DNA from: Spirochaeta cellobiosiphila DSM 17781
GTDB taxonomy: Bacteria; Spirochaetota; Spirochaetia; DSM-17781
Direction of reading: 5' to 3'
Assembly (NCBI RefSeq): GCF_000426705.1
Contig: NZ_KE384557.1
Coordinates: 1 to 64,000, forward strand
Length of the DNA: 64,000 nucleotides
The notes beneath the pieces were generated by a model that was not told the DNA's origin, did not search any database, and saw only the letters and a list, made by a program, of their open reading frames with translations. This document shows positions 1 through 64,000 of this stretch, piece after piece; positions within the stretch are counted from its first letter, which is position 1; every line of letters begins with the position of its first letter. The translations under genes were made by a program, and so were the position numbers.

Positions 1-109
1 CTTAAAGATTCCTAAAGACACCTGAGAGAATATCAGGTTGATAGGCTGGGTGTATACGCATGGTAACATGTTTAGCATACCAGTACTAATTTGTCGTGAG
101 GCTTGACCA
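1..109 (+). rRNA. 23S ribosomal RNA, 3' end (5' part outside window)
   Basis: The first ~109 bases match the conserved 3' end of bacterial 23S rRNA. They contain TTGATAGGCTGGGTG, the CAGTACTAAT block and the terminal CGTGAGGCTTGACC. By comparison with the E. coli 3' end (GTGAGGCTTAACCTT) the mature end lies near position 108-110. The gene enters from the left edge, so only the last ~4% is visible. It is followed on the same strand by 5S rRNA, the usual bacterial order. Confidence 0.95.
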
Positions 110-138
110 TATTATTTGTTATCCCTTAAAAAACATGT

Positions 139-188
139 CTTAAAAGAGAACTTTTAAAGAGGATACTATTTCATTGACTTAGTATCTT
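139..188 (+). other. two hairpins in the 23S-5S spacer
   Basis: Two stem-loops abut in the spacer. The first pairs 139-146 with 151-159 (CTTAAAAG / CTTTTAAAG, one bulged A, loop AGAA). The second pairs 160-168 with 180-188 (AGGATACTA / TAGTATCTT, one G-T pair, 11-base loop). They end 18 bases before the 5S gene. Such stems commonly take part in rRNA precursor processing, which is inference here. They are not obvious terminators because 5S follows and no long T-run is attached. Confidence 0.4.
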
Positions 189-206
189 GTTTTGAAGAAT
201 ATTATT

Positions 207-310
<104 letters not shown>

Positions 311-318
<8 letters not shown>

Positions 319-330
319 TTTCTTTTTTTA
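311..330 (+). terminator. possible end of the rRNA transcript (T-tract after the 5S helix)
   Basis: The 3' strand of 5S helix I is followed directly by a T-rich run (TTTCTTTTTTT, ending at 329). The helix plus T-tract could act as the intrinsic terminator of the rRNA operon. No independent hairpin is visible downstream before cheW. Confidence 0.35.
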
Positions 331-365
331 TAAACCTGTCTCGTTAATTTTCAATAATAAACTGG

Positions 366-394
366 TTGCATAAGTTAACTCTGTCCTTTATCCT
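366..394 (+). promoter_or_regulatory. possible sigma70-type promoter for cheW
   Basis: TTGCAT (366-371) is followed after 17 bases by TATCCT (389-394), giving fair matches to -35 and -10 elements. It lies 27 bases before the cheW start and after the rRNA T-tract. The match is weak enough to arise by chance in AT-rich DNA. Confidence 0.3.
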
Positions 395-421
395 AATAGA
401 CGTGATATGTAGGAGTTTTTG

Positions 422-904
422 ATGATAGAAAATGAAAACCAAAAGCAAATGGTTACTTTTCAATTAGGTGCCGAACATTATGGTATCGATATAATGGATG
501 TAGATGAAATATATCGTGTTGAACATATTAGACCAATACCAAATGCTCCAACATATGTTGAAGGAATTTTCAATTTACGTGGTGATATCGTACCCATTAT
601 TAATTTACATCGTAGGTTTCATATTAAAAAAGCTGAGTTAAGTGAAGATGATGAATTATTGAGTGGGTCTATTATTATCAATATTAATAATACTAAAATT
701 GGTATAATAATTGATAAAATCTTAAGTGTAGTGACCATAGATACAAAATCGGTACAACCACCGCCTCAAATGATATCCGGAATTGGTGCTGAGTATATAC
801 AGGGAGTCGTACATCAAGAAGAAGGATATTTGATCATTCTTGACATTTTGCGGTTGTTTGATTCAAAGGAACTACAGCAACTAAGTATGGTTAAGTCTCG
901 GTAA
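422..904 (+). CDS. cheW: chemotaxis coupling protein CheW
   Basis: This 160-residue single-domain CheW couples chemoreceptors to the histidine kinase CheA at the inner membrane. The family pattern is clear: an N-terminal strand with VTFQLGAEHYGI, the VDEIYR segment, PNAP-YVEGIFNLRGDIVPIINL near residues 40-65, and the later IGIIIDKIL and GAEYIQGVV strands. ATG at 422 was chosen over TTG at 419 because AGGAG (411-415) is spaced six bases from it. It stands alone after the rRNA operon with no cheA, cheY or receptor gene beside it, so it is probably an orphan or second CheW copy. Confidence 0.93.
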   Translation: MIENENQKQMVTFQLGAEHYGIDIMDVDEIYRVEHIRPIPNAPTYVEGIFNLRGDIVPIINLHRRFHIKKAELSEDDELLSGSIIININNTKIGIIIDKILSVVTIDTKSVQPPPQMISGIGAEYIQGVVHQEEGYLIILDILRLFDSKELQQLSMVKSR

Positions 905-914
905 CTAATACTAT

Positions 915-1934
915 ATGACACAGATTGTTCGCAAACCTCTTATACGGAGAAAAGAAATAGATGCTGTTCTTTCTTGTCTTGTGGAAGATCGCTTAGGCTC
1001 TAATAAAGATTACGAAGAGTTGCTATCTTTATATAATAAATACCTTGATTCCAATCATGGTATACTACTGAGAGAGTATAAAAGGTCTATAGAATTTGTT
1101 TTTGAAATTATTAAACTAGATCCTGATGATGAAATAATAATATCAGCTTTTTCGAATATTTATTATTTTGATATCATTACAAAACTGGGTTGTAAACCAG
1201 TTGTAATAGATGTAAACGATAATAATCCCTTAATGAGCCAAGAAAATATAAAGAAATTCGTTAATGATAAAACCAAGGTTATTGTTATAGATAATATTCT
1301 TGGATGGAGATATAGCGACCTAGAAATTGATGGTAATTTTATAATAATTGAAGATTTTACTCATATTTTTCCTGATGTACTGGATAAGGATCCTCTAGTG
1401 CTGGGTGATATAGTAATCAAACGTTTTGACGAAAATGATGTTATTGCTTCTCCTGGAGGATCTGGCGTTTTCTTTAGGAATAAAAATATTATAACTAGGG
1501 CTAAAGACGTTTCTAGTACAATCGGAAAGGATATGTATATGTCAGATGTATCTTGTTCGATGGTAATATCTCAGTTTAAAGATAGATTAGATATTTATGA
1601 GAATCTTAGAAATATCTATAATTACCTGTTTAATTCACAAAATAGAGGTCACCATAAAGTTTTTTATCCCAATGCAAGTGAAGTAGCTCCAAATACGACG
1701 ATTACCTGCTTATGTCAAACATCAGTAAGTGAAATATTAAAGTATACGCGAAAAAATAATATTGCCACTGAATTAGCTTTTACAAATACATCCATTGAAC
1801 GTCTCGAGAATAGCAAAGAAGCGTGCCCCAATGCCTACGATTTAATTCTACGGACCCTAATTTTTCCCTTATACTCCTCAATGAAAAAAGAACAGATTGA
1901 AATTGAATCTAAAATATTAAGCTCACTTCCTTGA
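915..1934 (+). CDS. DegT/DnrJ/StrS aminotransferase-fold protein, apparently without the PLP lysine
   Basis: This 339-residue protein resembles sugar aminotransferases of the DegT/DnrJ/EryC1/StrS family. It has a region like the PLP-phosphate site (residues ~74-82), a DD-I segment near 124-127, the IIIEDFTH segment with the expected Asp (~147), and a GDI followed by a G-rich turn (164-184). Anchoring on GDI, the position of the Schiff-base lysine is occupied by Asp175 (context FDENDVIASPGG). The enzyme is therefore probably not a normal PLP aminotransferase. It could be a dehydratase-like relative, a pseudoenzyme or a structural protein. It sits 10 bases after cheW and 35 before nadK on the same strand. 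Family call moderate; function unknown. Confidence 0.7.
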   Translation: MTQIVRKPLIRRKEIDAVLSCLVEDRLGSNKDYEELLSLYNKYLDSNHGILLREYKRSIEFVFEIIKLDPDDEIIISAFSNIYYFDIITKLGCKPVVIDVNDNNPLMSQENIKKFVNDKTKVIVIDNILGWRYSDLEIDGNFIIIEDFTHIFPDVLDKDPLVLGDIVIKRFDENDVIASPGGSGVFFRNKNIITRAKDVSSTIGKDMYMSDVSCSMVISQFKDRLDIYENLRNIYNYLFNSQNRGHHKVFYPNASEVAPNTTITCLCQTSVSEILKYTRKNNIATELAFTNTSIERLENSKEACPNAYDLILRTLIFPLYSSMKKEQIEIESKILSSLP

Positions 1935-1969
1935 TTGAAGCATTTTCATAAGAATGGTAGTCTAATTAT

Positions 1970-2803
1970 ATGGTAATTCAACGTGTGTTAGTTGTGTTCA
2001 ACAAAATGAAAAGTGGAACGGTCAATATAGCCACACAGATTAAAGCAAAGATGAATGAGCTTGAAATTGATTGTCAGCTGTTTGGATATCTGGATAATCC
2101 TTCTGAAGTAGTGTGTCATCATCCCATTGATTTTGTTTTTGTTTTGGGAGGTGATGGTACAGTTCTTTTTAGTGCCCGGATGCTGTATAAATTAGAAGTA
2201 CCCATATTACCGATAAATATGGGCAGTATTGGTTTTATTACAGAAGTAAGTGCTAGTGAATGGTTAGACGCTTTCTTGACATATAAAAACGGTCAACTTG
2301 ATGTTAGCAAACGAATCATGATAAGAGCAACGGTTTATAGAAATGGTAAAAAAATTACTGATTTGGTTGGCTTGAATGATGGTGTAATAGGATCTTCAGG
2401 GGCTTCCAAAATTGTGAGATACCAGATCGATGTTAATGGCGTTTCTTTAGGTGAATATCGTGCTGATGGGGTGATATTAGCAACGCCTACAGGTGCTACT
2501 GGATATTCTTTGGCAGCTGGAGGTCCTCTTATTTATCCAGAAGCTGAAGCATTACTAGTAACACCAATTTGTCCTCATTCATTAACAAAGCGGCCAATTG
2601 TGATACCTGGTAATGAGAATATTAGAGTTACATTGGATAAGGAGCAACGTACAAAGATTAGTTTAACAATAGATGGTCAAGTTGAATATTTTCTTGAACC
2701 CGGGGATGAAGTTGTATTCAGTAAGACTTCTGAAAAGACAATAATTGTTAAGTCAGATAAACGTTCTTTTTATGAAGTAATAAGAACCAAATTAGGTGGG
2801 TAG
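1970..2803 (+). CDS. nadK: NAD kinase
   Basis: This 277-residue ATP-NAD kinase phosphorylates NAD to NADP in the cytosol. Diagnostic motifs are GGDGT near residues 60-64, NMGSIGF near 85-91, the Asn-Asp of LNDGVI, and the strongly conserved block DGVILATPTGATGYSLAAGGP, followed by PICPHSL and RPIV. Length is usual for the family. Start is ATG at 1970. The stop is only two bases from recN, with which it is probably co-transcribed, as seen in other bacteria. Confidence 0.95.
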   Translation: MVIQRVLVVFNKMKSGTVNIATQIKAKMNELEIDCQLFGYLDNPSEVVCHHPIDFVFVLGGDGTVLFSARMLYKLEVPILPINMGSIGFITEVSASEWLDAFLTYKNGQLDVSKRIMIRATVYRNGKKITDLVGLNDGVIGSSGASKIVRYQIDVNGVSLGEYRADGVILATPTGATGYSLAAGGPLIYPEAEALLVTPICPHSLTKRPIVIPGNENIRVTLDKEQRTKISLTIDGQVEYFLEPGDEVVFSKTSEKTIIVKSDKRSFYEVIRTKLGG

Positions 2804-2805
2804 TA

Positions 2806-4488
2806 ATGTTGGTGGATATCAGTATTAAAAACTATGCGTTAATAGAAAATCAGCACCTCTCTTTTAATGAAGGTTTTAATATTTTGTCAGGTGAGACGGG
2901 AGCTGGTAAGTCTATCCTAATAGGTGCTATAGGATTACTTCTTGGCGAAAAAGGTGAGCAGGAAAAAATAAGAACTGGTGCTGAATCTGCATCAGTGATT
3001 GGTACCTTTACTATTAATAGTAATAAAGCTGCTATTCAGTGGTTGAGAGATCATGACATCGAATGTGAAGACAATAACGTAATCATAAAAAGAGTAATTA
3101 AAAACTCTGGTCGTGGAAGTTCTTATATTCAGTCTGAACCTGTAACAGTAAAAGACTTACAGGAGTTCACTGGTCTTATAATTGATGTCCATAGTCAGCA
3201 TAGTCATCAATCCCTATTTAATAAAGATAATCATAGAAAGTTATTAGACCGTTTTGGTGGATGTGACGATCTAGCTAAAAGAGTAACAGCTTCTTATCAT
3301 AATGTTAATGACTTAAGAACTAAATATAATGATTATCTTGAAAATCAGGATGAATATAAGAAAAAATACGAAGAACAGATACGACTTATAAAAGATGTTG
3401 AAATAACTGATATCGGTCAGGACGAAGAACGTGAGTTAACTCAGGAGAGGTCTATCCTGCTGCGTGGAGAGGATATTTACAGAACAGTTAAAAATATAAC
3501 AGATATATCAACTACTAAAAGTGATTCTTTGTTTGGTTTGAGTACTGTTCGACAGCTTATGTCAAAATTAGTAGATATCGATCAAACATTCGAAAGTCTA
3601 TATAATAGATACGAAAGTTCTTATTACGAAATAGAAGACATTTTAGAGAATTTGAAGACGATTAACATAGGATTAGATTTTAGTCCTGAGCGTATGGAAT
3701 TTGTTGAGTCAAGAATAAATTCCATTCATGGCATATTGAAAAAATATGGGCCTACTTATGATTTGATGATGGAAAATTATAATACGGCAAAACAATATAC
3801 AACTGAATACAAAGATAGCAGACACCAACAGCTTGAACTAGAGCAAGAGATTAGTGAAGCTGAAGAAGAATTAGGCAAGATAGCTCGTTTATTAAGTCAA
3901 AAAAGAAAAATGGCGGCAACAGAACTTGAGCTACAGATAGTTTCAAATTTAAAACAATTGGGAATGGAGAAAGTTGAGTTCAAGATTGAGTTTTCAAATA
4001 AAATGGGAACAACAGGTAAGACTCTTTGTGGTCCTCTTGGTTATGATGTTATTGAATTCATGATTTCAACAAATATTGGAGAACCTCTTAAATCGCTTAA
4101 GTCAGTGGCATCAGGGGGGGAATTGAGTAGAGTAATGTTGGCTTTAAAGTCTGTATTAGCTGATTCAGATGATATTAGTACATTAATATTTGATGAAATC
4201 GATACTGGTATTGGTGGCTCCGTTGCTTTAGCCTTAGGTAAACATCTCAAGGAGCTGTCTAAGAGCAAGCAAGTATTTAGTATTACACACTTGGCGACAA
4301 TTGCTAGTTTTGCACAAAAACACATCAAAATAGAAAAAGAAGTAAAGTTAGGGCATACTTATACTAAGGTTCGTGAATTAGTAGCCGAAGATAGAGTAGA
4401 AGAGGTTTCTCGAATGCTGTCTGGTACATCGAATGATGAATCTGCTATTAATCATGCCAGAAAACTAATTTTAGAGAATAGTCAATAG
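2806..4488 (+). CDS. recN: DNA repair protein RecN
   Basis: RecN is an SMC-like ATPase that acts at double-strand breaks. The 560-residue protein has Walker A GETGAGKS at residues 29-36, a central coiled-coil stretch rich in Glu, Lys and Gln (about 180-380), the ABC signature region SGGELSR, and Walker B with LIFDEIDTGIGG. The length matches the family (~550). Start is ATG 2806 with GGTGGG just upstream, inside the end of nadK. Confidence 0.95.
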   Translation: MLVDISIKNYALIENQHLSFNEGFNILSGETGAGKSILIGAIGLLLGEKGEQEKIRTGAESASVIGTFTINSNKAAIQWLRDHDIECEDNNVIIKRVIKNSGRGSSYIQSEPVTVKDLQEFTGLIIDVHSQHSHQSLFNKDNHRKLLDRFGGCDDLAKRVTASYHNVNDLRTKYNDYLENQDEYKKKYEEQIRLIKDVEITDIGQDEERELTQERSILLRGEDIYRTVKNITDISTTKSDSLFGLSTVRQLMSKLVDIDQTFESLYNRYESSYYEIEDILENLKTINIGLDFSPERMEFVESRINSIHGILKKYGPTYDLMMENYNTAKQYTTEYKDSRHQQLELEQEISEAEEELGKIARLLSQKRKMAATELELQIVSNLKQLGMEKVEFKIEFSNKMGTTGKTLCGPLGYDVIEFMISTNIGEPLKSLKSVASGGELSRVMLALKSVLADSDDISTLIFDEIDTGIGGSVALALGKHLKELSKSKQVFSITHLATIASFAQKHIKIEKEVKLGHTYTKVRELVAEDRVEEVSRMLSGTSNDESAINHARKLILENSQ

Positions 4489-4511
4489 ACCCCTCATCAA
4501 GGAGCACTTGG

Positions 4512-5315
4512 GTGGCGAAGGTTAGCGCTGAAGCAAAGAAAAAGTATTTTGATAAAATAAAAACATACAAGAAGGAAATAGAAGATATTCTTCAAAGAGA
4601 GACTTTGCTTTTGAATATGTCATCAGAAGAGGAAGGTTTGGAGTTTAGAAAACTAACCTTGGCTGATGAAAGTCTAAATCTAGTATCCTATTATCTGATT
4701 TTGGACAGTTTGAGTGTTTCCTTACTAGGTGTCAAGAATGATGCATTTATGAATAATGCACGCAAAGCTTGTTACAAAGCAATTATATATCTTGAACAGG
4801 TTGTGACCAACTATATAGATGCTCCTTTTGGTGATTATGAAGAAAATTTGATAAAGATTGAATCTGTGAGTGATAGAGAAAGATTGAAATTAGTTTCAAA
4901 AATAGGTTTTGCGATAGAATCTGTTATAGATGCCTATGGTGATAATTCAAAATGGAGATGGTCTTTTGTTGAATTAGAAGGACGTTTTGCTACTGTTATT
5001 AAAAATTTACTTGATTTACGAAAATTACCTGCCAAATTAGATCCTAGATATGATGACTACCAAATTGTTGTTCAACACCTTAACTTAGCTCGACAATGGA
5101 TGGTGCATTCTGCGGACAGATATCGTGAAAAATATGAAATGAGTACCCATCGTATTGATGACTTTAAAACGGCAATTAAATATCTGGAAGCTTTAAGAAG
5201 GCTTTCCAGCATTTTAAGACGACCAAAAGATGTCGACGAATTTAAACGCAGAGTAGATATTTGGTCTCAAAAAATGGAAGCAGATCGTAAAGCACAAGAA
5301 AAAAGATCCCAGTAA
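4512..5315 (+). CDS. uncharacterised helical protein after recN
   Basis: This 267-residue soluble protein starts at GTG 4512, supported by AAGGAG (4499-4504) seven bases upstream. It looks almost wholly alpha-helical and charged, with no signal peptide or membrane segment. It carries several Tyr/Trp-rich stretches (DNSKWRWSFVELEGR, LNLARQWMVHSADRYREKY) and a basic C-terminus. I do not recognise a named domain. It directly follows recN and ends one base before the convergent cdd stop. The composition and clean start suggest a real, conserved gene. Confidence 0.8.
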   Translation: MAKVSAEAKKKYFDKIKTYKKEIEDILQRETLLLNMSSEEEGLEFRKLTLADESLNLVSYYLILDSLSVSLLGVKNDAFMNNARKACYKAIIYLEQVVTNYIDAPFGDYEENLIKIESVSDRERLKLVSKIGFAIESVIDAYGDNSKWRWSFVELEGRFATVIKNLLDLRKLPAKLDPRYDDYQIVVQHLNLARQWMVHSADRYREKYEMSTHRIDDFKTAIKYLEALRRLSSILRRPKDVDEFKRRVDIWSQKMEADRKAQEKRSQ

Positions 5316-5316
5316 G

Positions 5317-5718
5317 TTAAAAGTGTTTATGAAGGTTGTGTAAGGAATCTTGTGGATATAATTCTGCAATTGTTGTTTCTACAATATTGTTATTTCCGTC
5401 TTTATAAAAAACTGGGAAATCATGTTTTGTAAATTCACTGATAACCTGACGACAAGCTCCACAAGGAGGCACTGGTTCTTCCGCGTCTATACAGGTTAGG
5501 TATAGGGCTTTCCAATTTAAATCCCCTTGAGTAATCGCCTGTGTGATTGCAGTTCTTTCCGCACAAATAGTTAGACCAAATGATCGATTTTCCACATTTG
5601 TGCCCACATAAATACCTTTTGTTGTTACTAAAACTGCTCCAACTCTAAATCTACTGTAAGGAGAATAAGAGTTATTTGCAATTTCATCTGCTTTAATCCA
5701 AAGATCCTTGTCTGTCAA
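5317..5718 (-). CDS. cdd: cytidine deaminase
   Basis: This homotetrameric-type cytidine deaminase of 133 residues converts cytidine or deoxycytidine to uridine forms in pyrimidine salvage. Motifs: SYSPYSRFRVGA near residues 17-28, NVENRSF, the zinc and catalytic CAE at 52-54, and PCGAC with zinc ligands at 86 and 89. I chose TTG at 5718 because GGAGG (5725-5729 on the plus strand as CCTCC) lies six bases upstream of it and the resulting length is typical. An upstream GTG at 5745 would add nine residues without a ribosome site. It is the only minus-strand gene in the first 10 kb. Confidence 0.93.
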   Translation of the reverse strand: MTDKDLWIKADEIANNSYSPYSRFRVGAVLVTTKGIYVGTNVENRSFGLTICAERTAITQAITQGDLNWKALYLTCIDAEEPVPPCGACRQVISEFTKHDFPVFYKDGNNNIVETTIAELYPQDSLHNLHKHF

Positions 5719-5738
5719 TATGGTCCTCCATCTTGTCG

Positions 5739-5767
5739 TTGACACCTATATGTGCTTGGTATACCAT
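5739..5767 (+). promoter_or_regulatory. sigma70-type promoter for the 5796 gene cluster
   Basis: A perfect -35 TTGACA (5739-5744) is followed after 17 bases by TACCAT (5762-5767). It lies in the divergent gap between cdd and the gene starting at 5796, about 28 bases before that start. Confidence 0.45.
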
Positions 5768-5795
5768 ACTAACAAATAACGAAGTGGGACGGAAG

Positions 5796-6851
5796 ATGTC
5801 AAAGAGCAAAAGAAAAGTACATCCTATGAAATTTATATTTTATTGTGTTTTATTCATTGTGTATGTTCTGGTTTTTCCTCAAAATTTAAATCACTTTCTA
5901 TTTTTTTCTGGAATAAAAAGTGATTTAAATGCGGGCACTTCTTCAGTGGTTCCATTTAGGTCGAACTCAAAAATCGGGTATTATGATACTAATGGTTCTT
6001 TATTACAAAGTCAGACACGCTTATTTAATTCTTCCATTTCAGACGAAGGTTATTTCAATTATGATAATTTGAATGATCCACCTATATTGTATGGTTTAAA
6101 AAAAGAACATACCATTAATATCCAAAAGGGGTATTGGCCATTTATTCTAAGAGATGAGATATTGGCGATTAATTCGGAAGGGACTAGCCTCGCGAAATTT
6201 AGTGATGAAGGTTCTTTAATCTGGGAAAGTGATTTTAATTCCATAATCACATTTATAAAAAGTACGACTAGCGGGTATTTACTTGGATTAGCAAATGGTA
6301 CATTAATCATCAATAGTGATGTAGATAGAAAGCCTCTTCTATCATATGCTCCTGGAGGTAGTAGCATTCCCATTTTGTTAGGGGCTGACTTCTCTTTAAA
6401 TAAAAATCGTGTCATTATAATTTCTGGACTTAATCCTCAAAGATTAATAATACTGGAGAAACGAAAATCAGAATATCGACCGGTCTATCATGAAGACTTG
6501 GATTCTACATTTAATAGAGAGGTTTTTACCAAGATATCAAGACATAGTGACTGGGGTTTTGTAGAACAAAATGATTATATATTAGTTATTGATATGAATA
6601 ATTTTGAGATTTCTGAATTGCCGTTCAATGGTAATATTAAAGATGTTAGATATAATCATAAAAAGAGTCTATTTGAAGTACTATCATATAATGATAATAA
6701 CAGTATAGAATTAAGTTATTATACGAAGCAGTTTAAAAAACTAGGTTCCCTGAAGCAAAAAATAGAAGGCTTTTTCTATGATGATATAAATGATATCCAA
6801 TATTGGGGAAGTGATGAGTCTATAGGGAGAATGATATTATTAGGCGAGTAA
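5796..6851 (+). CDS. membrane-anchored protein with beta-propeller-like repeats, unknown function
   Basis: This 351-residue protein has a short basic N-terminus, one hydrophobic segment at about residues 11-28 (MKFIFYCVLFIVYVLVF), and a periplasmic part. That part has recurring strand-turn units such as GYYDTNGSLL, ILAINSEGTSLAKFSDEGSLIWE and GYLLGLANGTLIINSD, which recall a PQQ/WD-type propeller. ATG 5796 is preferred, with GGGA (5786-5789) upstream; a longer frame reaches 5733 but would run into the promoter region. It overlaps or abuts the M23-like gene, so the two may work together in the envelope. No named family recognised. Confidence 0.75.
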   Translation: MSKSKRKVHPMKFIFYCVLFIVYVLVFPQNLNHFLFFSGIKSDLNAGTSSVVPFRSNSKIGYYDTNGSLLQSQTRLFNSSISDEGYFNYDNLNDPPILYGLKKEHTINIQKGYWPFILRDEILAINSEGTSLAKFSDEGSLIWESDFNSIITFIKSTTSGYLLGLANGTLIINSDVDRKPLLSYAPGGSSIPILLGADFSLNKNRVIIISGLNPQRLIILEKRKSEYRPVYHEDLDSTFNREVFTKISRHSDWGFVEQNDYILVIDMNNFEISELPFNGNIKDVRYNHKKSLFEVLSYNDNNSIELSYYTKQFKKLGSLKQKIEGFFYDDINDIQYWGSDESIGRMILLGE

Positions 6852-6868
6852 TTTTCTTAATTGTTATT

Positions 6869-7678
6869 TTGATCACACAAAATATATATAGCTTTGATTG
6901 GCCTTTAGAGAATCCAGTAATCGTAAGTCAATTTGCTTCACCCCAAAATGGTCAATTCAGTAAAGGAATATATTTTAGTGGAACCGGAATGGTCCATGCC
7001 ATTGAGAATGGGAAAGTTATATACACAAATAGTGAACTTCCCTTTTCCTCTTCATTGCCTAAACCTCTTGGAAATATGGTAATTATAGAGCACAGTAATG
7101 GATATAGATCTATCTATGGTAATTTTGAAAAGAGTCCCTTTTTGGACGAAAATGTCTTCTCAGGAGATGTTATTGGATATGTTCAATCTAACGATTCAGG
7201 TTTATATCTATCCTTGATAGATATTGAGTTAGGAAAAGTCATTCAACCTCTTTTACTTCTGCCTAGTAGTGCTGATAATATCAAACCGGTTTTAAATTAT
7301 GTATTAATCGAGGATCAAAACAAGTCTTCTAAATTGACTAGAAACGGTATCCTTTCAGACGGGTATAAAATAATAAAGCTTAGTACTTGGGATCTCACTC
7401 CCGGTACTCGTGTCCACTTACTTCCATATAAAATAACAGCTTATCTAAATGGTAGTGTTTTAAGTGATATAACTTTTTCGGGATTAGTATCTAAAGATGG
7501 TGAAGTAGTGCTTGACCAAAATAATATGCCTTCAGTTGTAGATCTTTTTGATGAGAATGGATTAATAATACTAGGTAGGGAATATTTAAGTCCTGGTGAA
7601 AATGAATTAGAAATAATTGTAAAAGACTATTTTTCTAACACTTTAACTCAGGTATTTCCATTTAAAGTTCGATATTGA
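6869..7678 (+). CDS. M23 (LytM-type) peptidase homologue lacking catalytic residues
   Basis: The first ~130 residues follow the LytM/M23 fold: an N-terminal PLENPVIVSQFAS strand, the VHAIENGKVIYT turn, GNMVIIEHSNGYRSIYGNF, and a final strand region. The zinc ligands are missing. The usual H-G-x-D is KGIY, the H of the G-H-L motif is Asn, and the H-x-H is YLS. It is thus probably an EnvC-like non-catalytic partner or scaffold. Residues ~170-269 form a second, strand-rich domain. TTG 6869 lies inside a hydrophobic stretch; an in-frame ATT at 6836, six bases after AGGGAG (6824-6829), would restore a full signal peptide ending at IYS. The true start is uncertain. Confidence 0.75.
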   Translation: MITQNIYSFDWPLENPVIVSQFASPQNGQFSKGIYFSGTGMVHAIENGKVIYTNSELPFSSSLPKPLGNMVIIEHSNGYRSIYGNFEKSPFLDENVFSGDVIGYVQSNDSGLYLSLIDIELGKVIQPLLLLPSSADNIKPVLNYVLIEDQNKSSKLTRNGILSDGYKIIKLSTWDLTPGTRVHLLPYKITAYLNGSVLSDITFSGLVSKDGEVVLDQNNMPSVVDLFDENGLIILGREYLSPGENELEIIVKDYFSNTLTQVFPFKVRY

Positions 7679-7682
7679 TAAC

Positions 7683-8525
7683 ATGAAAACCTATAGCACG
7701 ACTCCTGGCGTTGAGGAGAAAAAATTAATTAATTGTCATATTTGTGGTTCCTCGAGTTTTAAACAACATTGGGTCTGTGAAGGATTTATATTTAAAAAGT
7801 GTAAAGACTGCGGTGTCTTGTTACAAAATCCACAGCCAGTTCCTCAAGCTCTAATAGATAGATATTCCGATGAATATTTTGATTATGAAATAGAGAATGA
7901 AGAAGCTTTTTATAAATTAATGGAACTAGGGCTTAATGATATTGATTTCTATAAACTTACAGAGACGTGGAACAAAAATAATAGTAAGTTTTTAGATGTT
8001 GGGTGTGCTACGGGCAAATTGTTAGAATCTAAAAAGAAAGAAGGTTGGATAGTAAAGGGAGTAGAAGTTTGTCAACCAGCTGTTGACTATGGTAGAAAAG
8101 TAAGAGGTGTGGATATTTTTCATGGGACAATTGAGCAGGCCCCCTTTAAGGATGGTGAATTTGATTTTATTCATTTTAGTCATGTTATTGAGCATATTCC
8201 CGATCCAATAAAATTTATGAATAGTATTAGAAGAGTATGTAGTAAGGATGGTTATGTTGCCATTACTACACCCAACTATAACAGTTTACAAGCAAGACTT
8301 TTTAAAAAGGACTGGAGATCAGCTATTGCTGATCACGTATATCTATATAGTGAAAAAACTCTAGTTAAATTACTGAAATCTACAGGCTTTAAGATAATTA
8401 AAGTACGAACTTGGGGTGGTTTAGCTAAAGGTGTTGGGCCTAAGTTTTTAAAAAAAATCTTAGATCCCCTTTCAAAAAGAGTAGGTTTTGGTGATGTGAT
8501 AATGGTATTGGCCATTCCTGTCTAG
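7683..8525 (+). CDS. SAM-dependent methyltransferase with N-terminal zinc ribbon
   Basis: The 280-residue protein begins with a four-cysteine zinc-binding module (Cys18, Cys21, Cys40, Cys43; CHIC and CKDC). A class I methyltransferase domain follows, with motif I FLDVGCATGKLL near residues 106-117, an acidic strand end (VKGVEV), FDFIHFSHVIEHIPDP, and the usual late strands. This architecture is common in methyltransferases of envelope-sugar and natural-product clusters. The substrate cannot be read from sequence. Start is ATG 7683, four bases after the preceding stop, so it belongs to the same transcript. Confidence 0.88.
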   Translation: MKTYSTTPGVEEKKLINCHICGSSSFKQHWVCEGFIFKKCKDCGVLLQNPQPVPQALIDRYSDEYFDYEIENEEAFYKLMELGLNDIDFYKLTETWNKNNSKFLDVGCATGKLLESKKKEGWIVKGVEVCQPAVDYGRKVRGVDIFHGTIEQAPFKDGEFDFIHFSHVIEHIPDPIKFMNSIRRVCSKDGYVAITTPNYNSLQARLFKKDWRSAIADHVYLYSEKTLVKLLKSTGFKIIKVRTWGGLAKGVGPKFLKKILDPLSKRVGFGDVIMVLAIPV

Positions 8526-8528
8526 TGC

Positions 8529-8558
8529 TTGACATTATGGTAATAATTTCCATAAGAT
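8529..8558 (+). promoter_or_regulatory. sigma70-type promoter for the DUF4912-GH57 pair
   Basis: TTGACA (8529-8534) is followed after 18 bases by TAAGAT (8553-8558), the same -10 word as in the promoter before mraZ. It overlaps the end of the methyltransferase gene and lies 31 bases before the next start codon. Confidence 0.5.
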
Positions 8559-8589
8559 AAGCCAATGTGTTTAGCATGAGGAGGGGTGC

Positions 8590-9354
8590 ATGACTGAAGA
8601 GAGGCTACAAACACTTTCTGTTGATGAACTTCATCTTGTAGCTGAAAAATATAGCATTCCTGATTTTGACGATCTAAGTCGTTCAGAACTGATTTCTCTT
8701 TTGTTAGAAATAATGGAAGACGACAAGAGTGACAGAAATTCTGATAACAACTCAATAATTTCTATTGAAAAGAAGAAATATGATATATTCAGGGATGAAG
8801 AGATAGACTTTGAAGATGTAAGTCAGTTTGAACTTCCTGCTTATTATAATGAGACAGAACTTACTTTTATGTTAAGAGATCCTTCGTGGGCTTTTGCCTT
8901 TTGGAACATTTCTCCTAAGGAATTAGATGAGTATCAAAAATCATCAGATTTCGAAGAATTGTTTTTTAGAGTCTATGAGTTGAACTCTGAAATCTATAAT
9001 TCGAGTAATATAATCGATTACTATGACATCCCCCTTAGCTTAAAAGATACTAGTCGTTATATAAATTTACCTCATGCAGAAATGTTTTATTGTTTGGATT
9101 TGAAAATTAGATTTGAAGAAAGCGAAAAATTAATATTACGTTCAGATGTTCTTTTTAGTCCCAAAGACACTTTTAAAAGTGAAGAGGGTGAAGATCTGAA
9201 CAAGATAAAAAAAATACTTAAATTATCAGGTTTGTATTCATCAAGTGTCTCTTCATTTGGGATCTCATCTTTTGGTGAAGGTCCAGATGGTAGGAGAATA
9301 CCACAACGCATTATATCTTTTGCAGATGTACAAACATTTCGACCTAAGGGATAG
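8590..9354 (+). CDS. DUF4912 domain protein with Rho-N/SAP-like N-terminus
   Basis: The 254-residue protein starts at ATG 8590 after a strong GAGGAGGGG ribosome site. Residues 1-45 look like a small helix-turn-helix Rho-N/SAP module (LSVDELHLVAEKY...LSRSELISLLLEIM). From about residue 80 it follows the DUF4912 pattern, with LPAYYNETELTFMLRDPSWAFAFWNIS, which resembles carbohydrate-binding folds. The C-terminus has a Ser/Gly-rich stretch and RRIPQRIISF. It is nine bases before the GH57 branching enzyme, so a glycogen-related role is likely by context. The biochemical function is unknown. Confidence 0.8.
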   Translation: MTEERLQTLSVDELHLVAEKYSIPDFDDLSRSELISLLLEIMEDDKSDRNSDNNSIISIEKKKYDIFRDEEIDFEDVSQFELPAYYNETELTFMLRDPSWAFAFWNISPKELDEYQKSSDFEELFFRVYELNSEIYNSSNIIDYYDIPLSLKDTSRYINLPHAEMFYCLDLKIRFEESEKLILRSDVLFSPKDTFKSEEGEDLNKIKKILKLSGLYSSSVSSFGISSFGEGPDGRRIPQRIISFADVQTFRPKG

Positions 9355-9363
9355 GATTCAATT

Positions 9364-10953
9364 ATGAATAAGGCAACATTAACTTTTGTTCTACATGCTC
9401 ATTTACCTTTTGTAAGGCATCCAGAGTTTGATTCATTTCTTGAAGAAAAATGGTTATTTGAGGCTATTAATGAAACTTATCTCCCATTATTGAGAGTATT
9501 TGAACGTTTAGAACGAGATAATATTCCGTTTAAATTAACAATGTCGATTTCTCCTACTTTATCATCCATGTTAGAAGATGAATTACTACAGCAGCGATAC
9601 TTAACTCATTTAGATAGTTTGATTGAATTATCACAGAAAGAGGTTGAACGTAATAAGGGTAATGAGCAATTTCTGACTTTGTCAAAAATGTATTTAGATT
9701 TATTTGAATCTAATAAAAAGGATTTTCTTAAATACAAGAATCGGATTTTAAAAGGGTTCATTTATTATCAGAAGTTAGGTTTTATTGAAATTATAACCAC
9801 TAGTGCTACACATGCGTTTCTTCCTTTGTACAAAAAATATAAAAAAAATATAAGTGCACAAATTCAAGTGGCGCTGGATCATCATTCTTTACTATTTGGA
9901 AAACCTCCTAAAGGTTTCTGGTTGCCAGAGTGTGGTTATTTTCAAGGAGTCGAAAGTTATTTACGAGACTCAGGAATAGATTATACTTTTGCTGCTGCTC
10001 ATGGGTTAATATTTGCTGATAATTCTCCTATTGACGGTGTTTATGCTCCAATAAAAACGCCTGATGGTGTATCATTCTTTGCTAGGGATTTACAGAGTAC
10101 CACTGCTGTCTGGTCATCAGAAGAGGGGTATCCAGGAGATCCTTCTTATAGAGAATTCTATAGAGATATCGGATGGGATTTGCCTTTAGATTATATTGAA
10201 CCGTATATAGAACAAGGGAAAATACGTGTAAATACTGGTTTAAAGTATTATGCTATAACCGGTAAAACGGACAATAAACAACCTTATAGACCAATTGATG
10301 CATATGAGAAGGTAAGGGAACATGCAGATAATTTTCTATATAATAGAAGTAAGCAAGTTGCAAAACTAGAACCTTTAATGGATAAAGCTCCTAATATTGT
10401 ATGTCCCTTTGATGCAGAACTCTTTGGGCATTGGTGGTTTGAAGGTCCTTTATGGTTAGAGGAAGTCTTTAGAGGTATTGCCTCTGGGGCGTATAATCTT
10501 GAATTGACTACACCTAGTGAATATTTAGAAAACCATCCAAGTCCTCAAGTGGCTACTCCTTCTTTTTCTAGTTGGGGTAATAAGGGGTATGCTGAGGTAT
10601 GGTTAGATGGTTCAAATGATTGGATTTATCCCCATACTCATAAAATAATACAAAGAATGCAAGAATTGGCAGGTCGTTTTCCTGATGTAACAGGTAGAAA
10701 AGAAAGAGTATTGAATCAAGCAGCTCGTGAGGTTCTACTTTCTCAAGCATCAGATTGGCCATTTATAATCAAGACTGGTACGACCGTTCCTTATGCTACA
10801 AAAAGGGTTAAAGAACATATCTTCAATTTTAATCAGATTTATGACACTATGTGCAGAAATGCTGTTAGTACTGAGTGGCTGACAAAACTAGAAAAGAAGA
10901 ATAATCTTTTTCCCAAAATTGACTATAGAATATTTTTAGATCAAGAAAGTTAG
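9364..10953 (+). CDS. GH57 family 1,4-alpha-glucan branching enzyme
   Basis: This 529-residue GH57 enzyme is predicted to create alpha-1,6 branches in glycogen. The N-terminal barrel begins with LTFVLHAHLPFVRHPE. The nucleophile Glu is in FWLPECGY (~189) and the acid/base Asp in CPFDAELFGHWWFEGP (~350). The C-terminal DUF1957-type helical domain follows from ~425. Length matches the Thermus/Thermococcus-type GH57 branching enzymes. A glycogen synthase gene occurs on the other strand at 54579, so the two probably serve one storage pathway although unlinked. The last four bases overlap the convergent 80-residue gene. Confidence 0.9.
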   Translation: MNKATLTFVLHAHLPFVRHPEFDSFLEEKWLFEAINETYLPLLRVFERLERDNIPFKLTMSISPTLSSMLEDELLQQRYLTHLDSLIELSQKEVERNKGNEQFLTLSKMYLDLFESNKKDFLKYKNRILKGFIYYQKLGFIEIITTSATHAFLPLYKKYKKNISAQIQVALDHHSLLFGKPPKGFWLPECGYFQGVESYLRDSGIDYTFAAAHGLIFADNSPIDGVYAPIKTPDGVSFFARDLQSTTAVWSSEEGYPGDPSYREFYRDIGWDLPLDYIEPYIEQGKIRVNTGLKYYAITGKTDNKQPYRPIDAYEKVREHADNFLYNRSKQVAKLEPLMDKAPNIVCPFDAELFGHWWFEGPLWLEEVFRGIASGAYNLELTTPSEYLENHPSPQVATPSFSSWGNKGYAEVWLDGSNDWIYPHTHKIIQRMQELAGRFPDVTGRKERVLNQAAREVLLSQASDWPFIIKTGTTVPYATKRVKEHIFNFNQIYDTMCRNAVSTEWLTKLEKKNNLFPKIDYRIFLDQES

Positions 10954-11192
10954 TAGCTAAGAGATTCTAACTCTCTACCAATGATTTGTTCCAAGAAATA
11001 ATATATTGTATTTGAACCCTTCAACTCTTTTCTTGTGATTTTACTTACTCTGTATACTATTTGTTTCGATGTAGTAAGTGGTAACGTAATTGAATTTCCA
11101 TTCAATCCTACAAGATCTCCAAAACTTAAAGTGTGTTGTATTTCTTGAGTATCACCCTCTGGATACACTAGGTAGAATTCTTCATAAAACAT
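10950..11192 (-). CDS. small uncharacterised protein, 80 residues
   Basis: A short soluble protein with alternating hydrophobic and polar residues typical of a small beta-rich fold (SFGDLVGLNGNSITLPLT, KQIVYRVSKITRKEL, TIYYFLEQIIGREL). No signal peptide, membrane segment or recognised domain. It converges on the branching enzyme gene with a four-base overlap and is divergent from mraZ. A weak sigma28-like site lies 95 bases upstream. Coding is inferred from composition and placement; no strong ribosome site is visible. Confidence 0.6.
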   Translation of the reverse strand: MFYEEFYLVYPEGDTQEIQHTLSFGDLVGLNGNSITLPLTTSKQIVYRVSKITRKELKGSNTIYYFLEQIIGRELESLSY

Positions 11193-11286
11193 ATTTATTG
11201 ATACCTTGTAATTAATTAAAAGTCAAATATTGAAGCGTTATAAACATATGTGTAGTAAAAATGCCTTTAAATAATTGAAATTGAAT

Positions 11287-11314
11287 TTATCGGTTTTAAA
11301 CAATGTTGACATTA
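11287..11314 (-). promoter_or_regulatory. weak sigma28-like site facing the 80-residue gene
   Basis: On the minus strand TAAT (11314-11311) is followed after 16 bases by ACCGATAA (11294-11287). The geometry equals that of the two better sigma28-like sites in this window, but the -35 differs from TAAA and the start codon is 95 bases away. It overlaps the mraZ promoter -35. Could be coincidence. Confidence 0.25.
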
Positions 11315-11333
11315 GATAAAGAAGGGATAAGAT
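11306..11333 (+). promoter_or_regulatory. promoter of the division (dcw) cluster
   Basis: TTGACA (11306-11311), a 16-base spacer and TAAGAT (11328-11333) form a good sigma70-type promoter. Transcription would start near 11340, just before the MraZ box array, and about 47 bases before the mraZ ATG. Confidence 0.55.
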
Positions 11334-11342
11334 AATAATATA

Positions 11343-11382
11343 GTGGGTAAATGTGGGGAATAATAGGAGAAAGTGGTTAAAT
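11343..11382 (+). promoter_or_regulatory. MraZ operator: four direct repeats with a 10-bp period
   Basis: Between the promoter and the mraZ start, repeats begin at 11343 (GTGGGTAAAT), 11353 (GTGGGGAATA), 11363 (ATAGGAGAAA, degenerate) and 11373 (GTGGTTAAAT). The 10-base spacing puts each GTGG/GG core on the same DNA face. MraZ proteins are known to bind arrays of GTGG/TGGGA-type repeats in front of their own gene, so this is very likely the autoregulatory site. Confidence 0.65.
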
Positions 11383-11386
11383 TGAG

Positions 11387-11839
11387 ATGATTACTGGTGA
11401 ACATCGTGTCTCATTGGATGATAAAGGCAGACTCTTAATTCCTAGTAAAATACGAAATGAGCTTTCAGAAGGTTCAATAGTATTAACAAAAGGGATTGAT
11501 AAATGTCTTTGGATGTTCCCTTTGGTTGAATGGGAGAGAATCGCTTCTCTTATTATGGAAAAGACAAGTGCTTTTAACAGAACTGGTAGAGCATTGCAAA
11601 GAAGAATTATTGCTCCTTCACAAGAAATTGAAATAGATAAAGCTGGCAGGATAAATATAGGCAATATACTGCGTGAATATGCAGATTTAACTAAGGATTG
11701 TGTAGTGCTTGGTGTAAAAAACTACCTAGAGATATGGGATGAGACAAGATATAAGGAATTTATAGATAACTCTGACTCTGACTTTTTAGAAGCTGCAGAA
11801 GAACTCGGTGATTTTCTTAATCCCCAACAAATAGGATGA
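11387..11839 (+). CDS. mraZ: transcriptional regulator MraZ
   Basis: This 150-residue MraZ has two AbrB-like SpoVT halves: MITGEHRVSLDDKGRLLIPSKIR at the N-terminus and the second unit around RIIAPSQEIEIDKAGRINIGNILREYA (residues ~69-95). MraZ forms a ring and represses or tunes the division-cluster promoter by binding repeated GTGG-type boxes, which are visible upstream. The C-terminus is acidic and family-typical (Y-EIWDETRYKEFID). ATG 11387 is the first codon of the division cluster. Confidence 0.95.
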   Translation: MITGEHRVSLDDKGRLLIPSKIRNELSEGSIVLTKGIDKCLWMFPLVEWERIASLIMEKTSAFNRTGRALQRRIIAPSQEIEIDKAGRINIGNILREYADLTKDCVVLGVKNYLEIWDETRYKEFIDNSDSDFLEAAEELGDFLNPQQIG

Positions 11840-12801
11840 TAGATATGGAAATTATACATACACCAGTGATGTTAAATGAGGTTAAACAGTATCTAGATAT
11901 TTCTGGATTACCTAGTCCACTTGTTATAGATGGAACAATGGGAGAGGGGGGACATTCAGAAATGTTCTTAAGTGAGTTCCCTGAAGCTTATGTTATAGGT
12001 ATTGATAGAGATGCAAATATTCAAAAAAAAGCTAAAGAGCGTTTAGCTGTATATGGAAATAGAGTTAATTATGTAAACGATTGGTTTGACCACTTTTTTG
12101 CTAATTATAGTCTAGAGCGTAAAGCTGATAGAATTTTGTTGGATCTAGGAATTTCTGTATATCATTATGTCGAAAGTGACAGAGGTTTTTCTTTTGGTCT
12201 TGATGAACCGTTAGATATGCGACTAAATATGGATTCTAACTTAAAAGCCTCTGATATTGTAAATGAATGGGATGAAGAAAGCATTGCCAATTTAATATTT
12301 AAATTGGGTGAGGAGCGATATAGCCGTTCTATAGCCAGAGCTATAGTAAAGAGACGAAAAATCTCTACTATTACAAATAGTAAGGAATTGGCTGAAATAA
12401 TCTTTACTTCTGTACCTGTTAAATATAGACATGGTCGAATCCATCCAGCAACCAGGACCTTTCAAGCTTTAAGGATTCAAGTTAACAATGAATTATCAAG
12501 AATAGAGACTGTTGTTCAAGACGCATTGACTAACTTAAACATTGGAGGTCGTTTGGGTATTATCACATTTCACTCTTTAGAGGATAGAATTGTAAAAAAT
12601 GCATTTAAATTTCAAGCTCAAAAATGTGTGTGCCCTCCTGAATACCCTAAATGTATTTGTAGTGGGAAACCGGCAGTAAAAATTCTAACCAGAAAACCAG
12701 TAATTCCGACTGAAGAAGAAATTAAAAACAATTCGCCCTCAAGAAGCGCAAAATTTAGAGTCTGTGAAAAAGTAGGAGCAACTAAATATGAACAAAAATA
12801 A
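11836..12801 (+). CDS. rsmH: 16S rRNA (cytosine(1402)-N4)-methyltransferase RsmH
   Basis: RsmH methylates the N4 of C1402 in the ribosomal P site. The 321-residue protein shows HTPVML near the start, the SAM-binding DGTMGEGGHSE (~35-45), ILLDLGIS, DRGFSF...PLDMRL, the basic HPATRTFQALRI, and GIITFHSLEDRIVK. Cysteines cluster near the C-terminus (CVCPPEYPKCIC). ATG 11836 overlaps the mraZ stop as ATGA; ATG 11845 after AGGA is an alternative start. Confidence 0.95.
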   Translation: MIDMEIIHTPVMLNEVKQYLDISGLPSPLVIDGTMGEGGHSEMFLSEFPEAYVIGIDRDANIQKKAKERLAVYGNRVNYVNDWFDHFFANYSLERKADRILLDLGISVYHYVESDRGFSFGLDEPLDMRLNMDSNLKASDIVNEWDEESIANLIFKLGEERYSRSIARAIVKRRKISTITNSKELAEIIFTSVPVKYRHGRIHPATRTFQALRIQVNNELSRIETVVQDALTNLNIGGRLGIITFHSLEDRIVKNAFKFQAQKCVCPPEYPKCICSGKPAVKILTRKPVIPTEEEIKNNSPSRSAKFRVCEKVGATKYEQK

Positions 12802-13075
12802 ATTATTGTATCCCATCATGGCTTTAAGCTTTCCTCTATTTTTATTTGTCAATATTCATCAAACAGTGAAATATAGGAACTTAGAAAAAGAAGTCGCATT
12901 CTTAGAAGATGAACAACAAAGATTGATTGAAGAAAATAAAAAAGCTCTCGCAGCGGTAGCACTATTAGCTAGTCCGGAACGTGTAGAAAAGATAGCTGTG
13001 AATGAATTAAGCCTTAAACCATTAGATACTGATAATAGAACACAAATATATATACAATCGACTGGAACACAATAA
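12788..13075 (+). CDS. ftsL: FtsL-like cell division protein
   Basis: A 95-residue bitopic membrane protein: short basic N-terminus, one membrane segment (~7-25, LYPIMALSFPLFLFVNI), then a coiled coil with LEKEVAFLEDEQQRLIEENKKAL. FtsL bridges FtsQ and FtsB in the divisome. Sequence is poorly conserved in this family, so the call rests on topology and on position between rsmH and murF, where ftsL normally lies. It overlaps both neighbours (14 bases with rsmH; TAATG with murF). Confidence 0.8.
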   Translation: MNKNKLLYPIMALSFPLFLFVNIHQTVKYRNLEKEVAFLEDEQQRLIEENKKALAAVALLASPERVEKIAVNELSLKPLDTDNRTQIYIQSTGTQ

Positions 13076-14451
13076 TGGCTTTTAGAATTAGTGAAATCGT
13101 AGCAACAAATATGGGAACTTTCTTTAGAAAACCAAAGGAGGACAATTATTTTGATAAAGTACAAGTAGATTCAAGAAAGATTAAGAGCGGTGATGCTTTC
13201 TGGGCTTTACCTGGTAAAAAAGTAGATGGTCATAATTTTATTGAAATAGCGATAGAATCTGGAGCTACATTGTTATGTATTCGGGGGGATATGTATCAAG
13301 AATTCCAATCTGACTGGGAGAGGTTATTTCATAAAGAAGATTTGGTCGTGTGGATAGTGGATGATACTTTATCTGCTTTACATACCTTAGCTAAACAGAG
13401 AATGTCTAAATATCAAGGTCTACGGATAGGAGTTACTGGTAGTAATGGAAAAACAAGCACTAAAGAGATGCTTGCTTCTGTAATGACTCGATGGAAGACT
13501 ACATTTGTAACACCAGGAAATTTAAATGGTGATATAGGTTTACCAATGTCTGTTTTAGAAATGAACTCAGAATGTGATATTGCTATATTTGAGATGGGTA
13601 CTAACCAATTAGGTGAGATCTCCCTTCTTGCAGACATCGTAAAGCCGCAGTTTGCAATAGTAACAAATATTGGATCTGCACATATTGGTATATTTAAAAC
13701 GAAAGACCATATAGCCAAAGAAAAATCAGAGATTTTTAAATATTTTAATGATGAATCAATCGCTGTGACTGATCATAGTCCGGAAATATTAAATATTATA
13801 AAAAAATATCCAGGGAAATATTATACATATGACCTCTCAAAATTAGAAATTATCAGTTTAGATTTTGAAGGTTCTCAATTCGTATATAAAGATCAGAAGT
13901 ATCAATTAAATCTATTGGGTCTTCATAATATTCACAATGCTATGGAAGTCATTGAGTTAGCCAGTATGTTAAATGTTCCTACTCCTTGTATAGTAGATGG
14001 CCTGGCTTCTGTTGAAGCTGATTTTGGAAGATTAGAAGTTATCAGAGAGGGCACTCATACTTTTGTCCAAGACTGTTACAATTCCAATCTCGAATCTATG
14101 TCAGCCCTAATAACGCTATTGAATACATTAACTACAAGGGATAAAAATCTCATCCTAATAGTAGGGGGAATGAAAGAGTTAGGTGAACATACGGAAGAAC
14201 AACATCAACAACTTGGAGAAAAACTTCATTCTGTTAAATTTAACCAGTTGTATTTGATTGGTACAGAAACCATTAATATATATAAAAGTTTTGATGAACC
14301 CTTAAATGTTTATTGGGCGCGATCTGTAGATCCTGTGGTTGATCAAATAATTAACAATATCACAGATAATTCATTGGTTGTTGTCAAAGGATCAAGAAGT
14401 TATGAACTTGAAAAAATATATAACAAATACCACAGTCAAGGAACTTATTAA
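13075..14451 (+). CDS. murF: UDP-N-acetylmuramoyl-tripeptide--D-alanyl-D-alanine ligase MurF
   Basis: MurF joins D-Ala-D-Ala to the UDP-MurNAc tripeptide in the cytosol. In the 458-residue protein the N-terminal domain has VDSRKIKSGDAFWAL. The ATP loop GVTGSNGKTSTKEM lies near residues 118-131, followed by the central FEMGTNQLGEI and TNIGSAHIG motifs and DCYNSNLESM in the C-terminal domain. It is the only Mur ligase in the cluster. It overlaps ftsL and mraY by TAATG junctions, implying translational coupling. Confidence 0.95.
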   Translation: MAFRISEIVATNMGTFFRKPKEDNYFDKVQVDSRKIKSGDAFWALPGKKVDGHNFIEIAIESGATLLCIRGDMYQEFQSDWERLFHKEDLVVWIVDDTLSALHTLAKQRMSKYQGLRIGVTGSNGKTSTKEMLASVMTRWKTTFVTPGNLNGDIGLPMSVLEMNSECDIAIFEMGTNQLGEISLLADIVKPQFAIVTNIGSAHIGIFKTKDHIAKEKSEIFKYFNDESIAVTDHSPEILNIIKKYPGKYYTYDLSKLEIISLDFEGSQFVYKDQKYQLNLLGLHNIHNAMEVIELASMLNVPTPCIVDGLASVEADFGRLEVIREGTHTFVQDCYNSNLESMSALITLLNTLTTRDKNLILIVGGMKELGEHTEEQHQQLGEKLHSVKFNQLYLIGTETINIYKSFDEPLNVYWARSVDPVVDQIINNITDNSLVVVKGSRSYELEKIYNKYHSQGTY

Positions 14452-15530
14452 TGTTTTTAGAGCTTTTATATCCATTAGTTAAGTATTTTACTGCTTTTAA
14501 TGTGTTTCAATACATAAGCTTTAGATCTGCATATGCAGCGGTGACAGCTTTATTTATTAGTTTTATTTTCGGACCGAAAATAATAATGTTATTAAAAAAG
14601 CTTAAAGCTGGACAGGAAATACGAGAGGATGGGCCTCAAACACATCTTGTAAAAGCGGGAACACCTACTATGGGAGGAATCTTAATCATTCTGGCCATAG
14701 TAGTATCGATATTGTTGTGGATGGACTTACATAACATTTTTACTTGGATAATATTAACTTCTTTAATTGGTTTTGGTATCTTAGGTTTTATAGATGATAG
14801 TCTGAAAATATTCCAAAAAAATTCTAAAGGTCTATCCCCACGATTGAAACTCACTGGACAAATATTTATTGCTGGTATAATCGTAATATGGACATATTGT
14901 ACTAATGGTCCACAATCCTCTGTTCTCTATCTACCTTTTGTAAAAAAGCCTGTACTGGATCTGGGGTTATTATATATTCCCTTCGGGATATTTTTCCTTG
15001 TAGGTTTTTCAAATGCGGTAAATTTAACTGATGGCTTGGATGGTCTTGCAACAGGTTTAGTAATGATGGCTGGAATTGGATTTGCAATTATTACATATTT
15101 ATCTGGTCGTTTAGATTATTCTTCCTATTTACAGATTCCCTTTTTGCCTGGTTCCGGAGAGCTTAGTATTTTTAGTTTTGCATTAGTAGGTGCTTGTGTA
15201 GGATTCTTATGGTTCAATACACACCCTGCGGAAGTTATGATGGGAGACACAGGCTCTCTTGCCTTAGGGGGAGTTCTTGGCACACTTTCTTTATTGATAA
15301 AGAAAGAAATTTTATTGTTAATTATAGGTGGTGTTTTTGTATTAGAAACATTAAGTGTGATGATTCAAGTTTTTTATTTTAAACGTACTGGTAAGAGAAT
15401 CTTTCGAATGGCACCATTACACCATCATTTTGAATTGTCAGGTTGGGCGGAAAGCAAAGTAGTGATAAGAATGTGGATACTAGGAGGTTTGTTTGTTATA
15501 TTGGCTTTAAGTACATTAAAGCTTCAATAA
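14451..15530 (+). CDS. mraY: phospho-N-acetylmuramoyl-pentapeptide transferase MraY
   Basis: MraY transfers phospho-MurNAc-pentapeptide to undecaprenyl phosphate, making lipid I. This 359-residue polytopic protein has about ten membrane segments and the family motifs TPTMGG (near 70), GFIDDSLK (~111-118), AVNLTDGLDGLA (~189-200), and the C-terminal MAPLHHHFEL. Length is typical. It begins at the ATG of a TAATG overlap with murF. Confidence 0.96.
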   Translation: MFLELLYPLVKYFTAFNVFQYISFRSAYAAVTALFISFIFGPKIIMLLKKLKAGQEIREDGPQTHLVKAGTPTMGGILIILAIVVSILLWMDLHNIFTWIILTSLIGFGILGFIDDSLKIFQKNSKGLSPRLKLTGQIFIAGIIVIWTYCTNGPQSSVLYLPFVKKPVLDLGLLYIPFGIFFLVGFSNAVNLTDGLDGLATGLVMMAGIGFAIITYLSGRLDYSSYLQIPFLPGSGELSIFSFALVGACVGFLWFNTHPAEVMMGDTGSLALGGVLGTLSLLIKKEILLLIIGGVFVLETLSVMIQVFYFKRTGKRIFRMAPLHHHFELSGWAESKVVIRMWILGGLFVILALSTLKLQ

Positions 15531-15545
15531 AACAAAAATATTTGA

Positions 15546-16703
15546 ATGAGTAAGTTATTTTCGATAGAGAAAACTATTGATAGGCAAGTTGATTATCCTT
15601 TGGTATCAACATTTATCCTCTTATTAGGTATCGGTACAACAACTATGTATTCAGCCTCTTCCTATTTGGGAGAATTACTTTTTCAAGATAGTTCACATTT
15701 TCTTGTTAATCATCTCATTCGACTATGTATTGGTGGTTTGTTAACAGTTGTATTAATATATATACCAATAAATTTATTGAAGAAATATCTTATTCACATA
15801 ATGGCTCTTTCCCTAGTACTTCTCGTATTAACCTATATTCCTTTTATTAGTAAGGAAATATTGGGCGCTAGAAGATGGATATATTTAGGTCCTTTTTCTT
15901 TTCAACCATCAGAATTAGTTAAACTAACATTATTGATTTATTTATCCTATAATTTCAGTAAGAATGAGAATAGAACTGGTGAACCCCATAATACATTAAT
16001 TCCCCCATTAGTTGTCTTGCTTTTTTATGTCGGATTTGTATATTTACAAAATGATTTTTCTACTAGTATTTTTATTCTTCTTCTAGGTTTTTTGATGTTT
16101 TTTGTTTCTGGAGTAAGTTTTAGATATATATTACCTATTGTTTTTGTCTCAATTCCTATGTCTTTTATATTTCTGTTCAGTAAACCATATCGTGTTACAA
16201 GATTAATTAGTTTTTTGTTTCCCTATATGGATCCTAGTGGATCAGGCTATCAAATATTAGCGTCAAAAAAAGCATTGTCCCTTGGTGGTTTATGGGGATT
16301 AGGACCGGGTGCAGGTGTAAGGAAATTAGGAAAACTGCCAGAGGTTTATTCTGACTTTATATTTGCTGCATTAGGAGAAGAACTTGGCTATATAGGAATC
16401 GTTTTTGTTCTTTTTCTCTTTATTTTCCTAGCATATAGAGGTTTTCTTATTGCTAAATCTGCATCAGATAGATTTCAGTTTTATCTAGCAACTGGAATAA
16501 CAATAAGCATAGTATTACAAGTTTTCCTTAATGTAGCTGTTGTTAGTGGACTAGTCCCTTCAACAGGAATTCCTCTTCCTTTTTTTTCATACGGTGGTAG
16601 TAATATTCTAGTAACAATGATGATGATTGGTATATTAATTAACATATCAAGAGGAAGTGACCTTTCTGAACAACAACTATTTAGTGAGCTTAGCCATGGT
16701 TAG
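15546..16703 (+). CDS. ftsW: peptidoglycan polymerase FtsW
   Basis: SEDS-family septal glycosyltransferase of 385 residues with ten predicted membrane segments. Visible family features: GARRWIYLGPFSFQPSELVKL, GYQILASKKALSLGGLWGLGPG, FAALGEELGYIG, and VSGLVPSTGIPLPFFSYGGSNI near the C-terminus. It works with FtsI, which is not in this window. It could in principle be the paralogue RodA, but the division-cluster position supports FtsW. The last eight bases overlap ftsQ. Confidence 0.93.
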   Translation: MSKLFSIEKTIDRQVDYPLVSTFILLLGIGTTTMYSASSYLGELLFQDSSHFLVNHLIRLCIGGLLTVVLIYIPINLLKKYLIHIMALSLVLLVLTYIPFISKEILGARRWIYLGPFSFQPSELVKLTLLIYLSYNFSKNENRTGEPHNTLIPPLVVLLFYVGFVYLQNDFSTSIFILLLGFLMFFVSGVSFRYILPIVFVSIPMSFIFLFSKPYRVTRLISFLFPYMDPSGSGYQILASKKALSLGGLWGLGPGAGVRKLGKLPEVYSDFIFAALGEELGYIGIVFVLFLFIFLAYRGFLIAKSASDRFQFYLATGITISIVLQVFLNVAVVSGLVPSTGIPLPFFSYGGSNILVTMMMIGILINISRGSDLSEQQLFSELSHG

Positions 16704-17454
16704 AAACTCGCCCAAAATATTGAAAATAATAATTTTTATACTAGTTTTGTTTTTGATTTTTGAACTTTTCTTTTATCTTGTTATAAGTCCAAGATTAAGG
16801 GTAACAAGCATAGTAGTGGAATCTGAAATATCCTTAAATGAAAAACAAATTAAAACAATTGCTGGTTTGAACCAACCAATATATTTTTACTCTTTACAAG
16901 TAGACCAAATCGAAAGTAGATTAGAAACGGTTCCTGTCGTTAGAAAAGCTGTCGTTTCTAAACAGTTTCCAGGTAAATTAAAAATTGTACTATATAAAAG
17001 ACAACCATTATTTATTTCTCTTATTGGAAATAAAGGAAATACAATTCCTGTAATGTTTGATACCGAAGGTATTGCCTATGAATGGGATAGGGATATAAAA
17101 GACTTTAATTATCCTATTATTTCGGGACTGCAATTTGAAAATATTGAACCAGGAATGGATTTGCCCTCTATTTTGGATCCTCTTGTTAAAAACTTGGTAG
17201 CAATAAAAGAGGATAATCCTAATTTATTTTATTTTATATCAGAGTTAAGGATTCAAAAAAAAGGTGATAATGATTTTGATTTACTTTTGTATCCAAATAG
17301 ATGGCCACTTCCCGTTCGAATAGGAAGTGATTTTAATATAGAAACATTAAAACAAGTTTTAATTGTATTGGACGTTATGAATCAACAGAAGCATTTACCA
17401 CAGGAAATTGATATGAGGACAGACCATGTTGTGTACAGTCAGAAGGAGAGATAG
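16696..17454 (+). CDS. ftsQ: cell division protein FtsQ/DivIB
   Basis: A 252-residue bitopic protein: short basic N-terminus, one membrane segment (ILKIIIFILVLFLIFELFFYLVI), then a POTRA domain (RLRVTSIVVESEISLNEKQIKTIAGL...LETVPVVRKAVVSKQFPGKLKIVLYKRQP) and a beta-domain with MFDTEGIAY. FtsQ links early and late divisome proteins in the periplasm. ATG 16696 is used; a longer frame from GTG 16657 would lie wholly inside ftsW and lacks a ribosome site. Confidence 0.92.
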   Translation: MVRNSPKILKIIIFILVLFLIFELFFYLVISPRLRVTSIVVESEISLNEKQIKTIAGLNQPIYFYSLQVDQIESRLETVPVVRKAVVSKQFPGKLKIVLYKRQPLFISLIGNKGNTIPVMFDTEGIAYEWDRDIKDFNYPIISGLQFENIEPGMDLPSILDPLVKNLVAIKEDNPNLFYFISELRIQKKGDNDFDLLLYPNRWPLPVRIGSDFNIETLKQVLIVLDVMNQQKHLPQEIDMRTDHVVYSQKER

Positions 17455-17456
17455 AT

Positions 17457-18692
17457 TTGGCATCTGATGATTTGATTGTTGGATTAGATATAGGAACCTC
17501 TAAAGTCACAGCGATAATTGCTGAAAGGAATTATGATGGTGACATCGATATTATAGGTATAGGTCAAACAAAATCTACTGGATTAAGAAGAGGTGTGGTA
17601 ATTAACATAGAAGCCACTCTTAAATCTGTATCAGAAGCTATTGAAGAAGCAGAGCAAATGGCTGGTCGTGATGTTTATGAAGTGGTGACTTGTTTAGCCG
17701 GTGGTGCAATTGAAGGAATAAATTCTAGAGGTGTTGTTGCTATAACCGGAAAAGGACGTGAAATATCCGAAGAGGATATTAGTCGTGTCATTGATGCAGC
17801 TAAAGCTGTTGTTATTCCAATGGATCGTGAAGTGTTACATGTTATTCCACAAGAGTTTATTGTTGATGATCAACGAGGAATAAAGGACCCTTTAAACATG
17901 ATAGGTATTCGATTGGAATCTGAAGTCCATATTATAACTGGAAGTGTTAGTTCCTCGCAAAATCTAATTCGTTGTGTAAACAGAGCCGGTTTTAAAGTAA
18001 ATGAAATAATTCTCGAATCTATTGCTGTTTCCCGTTCTGTATTGAATAAAGACGAACGGGAAATGGGTGTTTTGCTTATTGATCTTGGTGGTGGGACGAC
18101 AGATATTATGGTCTACATGGATGGCGCCCCCTTTCATTCAAGTCTCATTTCTATTGGCGGGGATCAAGTAACTAGTGACTTGTCATACGGATTAAAAATA
18201 CCTCCAGAAGAGGCTGAACGGATTAAAATTCAATCAGGTATTTGCTATTTTCCTTTAGTTGAAGAGGGTTCAGAGGTTATCTTACCAGCACTAGGGAGCA
18301 GACCTGCCACTTATATCCCTAAGCAGACTATTTGTGAAATTATTCAACCAAGAATGGAAGAAATATTTAGCATGGTTCGGGAACAAATACTTAGGAAAAA
18401 CTACCATAACAGGTTAGGTGGTGGAATTGTATTAACTGGAGGAGGAGCTCTTTTATCGGGAGCAGTAGAGCTGGCTCAGGAAATGTTCGGGCTTCCTGTA
18501 AGGATAGGTCTTCCTTTTAAATTACATGGATTAAGTGATGAATATTCTACCCCAGATATGGCTACTGCTATAGGGCTAGTACAATATACATGGGATAAGA
18601 AAAAATCAGAGTTAGGAGAAGTTCTCCCTAAACGTGAAATTGAGTATCCTTTTTGGTCAAAGTTAAAGCGATGGCTGAAAGAGTTCATATAA
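17457..18692 (+). CDS. ftsA: cell division protein FtsA
   Basis: Actin-like protein of 411 residues that tethers FtsZ filaments to the membrane. ATP-fold motifs: [14 protein letters not shown] at the start, [17 protein letters not shown] near 203-219, [14 protein letters not shown] near 322-335. The C-terminal helix ([13 protein letters not shown]) is the amphipathic membrane-targeting sequence typical of FtsA. It starts at TTG 17457, eight bases after GGAG. It ends 30 bases before ftsZ. Confidence 0.96.
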
Positions 18693-18721
18693 AAAAGTTA
18701 AATCATGCCTTGGGAGGGGAT

Positions 18722-19900
18722 ATGAATATAGAAATAATTGAAGGAAATACAAATAACCACACCGTTATTAAAGTAATTGGTGCTGGTGGTGGCGGTACTA
18801 ATGCTGTTAACAGAATGATAAAGTGTGGATTAAAAGATGTAGATTTTATTGCCGCAAATACTGATTTACAGGCATTAGAAATGTCGATGGCTGAAACTCA
18901 ATTGCCATTAGGTTCTAAACTTACTGGTGGTTTGGGTGCAGGTGGAAAACCAGAAATTGGTGAAAAAGCTGCAGAAGAAGATCTTGATATCATTAGGCAA
19001 GCCCTTAATGGTGCTGATATGGTTTTTGTTACAGCTGGTATGGGTGGAGGAACCGGTACGGGTGCCGCACCAGTAATTGCTAAGATAGCAAAAGATCTTG
19101 GAGCTTTAACAGTAGCCGTAGTCACTAAACCTTTTAATTTTGAAGGTCCAAGAAAGATGAGGATAGCAGAAGAGGGAATAAAAAGATTACACAACGAAGT
19201 TGATACTCTAATTACCATTCCGAATCAGTATTTGCTAAAAGTGGTAGAGAAAAACACCCCTATTCGTGATGCTTTCCTTAGAGCTGATGATGTCCTTCGA
19301 ATGGGAGTACAAGGTATAAGTGATTTAATTACAGTTCCAGGTGAAATCAATATCGACTTTGCAGACGTAAGAACTATTATGGAAGGACAGGGAGATGCCT
19401 TGATGGGTGTTGGAATAGGTCATGGGGATAATCGTGCTGTTGATGCTGCAACTTCAGCCATAAATAACCCACTACTTGAAGATGCCTCGATTAATGGTGC
19501 AAAAGGGTTGTTAGTCAATGTAACTGGTGGACCAGATTTCTCAATTTCTGAATATCAAGAGGTAATGGAGATTATATCTGCAAGTGTTGATGATAATGCG
19601 ATGGTTATTCAAGGTACTGCTACAAATGAAGGTCTTGAAGATGAAGTTCGGGTAACAGTAATTGCTACTGGGTTCAAAAAACATGATGGCGTTTTTGAAG
19701 AGGACAAATCTGCAACGACAAAAGAGGATAAATCAGAAGTATTATCTTTTGATGAATGGGAAAATATGAACAAAGGATTAAATTATGGAAAATCCCCTTC
19801 TGTGGATTTTCTACAAAACAGAAACGCAGATGAAGACAATTTGTCCATCCCCGCATACATAAGGAATCGGAAAAGAAATTATAAACAAGGGGAATTATGA
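18722..19900 (+). CDS. ftsZ: cell division protein FtsZ
   Basis: Tubulin-like GTPase of 392 residues that forms the division ring. Motifs: [17 protein letters not shown] near 17-33, the GTP signature [10 protein letters not shown] near 108-117, and [11 protein letters not shown] (T7-loop region). A variable linker follows, then a C-terminal peptide with [12 protein letters not shown] that can bind FtsA. ATG 18722 was chosen because GGGAGGGG (18712-18719) precedes it; a longer frame to 18653 overlaps ftsA. Confidence 0.97.
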
Positions 19901-19907
19901 AACATAG

Positions 19908-20789
19908 ATGATGATTAATAAAGCTTATGAAATATATTTAACACTAGAGAAACATCTACAGAAACGTTCAGTAGAAGAATACATACGGGATGTAAATGAG
20001 TATGTAACATTTCTTAATGAGAATAATCTTGTCATAAGTGACTTCAATATTACTGATTTAGAGTTGTATATTTCTAGATGTAAATCCCGTGGATTATCAT
20101 CATATGCTTTAGCTAGGAAAATAAGTAGCTTAAGAAGCTTTTGTAGATTTCTACAGCTCAAAGAATACAGAAATGACAATCCTTCTACGTTTTTGGAACA
20201 GCCAAAAAAAGGGACCATTTATCCTACTGTTTTTTCTGAAGAAGAAGTAGATAGTATTTTGGAACTCATCGATTTATCAAAACCAATAGGTATTAGAGAT
20301 AGAGCTTTGTTTGAATTAATATATTCCTGTGGGCTAAGAATATCTGAAGTTGCCTCTTTAACTATGGAATCGTTATTTCTAAATGAAGGAATAATAAAAA
20401 TTCGAGGTAAAGGTGACAAGGACCGTTATGTTCCTATTGGAGATGCTGCCATATATTGGTTAGATGTTTATTTAAAAGATTCTCGACCTAAGCTAATGAA
20501 ATCATCGTGTTTATCTACATTCTGTTTTTTAAACAATAGAGGCCAAGTATTAAGCCGCAAAGGTATTTGGAAGAATTTTAAAGCATTATTACAAAAAGCT
20601 AATTTAGAAGGAAAAGTACATACATTAAGGCATTCTTTTGCGACTCATTTGTTAAAAGGAGGTGCTGACTTAAGATCTGTTCAAGAACTACTTGGACATG
20701 CAGATATTTCAACTACTCAAGTGTACACACACTATAATACAAATGAGTTGGAAGATCAGTATAGGAAATATCATCCTTATGAGAATTAA
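19908..20789 (+). CDS. tyrosine recombinase, XerC/XerD type (first copy)
   Basis: Site-specific recombinase of 293 residues, the length of XerC/XerD. The N-terminal SAM-like core-binding domain covers ~1-100. The catalytic domain has Arg in YSCGLRISE, Lys in GKGDKDRYVP, H-x-x-R in [12 protein letters not shown], the second His in ELLGHADIS, and the nucleophile Tyr in TTQVYTHY. The set is complete. A second copy lies at 22420, so this pair is likely the chromosome-dimer resolution system; I cannot tell which is XerC or XerD. It lies seven bases after ftsZ. Confidence 0.93.
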   Translation: MMINKAYEIYLTLEKHLQKRSVEEYIRDVNEYVTFLNENNLVISDFNITDLELYISRCKSRGLSSYALARKISSLRSFCRFLQLKEYRNDNPSTFLEQPKKGTIYPTVFSEEEVDSILELIDLSKPIGIRDRALFELIYSCGLRISEVASLTMESLFLNEGIIKIRGKGDKDRYVPIGDAAIYWLDVYLKDSRPKLMKSSCLSTFCFLNNRGQVLSRKGIWKNFKALLQKANLEGKVHTLRHSFATHLLKGGADLRSVQELLGHADISTTQVYTHYNTNELEDQYRKYHPYEN

Positions 20790-20804
20790 GAAGTCAGATT
20801 TGAT

Positions 20805-21524
20805 ATGAAAAAATTGCGTATATTAACATTTATCCTATTATTGTTTGTTGGTTGTAAAGATACAAAGGGTAATGCTCTAAAAATATTAACTGAAACGGAG
20901 GATTCTTCTGATCGCTATTCTTTTGAATCTGATGTATCAAGTGAAAGAATAAAAGAATTAAAGGATCAGATTAATAATTGGCAGAATCTTGTTGATCAGA
21001 AAGTGGAAGCAACAGCTAATATTGGTTATTATTACAAGCTTCTCGGAGGGACATATTTTGAAAATGAAATGTACGGCCCTTCATTAGAAGCTTTTCAGAA
21101 AGCAATAAATATTTATCCTGATAATTCAATACTTCATTTTAAAGCAGCAGTTTCTTCAGCAAAAATTGCAAAGTCATTACCATCAAACTCATCTTTGGAA
21201 TATTTTAAACTTAGCGAAGAGTACTATAAAAAAGCTATACAAAGGAATCCTCAATACGGTGAAGCTTTATATGGTTTAAGTATTCTATATATATTTGAAT
21301 TGTCAACTCCGTTGGAAGCTATTCCTTTAGTTGATAAATTGATGTCAATTCGCGAGTATAATATGGAAGCGTTGTTTCTTCGGGCACGGCTATATGTTAT
21401 AACTGGAGATATCGAGAAGGCTGTTGACATATATGATCAGATTATAAAGACTTCAAAAAATTCAGATAAGAGGGAACAAGCTCAACAAAATAAAAAAATA
21501 TTATTGGAAAAATGGAATGGATAA
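20805..21524 (+). CDS. TPR-containing lipoprotein
   Basis: The 239-residue protein has a lipoprotein signal (KKLRILTFILLLFVGC, Cys ~17) followed by TPR-like helical repeats: ANIGYYYKLLGGTYFENEMYGPSLEAFQKAI, SEEYYKKAIQRNPQYGEALYGLSILY, ALFLRARLYVITGDIEKAVDIYDQII. It should be anchored at the outer face of the inner membrane or at the outer membrane, as an interaction scaffold. It overlaps dprA by eight bases and follows the recombinase closely. No specific partner can be read. Confidence 0.85.
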   Translation: MKKLRILTFILLLFVGCKDTKGNALKILTETEDSSDRYSFESDVSSERIKELKDQINNWQNLVDQKVEATANIGYYYKLLGGTYFENEMYGPSLEAFQKAINIYPDNSILHFKAAVSSAKIAKSLPSNSSLEYFKLSEEYYKKAIQRNPQYGEALYGLSILYIFELSTPLEAIPLVDKLMSIREYNMEALFLRARLYVITGDIEKAVDIYDQIIKTSKNSDKREQAQQNKKILLEKWNG

Positions 21525-22419
21525 TTTTTTAATTGCTCTCAGTTATTTAGAATTTCTGAGTTTTGAAGAACGCTGTTTGATTTTTGATACTTTTGATTGG
21601 GATAGTTTTAAAAAGATTGAATTGTCAGATTTGCAACAATTAATAGGTAGAAATATCAAAACCAAAGCAAAATTGGGAAGTGAACTAATAGAGGAAGTAC
21701 AACGAATTGAGAGCATTATTTCAGATCAAGAGATTGGAATTCTAAATTATTGGAAAAAAGAATATCCTCCATTATTAAGAGAAATAGTAAACCCACCTTT
21801 TAATATATTTTATAAGGGGACAATGTCTGAAAATACTGTGAATTCTCTTGCTATTGTTGGGACGCGAAAACCGAGTGAATTAGCTAAAAGGCGTGTTTAT
21901 GAATGGAGCGAATACTTAAGTAGAAATGGAATTAATATTGTCAGTGGACTAGCTTTAGGAATTGATTCTGCTGCGCATTATGGCTCTGTTAATACTAAAG
22001 CACCAACAACAGCTGTTCTGGCTAATGGTGTAGATTATGTATACCCTAAAGTAAATAAGATTTTGGTTCAAAAAATCTTAGAAAACAAGGGATGTCTGAT
22101 CAGTGAATATGTTCCTAGTACAGAACCTCGACCTTTTAGATTTCCAGCTAGAAACAGAATAATAAGTGGGATTTCTAGAGGCACCTTATTATGTGAAGCA
22201 CCCATTAAATCGGGAGCCCTAATTACTGTGGATTATGCTTTAGAACAAAATAGAGATGTTTTTGTTGACAAAAGAAGCTCGCTTAATATTAATGGCGAAG
22301 GATGTTTGAGATTAATATCTCAAGGGGCGCAATCAATACTGGAGCCTGAAGAAATCCTAATGAATTGGAATTTAGAAATACACAATGATATAGCACTAAA
22401 TACCAAGGAGAATAACTAG
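21517..22419 (+). CDS. dprA: DNA processing protein DprA (Smf)
   Basis: DprA loads RecA on incoming single-stranded DNA during natural transformation. In this 300-residue form, residues ~1-60 are an N-terminal SAM-like helical segment. The Rossmann-like domain has SLAIVGTRKPSELA (~111-124), GINIVSGLALGIDSAAHYG (~144-162), TTAVLANGVDYVYP, SEYVPSTEPRPFRFPARNRIISGISRG, and KSGALITVDYALEQNRDVF. No C-terminal winged helix is evident. It overlaps the TPR lipoprotein and is directly followed by the second recombinase without a gap. Confidence 0.94.
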   Translation: MDNFLIALSYLEFLSFEERCLIFDTFDWDSFKKIELSDLQQLIGRNIKTKAKLGSELIEEVQRIESIISDQEIGILNYWKKEYPPLLREIVNPPFNIFYKGTMSENTVNSLAIVGTRKPSELAKRRVYEWSEYLSRNGINIVSGLALGIDSAAHYGSVNTKAPTTAVLANGVDYVYPKVNKILVQKILENKGCLISEYVPSTEPRPFRFPARNRIISGISRGTLLCEAPIKSGALITVDYALEQNRDVFVDKRSSLNINGEGCLRLISQGAQSILEPEEILMNWNLEIHNDIALNTKENN

Positions 22420-23355
22420 ATGTCTGTAGGAGATATTAGTAGTCTCAAACAATTAGCTCTTCAGTATATCAGACACTTGAGTGCAATAAAACATTATTCT
22501 GAACACACTGTTATAGCATACCAACAAGATATCGAAGAATGGATTAGGTACTTAGAAATAAATGGTCTTCAAGAAGATAGTTGGACTGCTTCCCTCTATA
22601 TAACTACATTAGTTGGAGAAAATAAAAAATCGAGAACAATAAACCGGAAAATATCAGCCCTTCGTAGCTTTTATAAATATTGTAAAAAACACTCTCATAT
22701 GGAAAGTCCTTTTGAATTAATAGAAAATTTGAAAACTCCAAGACATTTGCCGGATTATTTATTCTATGATGAAATTCAGAAATTGATTGATAATTGTGAT
22801 GATTCTTTTGAAGGTCTTCGCGATAGGTTGTTAATAGAAGTGTTGTATTCAAGTGGTATGCGTATTTCTGAAGCATTGAATTTAAAACAAAAAGAGATAG
22901 GTTCTAATAAAATTAAGATTAAAGGAAAAGGTAATAAAGAAAGATATGTCTTCATTGGAAACAAATGTAGAAATACCATGGAAAGATATTTAAATAAAGA
23001 AGAGACACGCTTGTCAGATTATCTATTTATGGATAGTGATGGTAGGCGCTTGTCTTCTCAAAAGGCGAGTAGTATTATAAAATCACTCGCTGTTAAATCT
23101 GGATTAAGAAAGAATGTAACACCCCATGTATTGAGACATTCATTTGCAACACATTTGATGAATGAAGGTGCTGACTTAAGAATAGTTCAAGAACTGCTAG
23201 GTCATTCCAATCTTTCAACAACACAGATTTATACACATATGTCAACGAATCGTTTGAATGAGGTATATAGAAATGCCCATCCTCATGGGAGAGGGCTTAG
23301 TCGATTACCAAAAATTGTTCATGAAAAACTAAAGGATGGAGTTAATGGAAATTAG
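22420..23355 (+). CDS. tyrosine recombinase, XerC/XerD type (second copy)
   Basis: A 311-residue recombinase with the same layout as the copy at 19908: core-binding domain to ~110, then Arg in YSSGMRISE, Lys in [11 protein letters not shown]-x-x-R in [12 protein letters not shown], His in ELLGHSNLS and Tyr in TTQIYTHM. It has a longer C-terminal tail (~20 residues). Its ATG immediately follows the dprA stop and its end overlaps hslV by 11 bases, so it is translated within the dprA-xer-hslVU transcript. Probably XerC or XerD. Confidence 0.93.
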
Positions 23356-23881
23356 AGGGACTACTATCATAGCTGTGAAAAAAAAGGATAGTGTAGCTAT
23401 GGCTGGAGATGGTCAAGTAACACTAGGCAACACAGTTATGAAAGGAAATGCTCGAAAAGTCAGAAAAATATTTGGGGGTAAAGTATTAATTGGTTTTGCT
23501 GGAGCAACGGCGGATGCCTTTACTTTATTCGAAAAATTTGAAAATAAACTTAATTTGTATGGTGGAGATGTGAAACGTTCTGCAGTTGAACTTGCAAAAG
23601 ATTGGAGAACAGATCGTGTATTAAGGAAACTTGAGGCGATGATGCTAGTAGCAGATAAAGAGAATCTCTTACTTTTGAGTGGAACAGGTGATGTTATAGA
23701 ACCAGAAGAAAATTCCATAGCTATAGGTTCAGGAGGTAGCTTCGCCTATGCGGCTTCTTTAGCCTATATGGATCAAGAAACTGAATTATCTGCAGGCCAA
23801 ATTGCTTCAAAGTGTATAAAAATTGCAGGCGATATTTGTATTTACACTAATCAAAATATTACTTTGGAGGAACTAGAATAA
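23345..23881 (+). CDS. hslV: ATP-dependent protease proteolytic subunit HslV
   Basis: HslV (ClpQ) is the threonine peptidase of the HslUV complex. After removal of a short propeptide (MEIRG) the mature protein begins with TT (residues 6-7 from ATG 23345), followed by [40 protein letters not shown] and [13 protein letters not shown]. Length 178 is normal. ATG 23345 is preferred to 23336 because AAAGGA lies eight bases before it. It ends in a TAATG overlap with hslU. Confidence 0.96.
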
Positions 23882-25215
23882 TGGCTCACAATGTGGAAGA
23901 TATGTCACCAAAAGAGATCGTTGAAGCATTAGATAAGTATATTATTGGTCAGAATAGAGCTAAAAAATCAGTAGCATTAGCTGTTCGTAATAGAATAAGA
24001 AGACAGAAACTATCAGAGGAATTGCAAGAAGAAATAGCTCCTAAGAATATTATAATGATAGGGCCCACAGGAGTCGGAAAAACAGAAATTGCTAGACGTC
24101 TTAGTAAATTGACAGGGGCACCTTTTATAAAAGTAGAAGCTACAAAGTATACGGAAGTTGGATATGTTGGCCGAGATGTCGAGTCAATGGTGAGAGACCT
24201 AATGCATTCTGCTGTCGCAACTGTAAAAGATGAGCTGAGGTATGGTATTGAGGCTAAGGCTGAGGAAAAAACCGAAGAAATCTTACTTGATCTATTATTA
24301 CCTGGAAGTAAAAAAGACGAATCTACTGTGGAAGGATCAGATACTAGAGATAAGTTTCGACAGATGCTTAAGGACGGGAAATTTGATGAAAAACAGGTCG
24401 AGATAAATGTTTCTTCAAAAGGCAATATGCCTTCTATTGAGATATTTTCTGGAACCAGTTTTGAAGAAATGGATATGAATTTAGGTTCTTTAGGTAATAT
24501 ATTCGGAAACAAAAAGAAGAAGAAAAATGTATCAGTATCTCAAGCTAGGAAGATAATCCTACAAGAGGAAATCGAAAAATTAATAGATTATGATAGAGCC
24601 TCTGAAATAGCCAAAGACAGAGTAGAGAACTTGGGTATCATATTCATTGATGAAATAGACAAAATTGCTACTAAGCAAGGTAATTCAAGTGGAGACGTGA
24701 GCAGGGAAGGAGTTCAAAGAGATATTCTTCCTATTGTTGAAGGTAGTAAAGTTAATACCAAGTTTGGAATAATTGATACCTCACATATCCTTTTTATTGC
24801 AGCAGGAGCTTTTCATATCTCAAAACCATCTGATCTTATTCCTGAATTACAAGGTCGTTTTCCTATTCGTGTGGAATTGGAAGAGTTAGGTGCTGAGGAT
24901 TTTGAAAAAATATTGACTCAACCCAGAAATGCTCTCATCAAACAATATCAAGAATTGTTAAAAACAGAGGGTGTAACATTAGATTTTACAGTAGATGGAA
25001 TCAAACGGATCTCGGAAATAGCTGTACAAGTCAATACTCAGACTGAAAATATAGGTGCTCGTAGATTACACACAGTACTGGAAAAAGTTTTAGAAGATGT
25101 AAGTTTTTGTGCTCCCGATCTGATAGGGCAAGTTATCCCCATTACACCTGAATATATAAATGAACGGATTGGTGATATTGTAAAAAATGAAGATTTGAGT
25201 AGATATATTTTATAG
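23881..25215 (+). CDS. hslU: ATP-dependent protease ATPase subunit HslU
   Basis: AAA+ unfoldase of 444 residues that feeds HslV. SPKEIVEALDKYIIGQ at the N-terminus, Walker A GPTGVGKTE (~61-69), the GYVGRD pore loop (~91-96), a variable intermediate I domain (~115-235), Walker B IIFIDEIDKI, and sensor 2 GARRLHT near 392. The C-terminus RYIL matches the tail that docks into HslV. It starts at a TAATG overlap and ends 59 bases before flgB, as in the Borrelia hslVU-flg arrangement. Confidence 0.96.
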   Translation: MAHNVEDMSPKEIVEALDKYIIGQNRAKKSVALAVRNRIRRQKLSEELQEEIAPKNIIMIGPTGVGKTEIARRLSKLTGAPFIKVEATKYTEVGYVGRDVESMVRDLMHSAVATVKDELRYGIEAKAEEKTEEILLDLLLPGSKKDESTVEGSDTRDKFRQMLKDGKFDEKQVEINVSSKGNMPSIEIFSGTSFEEMDMNLGSLGNIFGNKKKKKNVSVSQARKIILQEEIEKLIDYDRASEIAKDRVENLGIIFIDEIDKIATKQGNSSGDVSREGVQRDILPIVEGSKVNTKFGIIDTSHILFIAAGAFHISKPSDLIPELQGRFPIRVELEELGAEDFEKILTQPRNALIKQYQELLKTEGVTLDFTVDGIKRISEIAVQVNTQTENIGARRLHTVLEKVLEDVSFCAPDLIGQVIPITPEYINERIGDIVKNEDLSRYIL

Positions 25216-25221
25216 AAACAC

Positions 25222-25249
25222 TAAAAAAGAGGTTAATCCCATCCGATAA
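25222..25249 (+). promoter_or_regulatory. sigma28-like promoter in front of flgB
   Basis: TAAA (25222-25225), a 16-base spacer and TCCGATAA (25242-25249) match the sigma28/FliA consensus TAAA-N15-GCCGATAA with one extra spacer base. It lies 25 bases before the flgB ATG. A site with the same spacing and the shared word CCCA(T/A)CCGATAA occurs at 52249. The cognate sigma factor gene is at 48690. Confidence 0.55.
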
Positions 25250-25274
25250 GAGTGTATGAAGGAGGATGTTTTTC

Positions 25275-25694
25275 ATGTTTGAAGGTAATAGTTTTGGTAA
25301 GACAATTGGAATATTGCATAAATCAATGGACGTTGGTTTATTGAGGCGACAAGTTATTGCTAACAATATTGCTAATGCAGAGACTCCTGGTTTTAAGAGA
25401 TCAGAAGTTAATTTTGAATCTCAGTTAAAAAGAGCCCTAGATTCAGAAAAAACTGGTGGAGCTTTTGAACCTCTAATGAATAATCCTCTTCATATGAATT
25501 TTGATAAAAAATTAGATTGGAATACAGTACAGCCAAAAACGATCCTGGATTCATCAAGTAGTGTTAATAATAATGGTAATAATGTTGATATTGAAGAAGA
25601 AATGATGTCAGCATTGGAAAATCAGTTATTATATCAGACTCAGACTGATGCTGTAGCAGGTCTATTTAAACAAATTAATATAGTGTTAAGGTAG
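25275..25694 (+). CDS. flgB: flagellar basal-body rod protein FlgB
   Basis: Proximal rod protein of 139 residues, exported by the flagellar type III system. The N-terminal rod motif is LLRRQVIANNIANAETPGFKRSEVNFESQL (~20-49) and the C-terminal helix carries the ENQLLYQTQTDAV segment. ATG 25275 was chosen because GGAGG (25261-25265) is nine bases upstream; ATG 25266 abuts that site. It is the first gene of the motility run and lies behind a sigma28-like promoter. Confidence 0.95.
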   Translation: MFEGNSFGKTIGILHKSMDVGLLRRQVIANNIANAETPGFKRSEVNFESQLKRALDSEKTGGAFEPLMNNPLHMNFDKKLDWNTVQPKTILDSSSSVNNNGNNVDIEEEMMSALENQLLYQTQTDAVAGLFKQINIVLR

Positions 25695-25701
25695 GTGAAT
25701 T

Positions 25702-26160
25702 ATGGGAATGTTTTCCTCAATTAATATAGCATCCTCTGGATTAACAGCTCAAAGGTTACGTTTAGATGTAATTGCAGATAACATAGCAAACGTTAATACT
25801 ACTAGAACTCCAGAAGGTGGTCCTTTTAGACGAAGTCGTGTTATCATGAAATCCAGAGTTAATCAACCTTATTGGCAAGGCCCTTTTGTTCCAAAAGACT
25901 TAGATAATGGGCTTGGGAAGGGTGTAAAAGTTGAGAAGGTTGAAAAAGATTATGACTCTGAATTAAGATTAGTGTATGATCCTACACATCCAGATGCAAT
26001 AAAGGTGGGGCCTAAGGCCGGTTACGTAGAATATTCAAATGTTAACTCAGTTAATGAAATGGTGGATATGATATCAGCAAGTAGATCATATGAAGCCAAT
26101 GTTGCCATTGTTAATGGATCAAAAGAAATGTTTATGAAAGCATTGGATATTGGGAGATAA
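25702..26160 (+). CDS. flgC: flagellar basal-body rod protein FlgC
   Basis: Proximal rod protein of 152 residues. [44 protein letters not shown] at the N-terminus and the C-terminal NSVNEMVDMISASRSYEANVAIVN helix are diagnostic. It follows flgB by seven bases in the standard flgB-flgC-fliE order. Confidence 0.96.
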   Translation: MGMFSSINIASSGLTAQRLRLDVIADNIANVNTTRTPEGGPFRRSRVIMKSRVNQPYWQGPFVPKDLDNGLGKGVKVEKVEKDYDSELRLVYDPTHPDAIKVGPKAGYVEYSNVNSVNEMVDMISASRSYEANVAIVNGSKEMFMKALDIGR

Positions 26161-26166
26161 AGATAA

Positions 26167-26496
26167 ATGAGTTTCCTGTCATCAAATCAAGTAATTGGTA
26201 ACAACATGGAGATGTTTAGATCTAATCCTAAGCACTTTGATAAAGAAGGACAGATTGGACTTGATGAAAAATCTCGGGGGGGATTTGATTCTGTCTTAAT
26301 TGATGCCCTTCAAAATGTTAATGATACACAAATACAGTCTGTTTCTTTAGCGCAACAGTTAATAACGGATCCTGATACAGTGGATGTTCATGATGTTTCG
26401 ATAGCGTTGGCTGAAGCAAATATGACCTTGAGTTTGACAAAACAAGTTGTAGATAAAGCTATTTCTGCATATAAGGAGATAACCTCCTTGAGGTAG
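26167..26496 (+). CDS. fliE: flagellar hook-basal body protein FliE
   Basis: This 109-residue FliE joins the MS ring to the rod. The C-terminal half is typical: FDSVLIDALQNVNDTQIQSVSLAQQLITDPDTVDVHDVSIALAEANMTLSLTKQVVDKAI, with the conserved helical pattern. The N-terminal ~40 residues are variable. It sits six bases after flgC. Confidence 0.95.
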   Translation: MSFLSSNQVIGNNMEMFRSNPKHFDKEGQIGLDEKSRGGFDSVLIDALQNVNDTQIQSVSLAQQLITDPDTVDVHDVSIALAEANMTLSLTKQVVDKAISAYKEITSLR

Positions 26497-26525
26497 AAAG
26501 AATAGTTCATTCTTGGGAGGGAAGT

Positions 26526-28235
26526 ATGAACGAATGGATAAAAAAAGTCTTAGATCAAGTAAAGAATCTTTGGTCTAAATGGAGTTTAATTCAAAAACTC
26601 ATTCTCGGCGCTGTAATTCTTGTGGGATTTGGTGCAGTCTTGTTTTTGGTACGTTTTAATACTACTCCAAGTATGACTCCTCTTTTGGGCATACCAATAA
26701 CTGATCAACAGAAAAGAGACTCTATTGGTATCAAGTTGGATGAAGAAGGTATTCCATACACTATCACCGATGATAACCGTATCTTTGTTGAAGATCCTGA
26801 AAGTGCCAGGAGGGCCAAATCTATTCTTATAAGAGAAGATTTGATGCCTGATAATGTAGACCCCTGGGATTTATTTGATCAGGATAGATGGACTTTAACT
26901 GATTTTGAGAGAAATGTTAATTTGCAGCGGTCCATTGTTAAAAGTCTTGAACAACATATCTCCGCATTAGATGATATAGACAGTGTGAATGTTAATTTAG
27001 TAATTCCAGACGATGCTCTTTTTGCTGAAGATCAAAATCCCGTTACTGCTTCTGTACAGATAACACCAAAACCAGGTTCAGATATTATCACAAATCGTAA
27101 GAAAATTGAAGGTATCGTTAAACTGATACAATTTAGTGTTGAAGGATTAAATGAAGATACTATTGTAATAACAGATCAACGAGGTGTAATGCTAAATGAT
27201 TTTACTGGCATGGAAGATATGGATCGTATTGAACAAGCTAAAAGAGAGTTATTGGTTAAGAAAGACTTAGAGAATAGATATAAAAACACTATTTTGAAAG
27301 CATTACAAACTATATATACATCAGATCGCGTTCAAATTATAAACCTGGATATAGATTTAGATATGGGGAAGAAAACAGAAAATACTGTTGAATATTTTCC
27401 AATAACTATGCAACCAGATGATCCTTCCACACCATACAGTGAACTTCAAGTTATAGAATCTACTCCCTTAAGTGAGCAAAAAAACGTAAAGGAATATGAA
27501 GGGACAGGCTTTAATCCAGAAGGGCCTTCTGGACAAGAAAGTCAAACTCCTCCTGGGTATAAGGATCTAGAAGGTTTGGTTGGGCGTTATAGGGATAACT
27601 CAGAAATGACGAACTATGCTGTAAACCAGAAAGAAAGTAAGGAAGAAAAAAGTCCATGGACAATTAAAAGGGTCACTATTGGTGTTGCCTTAGATGGAAA
27701 GTGGGAACGCAAATATGATGATAAGGGTCGTCCATTACTTGATAGTGATGGTTCTTTATTACGTGAGTATACACCTGTCTCTGACAATGATCTTAAAGCT
27801 GCGAGGGCTCTATTAGAACCAGCAATCGGATACAATCAAGACCGTGGTGATTTAGTGTCGGTTCAACATATTTCCTTTGATCATACAAGTCAATTTGAAA
27901 AAGAAGATGAAGCTTATCGTAAACGTCAACAACTACAGCGAACCATTATCGGGGCTATGATAGTTATAGCTATAGTTTTAATAGCCTTTATAGCATTTAG
28001 ATTAGTCTCTAGAGAAATGGAGAGAAGAAGACGTTTAAGAGAAGAAGAATTATCCAGACAACATCAGGCTATGCGGGAAGCTGCACTTAGAAGTGCTGAA
28101 GAAGAGGGCGTTGATGTTGAGATGTCAGTTGCTGAAAGGGCTCGATTGGAAATGCAAGAGAATGCGATAAATATGGCAAGGGAACATCCTGAAGATGTCG
28201 CTCAATTAATAAGATCTTGGTTAGCGGAGGAGTAA
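26526..28235 (+). CDS. fliF: flagellar MS-ring protein FliF
   Basis: FliF (569 residues) forms the membrane ring on which the basal body is built. A first membrane segment lies at about 24-43 (LILGAVILVGFGAVLFLVRF) and a second near 477-497 (TIIGAMIVIAIVLIAFIAFRLV). Ring-building modules lie between them, including DLFDQDRWTLTDFERNVNLQRSI...L and VNLVIPDDALF. The cytoplasmic C-terminus ends with AREHPEDVAQLIRSWLAEE, the FliG-binding tail. ATG 26526 follows GGGAGGGA. Confidence 0.97.
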   Translation: MNEWIKKVLDQVKNLWSKWSLIQKLILGAVILVGFGAVLFLVRFNTTPSMTPLLGIPITDQQKRDSIGIKLDEEGIPYTITDDNRIFVEDPESARRAKSILIREDLMPDNVDPWDLFDQDRWTLTDFERNVNLQRSIVKSLEQHISALDDIDSVNVNLVIPDDALFAEDQNPVTASVQITPKPGSDIITNRKKIEGIVKLIQFSVEGLNEDTIVITDQRGVMLNDFTGMEDMDRIEQAKRELLVKKDLENRYKNTILKALQTIYTSDRVQIINLDIDLDMGKKTENTVEYFPITMQPDDPSTPYSELQVIESTPLSEQKNVKEYEGTGFNPEGPSGQESQTPPGYKDLEGLVGRYRDNSEMTNYAVNQKESKEEKSPWTIKRVTIGVALDGKWERKYDDKGRPLLDSDGSLLREYTPVSDNDLKAARALLEPAIGYNQDRGDLVSVQHISFDHTSQFEKEDEAYRKRQQLQRTIIGAMIVIAIVLIAFIAFRLVSREMERRRRLREEELSRQHQAMREAALRSAEEEGVDVEMSVAERARLEMQENAINMAREHPEDVAQLIRSWLAEE

Positions 28236-28236
28236 T

Positions 28237-29277
28237 ATGGCAAAGCAGGCCAAAGGTGGAAAGAAATCATCCGTTAAAGAAGATCTCAATGGTCGACAAA
28301 AGGCGGCTATTTTTCTTGTAACTCTTGGATCGGAAATTTCAGCGGATATCTTTAAGCATTTACGGGAAGATGAAATAGAGGCTTTGACTTTTGAAATAGC
28401 CAGATTAGATGCCGTCAACCCTGAGCAACGTGACATGGTGTTAATGGAATTTCAAGAACTAATGATGGCTCAGGATTTTATTACTTCCGGTGGTATCGAT
28501 TATGCGAGAGAATTATTAGAAAAATCACTAGGTTCTCAGAAAGCTGTAGATATAATAAATAGATTGACGTCTAGTTTACAAACTAGACCTTTTGACTTTA
28601 TAAGACGTACAGACCCTGCCCACTTATTAAACTTTATACAACAGGAACACCCTCAAACTATTGCATTAATACTTGCTTACTTGGAACCTAATAAGGCCTC
28701 AATAATTCTAGGACAATTACCTCATGAGATACAATCTGATGTTGCTAGAAGAATAGCCACAATGGATAGAACTACACCTGAAATCTTACGTGAAGTAGAA
28801 AGGGTTCTAGAGAAAAAGCTGTCGACCTTGTCATCTGAAGATTACACACAAGCAGGTGGTGTTGAGTCTATCGTTGAGATATTGAATCTTGTTGATCGAT
28901 CAACGGAAAAAACAATCATAGAAAGTTTGGAAGAAGACGATCCAGAATTAGCAGAAGAAATCAAAAAGCGTATGTTTGTCTTTGAAGATATTGTTATGCT
29001 TGATGACCGTGCAATACAAAAGGTTCTTCGTGAAGTAGACACTAATGAATTAGCCAAAGCATTAAAGGCAGTTGATGCAGAAGTTCAAGATAAGATTTTT
29101 AGAAATATGTCCAAGCGTGCTGCTGCTTTGCTAAAAGAAGATATGGAGTTTATGGGTCCCACTAGACGAAAGGATGTGGAAGAAGCCCAACAGAAGATTG
29201 TTTCCATTATTAGAAAACTCGAAGAACAAGGTGAAGTCGTTATCGCAAGAAGTGGAGAAGAGGATGTTCTTGTGTAA
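28237..29277 (+). CDS. fliG: flagellar motor switch protein FliG
   Basis: FliG (346 residues) couples stator torque to the rotor. N domain with GRQKAAIFLVTLGSEISADIFKHL; middle domain with the EHPQTIALILAYLEPNKAS and EVQSDVA-like QSDVARRIATMD motifs; C-terminal torque domain with FVFEDIVMLDDRAIQKVLREVDTNELAKALK, including the charged Asp/Arg residues that meet MotA. Starts one base after the fliF stop. Confidence 0.97.
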   Translation: MAKQAKGGKKSSVKEDLNGRQKAAIFLVTLGSEISADIFKHLREDEIEALTFEIARLDAVNPEQRDMVLMEFQELMMAQDFITSGGIDYARELLEKSLGSQKAVDIINRLTSSLQTRPFDFIRRTDPAHLLNFIQQEHPQTIALILAYLEPNKASIILGQLPHEIQSDVARRIATMDRTTPEILREVERVLEKKLSTLSSEDYTQAGGVESIVEILNLVDRSTEKTIIESLEEDDPELAEEIKKRMFVFEDIVMLDDRAIQKVLREVDTNELAKALKAVDAEVQDKIFRNMSKRAAALLKEDMEFMGPTRRKDVEEAQQKIVSIIRKLEEQGEVVIARSGEEDVLV

Positions 29278-29300
29278 GATAAGGATTTGGGGAGGATCAA

Positions 29301-30212
29301 ATGGCTAAGAATGTATTTAGGCCCATTGAGATAACTAATTTGACAAATCAAAAAGTATCAATAGCTCCTCCAGAAAATCCATTTGAAGAAGTTGTTGAAT
29401 TAGTTGAAGAAGATGAATATACAGGGCCCACTGTTGAAGAGCTAAGGAAAGAAGCTGAGGACTACAAAAAATCATGGGAACTTGAAAAACAGGCTATGAT
29501 TAACTCAGCTCAAGCGGAAGCTGAATCTATGATAAAAAATGCTGAACAGGTTGCCTTTGATCGAGTAAAAAATGAAAATGAAGAAGCTCAGAAAATAAAA
29601 GAAGCAGCTGAGGTAGAGGCTAGTAAATTAATTGAAGACGCCAAATATAACGCTGAACGTATAGAAATAGAAGCCAAAGACAAAGTTAAAAAAATCGAAG
29701 AAGAAGCTTACAATACTGGTAAAAAAGAGGGATATGACATCGGCTATGCTGAAGGTCAGGCTGAAGTTGAACGTTTAATAAATCGTATTAGAGTTATTGT
29801 AAATAAACTCATTGAACGTCGAACAGAGGTTATAGAGAGTGCTGAGACTCAGATCATCAATTTGGTTATTTTGATTGCTAAGAAAGTAGTAAAGGTTATA
29901 TCTGAAAACCAAAAGAATGTTGTTATTAACAATGTTATTCAAGGTCTGCGTAAATTGAAAACAAGAGGAAATGTTGTTGTTCGAGTTAATATGTCGGATT
30001 TAAAAATAACAACAGAGCATATACAGGATTTTATATCTCAAATAGAGAATATATCGGCCATTAGTGTAATGGAAGATACTACCGTAGAGAAGGGTGGTTG
30101 CATCATAGAAACTGATTTCGGTCAAATTGATGCAAGGATCTCAAGTCAATTAAATGAAATTGAAGAAAAAATAATTGAGCTAATGCCAATTAAATCTCGA
30201 ACGGAGGGGTGA
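29301..30212 (+). CDS. fliH: flagellar export regulator FliH
   Basis: The 303-residue protein has a long alpha-helical, Glu/Lys/Ala-rich middle (~45-150), a GYDIGYAEGQAEVERL turn, and a conserved C-terminal domain (ETQIINLVILIAKKVVKVISENQKNVVINNVIQGLRKL..., KGGCIIETDFGQIDARISSQLNEIEEKI) like V-type ATPase E subunits. FliH regulates the FliI ATPase and links it to the C ring. It lies between fliG and fliI, as expected. Confidence 0.93.
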   Translation: MAKNVFRPIEITNLTNQKVSIAPPENPFEEVVELVEEDEYTGPTVEELRKEAEDYKKSWELEKQAMINSAQAEAESMIKNAEQVAFDRVKNENEEAQKIKEAAEVEASKLIEDAKYNAERIEIEAKDKVKKIEEEAYNTGKKEGYDIGYAEGQAEVERLINRIRVIVNKLIERRTEVIESAETQIINLVILIAKKVVKVISENQKNVVINNVIQGLRKLKTRGNVVVRVNMSDLKITTEHIQDFISQIENISAISVMEDTTVEKGGCIIETDFGQIDARISSQLNEIEEKIIELMPIKSRTEG

Positions 30213-30213
30213 G

Positions 30214-31596
30214 GTGAGCACTCAAACTTCTTTTGAGATGTTTTCAAAATATGAATCAGTTATAGAAAAGATGGATTCGATTAAATTCAAAGGCCGTGTA
30301 ACAAAAGTACAAGGACTAATGATTGAGTCAAAGGGACCTCAAGCTGTAGTTGGGGAATTATGTCAGATTGATGTACCTAAAGGAGCTGGTTCTGTTTGGG
30401 CGGAAGTTGTAGGGTTTAATGCGGAAACAGTCCAACTAATGACCTACAGTGAAATGGATGGTTTAGAAATTGGTTGTGAAGTGACTGCCATGGGTGAATC
30501 GTTAAATATTTATGTCTCCGATAAATTACTGGGAAGAGTCCTTAATCCTCTAGGACAACCAATTGATGGACTAGGGGATGTTGGCTCCCAAATAAAATAT
30601 CCCTCCATTGCTTCTCCTCCTGATATGCTCAATCGTAAATCAATAAAAGAACAAATGGTTACAGGAATACGATCCATCGACGGCTTTCTTCCTATTGGCA
30701 AAGGGCAACGAATGGGGATATTTGCAGGTTCTGGTGTAGGTAAATCAACTTTGTTAGGGATGATTGCTCGGAATACAAAAGCAGATATAAATGTCATTGC
30801 CTTAATCGGTGAAAGAGGACGTGAAGTTCGTGAGTTTATTGAAAATGATTTGGGAGAGGAAGGGTTAGAACGTTCAATTATCATTGTGAGTTCTTCAGAT
30901 ACCCCACCATTAGCAAGGTTAAGAGGAGCCTATACTGCAACAGCTATTGCAGAATACTTCCGGGATCAAGGTAATGATGTTATGTTATTGTTTGATTCTG
31001 TAACTCGTTTTGCCAGGGCTCAAAGAGAAATAGGTTTAGCCATTGGAGAACCGCCTGCTACCAGAGGGTATACTCCAAGTGTCTTCTCAACCTTACCAAA
31101 GTTACTTGAACGTTGTGGTACCAATGATAAAGGAACTATAACAGGTTTTTATACTATACTTGTAGATGGGGATGACATGGATGAACCCATTGCGGATACG
31201 GTTAGGGGAATTTTGGATGGTCATATTGTTCTAAGTAGAAAGCTTGCTAGTGAATATCACTATCCCGCTATTGATGTTATGAACTCTGTAAGTCGGTTAC
31301 AATCTAAGATTACAAGCAAAAATATTCAAAATATATTTGGGGTGTTACGTCAAAATTTAGCTTTGTATGAAAAAAATGAAGATTTGATATCCATTGGAGC
31401 ATACACAAAAGGATCAAATCCTAGTGTTGATAAAGCTATAGAAAAGAACACCCTGATCAATGATTTTCTTCGTCAAGATGTGTATGAAAAAATTGTAATG
31501 TATCAAACATTAAGTGAAGCGGCATCTATAGCTGATATTCCTCTTACCGATGAGGATAAATCTAAATGGGTGGTAAGTGATAATGAAAAAATTTAA
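30214..31596 (+). CDS. fliI: flagellar export ATPase FliI
   Basis: F1-beta-like ATPase of 460 residues energising type III export. Walker A GSGVGKST (~172-179), VIALIGERGREVREFIE, Walker B VMLLFDSVTRFARAQRE, and GEPPATRGYTPSVFSTLPKLLERCG are all present. It starts at GTG 30214, with GGAGGGG (30203-30209) upstream. The stop overlaps fliJ by 14 bases. Confidence 0.97.
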   Translation: MSTQTSFEMFSKYESVIEKMDSIKFKGRVTKVQGLMIESKGPQAVVGELCQIDVPKGAGSVWAEVVGFNAETVQLMTYSEMDGLEIGCEVTAMGESLNIYVSDKLLGRVLNPLGQPIDGLGDVGSQIKYPSIASPPDMLNRKSIKEQMVTGIRSIDGFLPIGKGQRMGIFAGSGVGKSTLLGMIARNTKADINVIALIGERGREVREFIENDLGEEGLERSIIIVSSSDTPPLARLRGAYTATAIAEYFRDQGNDVMLLFDSVTRFARAQREIGLAIGEPPATRGYTPSVFSTLPKLLERCGTNDKGTITGFYTILVDGDDMDEPIADTVRGILDGHIVLSRKLASEYHYPAIDVMNSVSRLQSKITSKNIQNIFGVLRQNLALYEKNEDLISIGAYTKGSNPSVDKAIEKNTLINDFLRQDVYEKIVMYQTLSEAASIADIPLTDEDKSKWVVSDNEKI

Positions 31597-32026
31597 GTTT
31601 AGATTTGAGCAAGTATTGCAACTACGAACTTATGAGGAAGAAGAGTGTAAGTCGCGTCTGGTTCAAATCAATTCTGAAATTAACAAGATTCGGGAAGGTC
31701 TTGAACATTTGGCAGTTATAAAGAAAAAAAATACTCTAAATATCGTCTCAGATAAAAGTGATATTAATTACAGAAGAAACATCGATTTATATGATCAGAA
31801 AATACAGCTTGATATTGAACATCACCTACTACAGTTGGCCAAGCTTGAAGAGCAAAAAGTTATTTTGAATAAGGAATATATTGAATCGAGAAAGGCCTGT
31901 AAAACCCTGTTGAATTTACAGGAAAAAGAAATTGAAATATATAAAAAAGATTGGCTCAAATATGAAGAAAAACAAATTGATGACCTTGTTACGACCCGTA
32001 CAGGGACATATAAAAAGGAGTCTTAA
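31583..32026 (+). CDS. fliJ: flagellar export chaperone FliJ
   Basis: A 147-residue, almost entirely coiled-coil protein beginning KKFKFRFEQVLQLRTYEEEECKSRLVQI, the typical FliJ opening. It is rich in Lys, Glu and Leu heptads. FliJ sits in the FliI ring and couples it to FlhA. ATG 31583 is preferred to GTG 31577. The call rests on the N-terminal pattern and position after fliI. Confidence 0.9.
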   Translation: MKKFKFRFEQVLQLRTYEEEECKSRLVQINSEINKIREGLEHLAVIKKKNTLNIVSDKSDINYRRNIDLYDQKIQLDIEHHLLQLAKLEEQKVILNKEYIESRKACKTLLNLQEKEIEIYKKDWLKYEEKQIDDLVTTRTGTYKKES

Positions 32027-32029
32027 ATC

Positions 32030-32653
32030 ATGGCACAATATGGAAAAATCAATTTGTTGCCACGAATATTGGTATTCATGTTATTGATATTTCTTATGTC
32101 AATTATAGGTCTAATATGGTTTGACTATCTTGGAGTAATTGATACAAGAGAAGAATTTTCCCCTTTACTTGAACTTGTAGGCGTAAAAAGTGCATCACCA
32201 ATAAATAACTCCTCTGATCCTTACTTACTAGATAGGGACCGCTTATCAAAACTCCAGGACGCAATCAAATTACAGGAAGAAGAATTAGACCTTAGAGAGG
32301 CTGATTTAGATAGTCACGAGCTGGAGCTCAAGCAAATCTCTGATGAATTAACGGAAAAACAAAAAGCTCAAGAAGATAGAGAAAATTCGTTTAATGAAAG
32401 AGTAAGATTGTACGATGATAAGAAAGAGAACATAAGAGAGAATGCTAGGAAACTAACTGGTATGCCACCGGCAGAGTCAGTTGCTATTCTTTTAAGAATG
32501 GATGATCAATCTATTATTGATCATCTTAGGACTACAGAAGAAATAGCACAAGAAGAAGGAACTTCTTCCTTAGTTTCTTATTGGTTATCTCTAATGCCTT
32601 CTGACCGGGCCGCTGAAATTATGAGGAAAATGGCTAAGAGACCCGGTAGTTAG
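32030..32653 (+). CDS. flbB: flagellar collar protein FlbB
   Basis: The 207-residue protein has one N-terminal membrane segment (~12-31, ILVFMLLIFLMSIIGLIWFDYL). A periplasmic coiled coil follows (~70-140, LQEEELDLREADLDSHELELKQISDEL), then a small MgtE-N-like helical domain with RKLTGMPPAESVAILLRMDDQSIIDHL and the final MPSDRAAEIMRKM. FlbB is a spirochaete protein; in Borrelia it forms the base of the periplasmic collar around the motor. Its presence between fliJ and fliK is one of the clearest spirochaete markers here. Confidence 0.9.
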   Translation: MAQYGKINLLPRILVFMLLIFLMSIIGLIWFDYLGVIDTREEFSPLLELVGVKSASPINNSSDPYLLDRDRLSKLQDAIKLQEEELDLREADLDSHELELKQISDELTEKQKAQEDRENSFNERVRLYDDKKENIRENARKLTGMPPAESVAILLRMDDQSIIDHLRTTEEIAQEEGTSSLVSYWLSLMPSDRAAEIMRKMAKRPGS

Positions 32654-32672
32654 ATATATACCGGAGGTATGC

Positions 32673-33872
32673 ATGAGTGATCTTTTAGTCAAAACGACTA
32701 AAACTGAGCCTAACCAGAAAAATAAAGAAAATTCTCTTGTACAATCAAAGAATACTAAATCACCCTCTAAGGAACATAAAGGCTTTAAGGCTAAGCTTCT
32801 TAAAGCTTCTGAAAAACTCTCTGTGACAAAACTTACTAAGAGAGACCTAAAAGGTGACAAAGAAAAAGTTTCTTTACTTACTCAAAAGAATAAAAAAGAA
32901 AAAAAACAATCTATTAAGACTGAACTCTTAAATGACACTGGTAAGAAAAAAGAAAAGGAAAATAGCAAAACCTTAGAGGAAGAATCAACTAAGCTTATTA
33001 AAATATTTTTACCAGAAGATACATTCTCAAAACAGGATAAGAAAAGTGCAAATGGGGAAGCTGAAAAAACAAGTAACATAGAAATGAATACAAAATCATT
33101 TTTATTAAATAAAAATGAAAGGGATGTCAAAAATAAAAAAGAAGCTTTACTTACCAAGTATGGGGGGTATCGTAAGGTTTCAAAAAAAGTAAAGTTAGTT
33201 GTTCAAGATAAGAGGAGCGTAGAAAGTTCCAAGAACATAAAAGTATCTACAGATAAGTCTCATTCAACTAAATTTTCTAAACCACATATACAAACCCCTA
33301 AAAACATTTCAAGTTCGTCACAACAGGAAGAAGCTCATGACATTGAAATCGAATTACACAATGACTTAGTTGATGGTAATGAAATATCTGTAGAAGGAAG
33401 TGGAAAAAAAATAGAGGTTTCAAGTAGCAAACAATTTGCAACAGTACTTAAAGATCGTTTAGATAAAAGCACAAATAACCAAATTGTAGATCAAGCCAAG
33501 TTTGTATTAAAAGATGGCAATGCCGGGGAAATAAAGCTAATTCTGAAGCCCGAATCTTTGGGACGAGTAAGAATTCAAATAGATATGCATGAAAAAAATA
33601 TAGTTGGCAAAATATTTGTCGAAAATAATATTGTGAAACAAGTGTTTGAAGATAACATGAGCAGTTTGAATAGAAGTTTTAATTCTGCTGGTTATCAAAC
33701 TTCTATAGATGTAGAAGTTGGCGGTCAAGGGCAAAAGCAATATCAGCCCCAGGAAGATAGAAGTTCAAGAAAATTAAACAAACTTCATATCACTGATATT
33801 GGCAATTCTGTTCCTGAGACATTAAAAAGCGGACGAGAGATAGGGGAATCTCTTATTAATTTGATGGCATAG
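32673..33872 (+). CDS. fliK: flagellar hook-length control protein FliK
   Basis: This 399-residue protein is disordered and very Lys/Ser-rich over ~1-260. It then has the conserved C-terminal Flg_hook domain with [43 protein letters not shown]. FliK measures hook length and switches export substrates. GGAGG is visible before ATG 32673. The position before flgD and flgE agrees. Confidence 0.9.
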
Positions 33873-33880
33873 GAAATAAA

Positions 33881-34324
33881 ATGAATACTAACTTTACAAT
33901 GAATGGACCTGAGGCTTCGATAAATAAAGCTCAGGTAGATAGCTTCAATAAAAGTCTTGGTAAACAAGTTGATCAAACTTTGGATAAGGATGATTTTCTT
34001 AAGATTCTTATCTCCCAACTTACAAATCAAGATCCAACACAACCAATGGAAGATAAAGAGTTTATAGCTCAAATGGCGCAATTTTCAACATTAGAACAAA
34101 TGACGAATATAAGTCAGGGCTTTTCAAAACTATCCTCTGTTATGAACTCAGCTCAAGCCATGAACTTGATTGGTAAGACTGTTGATGTCCAGGATGGTGA
34201 CGGTATTATTTCTGGTCAAGTATCTGCTGTTACCACAGGAGATTATCCACAAATAAGAATTGGAAGTAAATATTACGATTTTAGCAATATCACAACTGTG
34301 ATGAATGAGGAGTCTTCATTATGA
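33881..34324 (+). CDS. flgD: flagellar hook cap protein FlgD
   Basis: FlgD (147 residues) scaffolds hook assembly. The N-terminal signature is [44 protein letters not shown] (~36-79), followed by the [11 protein letters not shown] and GQVSAV segments. It is short, lacking the larger Fn3/tudor-like C-terminal part seen in enterobacteria. The stop overlaps the flgE start (ATGA). Confidence 0.95.
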
Positions 34325-35709
34325 TGCGATCACTTTATGCTGGTGTATCCGGTCTACAGAATCATCAAACCAGAATGGATGTCATTGGTAACAATATAGC
34401 AAATGTAAATACCACCGGTTTTAAAAAAGGACGAGTAAACTTTCAGGATATGATTTCTCAAACCTTAAGTGGTGCTGCTAGACCTACGGAAGAAGTGGGA
34501 GGGGTTAATCCTCAGCAAGTAGGGTTAGGTATGACTATTGCCACTATAGATACTATCCATTCTCAAGGAAGTTTACAGTCTACTGGTGTTAATACAGACT
34601 TAGCTATTCAAGGAAACGGTTTGTTTATTCTAAAAAATGGTGATAAGAGCTATTATTCAAGAGCTGGTGCATTTGGAATAGATGAAAATGGATTATTAGT
34701 GAATCCAGCAAATGGAATGAGAGTTCAAGGCTGGATGGTAGAAGATATTGATGGACAAAGTTTTCTAAATACATCGAGAGATGTGGAAGATCTTGTTATA
34801 CCTGTAGGAAGCAAGGATCCCGCTGCAGCTACTTCAGAGGTGAATCTGGCTTGTAATTTAGATAAGAGGACTCCTGAAATACCTGAAGGGGCAACTGCTG
34901 CTGATATTCAAGAAGGAACCTGGACTCTAGATAAAAAGATCTATGATGGCTTTGGAAATGAACACAGAATGACCATTAACTTTACTAAAGTCAATGGGGT
35001 TAATAATCAGTGGCAAGCAACAGTTGTTATTGATCCTGATTCTGAGATATCTACAAATCCTACTTTAGATATTGGTGGAAATGGAAATGATGGGAACACC
35101 TTTATCGTTGACTTTGATAATCTAGGCGCTTTGACTAATGTATCAGACGGACAAGGTGATGCATTAAATCAGGGAACAATTCAGATTCCTGTTAGTTTTG
35201 ATGTTCTAGATTCTACACCTGATGGTACTGGAGCCGTAGAGCGTCAAACCTTTAATTTAACCTTAGGGGAAATAGGATCATATACTAATACTGTTACCCA
35301 ATTTGCTGAGACAAGTTCTACAAAAGCATATAAACAAAATGGTTATCCCATGGGATATCTTGAAAACTTTAAGATTGATCAAAGTGGTATTATTACAGGT
35401 GTTTATTCAAATGGTACTAATAGGGTGATGGGCCAAGTAGCACTAGCAAGTTTTACTAATCCTGGTGGTCTAGAAAAAGCTGGAGAATCTACTTTTGTAG
35501 AATCAAATAACTCTGGTGAAGCTAATATTGGGCCAAGTGGTATAGCTGGAAAAGGAAAATTTATTGCCGGAGCACTTGAAATGAGTAATGTAGATCTAGC
35601 AGAGCAATTTACAGACATGATAGTGACTCAAAGAGGTTTTCAAGCAAATAGTAAAACTATTACCACATCAGACCAAATGCTTCAGGAATTACTAACCTTA
35701 AAGAGATAG
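34321..35709 (+). CDS. flgE: flagellar hook protein FlgE
   Basis: Hook subunit of 462 residues. The N-terminus [41 protein letters not shown] and the C-terminal [38 protein letters not shown] are the conserved axial-family ends; the middle D1/D2 regions are variable. In spirochaetes hook subunits are cross-linked by lysinoalanine; no specific residue was assigned here. Start ATG 34321 is eight bases after GAGGAG. Confidence 0.97.
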
Positions 35710-35719
35710 AGTGGGGTAA

Positions 35720-35917
35720 ATGATAGAAGTCACTAAACTTAGTGGGAGAGTTTTCTATGTTAATCCCCATCAGATTGAGTATATAACAGCTAATCCAGAT
35801 ACAACATTAGTTATGTTAAGTGGAAAGCATCTAGTTATAAAAGAAGAGTATGAAACGGTATTTAATAAAATTGTAGAATATAGAAAACGTATTGGGGCTT
35901 TTAAGAACGAGGAGTGA
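35720..35917 (+). CDS. flbD: flagellar protein FlbD (FlrD family)
   Basis: A small 65-residue cytoplasmic protein with the FlbD pattern: MIEVTKLSGRVFYVNPHQIEYITANPDTTLVMLSGKHLVIKEEYETVFNKIVEYR. Its function is unclear in general; it is regularly found between flgE and motA in spirochaetes and some Firmicutes. The end overlaps the ribosome-binding region of motA. Confidence 0.93.
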   Translation: MIEVTKLSGRVFYVNPHQIEYITANPDTTLVMLSGKHLVIKEEYETVFNKIVEYRKRIGAFKNEE

Positions 35918-35922
35918 TTCAT

Positions 35923-36705
35923 ATGGATATATCCACTATATTAGGAATTGTATTAGGATTGGTCATGATCTTGATGTCTATTGTGACATCAGGAGGAAAG
36001 TTAGGAACATATGTGGATATTCCTTCTATATTCATGGTTTTTGGTGGATCATTTTGTGCTCTTTTGGTTGCGAACCCCTTAAATAGAGTACTGGGCATGA
36101 TGAAGTATCTAAATCATACATTGAAGGTACCAGTCTACGAAAAAGAGAAAATAATTCAAGAACTCGTATCATTTTCAGAGAGTGCAAGAAAAGAAGGTCT
36201 ATTGTCTTTAGATGATAGACTTGATGATGTTGAAGATGAATTTATGAAAAGTGGTATGCGTTTAGTTGTTGATGGTACAGACCCGGATGTCATAAAAAAA
36301 ATTCTATATAATGATATGAATCAAATAGAAGCTCGCCACCAGATTGGTATTGACTTAGTTGATAAATGGGGAGCTTTTGCTCCTGCTTTTGGTATGATCG
36401 GAACCCTGGCAGGATTAGTTGCAATGATGCAAAACTTGGAAGACAAATCTGCCATTGGATCAGGTATGGCCGTTGCCCTATTAACTACATTCTATGGTTC
36501 AATTGTGGCGAATCTTATTTTAATTCCACTCAAAACCAAGTTAGAAGATAGGCATTCAATGGAAATGAATGTAAAAGAGATAATGATAGAGGGAATCCTT
36601 TCCATTCAATCCGGAGATAATCCTCGTATTCTCGAGCAAAAATTATTTACCTTCTTAGCTCCTGCTGATAGAGCCAGTGTTCAGGCTGAAATAGGAGAAG
36701 GTTAA
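35923..36705 (+). CDS. motA: flagellar stator protein MotA
   Basis: Inner-membrane stator subunit of 260 residues with four membrane segments. Visible features are ILGIVLGLVMILMSIV, the IPSIFMVFGGSFCALL segment, a cytoplasmic loop containing charged RKEGLLSLDDRLDDVEDEFMKSGMRLVVDG, and the TM3-TM4 part with APAFGMIGTLAGLVAMMQNL and AVALLTTFYGSIVANLILIP. ATG 35923 is favoured over GTG 35914 by GAGGAG eight bases upstream. Confidence 0.96.
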   Translation: MDISTILGIVLGLVMILMSIVTSGGKLGTYVDIPSIFMVFGGSFCALLVANPLNRVLGMMKYLNHTLKVPVYEKEKIIQELVSFSESARKEGLLSLDDRLDDVEDEFMKSGMRLVVDGTDPDVIKKILYNDMNQIEARHQIGIDLVDKWGAFAPAFGMIGTLAGLVAMMQNLEDKSAIGSGMAVALLTTFYGSIVANLILIPLKTKLEDRHSMEMNVKEIMIEGILSIQSGDNPRILEQKLFTFLAPADRASVQAEIGEG

Positions 36706-36706
36706 T

Positions 36707-37438
36707 ATGGACGATGGCTTAAAATGTAAAAAGTGTCCTCCTGCAGGAGCTCCAGACTGGATGGTTACCTATGGGGACATGGTAACATTACTTTTAACGT
36801 TTTTTGTAACAATGTTCAGTATAGATGATATCGATTATTATGAATTGAGAATGATTTTGGCTGCTTTTAGCGGTCTTGGTTCTTATCAAGGTGGTAGAAC
36901 ATTACAAGCTGGAGCTGCTGCTGAGTTGGGAAACACTATAATGAGTCTTCCTGCCATGCAAAGAGGTAGGGCTTTAGATAAAGCTAAAAAAGCAGCTTTG
37001 AGTACTTTTCAGCCAGAAATAAAGACGAAGAAAGTTCGTGTGACTGAAGATGAGAGAGGCTTAGTCATTTCTTTAGCCGCTGATAGTTTTTTTAAGCCCG
37101 CATCCGCTGAAGTTGATATTGAGGAAGCTCGCTCAGTTCTTCAACGTCTAAGTTCATTGCTTACAACCCCTGATTTATCTGATAGAAAGTTTAGAATTGA
37201 AGGACATACCGATTCTTCTCCTACAGATGCCAACAGTCCTTATTATAGCAATTGGGAATTGTCCACTGCTAGAGCAACGAATGTTCTCCACTATCTGGTG
37301 GACTTTGGTGTTAATGAACAACAGTTCCAAGTTTCAGGACTTGCAGATACAGAGCCAATGGCTGATGAAACGACACCTGAAGGTCAGGCCTATAATAGGC
37401 GTGTGGATGTTATTATCCTCACAGATGGACATCTTTAG
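36707..37438 (+). CDS. motB: flagellar stator protein MotB
   Basis: MotB (243 residues) pairs with MotA and binds peptidoglycan. The N-terminus contains WMVTYGDMVTLLLTFFVTMFS with the proton-carrying Asp in the Y-G-D-M motif. The OmpA-like C-terminal domain has RKFRIEGHTDSSPTD, NWELSTARATNVLHYLV, and the final QAYNRRVDVIIL. It starts one base after the motA stop. Confidence 0.96.
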   Translation: MDDGLKCKKCPPAGAPDWMVTYGDMVTLLLTFFVTMFSIDDIDYYELRMILAAFSGLGSYQGGRTLQAGAAAELGNTIMSLPAMQRGRALDKAKKAALSTFQPEIKTKKVRVTEDERGLVISLAADSFFKPASAEVDIEEARSVLQRLSSLLTTPDLSDRKFRIEGHTDSSPTDANSPYYSNWELSTARATNVLHYLVDFGVNEQQFQVSGLADTEPMADETTPEGQAYNRRVDVIILTDGHL

Positions 37439-37495
37439 TAGGTATTTGCCATTTGTGAATTTATTTGATAGAATTTGTCTATAGGGAGCTACAAA

Positions 37496-38059
37496 ATGCC
37501 TGATGATGATGATTTGGCCGAAAGCATGGTTGGTGATGGGGGTGATGCCTTTGGAGGTGAAAGTGAAAAGCCTCGCGGGGGACCCATTCCTGAGTTTGTT
37601 CTACTAGTATTAAAGATAGTAGCTGGTGCTATAGGTGCTATAATATTTATTGTTACAGTTGTTGTAATAACAATGGGAATTCTTAACAGAGGAACACAGA
37701 GTCAAAGTTTTCCTGTCGTATCTCCAGAATATGAAGGAAAACCACCTATTCTGGCTTATTCTGATAGTATTGGGGAAGTTAGAGCAAGGACTGCAGATAA
37801 TCCACCCCAATCCGTAGTTGTTACTGTGTTGTTGGGCTATGATAAAGATAATCCTCAATTAGTAACAGAAATGTTGGATAGGGCTCCACTTTTTAAGGAT
37901 ATGATACGTAGTTATTTTTCTTCTAAGACTGTTGATGAATTACAATCTACTTTTGAAAGTAGTATAAAGATGGATATTAAGGAAATGATTAATAGGACAT
38001 TGATTAATGGTGAAATAAAAGATGTCATTTTCCCTGATTATAATATTTATGAGTTCTAA
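37496..38059 (+). CDS. fliL: flagellar basal-body-associated protein FliL
   Basis: FliL (187 residues) surrounds the stator. It has an acidic, Gly-rich cytoplasmic tail, one membrane segment (~43-64, VLKIVAGAIGAIIFIVTVVVITMGIL), and a periplasmic stomatin-like domain with VVTVLLGYDKDNPQLVTEMLDRAPLFKDMIRSYFSSKTVDEL. ATG 37496 has AGGGAG seven bases upstream; the longer frame to 37475 lacks it. The 57-base gap after motB is one of the larger gaps in this run. Confidence 0.93.
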   Translation: MPDDDDLAESMVGDGGDAFGGESEKPRGGPIPEFVLLVLKIVAGAIGAIIFIVTVVVITMGILNRGTQSQSFPVVSPEYEGKPPILAYSDSIGEVRARTADNPPQSVVVTVLLGYDKDNPQLVTEMLDRAPLFKDMIRSYFSSKTVDELQSTFESSIKMDIKEMINRTLINGEIKDVIFPDYNIYEF

Positions 38060-38075
38060 GGGGTAGACTAAGAAC

Positions 38076-39101
38076 ATGACCGAGGTTTTATCTCAAGATG
38101 AAATTGATCAATTATTAACTGCTATCTCATCTGGTGACTATGAGAATGAAGAAATACATCATCAAACTGATCAGAAAAAGATAAAGATTTATGATTTCAA
38201 ACGTCCAGATAAGTTTTCTAAAGAACAAATAAGAACTGTAAGTAGTATGCATGAGGCTTTTGCCCGCTTAACTACCACTTCTTTATCTGCTCAATTACGT
38301 TCGCTTGTTAATGTTCATGTTGCTTCTGTTGATCAGTTAACATATGAAGAGTTCATTCGTTCTATTCCCAATCCGACTACGTTAGCCGTGATCAATATGG
38401 ATCCTCTAAAAGGTTCAGCCATTCTGGAGATAGATCCTGCTGTTACCTTTTCCATTTTAGATCGTTTATTTGGCGGCCCCGGTGAAGGTTCAAAAATAAG
38501 TCGTGACCTTACAGAGATAGAACAATCAGTAATGGAAGGGATTATTGTCAGAATCTTAGGGAATATGAGAGAAGCCTGGAGTCAAGTAATAGATTTAAGA
38601 CCTCGTTTAGGTCAAATAGAGGTAAACCCTCAATTTGCTCAGATTGTACCTCCTACTGAAATGGTTGTCCTAGTAACTTTAGAGACAAAATTAGGAGAAG
38701 TAGAGGGGATGATGAATTTTTGTATTCCCTACCTAACTATTGAACCTATTATCAGTAAGCTGTCAGCACAGTACTGGTATTCAAGTGTAAGGCGTGGGGC
38801 AACAACAGAAAATCTAAACATATTACGGGATAGTTTATCTACCATTAGTGTCGCTTTAGTTGCAGAGATTGGAAGGATGAACTTAAACATGCGTGATGTA
38901 ATAAGCTTACAACCTGGTGATGTAATTCGATTACCAAATACAAATATTAACGATCCTCTAATGTTAAATATTGGAGATCGTACTAAGTTCCACTGTCGTC
39001 CAGGAATCGTTGGAAATAAAGTTGCTGTTCAAATAACAAAGAAACTAGAGGATGTTGAAGTCCTTGATTTTGAAGAATTGGCAACAGAAGGAGAAGAATA
39101 A
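38076..39101 (+). CDS. fliM: flagellar motor switch protein FliM
   Basis: C-ring protein of 341 residues. The N-terminal CheY-P-binding motif LSQDEIDQLL is at residues 5-14. The middle CheC-like domain follows (TTTSLSAQLRSLVNVHVASVDQLTYEEFIRSIPNPT..., LDRLFGGPG), and the C-terminal SpoA domain has GDVIRLPNTNINDPLMLNIG. Ends in a TAATG overlap with fliN/fliY. Confidence 0.97.
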   Translation: MTEVLSQDEIDQLLTAISSGDYENEEIHHQTDQKKIKIYDFKRPDKFSKEQIRTVSSMHEAFARLTTTSLSAQLRSLVNVHVASVDQLTYEEFIRSIPNPTTLAVINMDPLKGSAILEIDPAVTFSILDRLFGGPGEGSKISRDLTEIEQSVMEGIIVRILGNMREAWSQVIDLRPRLGQIEVNPQFAQIVPPTEMVVLVTLETKLGEVEGMMNFCIPYLTIEPIISKLSAQYWYSSVRRGATTENLNILRDSLSTISVALVAEIGRMNLNMRDVISLQPGDVIRLPNTNINDPLMLNIGDRTKFHCRPGIVGNKVAVQITKKLEDVEVLDFEELATEGEE

Positions 39102-40198
39102 TGAGTGATTTAACTCTATCACAAGATGAAATAGACGCTCTATTAACAGGTGGTTCTGAAAATGCACCCGATCCTAGTGGCGCAAGCAATAAAATATCAT
39201 TTGATCTAAGTTCTTTTAGTGGGCTTTTAACACCCTTAGTAGGATCTCAAGCTAATAATTTATCAAGTATGATGTCTGGCCAAAACGTTTCAATTGACCC
39301 ACCGGAAATAAAGCAAGTTAAGAAAGAAGATCTGCAGAAAGAGATTGCAGATGAAGTAATAGAAATTAAAGTTGACTATACAGATGGTATTAATGGTGAC
39401 CATTCCTATATTTTTTCTGGTGAAGATGCCTTAAAGATTGCCGGTCCCATGGTTGGCCAGGATAATTTAGAGTTAAATGATGCAGCCATTGCTGCTGTAG
39501 GTGAAGCTGCAAGTTTATTAACTGGAAGTGCCGTGACAACTTTTTCAACGCAAACAGGGAAAAATATAAGTCCAGCACCGCCAGAAGGTAAAAAAATACC
39601 AAAGGCGATGCTTCGTCTGCCAGAGGGTGATTTTGTTTTAGCTAAATACAAAGTAAATATTGATAGTGAATCCTTAACTATGTTTGAGATATTTGATGCT
39701 GAAATAATAAATTCATTAGTAGCAAAGCCTCAAGATCAAGCCTCCTTTAATGGAGGACAAAATCAGATGGGATTTAATAATATGAATAATATGGGGCAAA
39801 ATCAAATGCCCCAAATGCAGATGAATCCTAATCAGATGATGGGAGGAAACATGGGAATGTATGGGAATGGGAATAACAATACAAATGTACAGGGAGTACA
39901 ATTTCCAACGTTGACTCCAAATGGCTTCCAAGGGGATCAGGGTAATATCGGATTACTAATGGACGTCTTCATGGAAGTTACTGTAGAATTAGGAAGAGCA
40001 AGACGTCTTATTAAAGATATATTAGGAATGGGAGAAGGGACAATTATAGCTTTGGATAAACTGGCAGGTGAGCCTGTTGATATATTGGTCAATCACAAAT
40101 TGATTGCCAAGGGTGAAGTTGTCGTAATTGATGAAAATTTTGGTGTTCGTGTAACTGAAATCGTAAATCAGGTGGAAAAGATGTCCGATTCCATGTAA
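39101..40198 (+). CDS. fliN: flagellar motor switch protein FliN/FliY (long form, degenerate CheC motif)
   Basis: The 365-residue protein is far longer than enterobacterial FliN (~137). It has an N-terminal LSQDEIDALL like that of FliM and a CheC-like domain (~85-205). A Met/Asn/Gln/Gly-rich linker follows (~215-262), and the C-terminal SpoA/FliN domain (~283-360) has LMDVFMEVTVELGRARRLIKDIL and GEPVDILVNHKLIAKGEVVVIDENFGVRV. The CheC phosphatase pattern E-x2-N-x22-P is visible as Glu135...Ser138...Pro161, with Asn replaced by Ser, so CheY-P phosphatase activity is doubtful. Often called fliY in spirochaetes. Confidence 0.93.
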   Translation: MSDLTLSQDEIDALLTGGSENAPDPSGASNKISFDLSSFSGLLTPLVGSQANNLSSMMSGQNVSIDPPEIKQVKKEDLQKEIADEVIEIKVDYTDGINGDHSYIFSGEDALKIAGPMVGQDNLELNDAAIAAVGEAASLLTGSAVTTFSTQTGKNISPAPPEGKKIPKAMLRLPEGDFVLAKYKVNIDSESLTMFEIFDAEIINSLVAKPQDQASFNGGQNQMGFNNMNNMGQNQMPQMQMNPNQMMGGNMGMYGNGNNNTNVQGVQFPTLTPNGFQGDQGNIGLLMDVFMEVTVELGRARRLIKDILGMGEGTIIALDKLAGEPVDILVNHKLIAKGEVVVIDENFGVRVTEIVNQVEKMSDSM

Positions 40199-40231
40199 AC
40201 TAGTATAAGAACAGTATAAGGGAGGGTTATA

Positions 40232-40852
40232 CTGAAAAAGTTGCTACAAATTGTGCTTTTTGTGGCTGTGGGAAGTTTTTTGTGGGGGCAAGATACTTCG
40301 TCAGTTACAGACGAGACACAATTAAAAATTATTGATACAGACTCAACATCTCAAACAGACGAGCAGGAAGATATAGCATTAGACAATGATATGATCACTG
40401 CTTCTGATTATATAAGAATGATTTTTGTTTTAGCTTTAGTCATTGGGTTGATCTATATTATCTACTATTTCATGAAAAAGTTTTCCGGTAGAGTATCTTA
40501 TAATTCAGAATTGATAAAAGCAATTTCTACGAAAACAATCGGTAATAATAAGCATTTACAAGTTATTCAAGTTGGTAATTCCATCTTGCTAATTGGGGTT
40601 ACTGATAATTCTATATCACTGATAAAAGAAATAGAAGATCAAGAGACAAAAGATCAGTTTAAATTAGAAGCTTCACGTATAGATAGCAAGAATGTAAGTT
40701 TTCAGACATTGATAAACAATATACTCACAAAGAAAGGCGAAGAATCTAGTCCAGAAAGCAGTGCAAAAACTTCTGCAGAATTTATTAAATTACAAAGAGA
40801 TAGATTAAAACGTTTAGGCGATGATGAAGGTATAGACAATGAACAAAACTAG
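40232..40852 (+). CDS. fliO: flagellar biosynthesis protein FliO (FliZ)
   Basis: A 206-residue protein with a signal peptide, a periplasmic acidic stretch, one membrane segment (~66-84, MIFVLALVIGLIYIIYYFM), and a cytoplasmic tail with ISTKTIGNNKHLQVIQVGNSILLIGVT, the FliO core. FliO helps assemble the FliP/Q/R export gate. I placed the start at CTG 40232: GGAGGG (40221-40226) lies five bases upstream and the codon gives an intact KK-LLQIVLFVAVGSFLWG signal peptide. The nearest conventional start, TTG 40241, cuts off both lysines and has a 14-base spacing. Confidence 0.88.
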   Translation: MKKLLQIVLFVAVGSFLWGQDTSSVTDETQLKIIDTDSTSQTDEQEDIALDNDMITASDYIRMIFVLALVIGLIYIIYYFMKKFSGRVSYNSELIKAISTKTIGNNKHLQVIQVGNSILLIGVTDNSISLIKEIEDQETKDQFKLEASRIDSKNVSFQTLINNILTKKGEESSPESSAKTSAEFIKLQRDRLKRLGDDEGIDNEQN

Positions 40853-41618
40853 AATTTTATTCTTAGTGCTGGTATTCATTGTTGTTGGTCAATCTCTTTT
40901 TGCTCAAGAGCAGGTAATTCAGAATACAGATGGTTTGAATATTCCTTTCATTGATTTATCTTTACGTGATCCCCAAAATAATCAGGAAGTAGCATTGTCT
41001 TTACAGATATTGCTATTATTGTCAGTCATAACATTAGCTCCTTCCATACTTCTGTTGATGACATGTTTTTTACGTATAGCCATTGTATTCGATTTTATAA
41101 GAAGAGCTCTGTCTCTTCAAACGGTACCTCCAACACAAGTTTTAATGGGTATCGCCTTATTCTTGACTCTCTTTATAATGTGGCCAGAATTTAACCAGAT
41201 ATATGAGCAAGGTTTTAAGCCTTTTTCTGAAGGTTCTATAGGTTTTGAAGAATTATATAACGAGACTGAAAAACCTTTGAGAATATTTATGTACCGTCAG
41301 ATGCAAGAAAATCCAGAAAGTATTCAGTTATTTATGCGTCTGTCCGATTTACCAAAACCTCAAAATCTATCTGAAGTACCAACCTGGGTATTAATACCTG
41401 CCTATGTTTTAAATGAGTTAACTATTGCTTTTAAGATAGGTATTCTATTGTTTATTCCCTTTATTGTAGTAGATATGGTCGTTGCCTCTACTTTAATGTC
41501 TATGGGAATGATTATGTTGCCTCCTGTTATGATATCTATGCCTTTTAAATTAATACTGTTTGTTCTTGTCGATGGTTGGGGCCTTTTAACAAATCAGTTA
41601 GTACAAAGTTTTCATTAA
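40839..41618 (+). CDS. fliP: flagellar export gate protein FliP
   Basis: FliP (259 residues) forms the core of the export gate. It begins with a cleavable signal peptide (TRILFLVLVFIVVGQSLFA) and has four further membrane segments. Typical patterns are LQILLLLSVITLAPSILLLMTCFLRI, RRALSLQTVPPTQVLMGIALFLTLFIM, and IPFIVVDMVVASTLMSMGMIMLPPVMISMPFKLILFVLVDGW. It overlaps fliO by 14 bases. Confidence 0.96.
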   Translation: MNKTRILFLVLVFIVVGQSLFAQEQVIQNTDGLNIPFIDLSLRDPQNNQEVALSLQILLLLSVITLAPSILLLMTCFLRIAIVFDFIRRALSLQTVPPTQVLMGIALFLTLFIMWPEFNQIYEQGFKPFSEGSIGFEELYNETEKPLRIFMYRQMQENPESIQLFMRLSDLPKPQNLSEVPTWVLIPAYVLNELTIAFKIGILLFIPFIVVDMVVASTLMSMGMIMLPPVMISMPFKLILFVLVDGWGLLTNQLVQSFH

Positions 41619-41627
41619 GGAGTAATT

Positions 41628-41897
41628 ATGAGTTTAGGATTTGCTGTCAATATAATGAGATCCGGGATCTTACAAGTATTAATACTATCAGCTCCCGTTC
41701 TTATTATTGGAGTACTTGTTGGTTTGATAATCTCTATTTTTCAGGCAACTACAAGCATACAAGATCAAACATTAACTTTTGTTCCCAAAATAGCTGCTAT
41801 TCTTGGAGCTCTTATCTTTTTTGGGCCTTGGATATTTGGTAGTTTAAGAAACTATACTATAGCTTTATTTCAAAGAATTCCTGATATGATAAGGTAA
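41628..41897 (+). CDS. fliQ: flagellar export gate protein FliQ
   Basis: This 89-residue protein has two membrane segments: ILQVLILSAPVLIIGVLVGLIISIFQATTSIQDQTLTFVPKIAAILGALIFFGPWI is the classic FliQ signature. It is preceded by AAGGAG and lies nine bases after fliP. Confidence 0.96.
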   Translation: MSLGFAVNIMRSGILQVLILSAPVLIIGVLVGLIISIFQATTSIQDQTLTFVPKIAAILGALIFFGPWIFGSLRNYTIALFQRIPDMIR

Positions 41898-41904
41898 GTC
41901 CAGA

Positions 41905-42696
41905 TTGCTCAGGGATATTTTGGGAAGTGCCCCGTTATTTTTTATAATTTTTGCTCGAGTTTTTGCTTTCCTACAAACAGCACCTTTGACATCATCCTCT
42001 TCTCTTCCTGCCATGGCCAGGGTTGGATTAGGAGGATTTACTGTGGTTGCTATCCTTCCTATGGTAAGAGAACTGAACTATGTGATTCCTGATCAAGGTT
42101 TGGGTTTTGCCTTGTTGCTTTTAGGAGAGATCCTAACGGGTATCCTTTTAGGATTTATAATCGTTCTGGTTTATTCCAGTTTTCAGATGGCTGGACAATT
42201 TTTTAGTGTTCAGATGGGTTTTGGTGCTTCTCAAGTATTTGATCCTTTAGCCCAAATTGAAATACCTTTATTAGGTCAACTTATGAACATGATGGCTATG
42301 TTTGTCTTCATTTCCATTGATGGCTTTCAACGTCTATTTTTGTATGGTATCTATAGTACTTTTAGAGTTTTTAAGGCGTCAGATCTTTTAATTCAGACCA
42401 CAACCTTATCTGATATATTAATTAAAGGTTTATCTGGACTTTTTTCAAAAGGTTTAATTTTGAGTATACCGATTCTGGGAACCCTTCTTCTTGTAACCAT
42501 AACGACAGGGTTGATGGCGAAGGCTGCACCTCAAATGAATTTATTAATGATTGGATTCCCCATATCAATAACTATAGGTTTTGTTATGATGATATTAACA
42601 ATGCCTTATCTGATTGATGGTTTCAGTGCTGTTGTTGATGAAGGGTTTTACATTATAGAACAATTAATATCTGGAATTGGGAGTGTATCTACATGA
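41905..42696 (+). CDS. fliR: flagellar export gate protein FliR
   Basis: FliR (263 residues) has about six membrane segments and completes the FliPQR gate. The patterns FFIIFARVFAFLQTAPLTSSSSLPAMARVGLGGF, GEILTGILLGFIIVLVYSSFQMAGQFFSVQMGFG, and AKAAPQMNLLMIGFPISITIGF are diagnostic. It starts at TTG 41905, nine bases after AAGGT. The stop overlaps flhB (ATGA). Confidence 0.95.
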   Translation: MLRDILGSAPLFFIIFARVFAFLQTAPLTSSSSLPAMARVGLGGFTVVAILPMVRELNYVIPDQGLGFALLLLGEILTGILLGFIIVLVYSSFQMAGQFFSVQMGFGASQVFDPLAQIEIPLLGQLMNMMAMFVFISIDGFQRLFLYGIYSTFRVFKASDLLIQTTTLSDILIKGLSGLFSKGLILSIPILGTLLLVTITTGLMAKAAPQMNLLMIGFPISITIGFVMMILTMPYLIDGFSAVVDEGFYIIEQLISGIGSVST

Positions 42697-43826
42697 CCTC
42701 ATATCTAGATCTGTATCAGATTAGCAATCAATCAACATATCGTATTCATCTACAATGGTTTGCTGCGGAAGATGAAGGACGAACAGAAGATCCTACAGAA
42801 CAGAAAATCCAGAAAGCTAGAGAAGAGGGAAAGGTTGCCAAGTCAACAGAATTAACTTCTGCTCTTGTTATGATATTTCCTCTTGTCTTGATAGCTCTAT
42901 TATCTCCTCATATTATTCGCCAAATTCTTTCGATGATGAGATATTATTATTCTGACATTATGAATTTAGATGTCATTAATAGTGGTATAACAGCAGTGGC
43001 TTTTTTCTCATTTTATTTTAAAATAATGTGGCCTATCTTAACTATTGCATTCTTGGCAGCCTTTCTGTCCAATATACTTCAGATAGGTTTTCTCTTTACT
43101 ACTAAAACAATTACTCCTGATTTTAAAAAAATAGTTCCTAATTTTCCGAGATTTATCCAAAAATCCTTTGCTTCCTCAGAGGCATGGTTTAATCTGGGTA
43201 AATCAATATTTAAAGTAATACTTGTCGTTAGTATATCTTATTTAAATATAAGACCGAATATATCCAGACTAGCAACACTTATTGCTCTGCCTCTTACAGA
43301 TTCTACCCTTTTTATCGTAAAACTGGGGTTCAGTATTATAATTGAGGTCTCAATTCTTTTACTCGTGCTGGCAATACCTGATTATCTTTTTCAGCGATGG
43401 CAACATAAAGAATCCCTAAAAATGAGTAAACAGGAAGTAAAAGAAGAACGTAAACAAAGCGAAGGAGATCCTCTGATCAGAAGTCGCCTAAGAGAACGTT
43501 ATAGAGAAATCGTAAGCCAAAATATGATGGAGGCTATCCCTCAAGCGGATGTAATCATAACAAACCCAACACATTTTGCAATAGCCTTAAAATATGACAG
43601 TTTGAGTATGACTGCACCTATGGTTACCGGGAAGGGACAAGACAATGTTGCTCTTCGGATTAGAGCGATAGCTCAGGAAAATGGTGTCCCTATTGTTGAA
43701 AATAAACCCTTAGCTCGCGCTATGTATGGAAGTGTTGAAATAGGAGATGTTGTCCCGGAAGAATACTGGGAAATCGTATCACGTATCCTTGCAGAAATAT
43801 ACAGACTTAATGGAAGAAGCGCATGA
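42693..43826 (+). CDS. flhB: flagellar export switch protein FlhB
   Basis: FlhB (377 residues) has four membrane segments and a cytoplasmic domain that cleaves itself at NPTH (291-294) to change export specificity. GRTEDPTEQKIQKAREEGKVAKS is typical but begins only at ~29, so there is an N-terminal extension of about 25 residues (containing IHLQWFAAEDE). Such extensions are seen in other spirochaete and Firmicute FlhB proteins. ATG 42693 overlaps the fliR stop. Confidence 0.96.
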   Translation: MTSYLDLYQISNQSTYRIHLQWFAAEDEGRTEDPTEQKIQKAREEGKVAKSTELTSALVMIFPLVLIALLSPHIIRQILSMMRYYYSDIMNLDVINSGITAVAFFSFYFKIMWPILTIAFLAAFLSNILQIGFLFTTKTITPDFKKIVPNFPRFIQKSFASSEAWFNLGKSIFKVILVVSISYLNIRPNISRLATLIALPLTDSTLFIVKLGFSIIIEVSILLLVLAIPDYLFQRWQHKESLKMSKQEVKEERKQSEGDPLIRSRLRERYREIVSQNMMEAIPQADVIITNPTHFAIALKYDSLSMTAPMVTGKGQDNVALRIRAIAQENGVPIVENKPLARAMYGSVEIGDVVPEEYWEIVSRILAEIYRLNGRSA

Positions 43827-43845
43827 CCATAGAAGGACGTGATAG

Positions 43846-45945
43846 ATGAGTGATTTTACTAGTATGATGACGAGAAATATCGGTCGTAATCATTCGGATA
43901 TTTTTGTAGCTTCCGGAGTAATTGTTGTTATTGCCATGATGTTAATACCTCTTCCCGGTGTGATCCTTGACATACTCATGGCTTTTAATCTTGTTTTATC
44001 ATTATTAATAATTTTAATGGTTTTGTTTTCAAAAAGGGCCCTTGATTTTTCAGTTTTCCCAACAATGTTGTTGATAACCACTGTGTTCGGTTTAGCTTTA
44101 AATGTCTCCTCAACGAGACTTATTTTGAGTAAAGGATCTGATTTTGATGGTCAATTGATTAGAGCCTTTGCCAGTTTTGTTGTTGGGGCTGAAGGTACTC
44201 AAGGTTTGGTAATTGGTATCCTCATATTTATAATTATTATAGCGGTTCAGTTTATTGTTATAACTAAAGGTGCTACTCGAGTTGCTGAAGTAGCTGCCCG
44301 TTTTACTCTTGATGCACTCCCTGGTAAACAAATGTCGATAGACGGTGCATTAGGTTCAGGGGCTATTACGGAAGAAGAGGCTACTCTTAAAAAAGATGAA
44401 CTTCAAATGGAAGTCGGTTTCTACGGAGCCATGGATGGTGCCACAAAGTTCGTATCAGGTAATGTAAAGGTCGGTTTATTTATTACGGTTATTAATATCA
44501 TTGCCGGTATTGTTATGGGAATGACTATCAGAGGTGAGAGTTTAGATCTTGCGTTGAATACTTATATCACCTTAACAATAGGTGATGGTTTGATTAGTCA
44601 GTTTCCTGCATTATTAGTGTCTACAGCTACAGGATTAATAGTTACAAGGGCTATATCAGATGGAACTTTTGGTAGTGATGTGTCTCAGCAGTTTACAGCT
44701 CAATCTAAGATTTACTGGATCGCTTCTGTCTTTCTTATTATTCTTGCCTTACTTCCTAATTTTCCAAAGGCAGTACTAATACTAATGAGTGTAGCAATGG
44801 GAGTATTGGCTTACCGCTTGTCATTGAAAGAAATGAAGAGTGAAGAAAAAGAGCGAAGTGCCCAGGAAAATGAAGAAAAGGCTAAAAAGAAGGATGACAC
44901 GGAAATGTCTCCAGTTGTCCCAACAGATCCTATCAGCCTTGAGCTTGGATATGGACTAATACCATTAGTGGATAGTGATCATGGTGCAGAACTTCTAGAT
45001 AGGATAACTAGGATAAGAAGGGAAGCTGCTTTGGATTTAGGTTTGGTGGTCCCCAGAATACGAATTATAGATAATATGCGTTTAGAACCTGCTGAATATT
45101 GTATAAAAATTAAAGGTGTTGAAGTTGGTGGTGGGGCAATAAGGCCTGGGCAGTTTTTGGCAATCAATCCAACGGGTGAGGACACTGATCTGGAAGGAGA
45201 AATAACACAGGATCCCACATTTGGTTTACCCGCATTGTGGATAACAGAAGCTAATCGTGATAGGGCTGAGAGGTTAGGTTTTACTGTGGTTGATGCCCCT
45301 TCTATTATTGCTACACATCTCACTGAAATTATAAAGAAGCATGCTTCAGAATTATTAGGAAGACAGGAAGTCCAAAGTATACTAGATACATTAAAAAGAG
45401 ACTATTCTGCAGTTGTAGAAGAGATTACAAAATCCTTTTCTACTGGTGAAATCCAAAAGGTATTACAAGGATTATTAAGTGAGCAGGTATCTATTCGTAA
45501 TATTGTTGTCATACTGGAAACTTTGGGTGACTTTGCTGCCGTCACAAAAGATAATAGCTTTTTGATAGAAAAAGTCAGACAAGCCCTTTCTAGACAAATA
45601 TGCTTAAGCTATGTTAATGATAACAAGGTAATGCATGTTATTACTCTAGATCCTCAACTAGAACATCAAATCATAGAATCAAAAATGGACACTACTAGTG
45701 GTCCTGTTCCTGCTTTGGACCCTAACATTCATCGACAGTTTATTAATGCTGTAGTGAATACATTGCCTAATATGCAGAATCAAGGTTATTATCCCATTAT
45801 ATTGTGCAGTGAGGCCGCTAGACCTTTGGTTCACAATGCTACAGTGAGGGAGTTTCCCGAATTGGTTGTATTGTCTGTACCCGAAATAGCCCAAGACATT
45901 AGAGTTGAATCTCTCGGAGAGATCAAATTGGAAGGTAATGGATAA
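43846..45945 (+). CDS. flhA: flagellar export protein FlhA
   Basis: FlhA (699 residues) has eight membrane segments in the first ~320 residues. The FHIPEP-like region shows RFTLDALPGKQMSIDGALGSGAITEEEA and VKVGLFITVINIIAGIVMG. A large cytoplasmic export-docking domain follows, with ALWITEANRDRAERLGFTVVDAPSIIATHLTEIIKKHASELLGRQEV and SIRNIVVILETLGDFA. Ends in a TAATG overlap with flhF. Confidence 0.97.
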   Translation: MSDFTSMMTRNIGRNHSDIFVASGVIVVIAMMLIPLPGVILDILMAFNLVLSLLIILMVLFSKRALDFSVFPTMLLITTVFGLALNVSSTRLILSKGSDFDGQLIRAFASFVVGAEGTQGLVIGILIFIIIIAVQFIVITKGATRVAEVAARFTLDALPGKQMSIDGALGSGAITEEEATLKKDELQMEVGFYGAMDGATKFVSGNVKVGLFITVINIIAGIVMGMTIRGESLDLALNTYITLTIGDGLISQFPALLVSTATGLIVTRAISDGTFGSDVSQQFTAQSKIYWIASVFLIILALLPNFPKAVLILMSVAMGVLAYRLSLKEMKSEEKERSAQENEEKAKKKDDTEMSPVVPTDPISLELGYGLIPLVDSDHGAELLDRITRIRREAALDLGLVVPRIRIIDNMRLEPAEYCIKIKGVEVGGGAIRPGQFLAINPTGEDTDLEGEITQDPTFGLPALWITEANRDRAERLGFTVVDAPSIIATHLTEIIKKHASELLGRQEVQSILDTLKRDYSAVVEEITKSFSTGEIQKVLQGLLSEQVSIRNIVVILETLGDFAAVTKDNSFLIEKVRQALSRQICLSYVNDNKVMHVITLDPQLEHQIIESKMDTTSGPVPALDPNIHRQFINAVVNTLPNMQNQGYYPIILCSEAARPLVHNATVREFPELVVLSVPEIAQDIRVESLGEIKLEGNG

Positions 45946-47147
45946 TGCAGTTTTTTACAGAGCAAGGACCATCATACCAAGAAGTATTAAGTAAAGTTCG
46001 ACTCAAGTATGGGGAACGTGCTCGTATTATGAGTCATCGGACTGTAATGCTTGGCGGTTTTTGGTTATTTGGCAGAAAAGAAGGTATCGAAGTCTCTGGA
46101 TATCTTGCGGAAGATAGTATTATAAAAAAACAGAAAGATAAGCTCGATGCAGAAAAGAAAAAAATCATAGAAGTAGCTAATTCAAAGAAAAATGAAGAAC
46201 AATTAAAAAAGGATGAAGACGCATTAAGTACTGTTTTAAAAGAAGTCCAGTCCTTGAAAGCAAGTATTGGTCAAAATAGTAGCGAAAATGATAAATCACA
46301 TCCTGTTTTATTAGAAATAAAGAAGATTCTTCAACGAAATGATTTTACTGAAAATTATACAAACTACATTTTAGAACGATTAAAGAAAGAGTGTAGTTTT
46401 GAAGAATTAGATAGTATTCGAACTGTTAAAACCAAAGTTTTAAATTGGATAAAAGAATCTATTAAATTATGGAACTTTAAGCCCAGTAGAAAAGGATCAA
46501 CCTTTGTTTTAGTCGGTCCTACAGGCGTTGGTAAAACAACGACTATTGCTAAACTTGCGGCTCATCATAGTTTGGGTGGAGACAATAACACCCAAAGTAA
46601 AGTACGTATTATTACCATAGATAACTACCGGATAGCTGCAAAGCAACAGATAGAAACATATGGTGAAATAATGGGGATTCCTACTAGTTGTGTAGAAAGT
46701 TTTACAGATCTTCGTAAGACTATGGCTTTGAGTGCAGAATATGATCTGATTTTAATAGACACTATTGGTAAAAGTCCTAAGATAGCAACTAATTTGGCAG
46801 AAATGAAGGATCTGTTAGACGCTTGTGGTCCTTCTTCAGAAACTCATTTAGCCATTAGTGCAACAACAAAAAACAAGGATATCATTGAAATCCTAAGACA
46901 ATTTGATCCTTTTAATTATCACTCGGTAGTTCTTACAAAAATAGATGAGACATCAAATTTAGGTAATATTATAAGTATACTATGGGAAAAAGATAAATCA
47001 CTTTCTTTCATTACCAACGGGCAAAGAGTACCACAAGACATAAATCAGGCTAGTGTTGATATACTTATAGATACTATTGACGGATTTCAAGATATTATTG
47101 CTCATAATGAATATATTAGTACCTTAAGTGAAAATTGGAGTGAATAA
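45945..47147 (+). CDS. flhF: flagellar placement GTPase FlhF
   Basis: SRP-type GTPase of 400 residues. The N-terminal B domain is basic and helical (~1-110). The NG domain has G1 GPTGVGKTTTIAKLAA (~183-198), ITIDNYRIAAKQQIETYGEIMGIP, G3 LILIDTIGKSP, and G4 VLTKIDET. FlhF sets where flagella form, at the poles in many species. It overlaps flhA and flhG by TAATG junctions. Confidence 0.96.
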   Translation: MQFFTEQGPSYQEVLSKVRLKYGERARIMSHRTVMLGGFWLFGRKEGIEVSGYLAEDSIIKKQKDKLDAEKKKIIEVANSKKNEEQLKKDEDALSTVLKEVQSLKASIGQNSSENDKSHPVLLEIKKILQRNDFTENYTNYILERLKKECSFEELDSIRTVKTKVLNWIKESIKLWNFKPSRKGSTFVLVGPTGVGKTTTIAKLAAHHSLGGDNNTQSKVRIITIDNYRIAAKQQIETYGEIMGIPTSCVESFTDLRKTMALSAEYDLILIDTIGKSPKIATNLAEMKDLLDACGPSSETHLAISATTKNKDIIEILRQFDPFNYHSVVLTKIDETSNLGNIISILWEKDKSLSFITNGQRVPQDINQASVDILIDTIDGFQDIIAHNEYISTLSENWSE

Positions 47148-48028
47148 TGGCAGATCAGGCAGAAAAACTTCGTGAAATGATGAAGGATCGTGGTCCAAAT
47201 ACAAATGGCGATAATTATAAATCTAATAAGACAAGAATTATCGCAGTGGCTAGTGGTAAAGGAGGCGTCGGAAAAACAAATCTGGCGATAAATTTGGCAT
47301 TAGCTTATTCTCAATTAGGTAAAAAAGTTGTTGTATTAGATGCCGATTTAGGACTTGCTAACGTTAATGTTGTATTAGGTATTATTCCCAAATTTAATCT
47401 TTATCACATGATAAAACAGAAAAAAAGAATGTCTGAAATTATTGTTGATACAGGATATGGCATAAAGATTGTAGCAGGAGCCAGTGGTTTTAGTAAGATC
47501 GCAAATTTAAATGAAGAGGAACGAATGGGGTTCATTTCTGAAATGTCTGAACTCAATTGGGCTGATATTGTTATTATTGACACCTCTGCTGGTGTCTCAA
47601 GTAATGTACTAGATTTCATTAAAGCTGCAGATGATGTTTTAATAATAACGACTCCCGAACCTACAGCAATTACAGATGCCTATGGTATAATAAAAATAAT
47701 TAGTACAGAGCTTGATGGTAATGACCTGGGATTAAAGCTAATTGTTAATCGCGTAGGAAGCGTGACTGAAGGAAAAAAAGTAGCCGAAAGGGTCATTAAT
47801 ATAGCAGGACAATTTTTAAATTTAAAGGTAGATTATCTAGGATATGTATATGAAGATCCTATTGTATCTTCTTCTGTTTTAGAACAAAAGCCATTTATCA
47901 TTAGAGATCCTAAGGCAAAGGCTAGTTTCTGTATGCATAATCTAGTAAGTCGATTAGAAAAGGTTGAATATCGAGAAGGTAAGGGGATATCCAAATTTTT
48001 AAATAGACTTTTAGGGAAAAGAGCTTAA
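47147..48028 (+). CDS. flhG: flagellar number regulator FlhG (FleN, MinD-like ATPase)
   Basis: ParA/MinD-family ATPase of 293 residues. The N-terminal DQAEKLRE motif is the FlhG-specific FlhF-activating sequence, followed by the deviant Walker A ASGKGGVGKTNLAIN (~35-49), VLDADLGLANVNVVLG, Walker B DIVIIDTSAGVSSNVLDF, and a C-terminal amphipathic helix (GISKFLNRLLGK). It limits flagellar number together with FlhF. Confidence 0.96.
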   Translation: MADQAEKLREMMKDRGPNTNGDNYKSNKTRIIAVASGKGGVGKTNLAINLALAYSQLGKKVVVLDADLGLANVNVVLGIIPKFNLYHMIKQKKRMSEIIVDTGYGIKIVAGASGFSKIANLNEEERMGFISEMSELNWADIVIIDTSAGVSSNVLDFIKAADDVLIITTPEPTAITDAYGIIKIISTELDGNDLGLKLIVNRVGSVTEGKKVAERVINIAGQFLNLKVDYLGYVYEDPIVSSSVLEQKPFIIRDPKAKASFCMHNLVSRLEKVEYREGKGISKFLNRLLGKRA

Positions 48029-48085
48029 CTTGACGGTTGTGTCAATTTGACTTAATCTTATCTGTGGGGGGACAGTAGATAAAGT

Positions 48086-48676
48086 ATGCCAAATTGGAAA
48101 ATTCCTTCCATTATTGGTGGGATTTCTTTAGTTTTTGCCATCTTATTAGGAATGATCTCAAAAGTAAGTTTAATAACTGTTCTTTGGAGGTCTCTTTTTT
48201 CTGGAATTCTTATGGGTGGTTTTTCATTTGGTACATCTTTCATTCTTTCCAGATTTTTACCAGAACTAGGAAATTCTTCTGATGTTCCTGATATAGATAA
48301 TGATGACTTCAATAATGAATCAAGAGTTAATATTGTTTTGCCAGAAGATAATGGGTTTGCCCCAGTCGCTGAGGATGACAATGAAGAGGCTGTTGAAGTT
48401 ATAGAAGCTATTGATGAAGACGGGCCGGCACCAGCAAAAGATATGGATAGAATTTCCAGTCAAAATCTAGGTGATGTTGATAATTTACCGGATATGGATT
48501 CTTTTTCTGCTGACTTTGCAGAAGGGACTTTCGTTGAAGAGGGGAGTGAGGCCTCTGAATCTAGTATATCAGATTCAAGCTCACAGTATGAGAGTGCAGA
48601 GGTAGATGTAGCAGGAATGCAAAGTTCACCTCAAGAGATCGCGAAAGCGGTTCAGACTATTATGAAGAAGGATTAG
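48086..48676 (+). CDS. uncharacterised membrane protein with acidic tail, between flhG and whiG
   Basis: A 196-residue protein with two membrane segments close together (~8-25, [16 protein letters not shown], and ~29-55, [24 protein letters not shown]). A strongly acidic, Ser-rich cytoplasmic tail follows and ends [16 protein letters not shown]. No named domain recognised. It sits inside the motility run with the same orientation, 57 bases after flhG and 13 before the sigma factor gene, so a flagellar or regulatory role is likely by context only. Confidence 0.78.
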
Positions 48677-48689
48677 AGGGATAGTAGCC

Positions 48690-49475
48690 ATGGAGAATCT
48701 GCTGGAACAATATACTGAAGAAGAACTTTGGAAACAATATAAAGACTCACGTGATCCTAGTATTCGTGATACTTTCATAAAACAGTATGCTCCTTTGGTG
48801 AGATATGTCGCTGGAAAAGTTTCTGTAGGAATGCCTCATAATGTCGAATTCGATGATTTAGTAGGCTATGGAGTATTTGGATTATTTGACGCTATAGATA
48901 AATTTGATCCTGAGAAACATGTTAAATTCAAAACATACGCTGTAACCAGGATAAGAGGTGCTATTTTTGATGAGTTACGGTCGATTGACTGGGTTCCTCG
49001 TTCAGTTCGACAAAAGACTAGAGAATTGGAAGATACTGTACAGCATTTGGAAGCCAGTCTAGGTCGTTCTGCCTCTGATGCAGAAATAGCTAATAAGATG
49101 GGAATATCTGTAAATGATTTTCAGAAGGTTTTGTTAAAGATCTCAGGGACAAGTATATTATCTTTAAATGATGTTTGGTATACAGGCGAAGAGAATGATA
49201 AAGTATCTATCGTTGATAGTATTGAATCTCCTACAAGCCTTAATCCTGATACTATTGTAGAAAAAGACGAAATAAAAAGAGTTATTGTTGAAGCCATTCA
49301 ATCTCTTCCAGAAAAAGAAAAAAAAGTTTTAGTCCTATATTATTATGAGGATCTCACTCTAAAAGAAATAGGTAAGGTTTTGGAAGTCACTGAGTCCAGG
49401 GTAAGCCAGTTACATACAAAAGCCATAATGAGGTTAAGATCCAAATTGACTAATATCAAAAAAGGTATATTCTAA
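48690..49475 (+). CDS. fliA: flagellar sigma factor sigma28 (FliA/WhiG)
   Basis: Group 3 sigma factor of 261 residues. Region 2: [73 protein letters not shown]. Region 3 follows, then region 4: [45 protein letters not shown]. It directs RNA polymerase to TAAA-N15-GCCGATAA-type promoters; two close matches occur in this window (25222, 52249). No flgM anti-sigma gene is recognisable here. It overlaps the next gene by TAATG. Also named whiG. Confidence 0.96.
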
Positions 49476-51424
49476 TGTCCATGATCAACCTTCAACAGAT
49501 TAAAGATTTCATGAGAAATCAGGTTGAAAGAGATCGAGAAAATAAGAGTGTTCATGTTACAGGTGAAACGCTGGATGACTCTTTACGACAAGCCTCTATT
49601 GAATTGGGGGTTCCTCTACGTAAATTAGAATATGAAGTATTACAGAAGGGTAGGAAGGGATTTCCTGGATTTCCTAAGAAGTTATGGAGTCTGCTAGTAT
49701 ATCCAGTTTTAGATATTACTACTGATGAAGATCAGGTTATAGCTGATTTTGAACATCTTGATTATGAATATGATAAGAAAGAAGAAGTTGTTGATCAAGA
49801 TGGAAGAGTCTATTTGAGATTAGCCTATAATGGTGCTTTTTTGATGAGTGAACCACCCATTGGTAAAGGTAAACCTGCAAAAGAAAAAGATGCACAAAAG
49901 CTTATTGGTGAAAAAGCAATAAGAGAAATTGATAAGGAATTGCTTAAGAAGGTTGTTACATTATCAACTGGTGAATGGGTTAAAATAGGTGAATTTATTC
50001 ATAATCCTGCTGCAGATGCCATTATGACTGTAGATATCAGTATAGATGAACAACAGGCCTTTATTAAGGTAACTTCACCTGGCCCTGGAGGGGCCGACCT
50101 TTCAGAACGGGACATAAGAGCCATGTTAAGAAATAATGGCATCGTTTATGGAGCAAAAGAACAAGCTATAAAAAATTTTGAGAAGCAGCCCATATATAAT
50201 GAGAATTATCTTATAGCCGAAGGGGATAAGCCTGTACATGGTAAAGATGCCAAAATAACCTATACTTTCCAAACTGATCCAACAAAGATCACTCCCAAGG
50301 AAAAAAATGGAAAGGTTGATTTCAAAAATCTAAATCTAGTTCAAAATGTGGTAAAAGGTCAGATTTTAGCAAGAAAGACCTTAGCTGAGAAAGGAAAACC
50401 GGGCAAGACAGTCACAGGTAAAGCGATACCGGCAAGAGATGGAACTGACTATCCAATTCCTTTAGGAAATAATGTCAATTTATCTATAGATGGTACTATC
50501 GTTACTGCCGATACGAACGGTCAAGTATTGTTATTAAATGGAAAAATAACTGTTGAGACTGTTAGAATTATCACTGGCGACGTTGGTGTGGCTACGGGTA
50601 ATATAAAGAGTCTTGGTACTGTTATTGTAAAAGGTAATGTTGAAGATGGGTATGCTATAGAGGCTGCAGGAAACATAGAAGTTAATGGAACTGTTGGCAA
50701 AGCTGATTTGAAAACGGAAGGTGATATCATTGTCCACCAAGGAATTACTGGTGGTGAAGATAGCAAAGTCGTTGCTGGTCAGTCTGTTTGGTCTAAGTTT
50801 ATTCAAAACGCTACTGTAGATGCTGGTCACTTTATCGTAGTAAGTGATGGTATTATGCACTCAAAAGTAGATGCCAATAAAAAGATACTTTGTCAGGGGA
50901 AAAGGGCCAAGATTGTAGGCGGTCATTTAAGAGCTGCTGAAGAAGTCAATGCTTCTGTTCTTGGTGCTCCGGGCTCTGCAGAAACTATTATAGAGGTAGG
51001 TTATGATCCAAAAGCTAAGGAAGAATTGGAAGAGCTTTTAGAACAGGAACAAATCCTTGATGCCAAGATAAATGAAATTGAGTTAAATCTACAAGGTTTA
51101 ATTAATCAAAAGCGTTCAAAGCAGACATTAGACGAAACAAAAGAAAACTTTTTGAGGGACCTTTTACAGGATAAAGAAATAAAAGGAAGAGAACATGAAA
51201 CTCTTACCAGTAAAATTCAGCAAAAACAAGAATATCTATCTAACTTGGAATTTGTAGGGAAGATATCTTCCTCTTCCCAGGTTTTTCCTGGTGTAAAAGT
51301 TTTAATAAAAGACGCCGAGTATGAAGTAACAACTGAGTTTGGTTCTGTCACATTTATCAATGAAGGTGGAATTATTAGAACTGCAGCATACGAGGAAATT
51401 GAGGACGACATTAGTAGGGGGTGA
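49475..51424 (+). CDS. FapA (DUF342) family protein with Jag-N domain
   Basis: The 649-residue protein begins with a Jag_N-like unit (~22-75, VHVTGETLDDSLRQASIELGVPLRKLEYEVLQKGRKGFPGF). From about 160 it is a FapA/DUF342 protein with a region of right-handed beta-helix turns (TVIVKGNVEDGYAIEAAGNIEVNGTVGKADLKTEGDIIVHQGITG), then a C-terminal coiled coil (~510-590) and a final beta strand region. DUF342 proteins are linked to polymer or surface-associated processes, but no enzymatic role is established. It is translationally coupled to the sigma factor gene. Confidence 0.88.
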   Translation: MSMINLQQIKDFMRNQVERDRENKSVHVTGETLDDSLRQASIELGVPLRKLEYEVLQKGRKGFPGFPKKLWSLLVYPVLDITTDEDQVIADFEHLDYEYDKKEEVVDQDGRVYLRLAYNGAFLMSEPPIGKGKPAKEKDAQKLIGEKAIREIDKELLKKVVTLSTGEWVKIGEFIHNPAADAIMTVDISIDEQQAFIKVTSPGPGGADLSERDIRAMLRNNGIVYGAKEQAIKNFEKQPIYNENYLIAEGDKPVHGKDAKITYTFQTDPTKITPKEKNGKVDFKNLNLVQNVVKGQILARKTLAEKGKPGKTVTGKAIPARDGTDYPIPLGNNVNLSIDGTIVTADTNGQVLLLNGKITVETVRIITGDVGVATGNIKSLGTVIVKGNVEDGYAIEAAGNIEVNGTVGKADLKTEGDIIVHQGITGGEDSKVVAGQSVWSKFIQNATVDAGHFIVVSDGIMHSKVDANKKILCQGKRAKIVGGHLRAAEEVNASVLGAPGSAETIIEVGYDPKAKEELEELLEQEQILDAKINEIELNLQGLINQKRSKQTLDETKENFLRDLLQDKEIKGREHETLTSKIQQKQEYLSNLEFVGKISSSSQVFPGVKVLIKDAEYEVTTEFGSVTFINEGGIIRTAAYEEIEDDISRG

Positions 51425-51426
51425 TA

Positions 51427-51753
51427 ATGCCTATACATCCTATAGATCTACAAACTCTTTTTATAAAAATGAATCAGGTAGGTAAAGAACAGGCTGATGC
51501 CCGAAACAGTGTTGTTGCTAGTCAAGAAATACAGAATAAGGAAGAGATAAAGAAACATCAACAAAAAGATAATTCAGTCAACCAAACTTCAGAAACATCT
51601 GATGGTCCAGATAAATTGAAAGACGATAATGCCCAGGGGAACTCAGAAAGTTCTGATAAACAGGACAGTAAAAAAAGTAAAAAAGAAGTAAATCCTGAAC
51701 AGAACGTGTACAAAGATCCTGATCTTGGATCGCATATTGATATTACAGGATAA
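51427..51753 (+). CDS. small, highly polar, probably disordered protein
   Basis: A 108-residue protein with a hydrophobic start (MPIHPIDLQTLFIKMNQVGKEQADARNSVVASQ) and then a long Lys/Gln/Asp/Ser-rich stretch, ending PEQNVYKDPDLGSHIDITG. No known domain. The last residues and the N-terminal helix look most constrained. ATG 51427 has GGGGG five bases upstream, overlapping the FapA stop, so it is coupled to fapA. Confidence 0.7.
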   Translation: MPIHPIDLQTLFIKMNQVGKEQADARNSVVASQEIQNKEEIKKHQQKDNSVNQTSETSDGPDKLKDDNAQGNSESSDKQDSKKSKKEVNPEQNVYKDPDLGSHIDITG

Positions 51754-51756
51754 CTA

Positions 51757-52251
51757 ATGAAATATTTTATTATTACAACTATAATTATAGGTATACAAGT
51801 ATTGGGTTTCCTATACATACGCTATTATATACGTAAGAATCTCAATCCTCATAATCTCTTATTGGAAATTCGTAGTGAGATTGATGATATTATAAAAGAA
51901 ATAAATACCATTACAGATAGAAATATTGGTATTCTAGAGGATAGAATACATAAAATAAAGAGTCTAATTGCTCAAGCTGATAATCTAAACAAGAACTTAT
52001 CCCCCAAAAAAATTCCTAAACAAGAATTAGTAGATTTCTCTAAATTAGTAGAAAAACCTATTCTGAAGCAAAAAGCGGATCCTATCGAAAGTGTAAAAGA
52101 TTTAGGACAAACAAAAATAGAAAGTCACAAAGAACAAGTCATAAAATTATATAGACAGGGCTTTAGTCCTGATGTTATATCTTCAAAAGTTGGGATTACC
52201 TTAGGAGAAGTAGAACTAATAATATCTATCATGGGTCAAGGTTTATTGTAA
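51757..52251 (+). CDS. bitopic membrane protein with coiled coil and DUF6115-like C-terminal helix-turn-helix
   Basis: The 164-residue protein has an N-terminal membrane segment (~2-24, KYFIITTIIIGIQVLGFLYIRYYI), a coiled coil (~35-75), a linker, and a C-terminal segment HKEQVIKLYRQGFSPDVISSKVGITLGEVELIISIM. The last part matches the small helix-turn-helix seen at the end of DUF6115/DUF2802-type proteins in motility regions. It is three bases after the preceding gene. Function unknown; its stop overlaps the next promoter's -35. Confidence 0.78.
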   Translation: MKYFIITTIIIGIQVLGFLYIRYYIRKNLNPHNLLLEIRSEIDDIIKEINTITDRNIGILEDRIHKIKSLIAQADNLNKNLSPKKIPKQELVDFSKLVEKPILKQKADPIESVKDLGQTKIESHKEQVIKLYRQGFSPDVISSKVGITLGEVELIISIMGQGLL

Positions 52252-52276
52252 ATTAACCATTGTTCCCAACCGATAA
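52249..52276 (+). promoter_or_regulatory. sigma28-like promoter for the J-domain/CheA-like genes
   Basis: TAAA (52249-52252), a 16-base spacer and ACCGATAA (52269-52276). Spacing equals the flgB site, and both share CCCA(T/A)CCGATAA. It overlaps the stop codon of the preceding gene and lies 46 bases before the next ATG. Confidence 0.55.
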
Positions 52277-52322
52277 TATATGAGTAAATAGTTATAGGAA
52301 TTATAAAAGTAGGAGACTGTTT

Positions 52323-52931
52323 ATGCAAATAGCTGAGTCGTATAAAATATTGGGAGTACCCTATGGTAGTGATCTAGAATCCATAAAGATGGCGTACCGC
52401 AAACTAGCTAAGCAATATCATCCAGATCATGGACAACAGAATACTTTACTTTTTTGTAAGATTCATGACGCGTATACGTCATTAAAATCTTCATCTTCCG
52501 TTATTAAATCCAGGGTTAATGGGTATAATGAAATAGATATATTATCTATGGGCGATTTACTAATCAAAGGTTCTACCTCAACTATACGAAAATATGCAGC
52601 TAGACAGCTTGGGCTGTCAGGAAAGATGACTTCTTATACCTACCTAAGAAAAGGATTGGTTGATAAAGATATGAGTGTTGTTCGAACTGTCATACAATCC
52701 ATAGCTAAGCTTAAGATGAATCGGGCCATTCCAGAACTAGGACTAATCTTTAAAAAAAGTGATTCATCAATAAGAAAAGAGATATTAGAAGCTTGTTTAA
52801 AGATAGGAGCAAATCCTATGATGAATTATATAGTTCAAGAAGCTAAACGCGATCTTAATAATGAGATAAGATTTAGTGCAACTTTATTAGAAAAACAAAT
52901 CAGGATGTCCATGCGTGTCAATACGAGATAA
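52323..52931 (+). CDS. J-domain protein with HEAT-like repeats
   Basis: The 202-residue protein starts with a J domain (~5-60) holding the HPD tripeptide at 33-35 (KQYHPDHG), which stimulates DnaK ATPase. No Gly/Phe or zinc-finger region follows. Instead residues ~75-200 form HEAT/armadillo-like helical pairs (TSTIRKYAARQLGLSG, DKDMSVVRTVIQSIAKLKMNRAIPEL, SDSSIRKEILEACLKIGA, NNEIRFSATLLEKQI). It is a dedicated adaptor rather than DnaJ itself. It lies behind a sigma28-like promoter and overlaps the CheA-like gene by 17 bases. Confidence 0.85.
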   Translation: MQIAESYKILGVPYGSDLESIKMAYRKLAKQYHPDHGQQNTLLFCKIHDAYTSLKSSSSVIKSRVNGYNEIDILSMGDLLIKGSTSTIRKYAARQLGLSGKMTSYTYLRKGLVDKDMSVVRTVIQSIAKLKMNRAIPELGLIFKKSDSSIRKEILEACLKIGANPMMNYIVQEAKRDLNNEIRFSATLLEKQIRMSMRVNTR

Positions 52932-54603
52932 TGAGACTGTCAATAAAAAACAATTTATAACTAGTATCTATGGATTAATAAATAAATATTGGAATACAGG
53001 GGAATTTGATAGAAAAGAAGCTTTTAGACTTGCCCATAATATAAAATCCACCTACTCTTTTGCGGGACAAAATAAATTAGCTGAACAGGCTCATAACCTC
53101 GAAACATTCTTAAACAACATAGGTGCTGTACCTATTAACGATGATTATGTCATTAAGGTTAAAAAACAAATTGATGATTTACAATCATTGGCTTATTTTG
53201 AAAGCAGTCATTCGAAAAGTTCAGATGAATTTGAAGATAAATTACTAAAGGAATCTATTTATAGAGGAGAAACTCTATTCAGAATAAGGTTTACTATTGA
53301 TCCCTTTGAAATAATGCCCTATGCAAGAGCTTTTCTTGTTGTAAACATTCTTGAACAAAACATGCAAATCATAAGAATAGAGCCTAGCATTGCCATACAT
53401 AATCAAAGTAGAACCTATGATATTTATGCTACCACAAAATATGTATCTAATCATATAAAATCATTAATAGATGTAGACAATATAGCATCCATTGATATAA
53501 CAAGTTTACCATATACTAGTTTAACCAGTCCCTATGAGGCAGATGTTTTTGATGTATTGATCAATAATGATAGTTATGACTCAAATGCTAATAAAATAAA
53601 GTACCTTCAGCGTCAATATCACTTTTTTATCATATCAAAACTAAGAAAAGAAAAAAGACTTGATCATGCCTATAGAATCTTTACCAAATCCATTGATAAT
53701 TTAACCAATATAACCGTTAATGAGTTCTTTTCTAAATACCAAAATAGAATTAAGGACTTAGCAGACCATCTCGGTAAAAGAGTAATTCTTAACGTCGAGA
53801 ATGGAAAACTTGAATTGAATCAAAGTGTTCTGAGTGAGTTGGATATCGTTTTTATTCATTTGATACGTAACTCTTTAGCACATGGTATTGAATATGCAGA
53901 ACAACGAAGAGAATCGGGAAAACCTCAAATAGCTACTATTAGTATTAATATAGAAATAAAAAATAATCGATTGGTCATTAACTATAAGGATGATGGTAAG
54001 GGAATTGATAGAGCAAAGATTAAGGCTCTAGCCAGTCAAAATATAAAAGATAATGATGATAAAAGTTTAATTGACCTCATAAGTATACCAGGTTTAAGCA
54101 CACAGAATGAAGTTAATTCCATGGCAGGTAGAGGATTAGGTATTGAAATTATTCGTAACACTATCGAACAAAAATTGCAAGGAACAATCAATGTCCAATC
54201 ACTTTTACAGAAGGGAACAGAATTTTCTATAGAGATTCCTTATGCCTTTGATAGTGAAGAATATTTAATTGTTAATGTGAACAAAACATTAATGGCCATA
54301 CCTACCATATCTATTGAAGTCTATGGTCCGTTATCTGATATGCTAGAGATTTATTCTCAAGAAGAATTACCTCTCTACAAGTCAACAATGATGATTGATA
54401 GGAATACAGAAGAGAATACATTGGCTCTCATCTGTTGGTATGGAAATAAAAAAGCTATTCTTTTGTGTGATGAGATACTATATAAAGAAAGCATTGATTG
54501 GGGTGAATTTTCACTAACGTCGACAGGTCAAAGTTACCTATACTATTTTGAAAAACAAGGGTATGTCAAAGATTACCTTTATCTGGATTTAGCCTTTATA
54601 TAA
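52915..54603 (+). CDS. CheA-like histidine kinase, divergent
   Basis: The 562-residue protein follows CheA architecture: an HPt domain with phospho-acceptor His41 in FRLAHNIKSTYSFAG, a mid-domain (~112-215) and a helical dimerisation part. The HATPase domain has N box FIHLIRNSLAHGIE, G1 DDGKGID and G2 GRGLGIEIIRN, and a C-terminal CheW-like domain starts at ~440 (EEYLIVNVNKTLMAIPTISIEV). All catalytic boxes are present but the sequence is divergent. GTG 52915, nine bases after AGGA, overlaps the J-domain gene. Likely controls motility or another surface process; no receptor or response regulator gene is adjacent. Confidence 0.88.
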   Translation: MSIRDNETVNKKQFITSIYGLINKYWNTGEFDRKEAFRLAHNIKSTYSFAGQNKLAEQAHNLETFLNNIGAVPINDDYVIKVKKQIDDLQSLAYFESSHSKSSDEFEDKLLKESIYRGETLFRIRFTIDPFEIMPYARAFLVVNILEQNMQIIRIEPSIAIHNQSRTYDIYATTKYVSNHIKSLIDVDNIASIDITSLPYTSLTSPYEADVFDVLINNDSYDSNANKIKYLQRQYHFFIISKLRKEKRLDHAYRIFTKSIDNLTNITVNEFFSKYQNRIKDLADHLGKRVILNVENGKLELNQSVLSELDIVFIHLIRNSLAHGIEYAEQRRESGKPQIATISINIEIKNNRLVINYKDDGKGIDRAKIKALASQNIKDNDDKSLIDLISIPGLSTQNEVNSMAGRGLGIEIIRNTIEQKLQGTINVQSLLQKGTEFSIEIPYAFDSEEYLIVNVNKTLMAIPTISIEVYGPLSDMLEIYSQEELPLYKSTMMIDRNTEENTLALICWYGNKKAILLCDEILYKESIDWGEFSLTSTGQSYLYYFEKQGYVKDYLYLDLAFI

Positions 54604-55985
54604 AGTCTCTCATATTCCTGTGCACTTTTTATCCATGAAAAATCAATTTTCATAGCTCTCAGTCTGATATCAAACATAAGAGGTTTGTTATCAAATAATG
54701 TTTCTTTAACATTTTGAAAAACACTGTAATAATCAGAATCAGAGTTAAATAATACTCCCGTTGCATTTTCCTTATCTTCATATACATCAACAATCGTATC
54801 ACATAGTCCTCCTGTTCGAGAAGCAAGAGGAATTGTTCCATAGCGCATTGAATACATTTGGTTAAGACCGCATGGCTCATAGAGACTGGGCATGAAAAAA
54901 ACATCAGCAGAAGCTTCAATCCTATGGGCCAAAGCATTATCAAAATCATTTATAACAGATAAATTATGATGTTTATGAGATAAGTTGGTTAGCACATTCT
55001 CCCATTCTGTAATTCCAGAACCTAATATCACAAATTGCAGATCTACAAAACTATTCAGAATTCTTGTAAAAAGTTTTCCATTATCTTCAACCAGAGGTTC
55101 TATCCCTTTCTGATGGACTAAACGACCAATACTACCTACCAGGATCTTACTAGAATCAATCGATAAGTTTAATTCCTTTTGTAAGGCTAGCTTATTCTTT
55201 TCTTTCCTGTTTAGTGATTCCTCTGTGAAAGTATATTCAATCAGAGGATCTGTTGAGGGATTCCAATTATCAATATCAATTCCATTCAAGATTCCGAACA
55301 AACGATGATTTCTGGACCTTATTGTTTTTCCCAAACCAAAACTATATTCTTCTTCCAGGATTTCTTCTGCATAAGTAGGAGATACAGTAGTTATATAATC
55401 AGAAGTGGATATACCGGCATGTAGAAAATTAATCATGTCATCTTTTATCAAACCATAATAGAAAGCCTCACCTTCATCGATACCCAGAATCGGTAGTTCT
55501 TTTATATGGAAGATACCTTGGTAACCAATATTATGAATGGTTATAATTGTTTTAGCAGTTAATTCTGGATATTTGGTCTTTTTATATATAGGTAGAGTTC
55601 CTAACATCCAGTCATGGATATGTATAATATCAAAGTCATTTGTGGTATTACAGTACTCAAGGACTATTTTAGAAAAGGATGAGAATGCCTTAATATTATC
55701 CTCATAATCTATACCTTCTTCATTGTAGAGCTCATTTCTATAACTAAAATTACTTGAATCCCAAAATAAATATTGGATATTATTATAGTGAGTAGAAAAT
55801 ATCTGTTCTTGCCACTGCTTTAGAGGCTCTATCCGGCTTTTGTCAATAAAACCATATAGAGGCATAAAGATAATTACTTCATGTCCTTTTTTTATTAGGG
55901 CCGCACTCAAGGCGGGTACCATGTCTGCTAGTCCTCCTGACTTTGCAAAAGGGACAGCCTCTGTTACTGCCATTAATATTTTCAC
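54579..55985 (-). CDS. glgA: glycogen (starch) synthase GlgA
   Basis: GT5 enzyme of 468 residues that extends alpha-1,4-glucan from ADP-glucose. Diagnostic parts: KILMAVTEAVPFAKSGGLADM with Lys15 for ADP-glucose binding, IHIHDWMLGTLPIY, TIHNIGYQG, the NGIDIDNWNP segment, GSIGRLVHQKGIEPLVE, and MPSLYEPCGLNQMYSMRYGTIP in the second Rossmann domain. The 3' end overlaps the CheA-like gene by 25 bases on the opposite strand. It likely acts with the GH57 branching enzyme at 9364. Confidence 0.95.
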   Translation of the reverse strand: MKILMAVTEAVPFAKSGGLADMVPALSAALIKKGHEVIIFMPLYGFIDKSRIEPLKQWQEQIFSTHYNNIQYLFWDSSNFSYRNELYNEEGIDYEDNIKAFSSFSKIVLEYCNTTNDFDIIHIHDWMLGTLPIYKKTKYPELTAKTIITIHNIGYQGIFHIKELPILGIDEGEAFYYGLIKDDMINFLHAGISTSDYITTVSPTYAEEILEEEYSFGLGKTIRSRNHRLFGILNGIDIDNWNPSTDPLIEYTFTEESLNRKEKNKLALQKELNLSIDSSKILVGSIGRLVHQKGIEPLVEDNGKLFTRILNSFVDLQFVILGSGITEWENVLTNLSHKHHNLSVINDFDNALAHRIEASADVFFMPSLYEPCGLNQMYSMRYGTIPLASRTGGLCDTIVDVYEDKENATGVLFNSDSDYYSVFQNVKETLFDNKPLMFDIRLRAMKIDFSWIKSAQEYERLYIKAKSR

Positions 55986-56011
55986 TGTGTCTATCCTATG
56001 AAAAAAGTTTT

Positions 56012-56806
56012 CTAATTATAATAGCTAATAGCGAAGTTGTCATTATGAGTAAATTTTAAATTATTATACAGATAATTAGCACAAAGATTTTTCTTGTTAA
56101 CAAATAAAACAACAGATTTATTATCTTCTTTACTTAGAGACAGTAAGGATTTAACAATAATAGCACCTAATCCACGATTTCTGTGATTATAATGTGTATA
56201 GATACCTCCGAGCTGATTCCAGTTCCACCCTCTACTATTGATATTACCTTTAGCTAAAGGGGTATCCTTATCCTCATATAATAGGTGAGTGTATTGTGCT
56301 AAGGATTTCTTAAAAACTTTTAAGCTAATTTCTTGAGAATAATAATATCCCGGGATGTGTAGTTCCTCTTTTTCATATAACCACTGTAGATAATGTATTT
56401 GCTCTGCTTCCCATTCTTCAATTATCCTTACCTGTTCACAGTAATAACTGTCCAATTCTTCTTTCGTTTTTAGATAATAATATTGATTAACAAAATGTTG
56501 AGGTTTTATGATTTCGTTAATTTTTAAGACATCTTTTTCTATTCCAGCTACAGCTTTAATCTGTGATTTTTTTTGTAGGATTTTTTTGGGCAATTCAAAA
56601 TTATAATCAGAAATAGAACGAAAATACGGCAAGAGTCTACCATCTTGTGTTAGTAATAAACAGCTTCCTTCATCGTCTATCCAAAAATCCTTATAGTGCT
56701 TATCATTTTGGATAAAATAATCCACAGCCATGATATATCGGGATTCATTAGACAATAGTTGTTGTTGTAGCTGATTTTTAAGGGAAGCATCTACCTTATA
56801 CCACAT
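56012..56806 (-). CDS. GNAT-family acetyltransferase with N-terminal extension
   Basis: The 264-residue protein has a C-terminal GNAT fold with the acetyl-CoA loop in LGGIYTHYNHRNRGLGAIIVKSLL (R-x-x-G-x-G) and a final strand pair VVLFVNKKNLCANYLYNNLKF, like FR47-type acetyltransferases. The first ~150 residues are less familiar. ATG 56806 has GAGGTGA upstream and overlaps the GH3 stop by one base, so the two are co-translated. The substrate is unknown; an amino-sugar substrate would fit the GH3 partner, as inference. Confidence 0.82.
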   Translation of the reverse strand: MWYKVDASLKNQLQQQLLSNESRYIMAVDYFIQNDKHYKDFWIDDEGSCLLLTQDGRLLPYFRSISDYNFELPKKILQKKSQIKAVAGIEKDVLKINEIIKPQHFVNQYYYLKTKEELDSYYCEQVRIIEEWEAEQIHYLQWLYEKEELHIPGYYYSQEISLKVFKKSLAQYTHLLYEDKDTPLAKGNINSRGWNWNQLGGIYTHYNHRNRGLGAIIVKSLLSLSKEDNKSVVLFVNKKNLCANYLYNNLKFTHNDNFAISYYN

Positions 56807-58494
56807 CAATTCACCTCGATGGGGATATATCCTGTAGGTTTCAAATCACCATGTAATGTATCAATTCCTGCTTTGATAGATTCATTCCCACTACCGTATA
56901 CAGCTATTCCTTTTTCTATCCATGGCATAAATCGAAAATATATAGGTGTCATTAAACTTAGGACAGTAATTTTATCTTTATATTCCTCCAATTGGGTTAA
57001 TATCTCATAACTACCAGGTGTGGCCATGACAAACAGAACCGATTTAGCCCTTCGAACATTATTTTTGATTTGTTGGAATTCTCTTTGGGAATAAGAGTAA
57101 AACGGATTGTACGAATAATATAACGTTCGTGCTCCTGGCCATAAATGGGTTCCATAATTCAGAGCATAGGAATATTGACTAATGATAAGATCCGGCTTTA
57201 TGACTAGCTTTTCTTTATCCCCTTTTATGAGTGTAACGGCTCTTTGGGCGAGGTCTTTGAAAAACTTTGATCCATCAGGATCGGGTATATGGCTATCAAT
57301 AGATTGAGGCGACGGGTTTAAAGGAACGCGGTCGTCCTCATATAGATACTGCCTTTTTATCCTCAGTATTCTTTTTACTGATTCATTGACACGTACTTTA
57401 AAAGCATCATTTTTGTTATATTCCTCGAGGAGTCTTCTCCATACTATATTATGTAAGTAAGGTGTTTGGGATATAAGTAATATGTCATTACCTGCATTAA
57501 TTGCTTCGACTCCAATATCAGGAAAGGTAATACCTGTTGTTTGAGCTCCTCCCATATAGAGGTCATCCGTAATAAGTATATTATCATAGGACATGTGTTC
57601 TCTTAACAAAGTTTGACTTAGTTCATAGGATAGACTAGCTGGTTCCACCTTTTCTGTTATTTGGGGATATGCTAAGTGCCCACTCATAATGGCAGGAATA
57701 TTCTCTTCGATAAGGAAGCGGAATGGCACCAAATCTATTGCTTCAAGATCTTCTAATGTCCTATCAATTAAGGGAAGATCTCCATGTGAGTCTTTGTCTG
57801 CATGACCGTGACCTGGAAAATGTTTTGCTGTAGCGATGATTCTATTTTTTTCAAGACCATAATAAAAGCCTAATCCTAATAAGGCCACCTGATAGGGGTT
57901 ATCACTAAAGGCCCTCGGGCCAATGACATGGGCTTCTGGATTTGTATAAACATCAACAGTAGGGGCAAAGTTCATATTAATTCCAAGAGTACGGAGCTCA
58001 CGTCCAATATAATAACCTGTAAGAAGAGCATCATCTGGAATCCCTGTCGCACCAATCGCCATATTTCCGGGAGTAATACTTGTGGTTCCTCGTATATGTC
58101 TAACCCATCCTCCTTCTTGGTCTGTAGCTGTAAAAAGGGGGATCTTTAATCGTGTTGACTGACTAGCTTCTTGCATTGTTGAAATAGCTTCTGTTAGGGT
58201 TTTCAAATTATCAGCATTCCATCCGAATATTTTTACTCCGCCCAAATGTTTTTGGGAAATCCAGTTCATGATATCTCTATTGGGAGTCTCACCTTCATAT
58301 CCTAATAGCAATATTTGACCCAATTTTTCTTCAGGGGTCATTTCCTCTACCATGTTGGTTAACCAATCTTCTGTTGGCAGATCTGTCCAAAAATCAACCT
58401 TTTGTGAAAAAGTTAAAAAGATGGATGTGAAAAATATATAAGTGATAAAAAGAAGTCTCATAAGTGTGAGGAGTATAACAAAGTCCTTGCTCAT
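56806..58494 (-). CDS. secreted GH3 beta-N-acetylhexosaminidase (NagZ-like)
   Basis: The 562-residue protein has a hydrophobic N-terminal signal (~12-30, MRLLFITYIFFTSIFLTFS), so it is probably exported. The GH3 barrel has IPLFTATDQEGGWV, the NagZ-type KHFPGHG (224-230) with DSH (235-237) as the acid/base His-Asp dyad, and ILITDDLYMGG (307-316) with the nucleophile Asp. The C-terminal ~190 residues form a second domain as in longer Gram-positive-type NagZ enzymes. It probably removes GlcNAc from peptidoglycan fragments or other glycans outside the cytosol. Start at 58494 or at the internal ATG before the signal is undecided. Confidence 0.9.
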   Translation of the reverse strand: MSKDFVILLTLMRLLFITYIFFTSIFLTFSQKVDFWTDLPTEDWLTNMVEEMTPEEKLGQILLLGYEGETPNRDIMNWISQKHLGGVKIFGWNADNLKTLTEAISTMQEASQSTRLKIPLFTATDQEGGWVRHIRGTTSITPGNMAIGATGIPDDALLTGYYIGRELRTLGINMNFAPTVDVYTNPEAHVIGPRAFSDNPYQVALLGLGFYYGLEKNRIIATAKHFPGHGHADKDSHGDLPLIDRTLEDLEAIDLVPFRFLIEENIPAIMSGHLAYPQITEKVEPASLSYELSQTLLREHMSYDNILITDDLYMGGAQTTGITFPDIGVEAINAGNDILLISQTPYLHNIVWRRLLEEYNKNDAFKVRVNESVKRILRIKRQYLYEDDRVPLNPSPQSIDSHIPDPDGSKFFKDLAQRAVTLIKGDKEKLVIKPDLIISQYSYALNYGTHLWPGARTLYYSYNPFYSYSQREFQQIKNNVRRAKSVLFVMATPGSYEILTQLEEYKDKITVLSLMTPIYFRFMPWIEKGIAVYGSGNESIKAGIDTLHGDLKPTGYIPIEVN

Positions 58495-58521
58495 TTGCTA
58501 CGACTTGCCTAGATTATAAGT

Positions 58522-59928
58522 ATGATAAATAAATTTGTATTACCTTTAACAATCATGACATTTTTCATCGTGTCACAACCTATATATAGTGAAATCTACA
58601 AGGTTGATCCTTATATCGTTAGTAAAGGAAAGGATATGAGTCCCTTGGATCCTGAAGATTTCTTGAAACTCGCCTTGTTATTTAGTGGCGTTGATTCAAA
58701 AGATGTTCCGAAATGGGTTAAGGCCATCCATAATTATAGCAATCCTATTATTGATGAGCTACTGACAGAACCTAGTGTGTCAAAGCGGGCTGAAGCTTTG
58801 TTGCTTATTTTGCACAATAGTATATTTAAGAAATATAGAGAGGAGGAGACCAGATTAACTATTCTATACAATGATGGAATTTTCAATTGTGTATCTTCCA
58901 GTGTTATGTATATGTATATGGCAGAAAAAGCAGGTATTACTATCGTGCCCGTTGCCACCCCTGATCACGCTTTTTGCAGTATTTATGTTAATGATCAAAT
59001 TATAGATATTGAAACAACTACAAAATATGGTTTTAACCCGGGGGAAAAGAAAGAGTTCACCAATGCTTTTGGTGATATAACAGGTTTTAGTTATGTGCCT
59101 CCTGGTCATTATACTAAGAGATGGGACGTCTCAGATAAAGAACTATTGGGTTTTATTTTATCAAATCAGATAAGTCTATTACAAAGACAACAGAAGTTTG
59201 ATCAAACTGTTCCTCTAGCAATGACTAGAAATGCGTTAGAACAAACACCTGAATCTGAGCAATTTTTAGAGGATACCTTCAAGAACTGGGGAGCTTTTCT
59301 TAATATGCGGAATCAATATCTTCAGGGCATATCAGCCATGAAAATGGTTGAAGAAGAGTTTCCTCATTTTAATGAAGTAAAGGAAGTTGCAGGAATTCTT
59401 GTGTATAACAGGCTTGTTAGTCTCATAAACAATAAGCAAACACAAAAGGCTCAGAATGAGTGGAGCCAGTATAAAAACACGATACAAATCGATCAAATCA
59501 ATAGGGATAAAATTGATAAAATGATGAAGACTGACGATTTGCAGACTATATTAAAAAACGGAGATTTTGAAACAGCACGCCAATATTTAAAGTCTGTGGA
59601 AAAAGATTTATCAAAGTCCCAGATTAATGAATATACAACCTATTTATATAGTAAAGAAGCTAAACGAATAGAGACAAGTGAAGGGATGAAACAGGCTTAT
59701 CATTTTTTAAAATCAGCGGATCCTGATATTTTAAAGATAGCCAAAGTAAAGTCAATCTTAGATATGTATGAGTACAACTATATCATCAGTATTCACAATA
59801 ACTTTGCTACCTTATTTAATGCTGGTAGATATGAGGAAGCTCAAACATTACTTAATAGTGTGGATGAGTTGGTTCGTAAGTCCTCTCGTTTGCAGCAGGA
59901 CCAGAAGTTATTAGATAAGCAGAGATAA
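58522..59928 (+). CDS. exported transglutaminase-like protein with helical repeats
   Basis: The 468-residue protein has a signal peptide (~1-23, MINKFVLPLTIMTFFIVSQPIYS). Next comes a transglutaminase/SirB1-like domain with Cys123 in FNCVSSSVMYMYMAEKAGI, His149 in PDHAFCSIYV, and Asp162 in IIDIETT, an apparently complete Cys-His-Asp triad. Residues ~215-468 are TPR-like helices. Probably a periplasmic cysteine peptidase-like or peptide-binding protein; the substrate is not readable. It is divergent from GH3 with only 27 bases between the two starts. Confidence 0.82.
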   Translation: MINKFVLPLTIMTFFIVSQPIYSEIYKVDPYIVSKGKDMSPLDPEDFLKLALLFSGVDSKDVPKWVKAIHNYSNPIIDELLTEPSVSKRAEALLLILHNSIFKKYREEETRLTILYNDGIFNCVSSSVMYMYMAEKAGITIVPVATPDHAFCSIYVNDQIIDIETTTKYGFNPGEKKEFTNAFGDITGFSYVPPGHYTKRWDVSDKELLGFILSNQISLLQRQQKFDQTVPLAMTRNALEQTPESEQFLEDTFKNWGAFLNMRNQYLQGISAMKMVEEEFPHFNEVKEVAGILVYNRLVSLINNKQTQKAQNEWSQYKNTIQIDQINRDKIDKMMKTDDLQTILKNGDFETARQYLKSVEKDLSKSQINEYTTYLYSKEAKRIETSEGMKQAYHFLKSADPDILKIAKVKSILDMYEYNYIISIHNNFATLFNAGRYEEAQTLLNSVDELVRKSSRLQQDQKLLDKQR

Positions 59929-59950
59929 TGTAGATTAAGAACACCACCCC

Positions 59951-59996
59951 TGTCATGGCCTGTTACCCACAGGTGTCATGGCCTGTTACCCACAGG
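59951..59996. repeat. tandem 23-bp repeat, two exact copies, each with a hairpin
   Basis: Units 59951-59973 and 59974-59996 are identical, starting TGTCATGGCC and ending CCCACAGG. In each, CCTGT and ACAGG pair around the loop TACCC (for example 59959-59963 with 59969-59973). A partial sequence with similar words (TGTGGGATAGGGGG) follows. The stretch is clearly richer in G and C than its surroundings. It lies in the gap between two convergent genes. Confidence 0.8.
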
Positions 59997-60016
59997 TGTG
60001 GGATAGGGGGCGATAG

Positions 60017-60037
60017 CTGTCTTATGGGTAAGAACAG
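60017..60037. repeat. hairpin next to the tandem repeat
   Basis: CTGTCTTA (60017-60024) pairs with TAAGAACAG (60029-60037) with one bulged A and a TGGG loop. There is no T-run on either side, so it is not a classic terminator. It adds to the structured DNA between the convergent genes. Confidence 0.5.
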
Positions 60038-60042
60038 ATGTG

Positions 60043-60666
60043 CTAAGGGGGAGTTATGTATTTTTCGAATAATCCCTTGAATATATTGTCCATACTTTTA
60101 GCCACATAAGGAGCGGTGACTTTCATTAGTAAATCTATCTGGGGAATGATTTCAATATAAAGGTATCCATGGATGAGGTGTGTTTCTTTGTCCCAACGTA
60201 ATTCTGCATGACCTTCTTTTAGTTTCGTGCCAACTTGTGTAAAGTGGGAATCTGGATAAAAGGTGTATTCAATATGTGTCTCATCTCTTCTTGTTTGTAT
60301 ATAAAAAGAGCTTTCTTCCGCCTCTATCCATCTAACTGGCCATGGTGCTTTAACTTTATATTTTGCATGGTGTCTAATGGTTGTATCATTAACAATAGTT
60401 TTTTTGCTAGTTATCCACTTAACATCTTTTACACTTTTCAGAAGTTTTGGCCACTGGTCAAAATCTGTCATAATATTGTAAAGTTTGGCTAGACTTATTT
60501 TATTAGCATCAAATGCACTAAATAACTCATAGACAATCATTTCAGAGTGTCTTTTCTCAGAGTAAACAATTTTATATTGGCTTTGAAAATCAGGTTTTGT
60601 TAAATCAATGGACCACGATGTTACTGAAAGAAACATCATTACTGTTAGAGGCATTATTTTATACAT
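60043..60666 (-). CDS. exported SRPBCC/START-like (polyketide cyclase-type) protein
   Basis: A 207-residue protein with a signal peptide (YKIMPLTVMMFLSVTSWS). Its helix-grip domain follows the Coq10/polyketide cyclase pattern (LAKLYNIMTDFDQWPKLLKSVKDVKWI, VKAPWPVRWIEAEESSF, IEYTFYPDSHFTQVGTKLKEGHAELRWD, and a C-terminal helix). Such folds bind hydrophobic ligands; the ligand is unknown. ATG 60666 is chosen over TTG 60672; neither has a visible ribosome site. Convergent with the transglutaminase-like gene. Confidence 0.78.
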   Translation of the reverse strand: MYKIMPLTVMMFLSVTSWSIDLTKPDFQSQYKIVYSEKRHSEMIVYELFSAFDANKISLAKLYNIMTDFDQWPKLLKSVKDVKWITSKKTIVNDTTIRHHAKYKVKAPWPVRWIEAEESSFYIQTRRDETHIEYTFYPDSHFTQVGTKLKEGHAELRWDKETHLIHGYLYIEIIPQIDLLMKVTAPYVAKSMDNIFKGLFEKYITPP

Positions 60667-60775
60667 GTACAAATTGTACTGTTTTTTTTTTATATTTCAA
60701 TAACTATTTGATAGTATCTGGAATGTTGACTTAGGCAGTAATAAAATGTATTTTTGACTTTTTAAGGAGATTTAT

Positions 60776-62107
60776 GTGAAATATTTTGTTTTGACTTTAG
60801 GTTGTCAGATGAACATGAGCGATTCTGAGAGAGTTAAAACTGTATTTTCGAATATGGGATATAAACAAACAGATAATGAGGAAGAAGCCGATATCCTTGG
60901 TGTTATGGCTTGTTCTGTACGCCAGGCTGCTATTGACAGGGTTTATAGTAAGATTCATGACTGGAATTTACGAAAGGATAGGAAATCTATTATTACTTTT
61001 GTATCCGGCTGTATCTTGCCAAAGGATATGACTAAGTTTGAAAAACTTTTTGATTTATCTTTTCCCACAGCAGAAATGGAGAAGCTACCAGAGTTCCTTA
61101 ATCATTATGGTGTTCCTTCTATTCATTCTGTTAGTCCAGCGAGGTTAGATCCCATTAAATCAGAGTTCTGGAGCATCCAGGCCTCTTATGATTCCTCCTT
61201 TGATGCCTTTGTCCCTATACAAAATGGGTGTAATAAGTTTTGTTCTTTTTGTGCTGTTCCTTATACAAGAGGAAGGGAGGTTAGTCGTCCCAGTGAGGAA
61301 ATCTTAAAAGAAGTCGGGGACCTCATTAATAAAGGTTATACATCCATTACATTATTAGGTCAAAATGTTAATTCCTATGGGCTAGATAAAAAGGGACAAG
61401 AGCTTTCTTTTGCAGAATTACTTCATCGTATTGGTGAAGTGGGTGATAAAGCCTCTCATAGACTATGGATATACTTTACCAGTCCCCATCCTCGGGATAT
61501 GACTAATGAAGTATTAGATGTAATAGCAGCTCATCCCTCTATTGCCAATCAGATTCATCTTCCTTTGCAATCAGGAGATGATAAAGTCCTTATACGAATG
61601 AATAGAAAGCATAGCATGGATAGGTACAGACAAATTGTAGAATATGCCAGACATAAAATCCCTAATATAGCCATTACTACAGATATTATTGTAGGTTTTT
61701 CTGGTGAAACAGATGAACAATTTGCTAATACTGTACTAGCTATGGAAGAGTTTAAGTACAACATGGCTTTTATTGCCAAGTATTCTCCAAGACCGGGAGC
61801 TGCTAGCTATCAATGGGAAGACAATGTCTCCATGAATGACAAAAAGAAAAGATTTGAAATATTGACAGAATCCTTAAAGAAATCCAGTTATGCTCATAAT
61901 ATTAGTATGATAGATAAAGAGATTCCAGTCTTGATTCAAGGTCGGTCTCGGGATGGCAAATATTTGATCGGACGAACGGAAGGTAAAGTCAATGTTAGAA
62001 TAAAGTCAGATGATTTGTCTCTGATTGGTAAAATCATGGATGTTAGTGTCAGCCGTGCTAACCCTTTCAGTATAGAAGGAGAATTTGTTATGGTTACAGC
62101 CAAATGA
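60776..62107 (+). CDS. miaB: tRNA-2-methylthio-N6-dimethylallyladenosine synthase MiaB
   Basis: Radical SAM methylthiotransferase of 443 residues acting on tRNA position 37. The N-terminal UPF0004 domain provides cluster ligands Cys10, Cys46 and Cys79 (LGCQMN, MACSVR, SGCILP). The radical SAM motif is Cys152, Cys156, Cys159 (GCNKFCSFCAVPYTRGRE). The TRAM domain lies at ~375-440. GTG 60776 with AAGGAGA five bases upstream is the start. It overlaps the next gene (ATGA). A paralogue such as MtaB or RimO is less likely from the YTRGREVSRP context. Confidence 0.92.
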   Translation: MKYFVLTLGCQMNMSDSERVKTVFSNMGYKQTDNEEEADILGVMACSVRQAAIDRVYSKIHDWNLRKDRKSIITFVSGCILPKDMTKFEKLFDLSFPTAEMEKLPEFLNHYGVPSIHSVSPARLDPIKSEFWSIQASYDSSFDAFVPIQNGCNKFCSFCAVPYTRGREVSRPSEEILKEVGDLINKGYTSITLLGQNVNSYGLDKKGQELSFAELLHRIGEVGDKASHRLWIYFTSPHPRDMTNEVLDVIAAHPSIANQIHLPLQSGDDKVLIRMNRKHSMDRYRQIVEYARHKIPNIAITTDIIVGFSGETDEQFANTVLAMEEFKYNMAFIAKYSPRPGAASYQWEDNVSMNDKKKRFEILTESLKKSSYAHNISMIDKEIPVLIQGRSRDGKYLIGRTEGKVNVRIKSDDLSLIGKIMDVSVSRANPFSIEGEFVMVTAK

Positions 62108-62529
62108 ATTTGATCATTCTCCTTACTATCCCCATTTGGTTTTATTTAGCATGGTACGACATAAAGTATATGATAGTACCGGATAAATGGTTACTATCTT
62201 TAGTCCTCCCTTTGTTATTATTTTATCTGGTAACTGATAGTCATAATCTTGTCATCCACATAGTATCCCTCTTACTTATGGGAGGCAGCTTTTTGGGGCT
62301 TCACTTTGTTAGTAAAGGGAAGTTGGGGTTGGGGGATGTAAAACTCGTAGCCCTGATGGCTGGCTTTCTTAATGTATATCAAGACTTTATTCTTTTGTTC
62401 TGTGCTTCTTTGAGTGGTTTAATTGTAAGTATGTTTTATTTAGCAAAAAAAGAAAGAAACAAAGCTATCCCTTTTGCTCCCTTTCTATCCATAGGATGGA
62501 TCGTTGCTATTTTCCTAACACTTCCCTAA
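62104..62529 (+). CDS. short prepilin peptidase (A24 family)
   Basis: A 141-residue integral membrane protein with about four or five membrane segments. The two catalytic aspartates of A24 peptidases are visible: Asp19 in AWYDIKYMIVPDKW and Asp78 in the GLGDVKL motif. The N-terminal methylase domain with its cysteine motif is absent, as in CpaA/TadV-type enzymes. It would process type IV pilin-like or Tad/competence pseudopilins, none of which is visible here. It is coupled to miaB by overlap. Confidence 0.88.
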   Translation: MNLIILLTIPIWFYLAWYDIKYMIVPDKWLLSLVLPLLLFYLVTDSHNLVIHIVSLLLMGGSFLGLHFVSKGKLGLGDVKLVALMAGFLNVYQDFILLFCASLSGLIVSMFYLAKKERNKAIPFAPFLSIGWIVAIFLTLP

Positions 62530-62534
62530 AATAT

Positions 62535-63191
62535 TTATTCATATGATAAAGTAGTATCCATACATTGGAATTCTCTAAGAAAACAAATCAAACTGTCTAA
62601 GGGTAAGTTTTCCACTTCATGATTGTTAATATCAAGACAGTTATTGGTAAAATCCAGACAAAGTAATTTGTTGTTTTGGTTTGGCCAGAAATTTATAGGT
62701 ATATATTCTCTTAATGTCTTGCTCGGACTTAGAATCTCAATCGCTCTTAGGCTCGTATAAATTTTAGTAATATTTCCCATATCATCTAAGCATACAGGGT
62801 TTTCTCCATTGGGAAATACATTATGACCACCAAATACGTCAATCGGCCCTATCGGGGTTGGTATTTTAACGGGCATAGCAGGATCAAAGTTCTTCAAAAA
62901 TCCATTAGGCCAAAACTCAAGACGATTCCAAACGGGAAACATTCCTACCGCTGTCGCTACGTCTAATTGACCACGTTTACTTAACAATATTGTGTTTATT
63001 TTCCCACTAGGGTAGAAGTGTAGCTCATCAAGTTGAGTTTTTTGATACCCCCATGGAAATTTAAGACTATATTCTTCATTTGGGTTTAGATTAATATGCT
63101 CAATGCAACCTTCCCAATTTTTAGTCACTTTGAGTGGTTTGACAATACCCAATGTGGTCGTCACCATATCTACTTCGTAGGGCTTCACCAT
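62535..63191 (-). CDS. uncharacterised beta-rich protein
   Basis: A 218-residue protein with no signal peptide or membrane segment. It has repeated short strand-turn units with Asn, Gly and Pro (YPSGKINTILLSKRGQL, FWPNGFLKNFDP, FPNGENPVCLDDMGNITKIYTSLRAI), recalling MORN/WxxNG-type repeats. It is convergent with the prepilin peptidase gene, five bases apart. GGAGG lies three bases before ATG 63191 and six before the following GTG, so either may be the start. No family recognised. Confidence 0.72.
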   Translation of the reverse strand: MVKPYEVDMVTTTLGIVKPLKVTKNWEGCIEHINLNPNEEYSLKFPWGYQKTQLDELHFYPSGKINTILLSKRGQLDVATAVGMFPVWNRLEFWPNGFLKNFDPAMPVKIPTPIGPIDVFGGHNVFPNGENPVCLDDMGNITKIYTSLRAIEILSPSKTLREYIPINFWPNQNNKLLCLDFTNNCLDINNHEVENLPLDSLICFLREFQCMDTTLSYE

Positions 63192-63368
63192 AGGCCTCCA
63201 TTAGGATATATGCAAATATGGTGCCATTATGGAAAATATAGTTTGTTTGTTGTAAGTCGTTATATAATAAGTAAATAAAAGAACGCTGTTTTACTGTAAT
63301 ATCTATTGTCGTACAATTATGTAGCTTAATGAGTGATTAAGTTCCCTATTGTTGTTTTGTGTTAACTA
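63192..63368. other. 177-base intergenic stretch with no recognised feature
   Basis: The gap between the uncharacterised gene (start at 63191) and the recG 3' end is very AT-rich. It should contain the promoter of the 62535-63191 gene, but no convincing -35/-10 pair stands out. No hairpin with a T-run was seen on the recG (minus) side. Confidence 0.4.
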
Positions 63369-64000
63369 TTACTGTATCCATTTTAAACAATAATTATCTG
63401 GATTTTCTAGATCAGGATCTTCTTTAATTATACTGTTCGCATCATCTCTGGCTTTAATAAGGAGATCCCCATCTACTGTAATATCTGCAATTACAAAATT
63501 CATAAACCCTGATTGCCTAACACCTGTAATATCTCCTGGACCTCTGATAGCCATATCCTCCTGGGAAATCCTGAATCCATCATTTGTTTCTTTCATTATC
63601 TTTAATCGTTGTTTTGCTTCTTCAGATAAGGGTGTTGAATAGATTAGAAAGGCATAGGATTGTAGTTCTGATCTTCCCACTCTTCCTCGTAACTGATGAA
63701 GTGTTGATAGGCCAAATCTTTCTGCATGAACTATCACTATACAAGTAGCATTAGGTACATCCACTCCCACTTCGACGACACTTGTTGCTACCAATATTTG
63801 AATTTTATTCTCTTGAAACTCTTTCATTGTCTGAGTTTTAAGGTCTTCTTGAATTTTGGAATGTATCAATCCACAATGATACGGAGCAAATTCACTTTGT
63901 AATTTTATATACATGCTCTCAGCGTCTAGTAGATCCAGCTTCTCTGATTGATCTATTAAAGGATAAACAAAATAAGCTTGATGTCCACTCGCTAATTCCT
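63369..64000 (-). CDS. recG: ATP-dependent DNA helicase RecG, C-terminal part (gene continues beyond the window)
   Basis: The open frame runs from the right edge to the stop at 63369. It begins mid-gene with ELASGHQAYFVYPLIDQSEKLDLLDAE, then GLIHSKIQEDLKTQTMKEFQ, motif V ILVATSVVEVGVDVPNA, and motif VI QLRGRVGRSELQS, followed by the RecG-type MAIRGPGDITGVRQSG. RecG remodels stalled replication forks. About 210 of roughly 690 residues are visible; the methionine at 63914 is internal, not the start. Confidence 0.94.
   Translation of the reverse strand, partial: ELASGHQAYFVYPLIDQSEKLDLLDAESMYIKLQSEFAPYHCGLIHSKIQEDLKTQTMKEFQENKIQILVATSVVEVGVDVPNATCIVIVHAERFGLSTLHQLRGRVGRSELQSYAFLIYSTPLSEEAKQRLKIMKETNDGFRISQEDMAIRGPGDITGVRQSGFMNFVIADITVDGDLLIKARDDANSIIKEDPDLENPDNYCLKWIQ

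Follow-up and report, generated by a model that had tools for sequence, protein, structure and literature searches.

Two genes at the 3′ end of a spirochaete flagellar superoperon, encoding a J-domain protein with HEAT repeats (J-HEAT) and a CheA-like kinase, appear from their sequences and gene neighbourhoods to be functionally separate add-ons, the first being the remnant of an Hsp70/J-HEAT chaperone pair and the second an offshoot of CheA that looks uncoupled from receptors. We give this reading a probability of about 0.55. It is drawn from the observation that, among related loci, the J-HEAT gene tracks an Hsp70 gene while the J-HEAT and kinase genes are not associated with each other.

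Gene organization of the locus

The window (the whole 64-kb stretch of DNA that was analysed) comes from a genome of the class Spirochaetia and contains a complete flagellar superoperon, which runs from flgB (position 25266) through flhA, flhF, flhG, a FlgV-like gene, fliA, fapA and a YjfB-like gene to a DUF6115 gene. The J-HEAT and kinase genes are located directly 3′ of the DUF6115 gene on the same strand and close the flgB-to-fapA superoperon. The features of this end are as follows:

48086..48676, + strand: FlgV-like gene, lying between flhG and fliA, the position given in PMC11607428; no Pfam or NCBIfam match above cut-off
48690..49475, + strand: fliA (sigma-28), identified from its translation and conserved in all loci
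49475..51424, + strand: fapA (Pfam FapA, 4.3e-66)
51421..51753, + strand: YjfB-like small gene, with N- and C-terminal motifs conserved in 19 loci; named from its position in PMC11607428
51757..52251, + strand: DUF6115 gene (TM + HTH; Pfam DUF6115, 2e-8)
52323..52931, + strand: J-HEAT gene, 202 aa (Pfam; AlphaFold mean pLDDT 92.8; matches to HEAT/alphaRep folds)
52915..52931, + strand: overlap of the J-HEAT and kinase genes, 17 bp (ORF coordinates)
52915..54603, + strand: CheA-like kinase gene, 562 aa, GTG start (Pfam, phmmer, AlphaFold and fold matches)

The 17-bp overlap is the one reported in the original prediction, which had coupled the J-domain protein to the kinase. The YjfB-like protein carries the conserved sequences PIDLQ and DPDLG..IDISG at opposite ends, with a variable middle. 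Next after the kinase gene lies glgA, which is convergent and overlaps the 3′ end of the kinase gene by 25 bp (54579-54603).

Two samples were compared with the window: the same region from 40 relatives (41 genomes with the source genome), and 80 spirochaete contigs found via the YjfB-like protein, hereafter the named loci. Some contigs are common to both samples, obvious duplicates having been partly removed. The 19-sequence version of the YjfB-like profile was too loose for scanning, and the 10-sequence set was used. Across relatives, the J-HEAT and kinase genes occupied a fixed place in the flagellar cluster. With kinship ignored, the kinase was present in 18 of the 30 genomes that have the fapA cluster and full-length J-HEAT in 11 of the 30, and both were absent from the 11 genomes without the cluster. 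The link to flagella that had been proposed for the pair is thus borne out in these 41 genomes, the flagellar superoperon including both genes, and a chaperone step for flagellar parts, also put forward in the original prediction, stays plausible. Full-length J-HEAT was rare among 296 genomes of the phylum and absent from the many Treponema-like and Borrelia-like ones, these group names being our own assignments.

A promoter-like element shared with flgB

A promoter-like element precedes the J-HEAT gene, and one of equal sequence and spacing precedes flgB:

25222..25249, + strand: matching promoter-like element before flgB
52249..52276, + strand: promoter-like element TAAA-N17-CCGATAA, 47-74 bp upstream of the J-HEAT gene

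The 13-mer TCCCNNCCGATAA occurs in three exact copies in the 3.95-Mb genome, at 25237 (before flgB), at 52264 (before J-HEAT) and inside an unrelated gene; the narrow TAAA-N17-CCGATAA pattern was chosen after the flgB and J-HEAT sites had both been seen. A loose sigma-28 pattern was not enriched (34 occurrences versus 94 in the reversed control), and for this reason only the narrow shared element was used. The element common to flgB and J-HEAT fits a candidate flagellar promoter, and to this extent the flagellar-type promoter that had been proposed stands. Its attribution to sigma-28 (FliA) is unproven, because no exact copy of the 13-mer was present ahead of the flagellin genes. In many relatives the gene following DUF6115 begins at the DUF6115 stop codon or a few bases away, so that transcription reading through from the superoperon seems to be the commoner arrangement.

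The J-HEAT protein

The domains of the J-HEAT protein are located as follows:

52338..52493, + strand: J domain, residues 6-57 (Pfam DnaJ, 7.8e-13)
52557..52793, + strand: HEAT repeats, residues 79-157 (Pfam HEAT_2, 4.4e-8)

The HPD motif (52419-52427, residues 33-35) was invariant in all 26 aligned homologues, and the AlphaFold model resembles HEAT-type repeat proteins. A J-domain protein with an intact HPD and HEAT-like repeats, as had been recognized from the sequence, is therefore encoded here. Assignment as a canonical (class A/B) or general DnaJ was rejected, with a TIGR02349 score of 39.5 bits against a cut-off of 377. A phage origin was likewise rejected, the PHROGs matches spanning essentially the J domain.

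J-HEAT tracks Hsp70 and not the kinase

Co-occurrence was counted in the 54 named loci whose downstream sequence reached 4.5 kb or more. Hsp70, J-HEAT and kinase genes were found together in 12 of these loci, in that order; nine had Hsp70 and J-HEAT, 16 the kinase only, one Hsp70 and kinase, one J-HEAT and kinase, and 15 none of the three. An Hsp70 gene of about 500-610 residues, usually overlapping J-HEAT, was located immediately upstream in 21 of the 22 loci bearing J-HEAT (association, p = 9e-13). This arrangement of a J gene beside its own Hsp70, which would mark a dedicated pair, is not present in the window. When independent pairs were taken on the FapA tree of 81 loci, 7.2 agreed and none opposed the J-HEAT/Hsp70 association, out of 9 (median p 0.016).

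No association between J-HEAT and kinase was detected in the same 54 loci (Fisher p = 0.78), also after five loci of the cheW-cheA-cheY type were dropped (p = 0.39) or counted as lacking the degenerate kinase (p = 0.17). Of the 22 loci bearing J-HEAT, 9 had no kinase; of the 30 bearing the kinase, 17 had no J-HEAT. On the FapA tree, 2.2 independent pairs agreed, 0.2 opposed and 6.5 were undecided (median p = 0.5), few pairs being informative.

These counts bear on the possibility that J-HEAT, acting with Hsp70 or DnaK, serves specifically as a chaperone for the folding, assembly or turnover of the CheA-like kinase. The two genes adjoin, and often overlap, wherever both occur, and the order with Hsp70 in front recurs in the 12 loci noted above; a functional link in some lineages is therefore possible. 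A chaperone devoted to the kinase is nevertheless an unlikely account, given that each gene so often occurs without the other, with no association before or after correction for the tree, and that outside the class Hsp70 and J-HEAT occur without such a kinase beside them. The proposal of J-HEAT as a dedicated partner of the CheA-like kinase thus is not supported by the comparison: conservation in the cluster applies to each gene singly and not to the two as a unit. Because J-HEAT follows Hsp70 and is unassociated with the kinase, we prefer the reading of two separate add-ons.

The Hsp70 gene, absent from the window and present in other lineages

No Hsp70 gene was found in the window, and a remnant, which was also considered, left no trace there. 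Canonical DnaK was the only full Hsp70 found in the source genome; this genome is 96% complete, so that an Hsp70 gene that had moved could be missed. In the superoperon Hsp70 proteins of other genomes, the ATPase residues were kept in 32 of 35 checked. Reduced forms also occur. Only the first ~40 residues of Hsp70 remain in locus L163; in L073 and L179, Hsp70 is reduced to the C-terminal substrate-binding part, and in L074 and L076 it is without key ATPase residues, in all four beside a J-HEAT gene with HPD. One Hsp70 outside the class is also without some ATPase residues.

Outside the class Spirochaetia, locus L231 has the order fapA-DUF6115-Hsp70-J-HEAT, with no such kinase beside it. Another such locus (L226, genome G055 contig 61) has cheD-cheR-cheB-comFB-Hsp70-J-HEAT-grpE, the whole Hsp70 machine in one row, and a 1019-aa HEAT/guanylate-cyclase protein is encoded after grpE. 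A Borrelia-like locus (L210) contains FlgV, FapA, YjfB-like, DUF6115 and Hsp70 genes followed by a reversed signal-peptidase-like gene, and thus keeps Hsp70 alone, at the place of bb0264. In B. burgdorferi, bb0264 ends the flgB superoperon and is reported to be co-transcribed with it (PMC11607428). By its gene order, L210 is probably from Borrelia, and its Hsp70 would then be bb0264.

The CheA-like kinase

The kinase has the following domains:

52999..53187, + strand: HPt (P1) domain (Pfam Hpt, 1.5e-6)
53278..53502, + strand: P2 response-regulator docking domain (Pfam P2, 5e-7)
53566..53706, + strand: short stretch of two helices where the P3 dimerisation domain would be expected (AlphaFold helices 218-241 and 247-264, low local confidence)
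53854..54243, + strand: P4 kinase (HATPase) domain with N, G1 and G2 boxes (Pfam HATPase_c, 3.9e-13; box residues invariant)
54253..54585, + strand: degenerate P5-like beta domain (AlphaFold strands 447-557)

The phospho-acceptor His41 (53035-53037) was invariant in all 38 aligned flagellar-cluster CheA proteins. With this residue and the three boxes, the CheA-like kinase of the original prediction is confirmed. Its "CheW-like end" holds in part: phmmer aligned the C-terminus into P5 of Thermotoga maritima CheA and the AlphaFold model (pLDDT 82; best PDB matches, CheA) has a beta domain there, but Pfam CheW gave no match. No Pfam match to P3 was obtained either. The C-terminal domain, though missed by Pfam, may still bind CheW. 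Four other CheA-like proteins are encoded in the source genome, and these have a CheW domain.

Among the 38 flagellar-cluster kinases, Pfam recognized HPt and HATPase in all, P2 in 37, CheW/P5 in seven and P3 in five. Four of the 38 came from cassette loci, with cheW-cheA-cheY in L137, L143 and L176 and Hsp70-cheW-cheA-cheY in L150. In L174, cheW-cheA is located at the superoperon end, where the contig ends. In the kinase tree, the cassette kinases grouped with canonical CheAs and a branch with SH-aLRT 100 set the degenerate ones apart, the window kinase being a very long branch within the degenerate line. The simplest account would be descent of this line, with loss of CheW coupling, from a receptor-coupled CheA at the superoperon end; because the root of the tree is not fixed, this direction of change is only inferred.

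Alternatively, the kinase may be an ordinary but diverged CheA of a second chemosensory array, with CheW, receptors and CheY encoded elsewhere. This would agree with its P5-like C-terminal fold, with the presence of several genes for CheW and CheY-like proteins in other parts of the genome, and with the cheW-cheA-cheY cassettes that related loci have at this position. Against it, the P5 and P3 domains are recognizable in only the few kinases given above, of which at least four are cassette kinases; the degenerate kinases form a separate branch; and no che gene adjoins the kinase in the window. A lone cheW, the single CheW gene of the 64 kb, is located at the window start (419-904), about 51 kb from the kinase and without a chemotaxis neighbour in the window. 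Neither cheW nor a receptor or cheY gene, as expected beside the cheA of a receptor-coupled system, adjoins the kinase, and the 64 kb contain no response regulator gene, the nearest on the contig being at 95.6 kb. The earlier statement that no CheY or CheB gene lies nearby thus holds for response regulators. The second signalling array that had been suggested is weakened by the lack of a recognizable CheW-coupling domain in the kinase, and we consider an ordinary CheA rather unlikely.

Both genes might also be relics, J-HEAT persisting after the loss of Hsp70 and a fast-evolving kinase being on its way out. The missing Hsp70 of the window, the C-terminal fragments in L073 and L179, the ATPase residues lost in L074 and L076 and the very long branch of the window kinase would all be in keeping with decay. 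However, the open frames are full-length, the phospho-acceptor His, the N and G boxes and HPD are all kept, and a promoter-like element is held in common with flgB, which makes this explanation very improbable.

A proposed model of two add-ons

For the preferred reading of two separate add-ons, we infer client, partner, regulator and any phenotype as follows. The first add-on would be the remnant of an Hsp70/J-HEAT chaperone pair dedicated to the flagellum. The role of the J domain would be to power the ATPase cycle of Hsp70, and that of the HEAT solenoid to select the client, most probably a flagellar protein encoded in the same superoperon. Because the Hsp70 gene seems to have been lost from the lineage of the window, J-HEAT presumably works there with the housekeeping DnaK. 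The second add-on would be a CheA offshoot whose phosphorelay core (P1 His, P2 dock and P4 kinase) is intact and which, with no recognizable CheW-coupling domain and a reduced dimerisation region, probably acts without CheW and receptors. It would pass phosphate to CheY or another regulator and so tune motor rotation or flagellar output.

If the kinase line works without CheW, a chemotaxis-derived kinase is wired to the flagellum without receptors in some spirochaetes, and the scheme of motor control for this phylum would need to be redrawn. Should the Hsp70/J-HEAT pair be dedicated to the flagellum, it would suggest a role for the gene that ends the Borrelia flgB superoperon, for which the papers searched give none. 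A bolder extension, which we regard as doubtful, is that a widespread CheW-free line of flagellar-cluster CheAs, off the receptor arrays, and the Hsp70/J-HEAT machine together form a proteostasis-plus-phosphorelay checkpoint on spirochaete flagellar assembly.

Comparison with known systems

All the components belong to known kinds. The J-HEAT protein, a role for the superoperon Hsp70 and the degenerate CheA line are undescribed in the papers searched, subscription papers being mostly outside this search. The kinase shares with the chemotaxis CheAs the P1-P2-P4 order, the phospho-acceptor His and the ATP-binding boxes, and among PDB structures its best matches, by sequence and by fold, are to T. 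maritima CheA (2ch4 and 1b3q). It differs from them in lacking a Pfam-recognizable P3 or P5 and an adjacent cheW, receptor or cheY gene, and in its location inside a flagellar superoperon. B. burgdorferi CheA1 is similar in being a spirochaete CheA other than the main chemotaxis kinase, but it has all five domains, P1-P5, and cheW2, cheB2 and cheY2 are encoded alongside it (PMC10703414). The genes of the window lie at the same place as bb0264, after FapA, YjfB-like and DUF6115 (PMC11607428), where L210 has Hsp70; the Borrelia-like genome is without J-HEAT and kinase there, whereas the window is without Hsp70. J-HEAT also resembles the class C (DnaJ C-type) J proteins that have a dedicated Hsp70, in that an HPD-bearing J domain is encoded beside its own Hsp70 in relatives, with GrpE present too in L226. 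It differs from class C J proteins in the Hsp70 missing from the window, in its site in a flagellar operon and in its client module, which consists of HEAT repeats.
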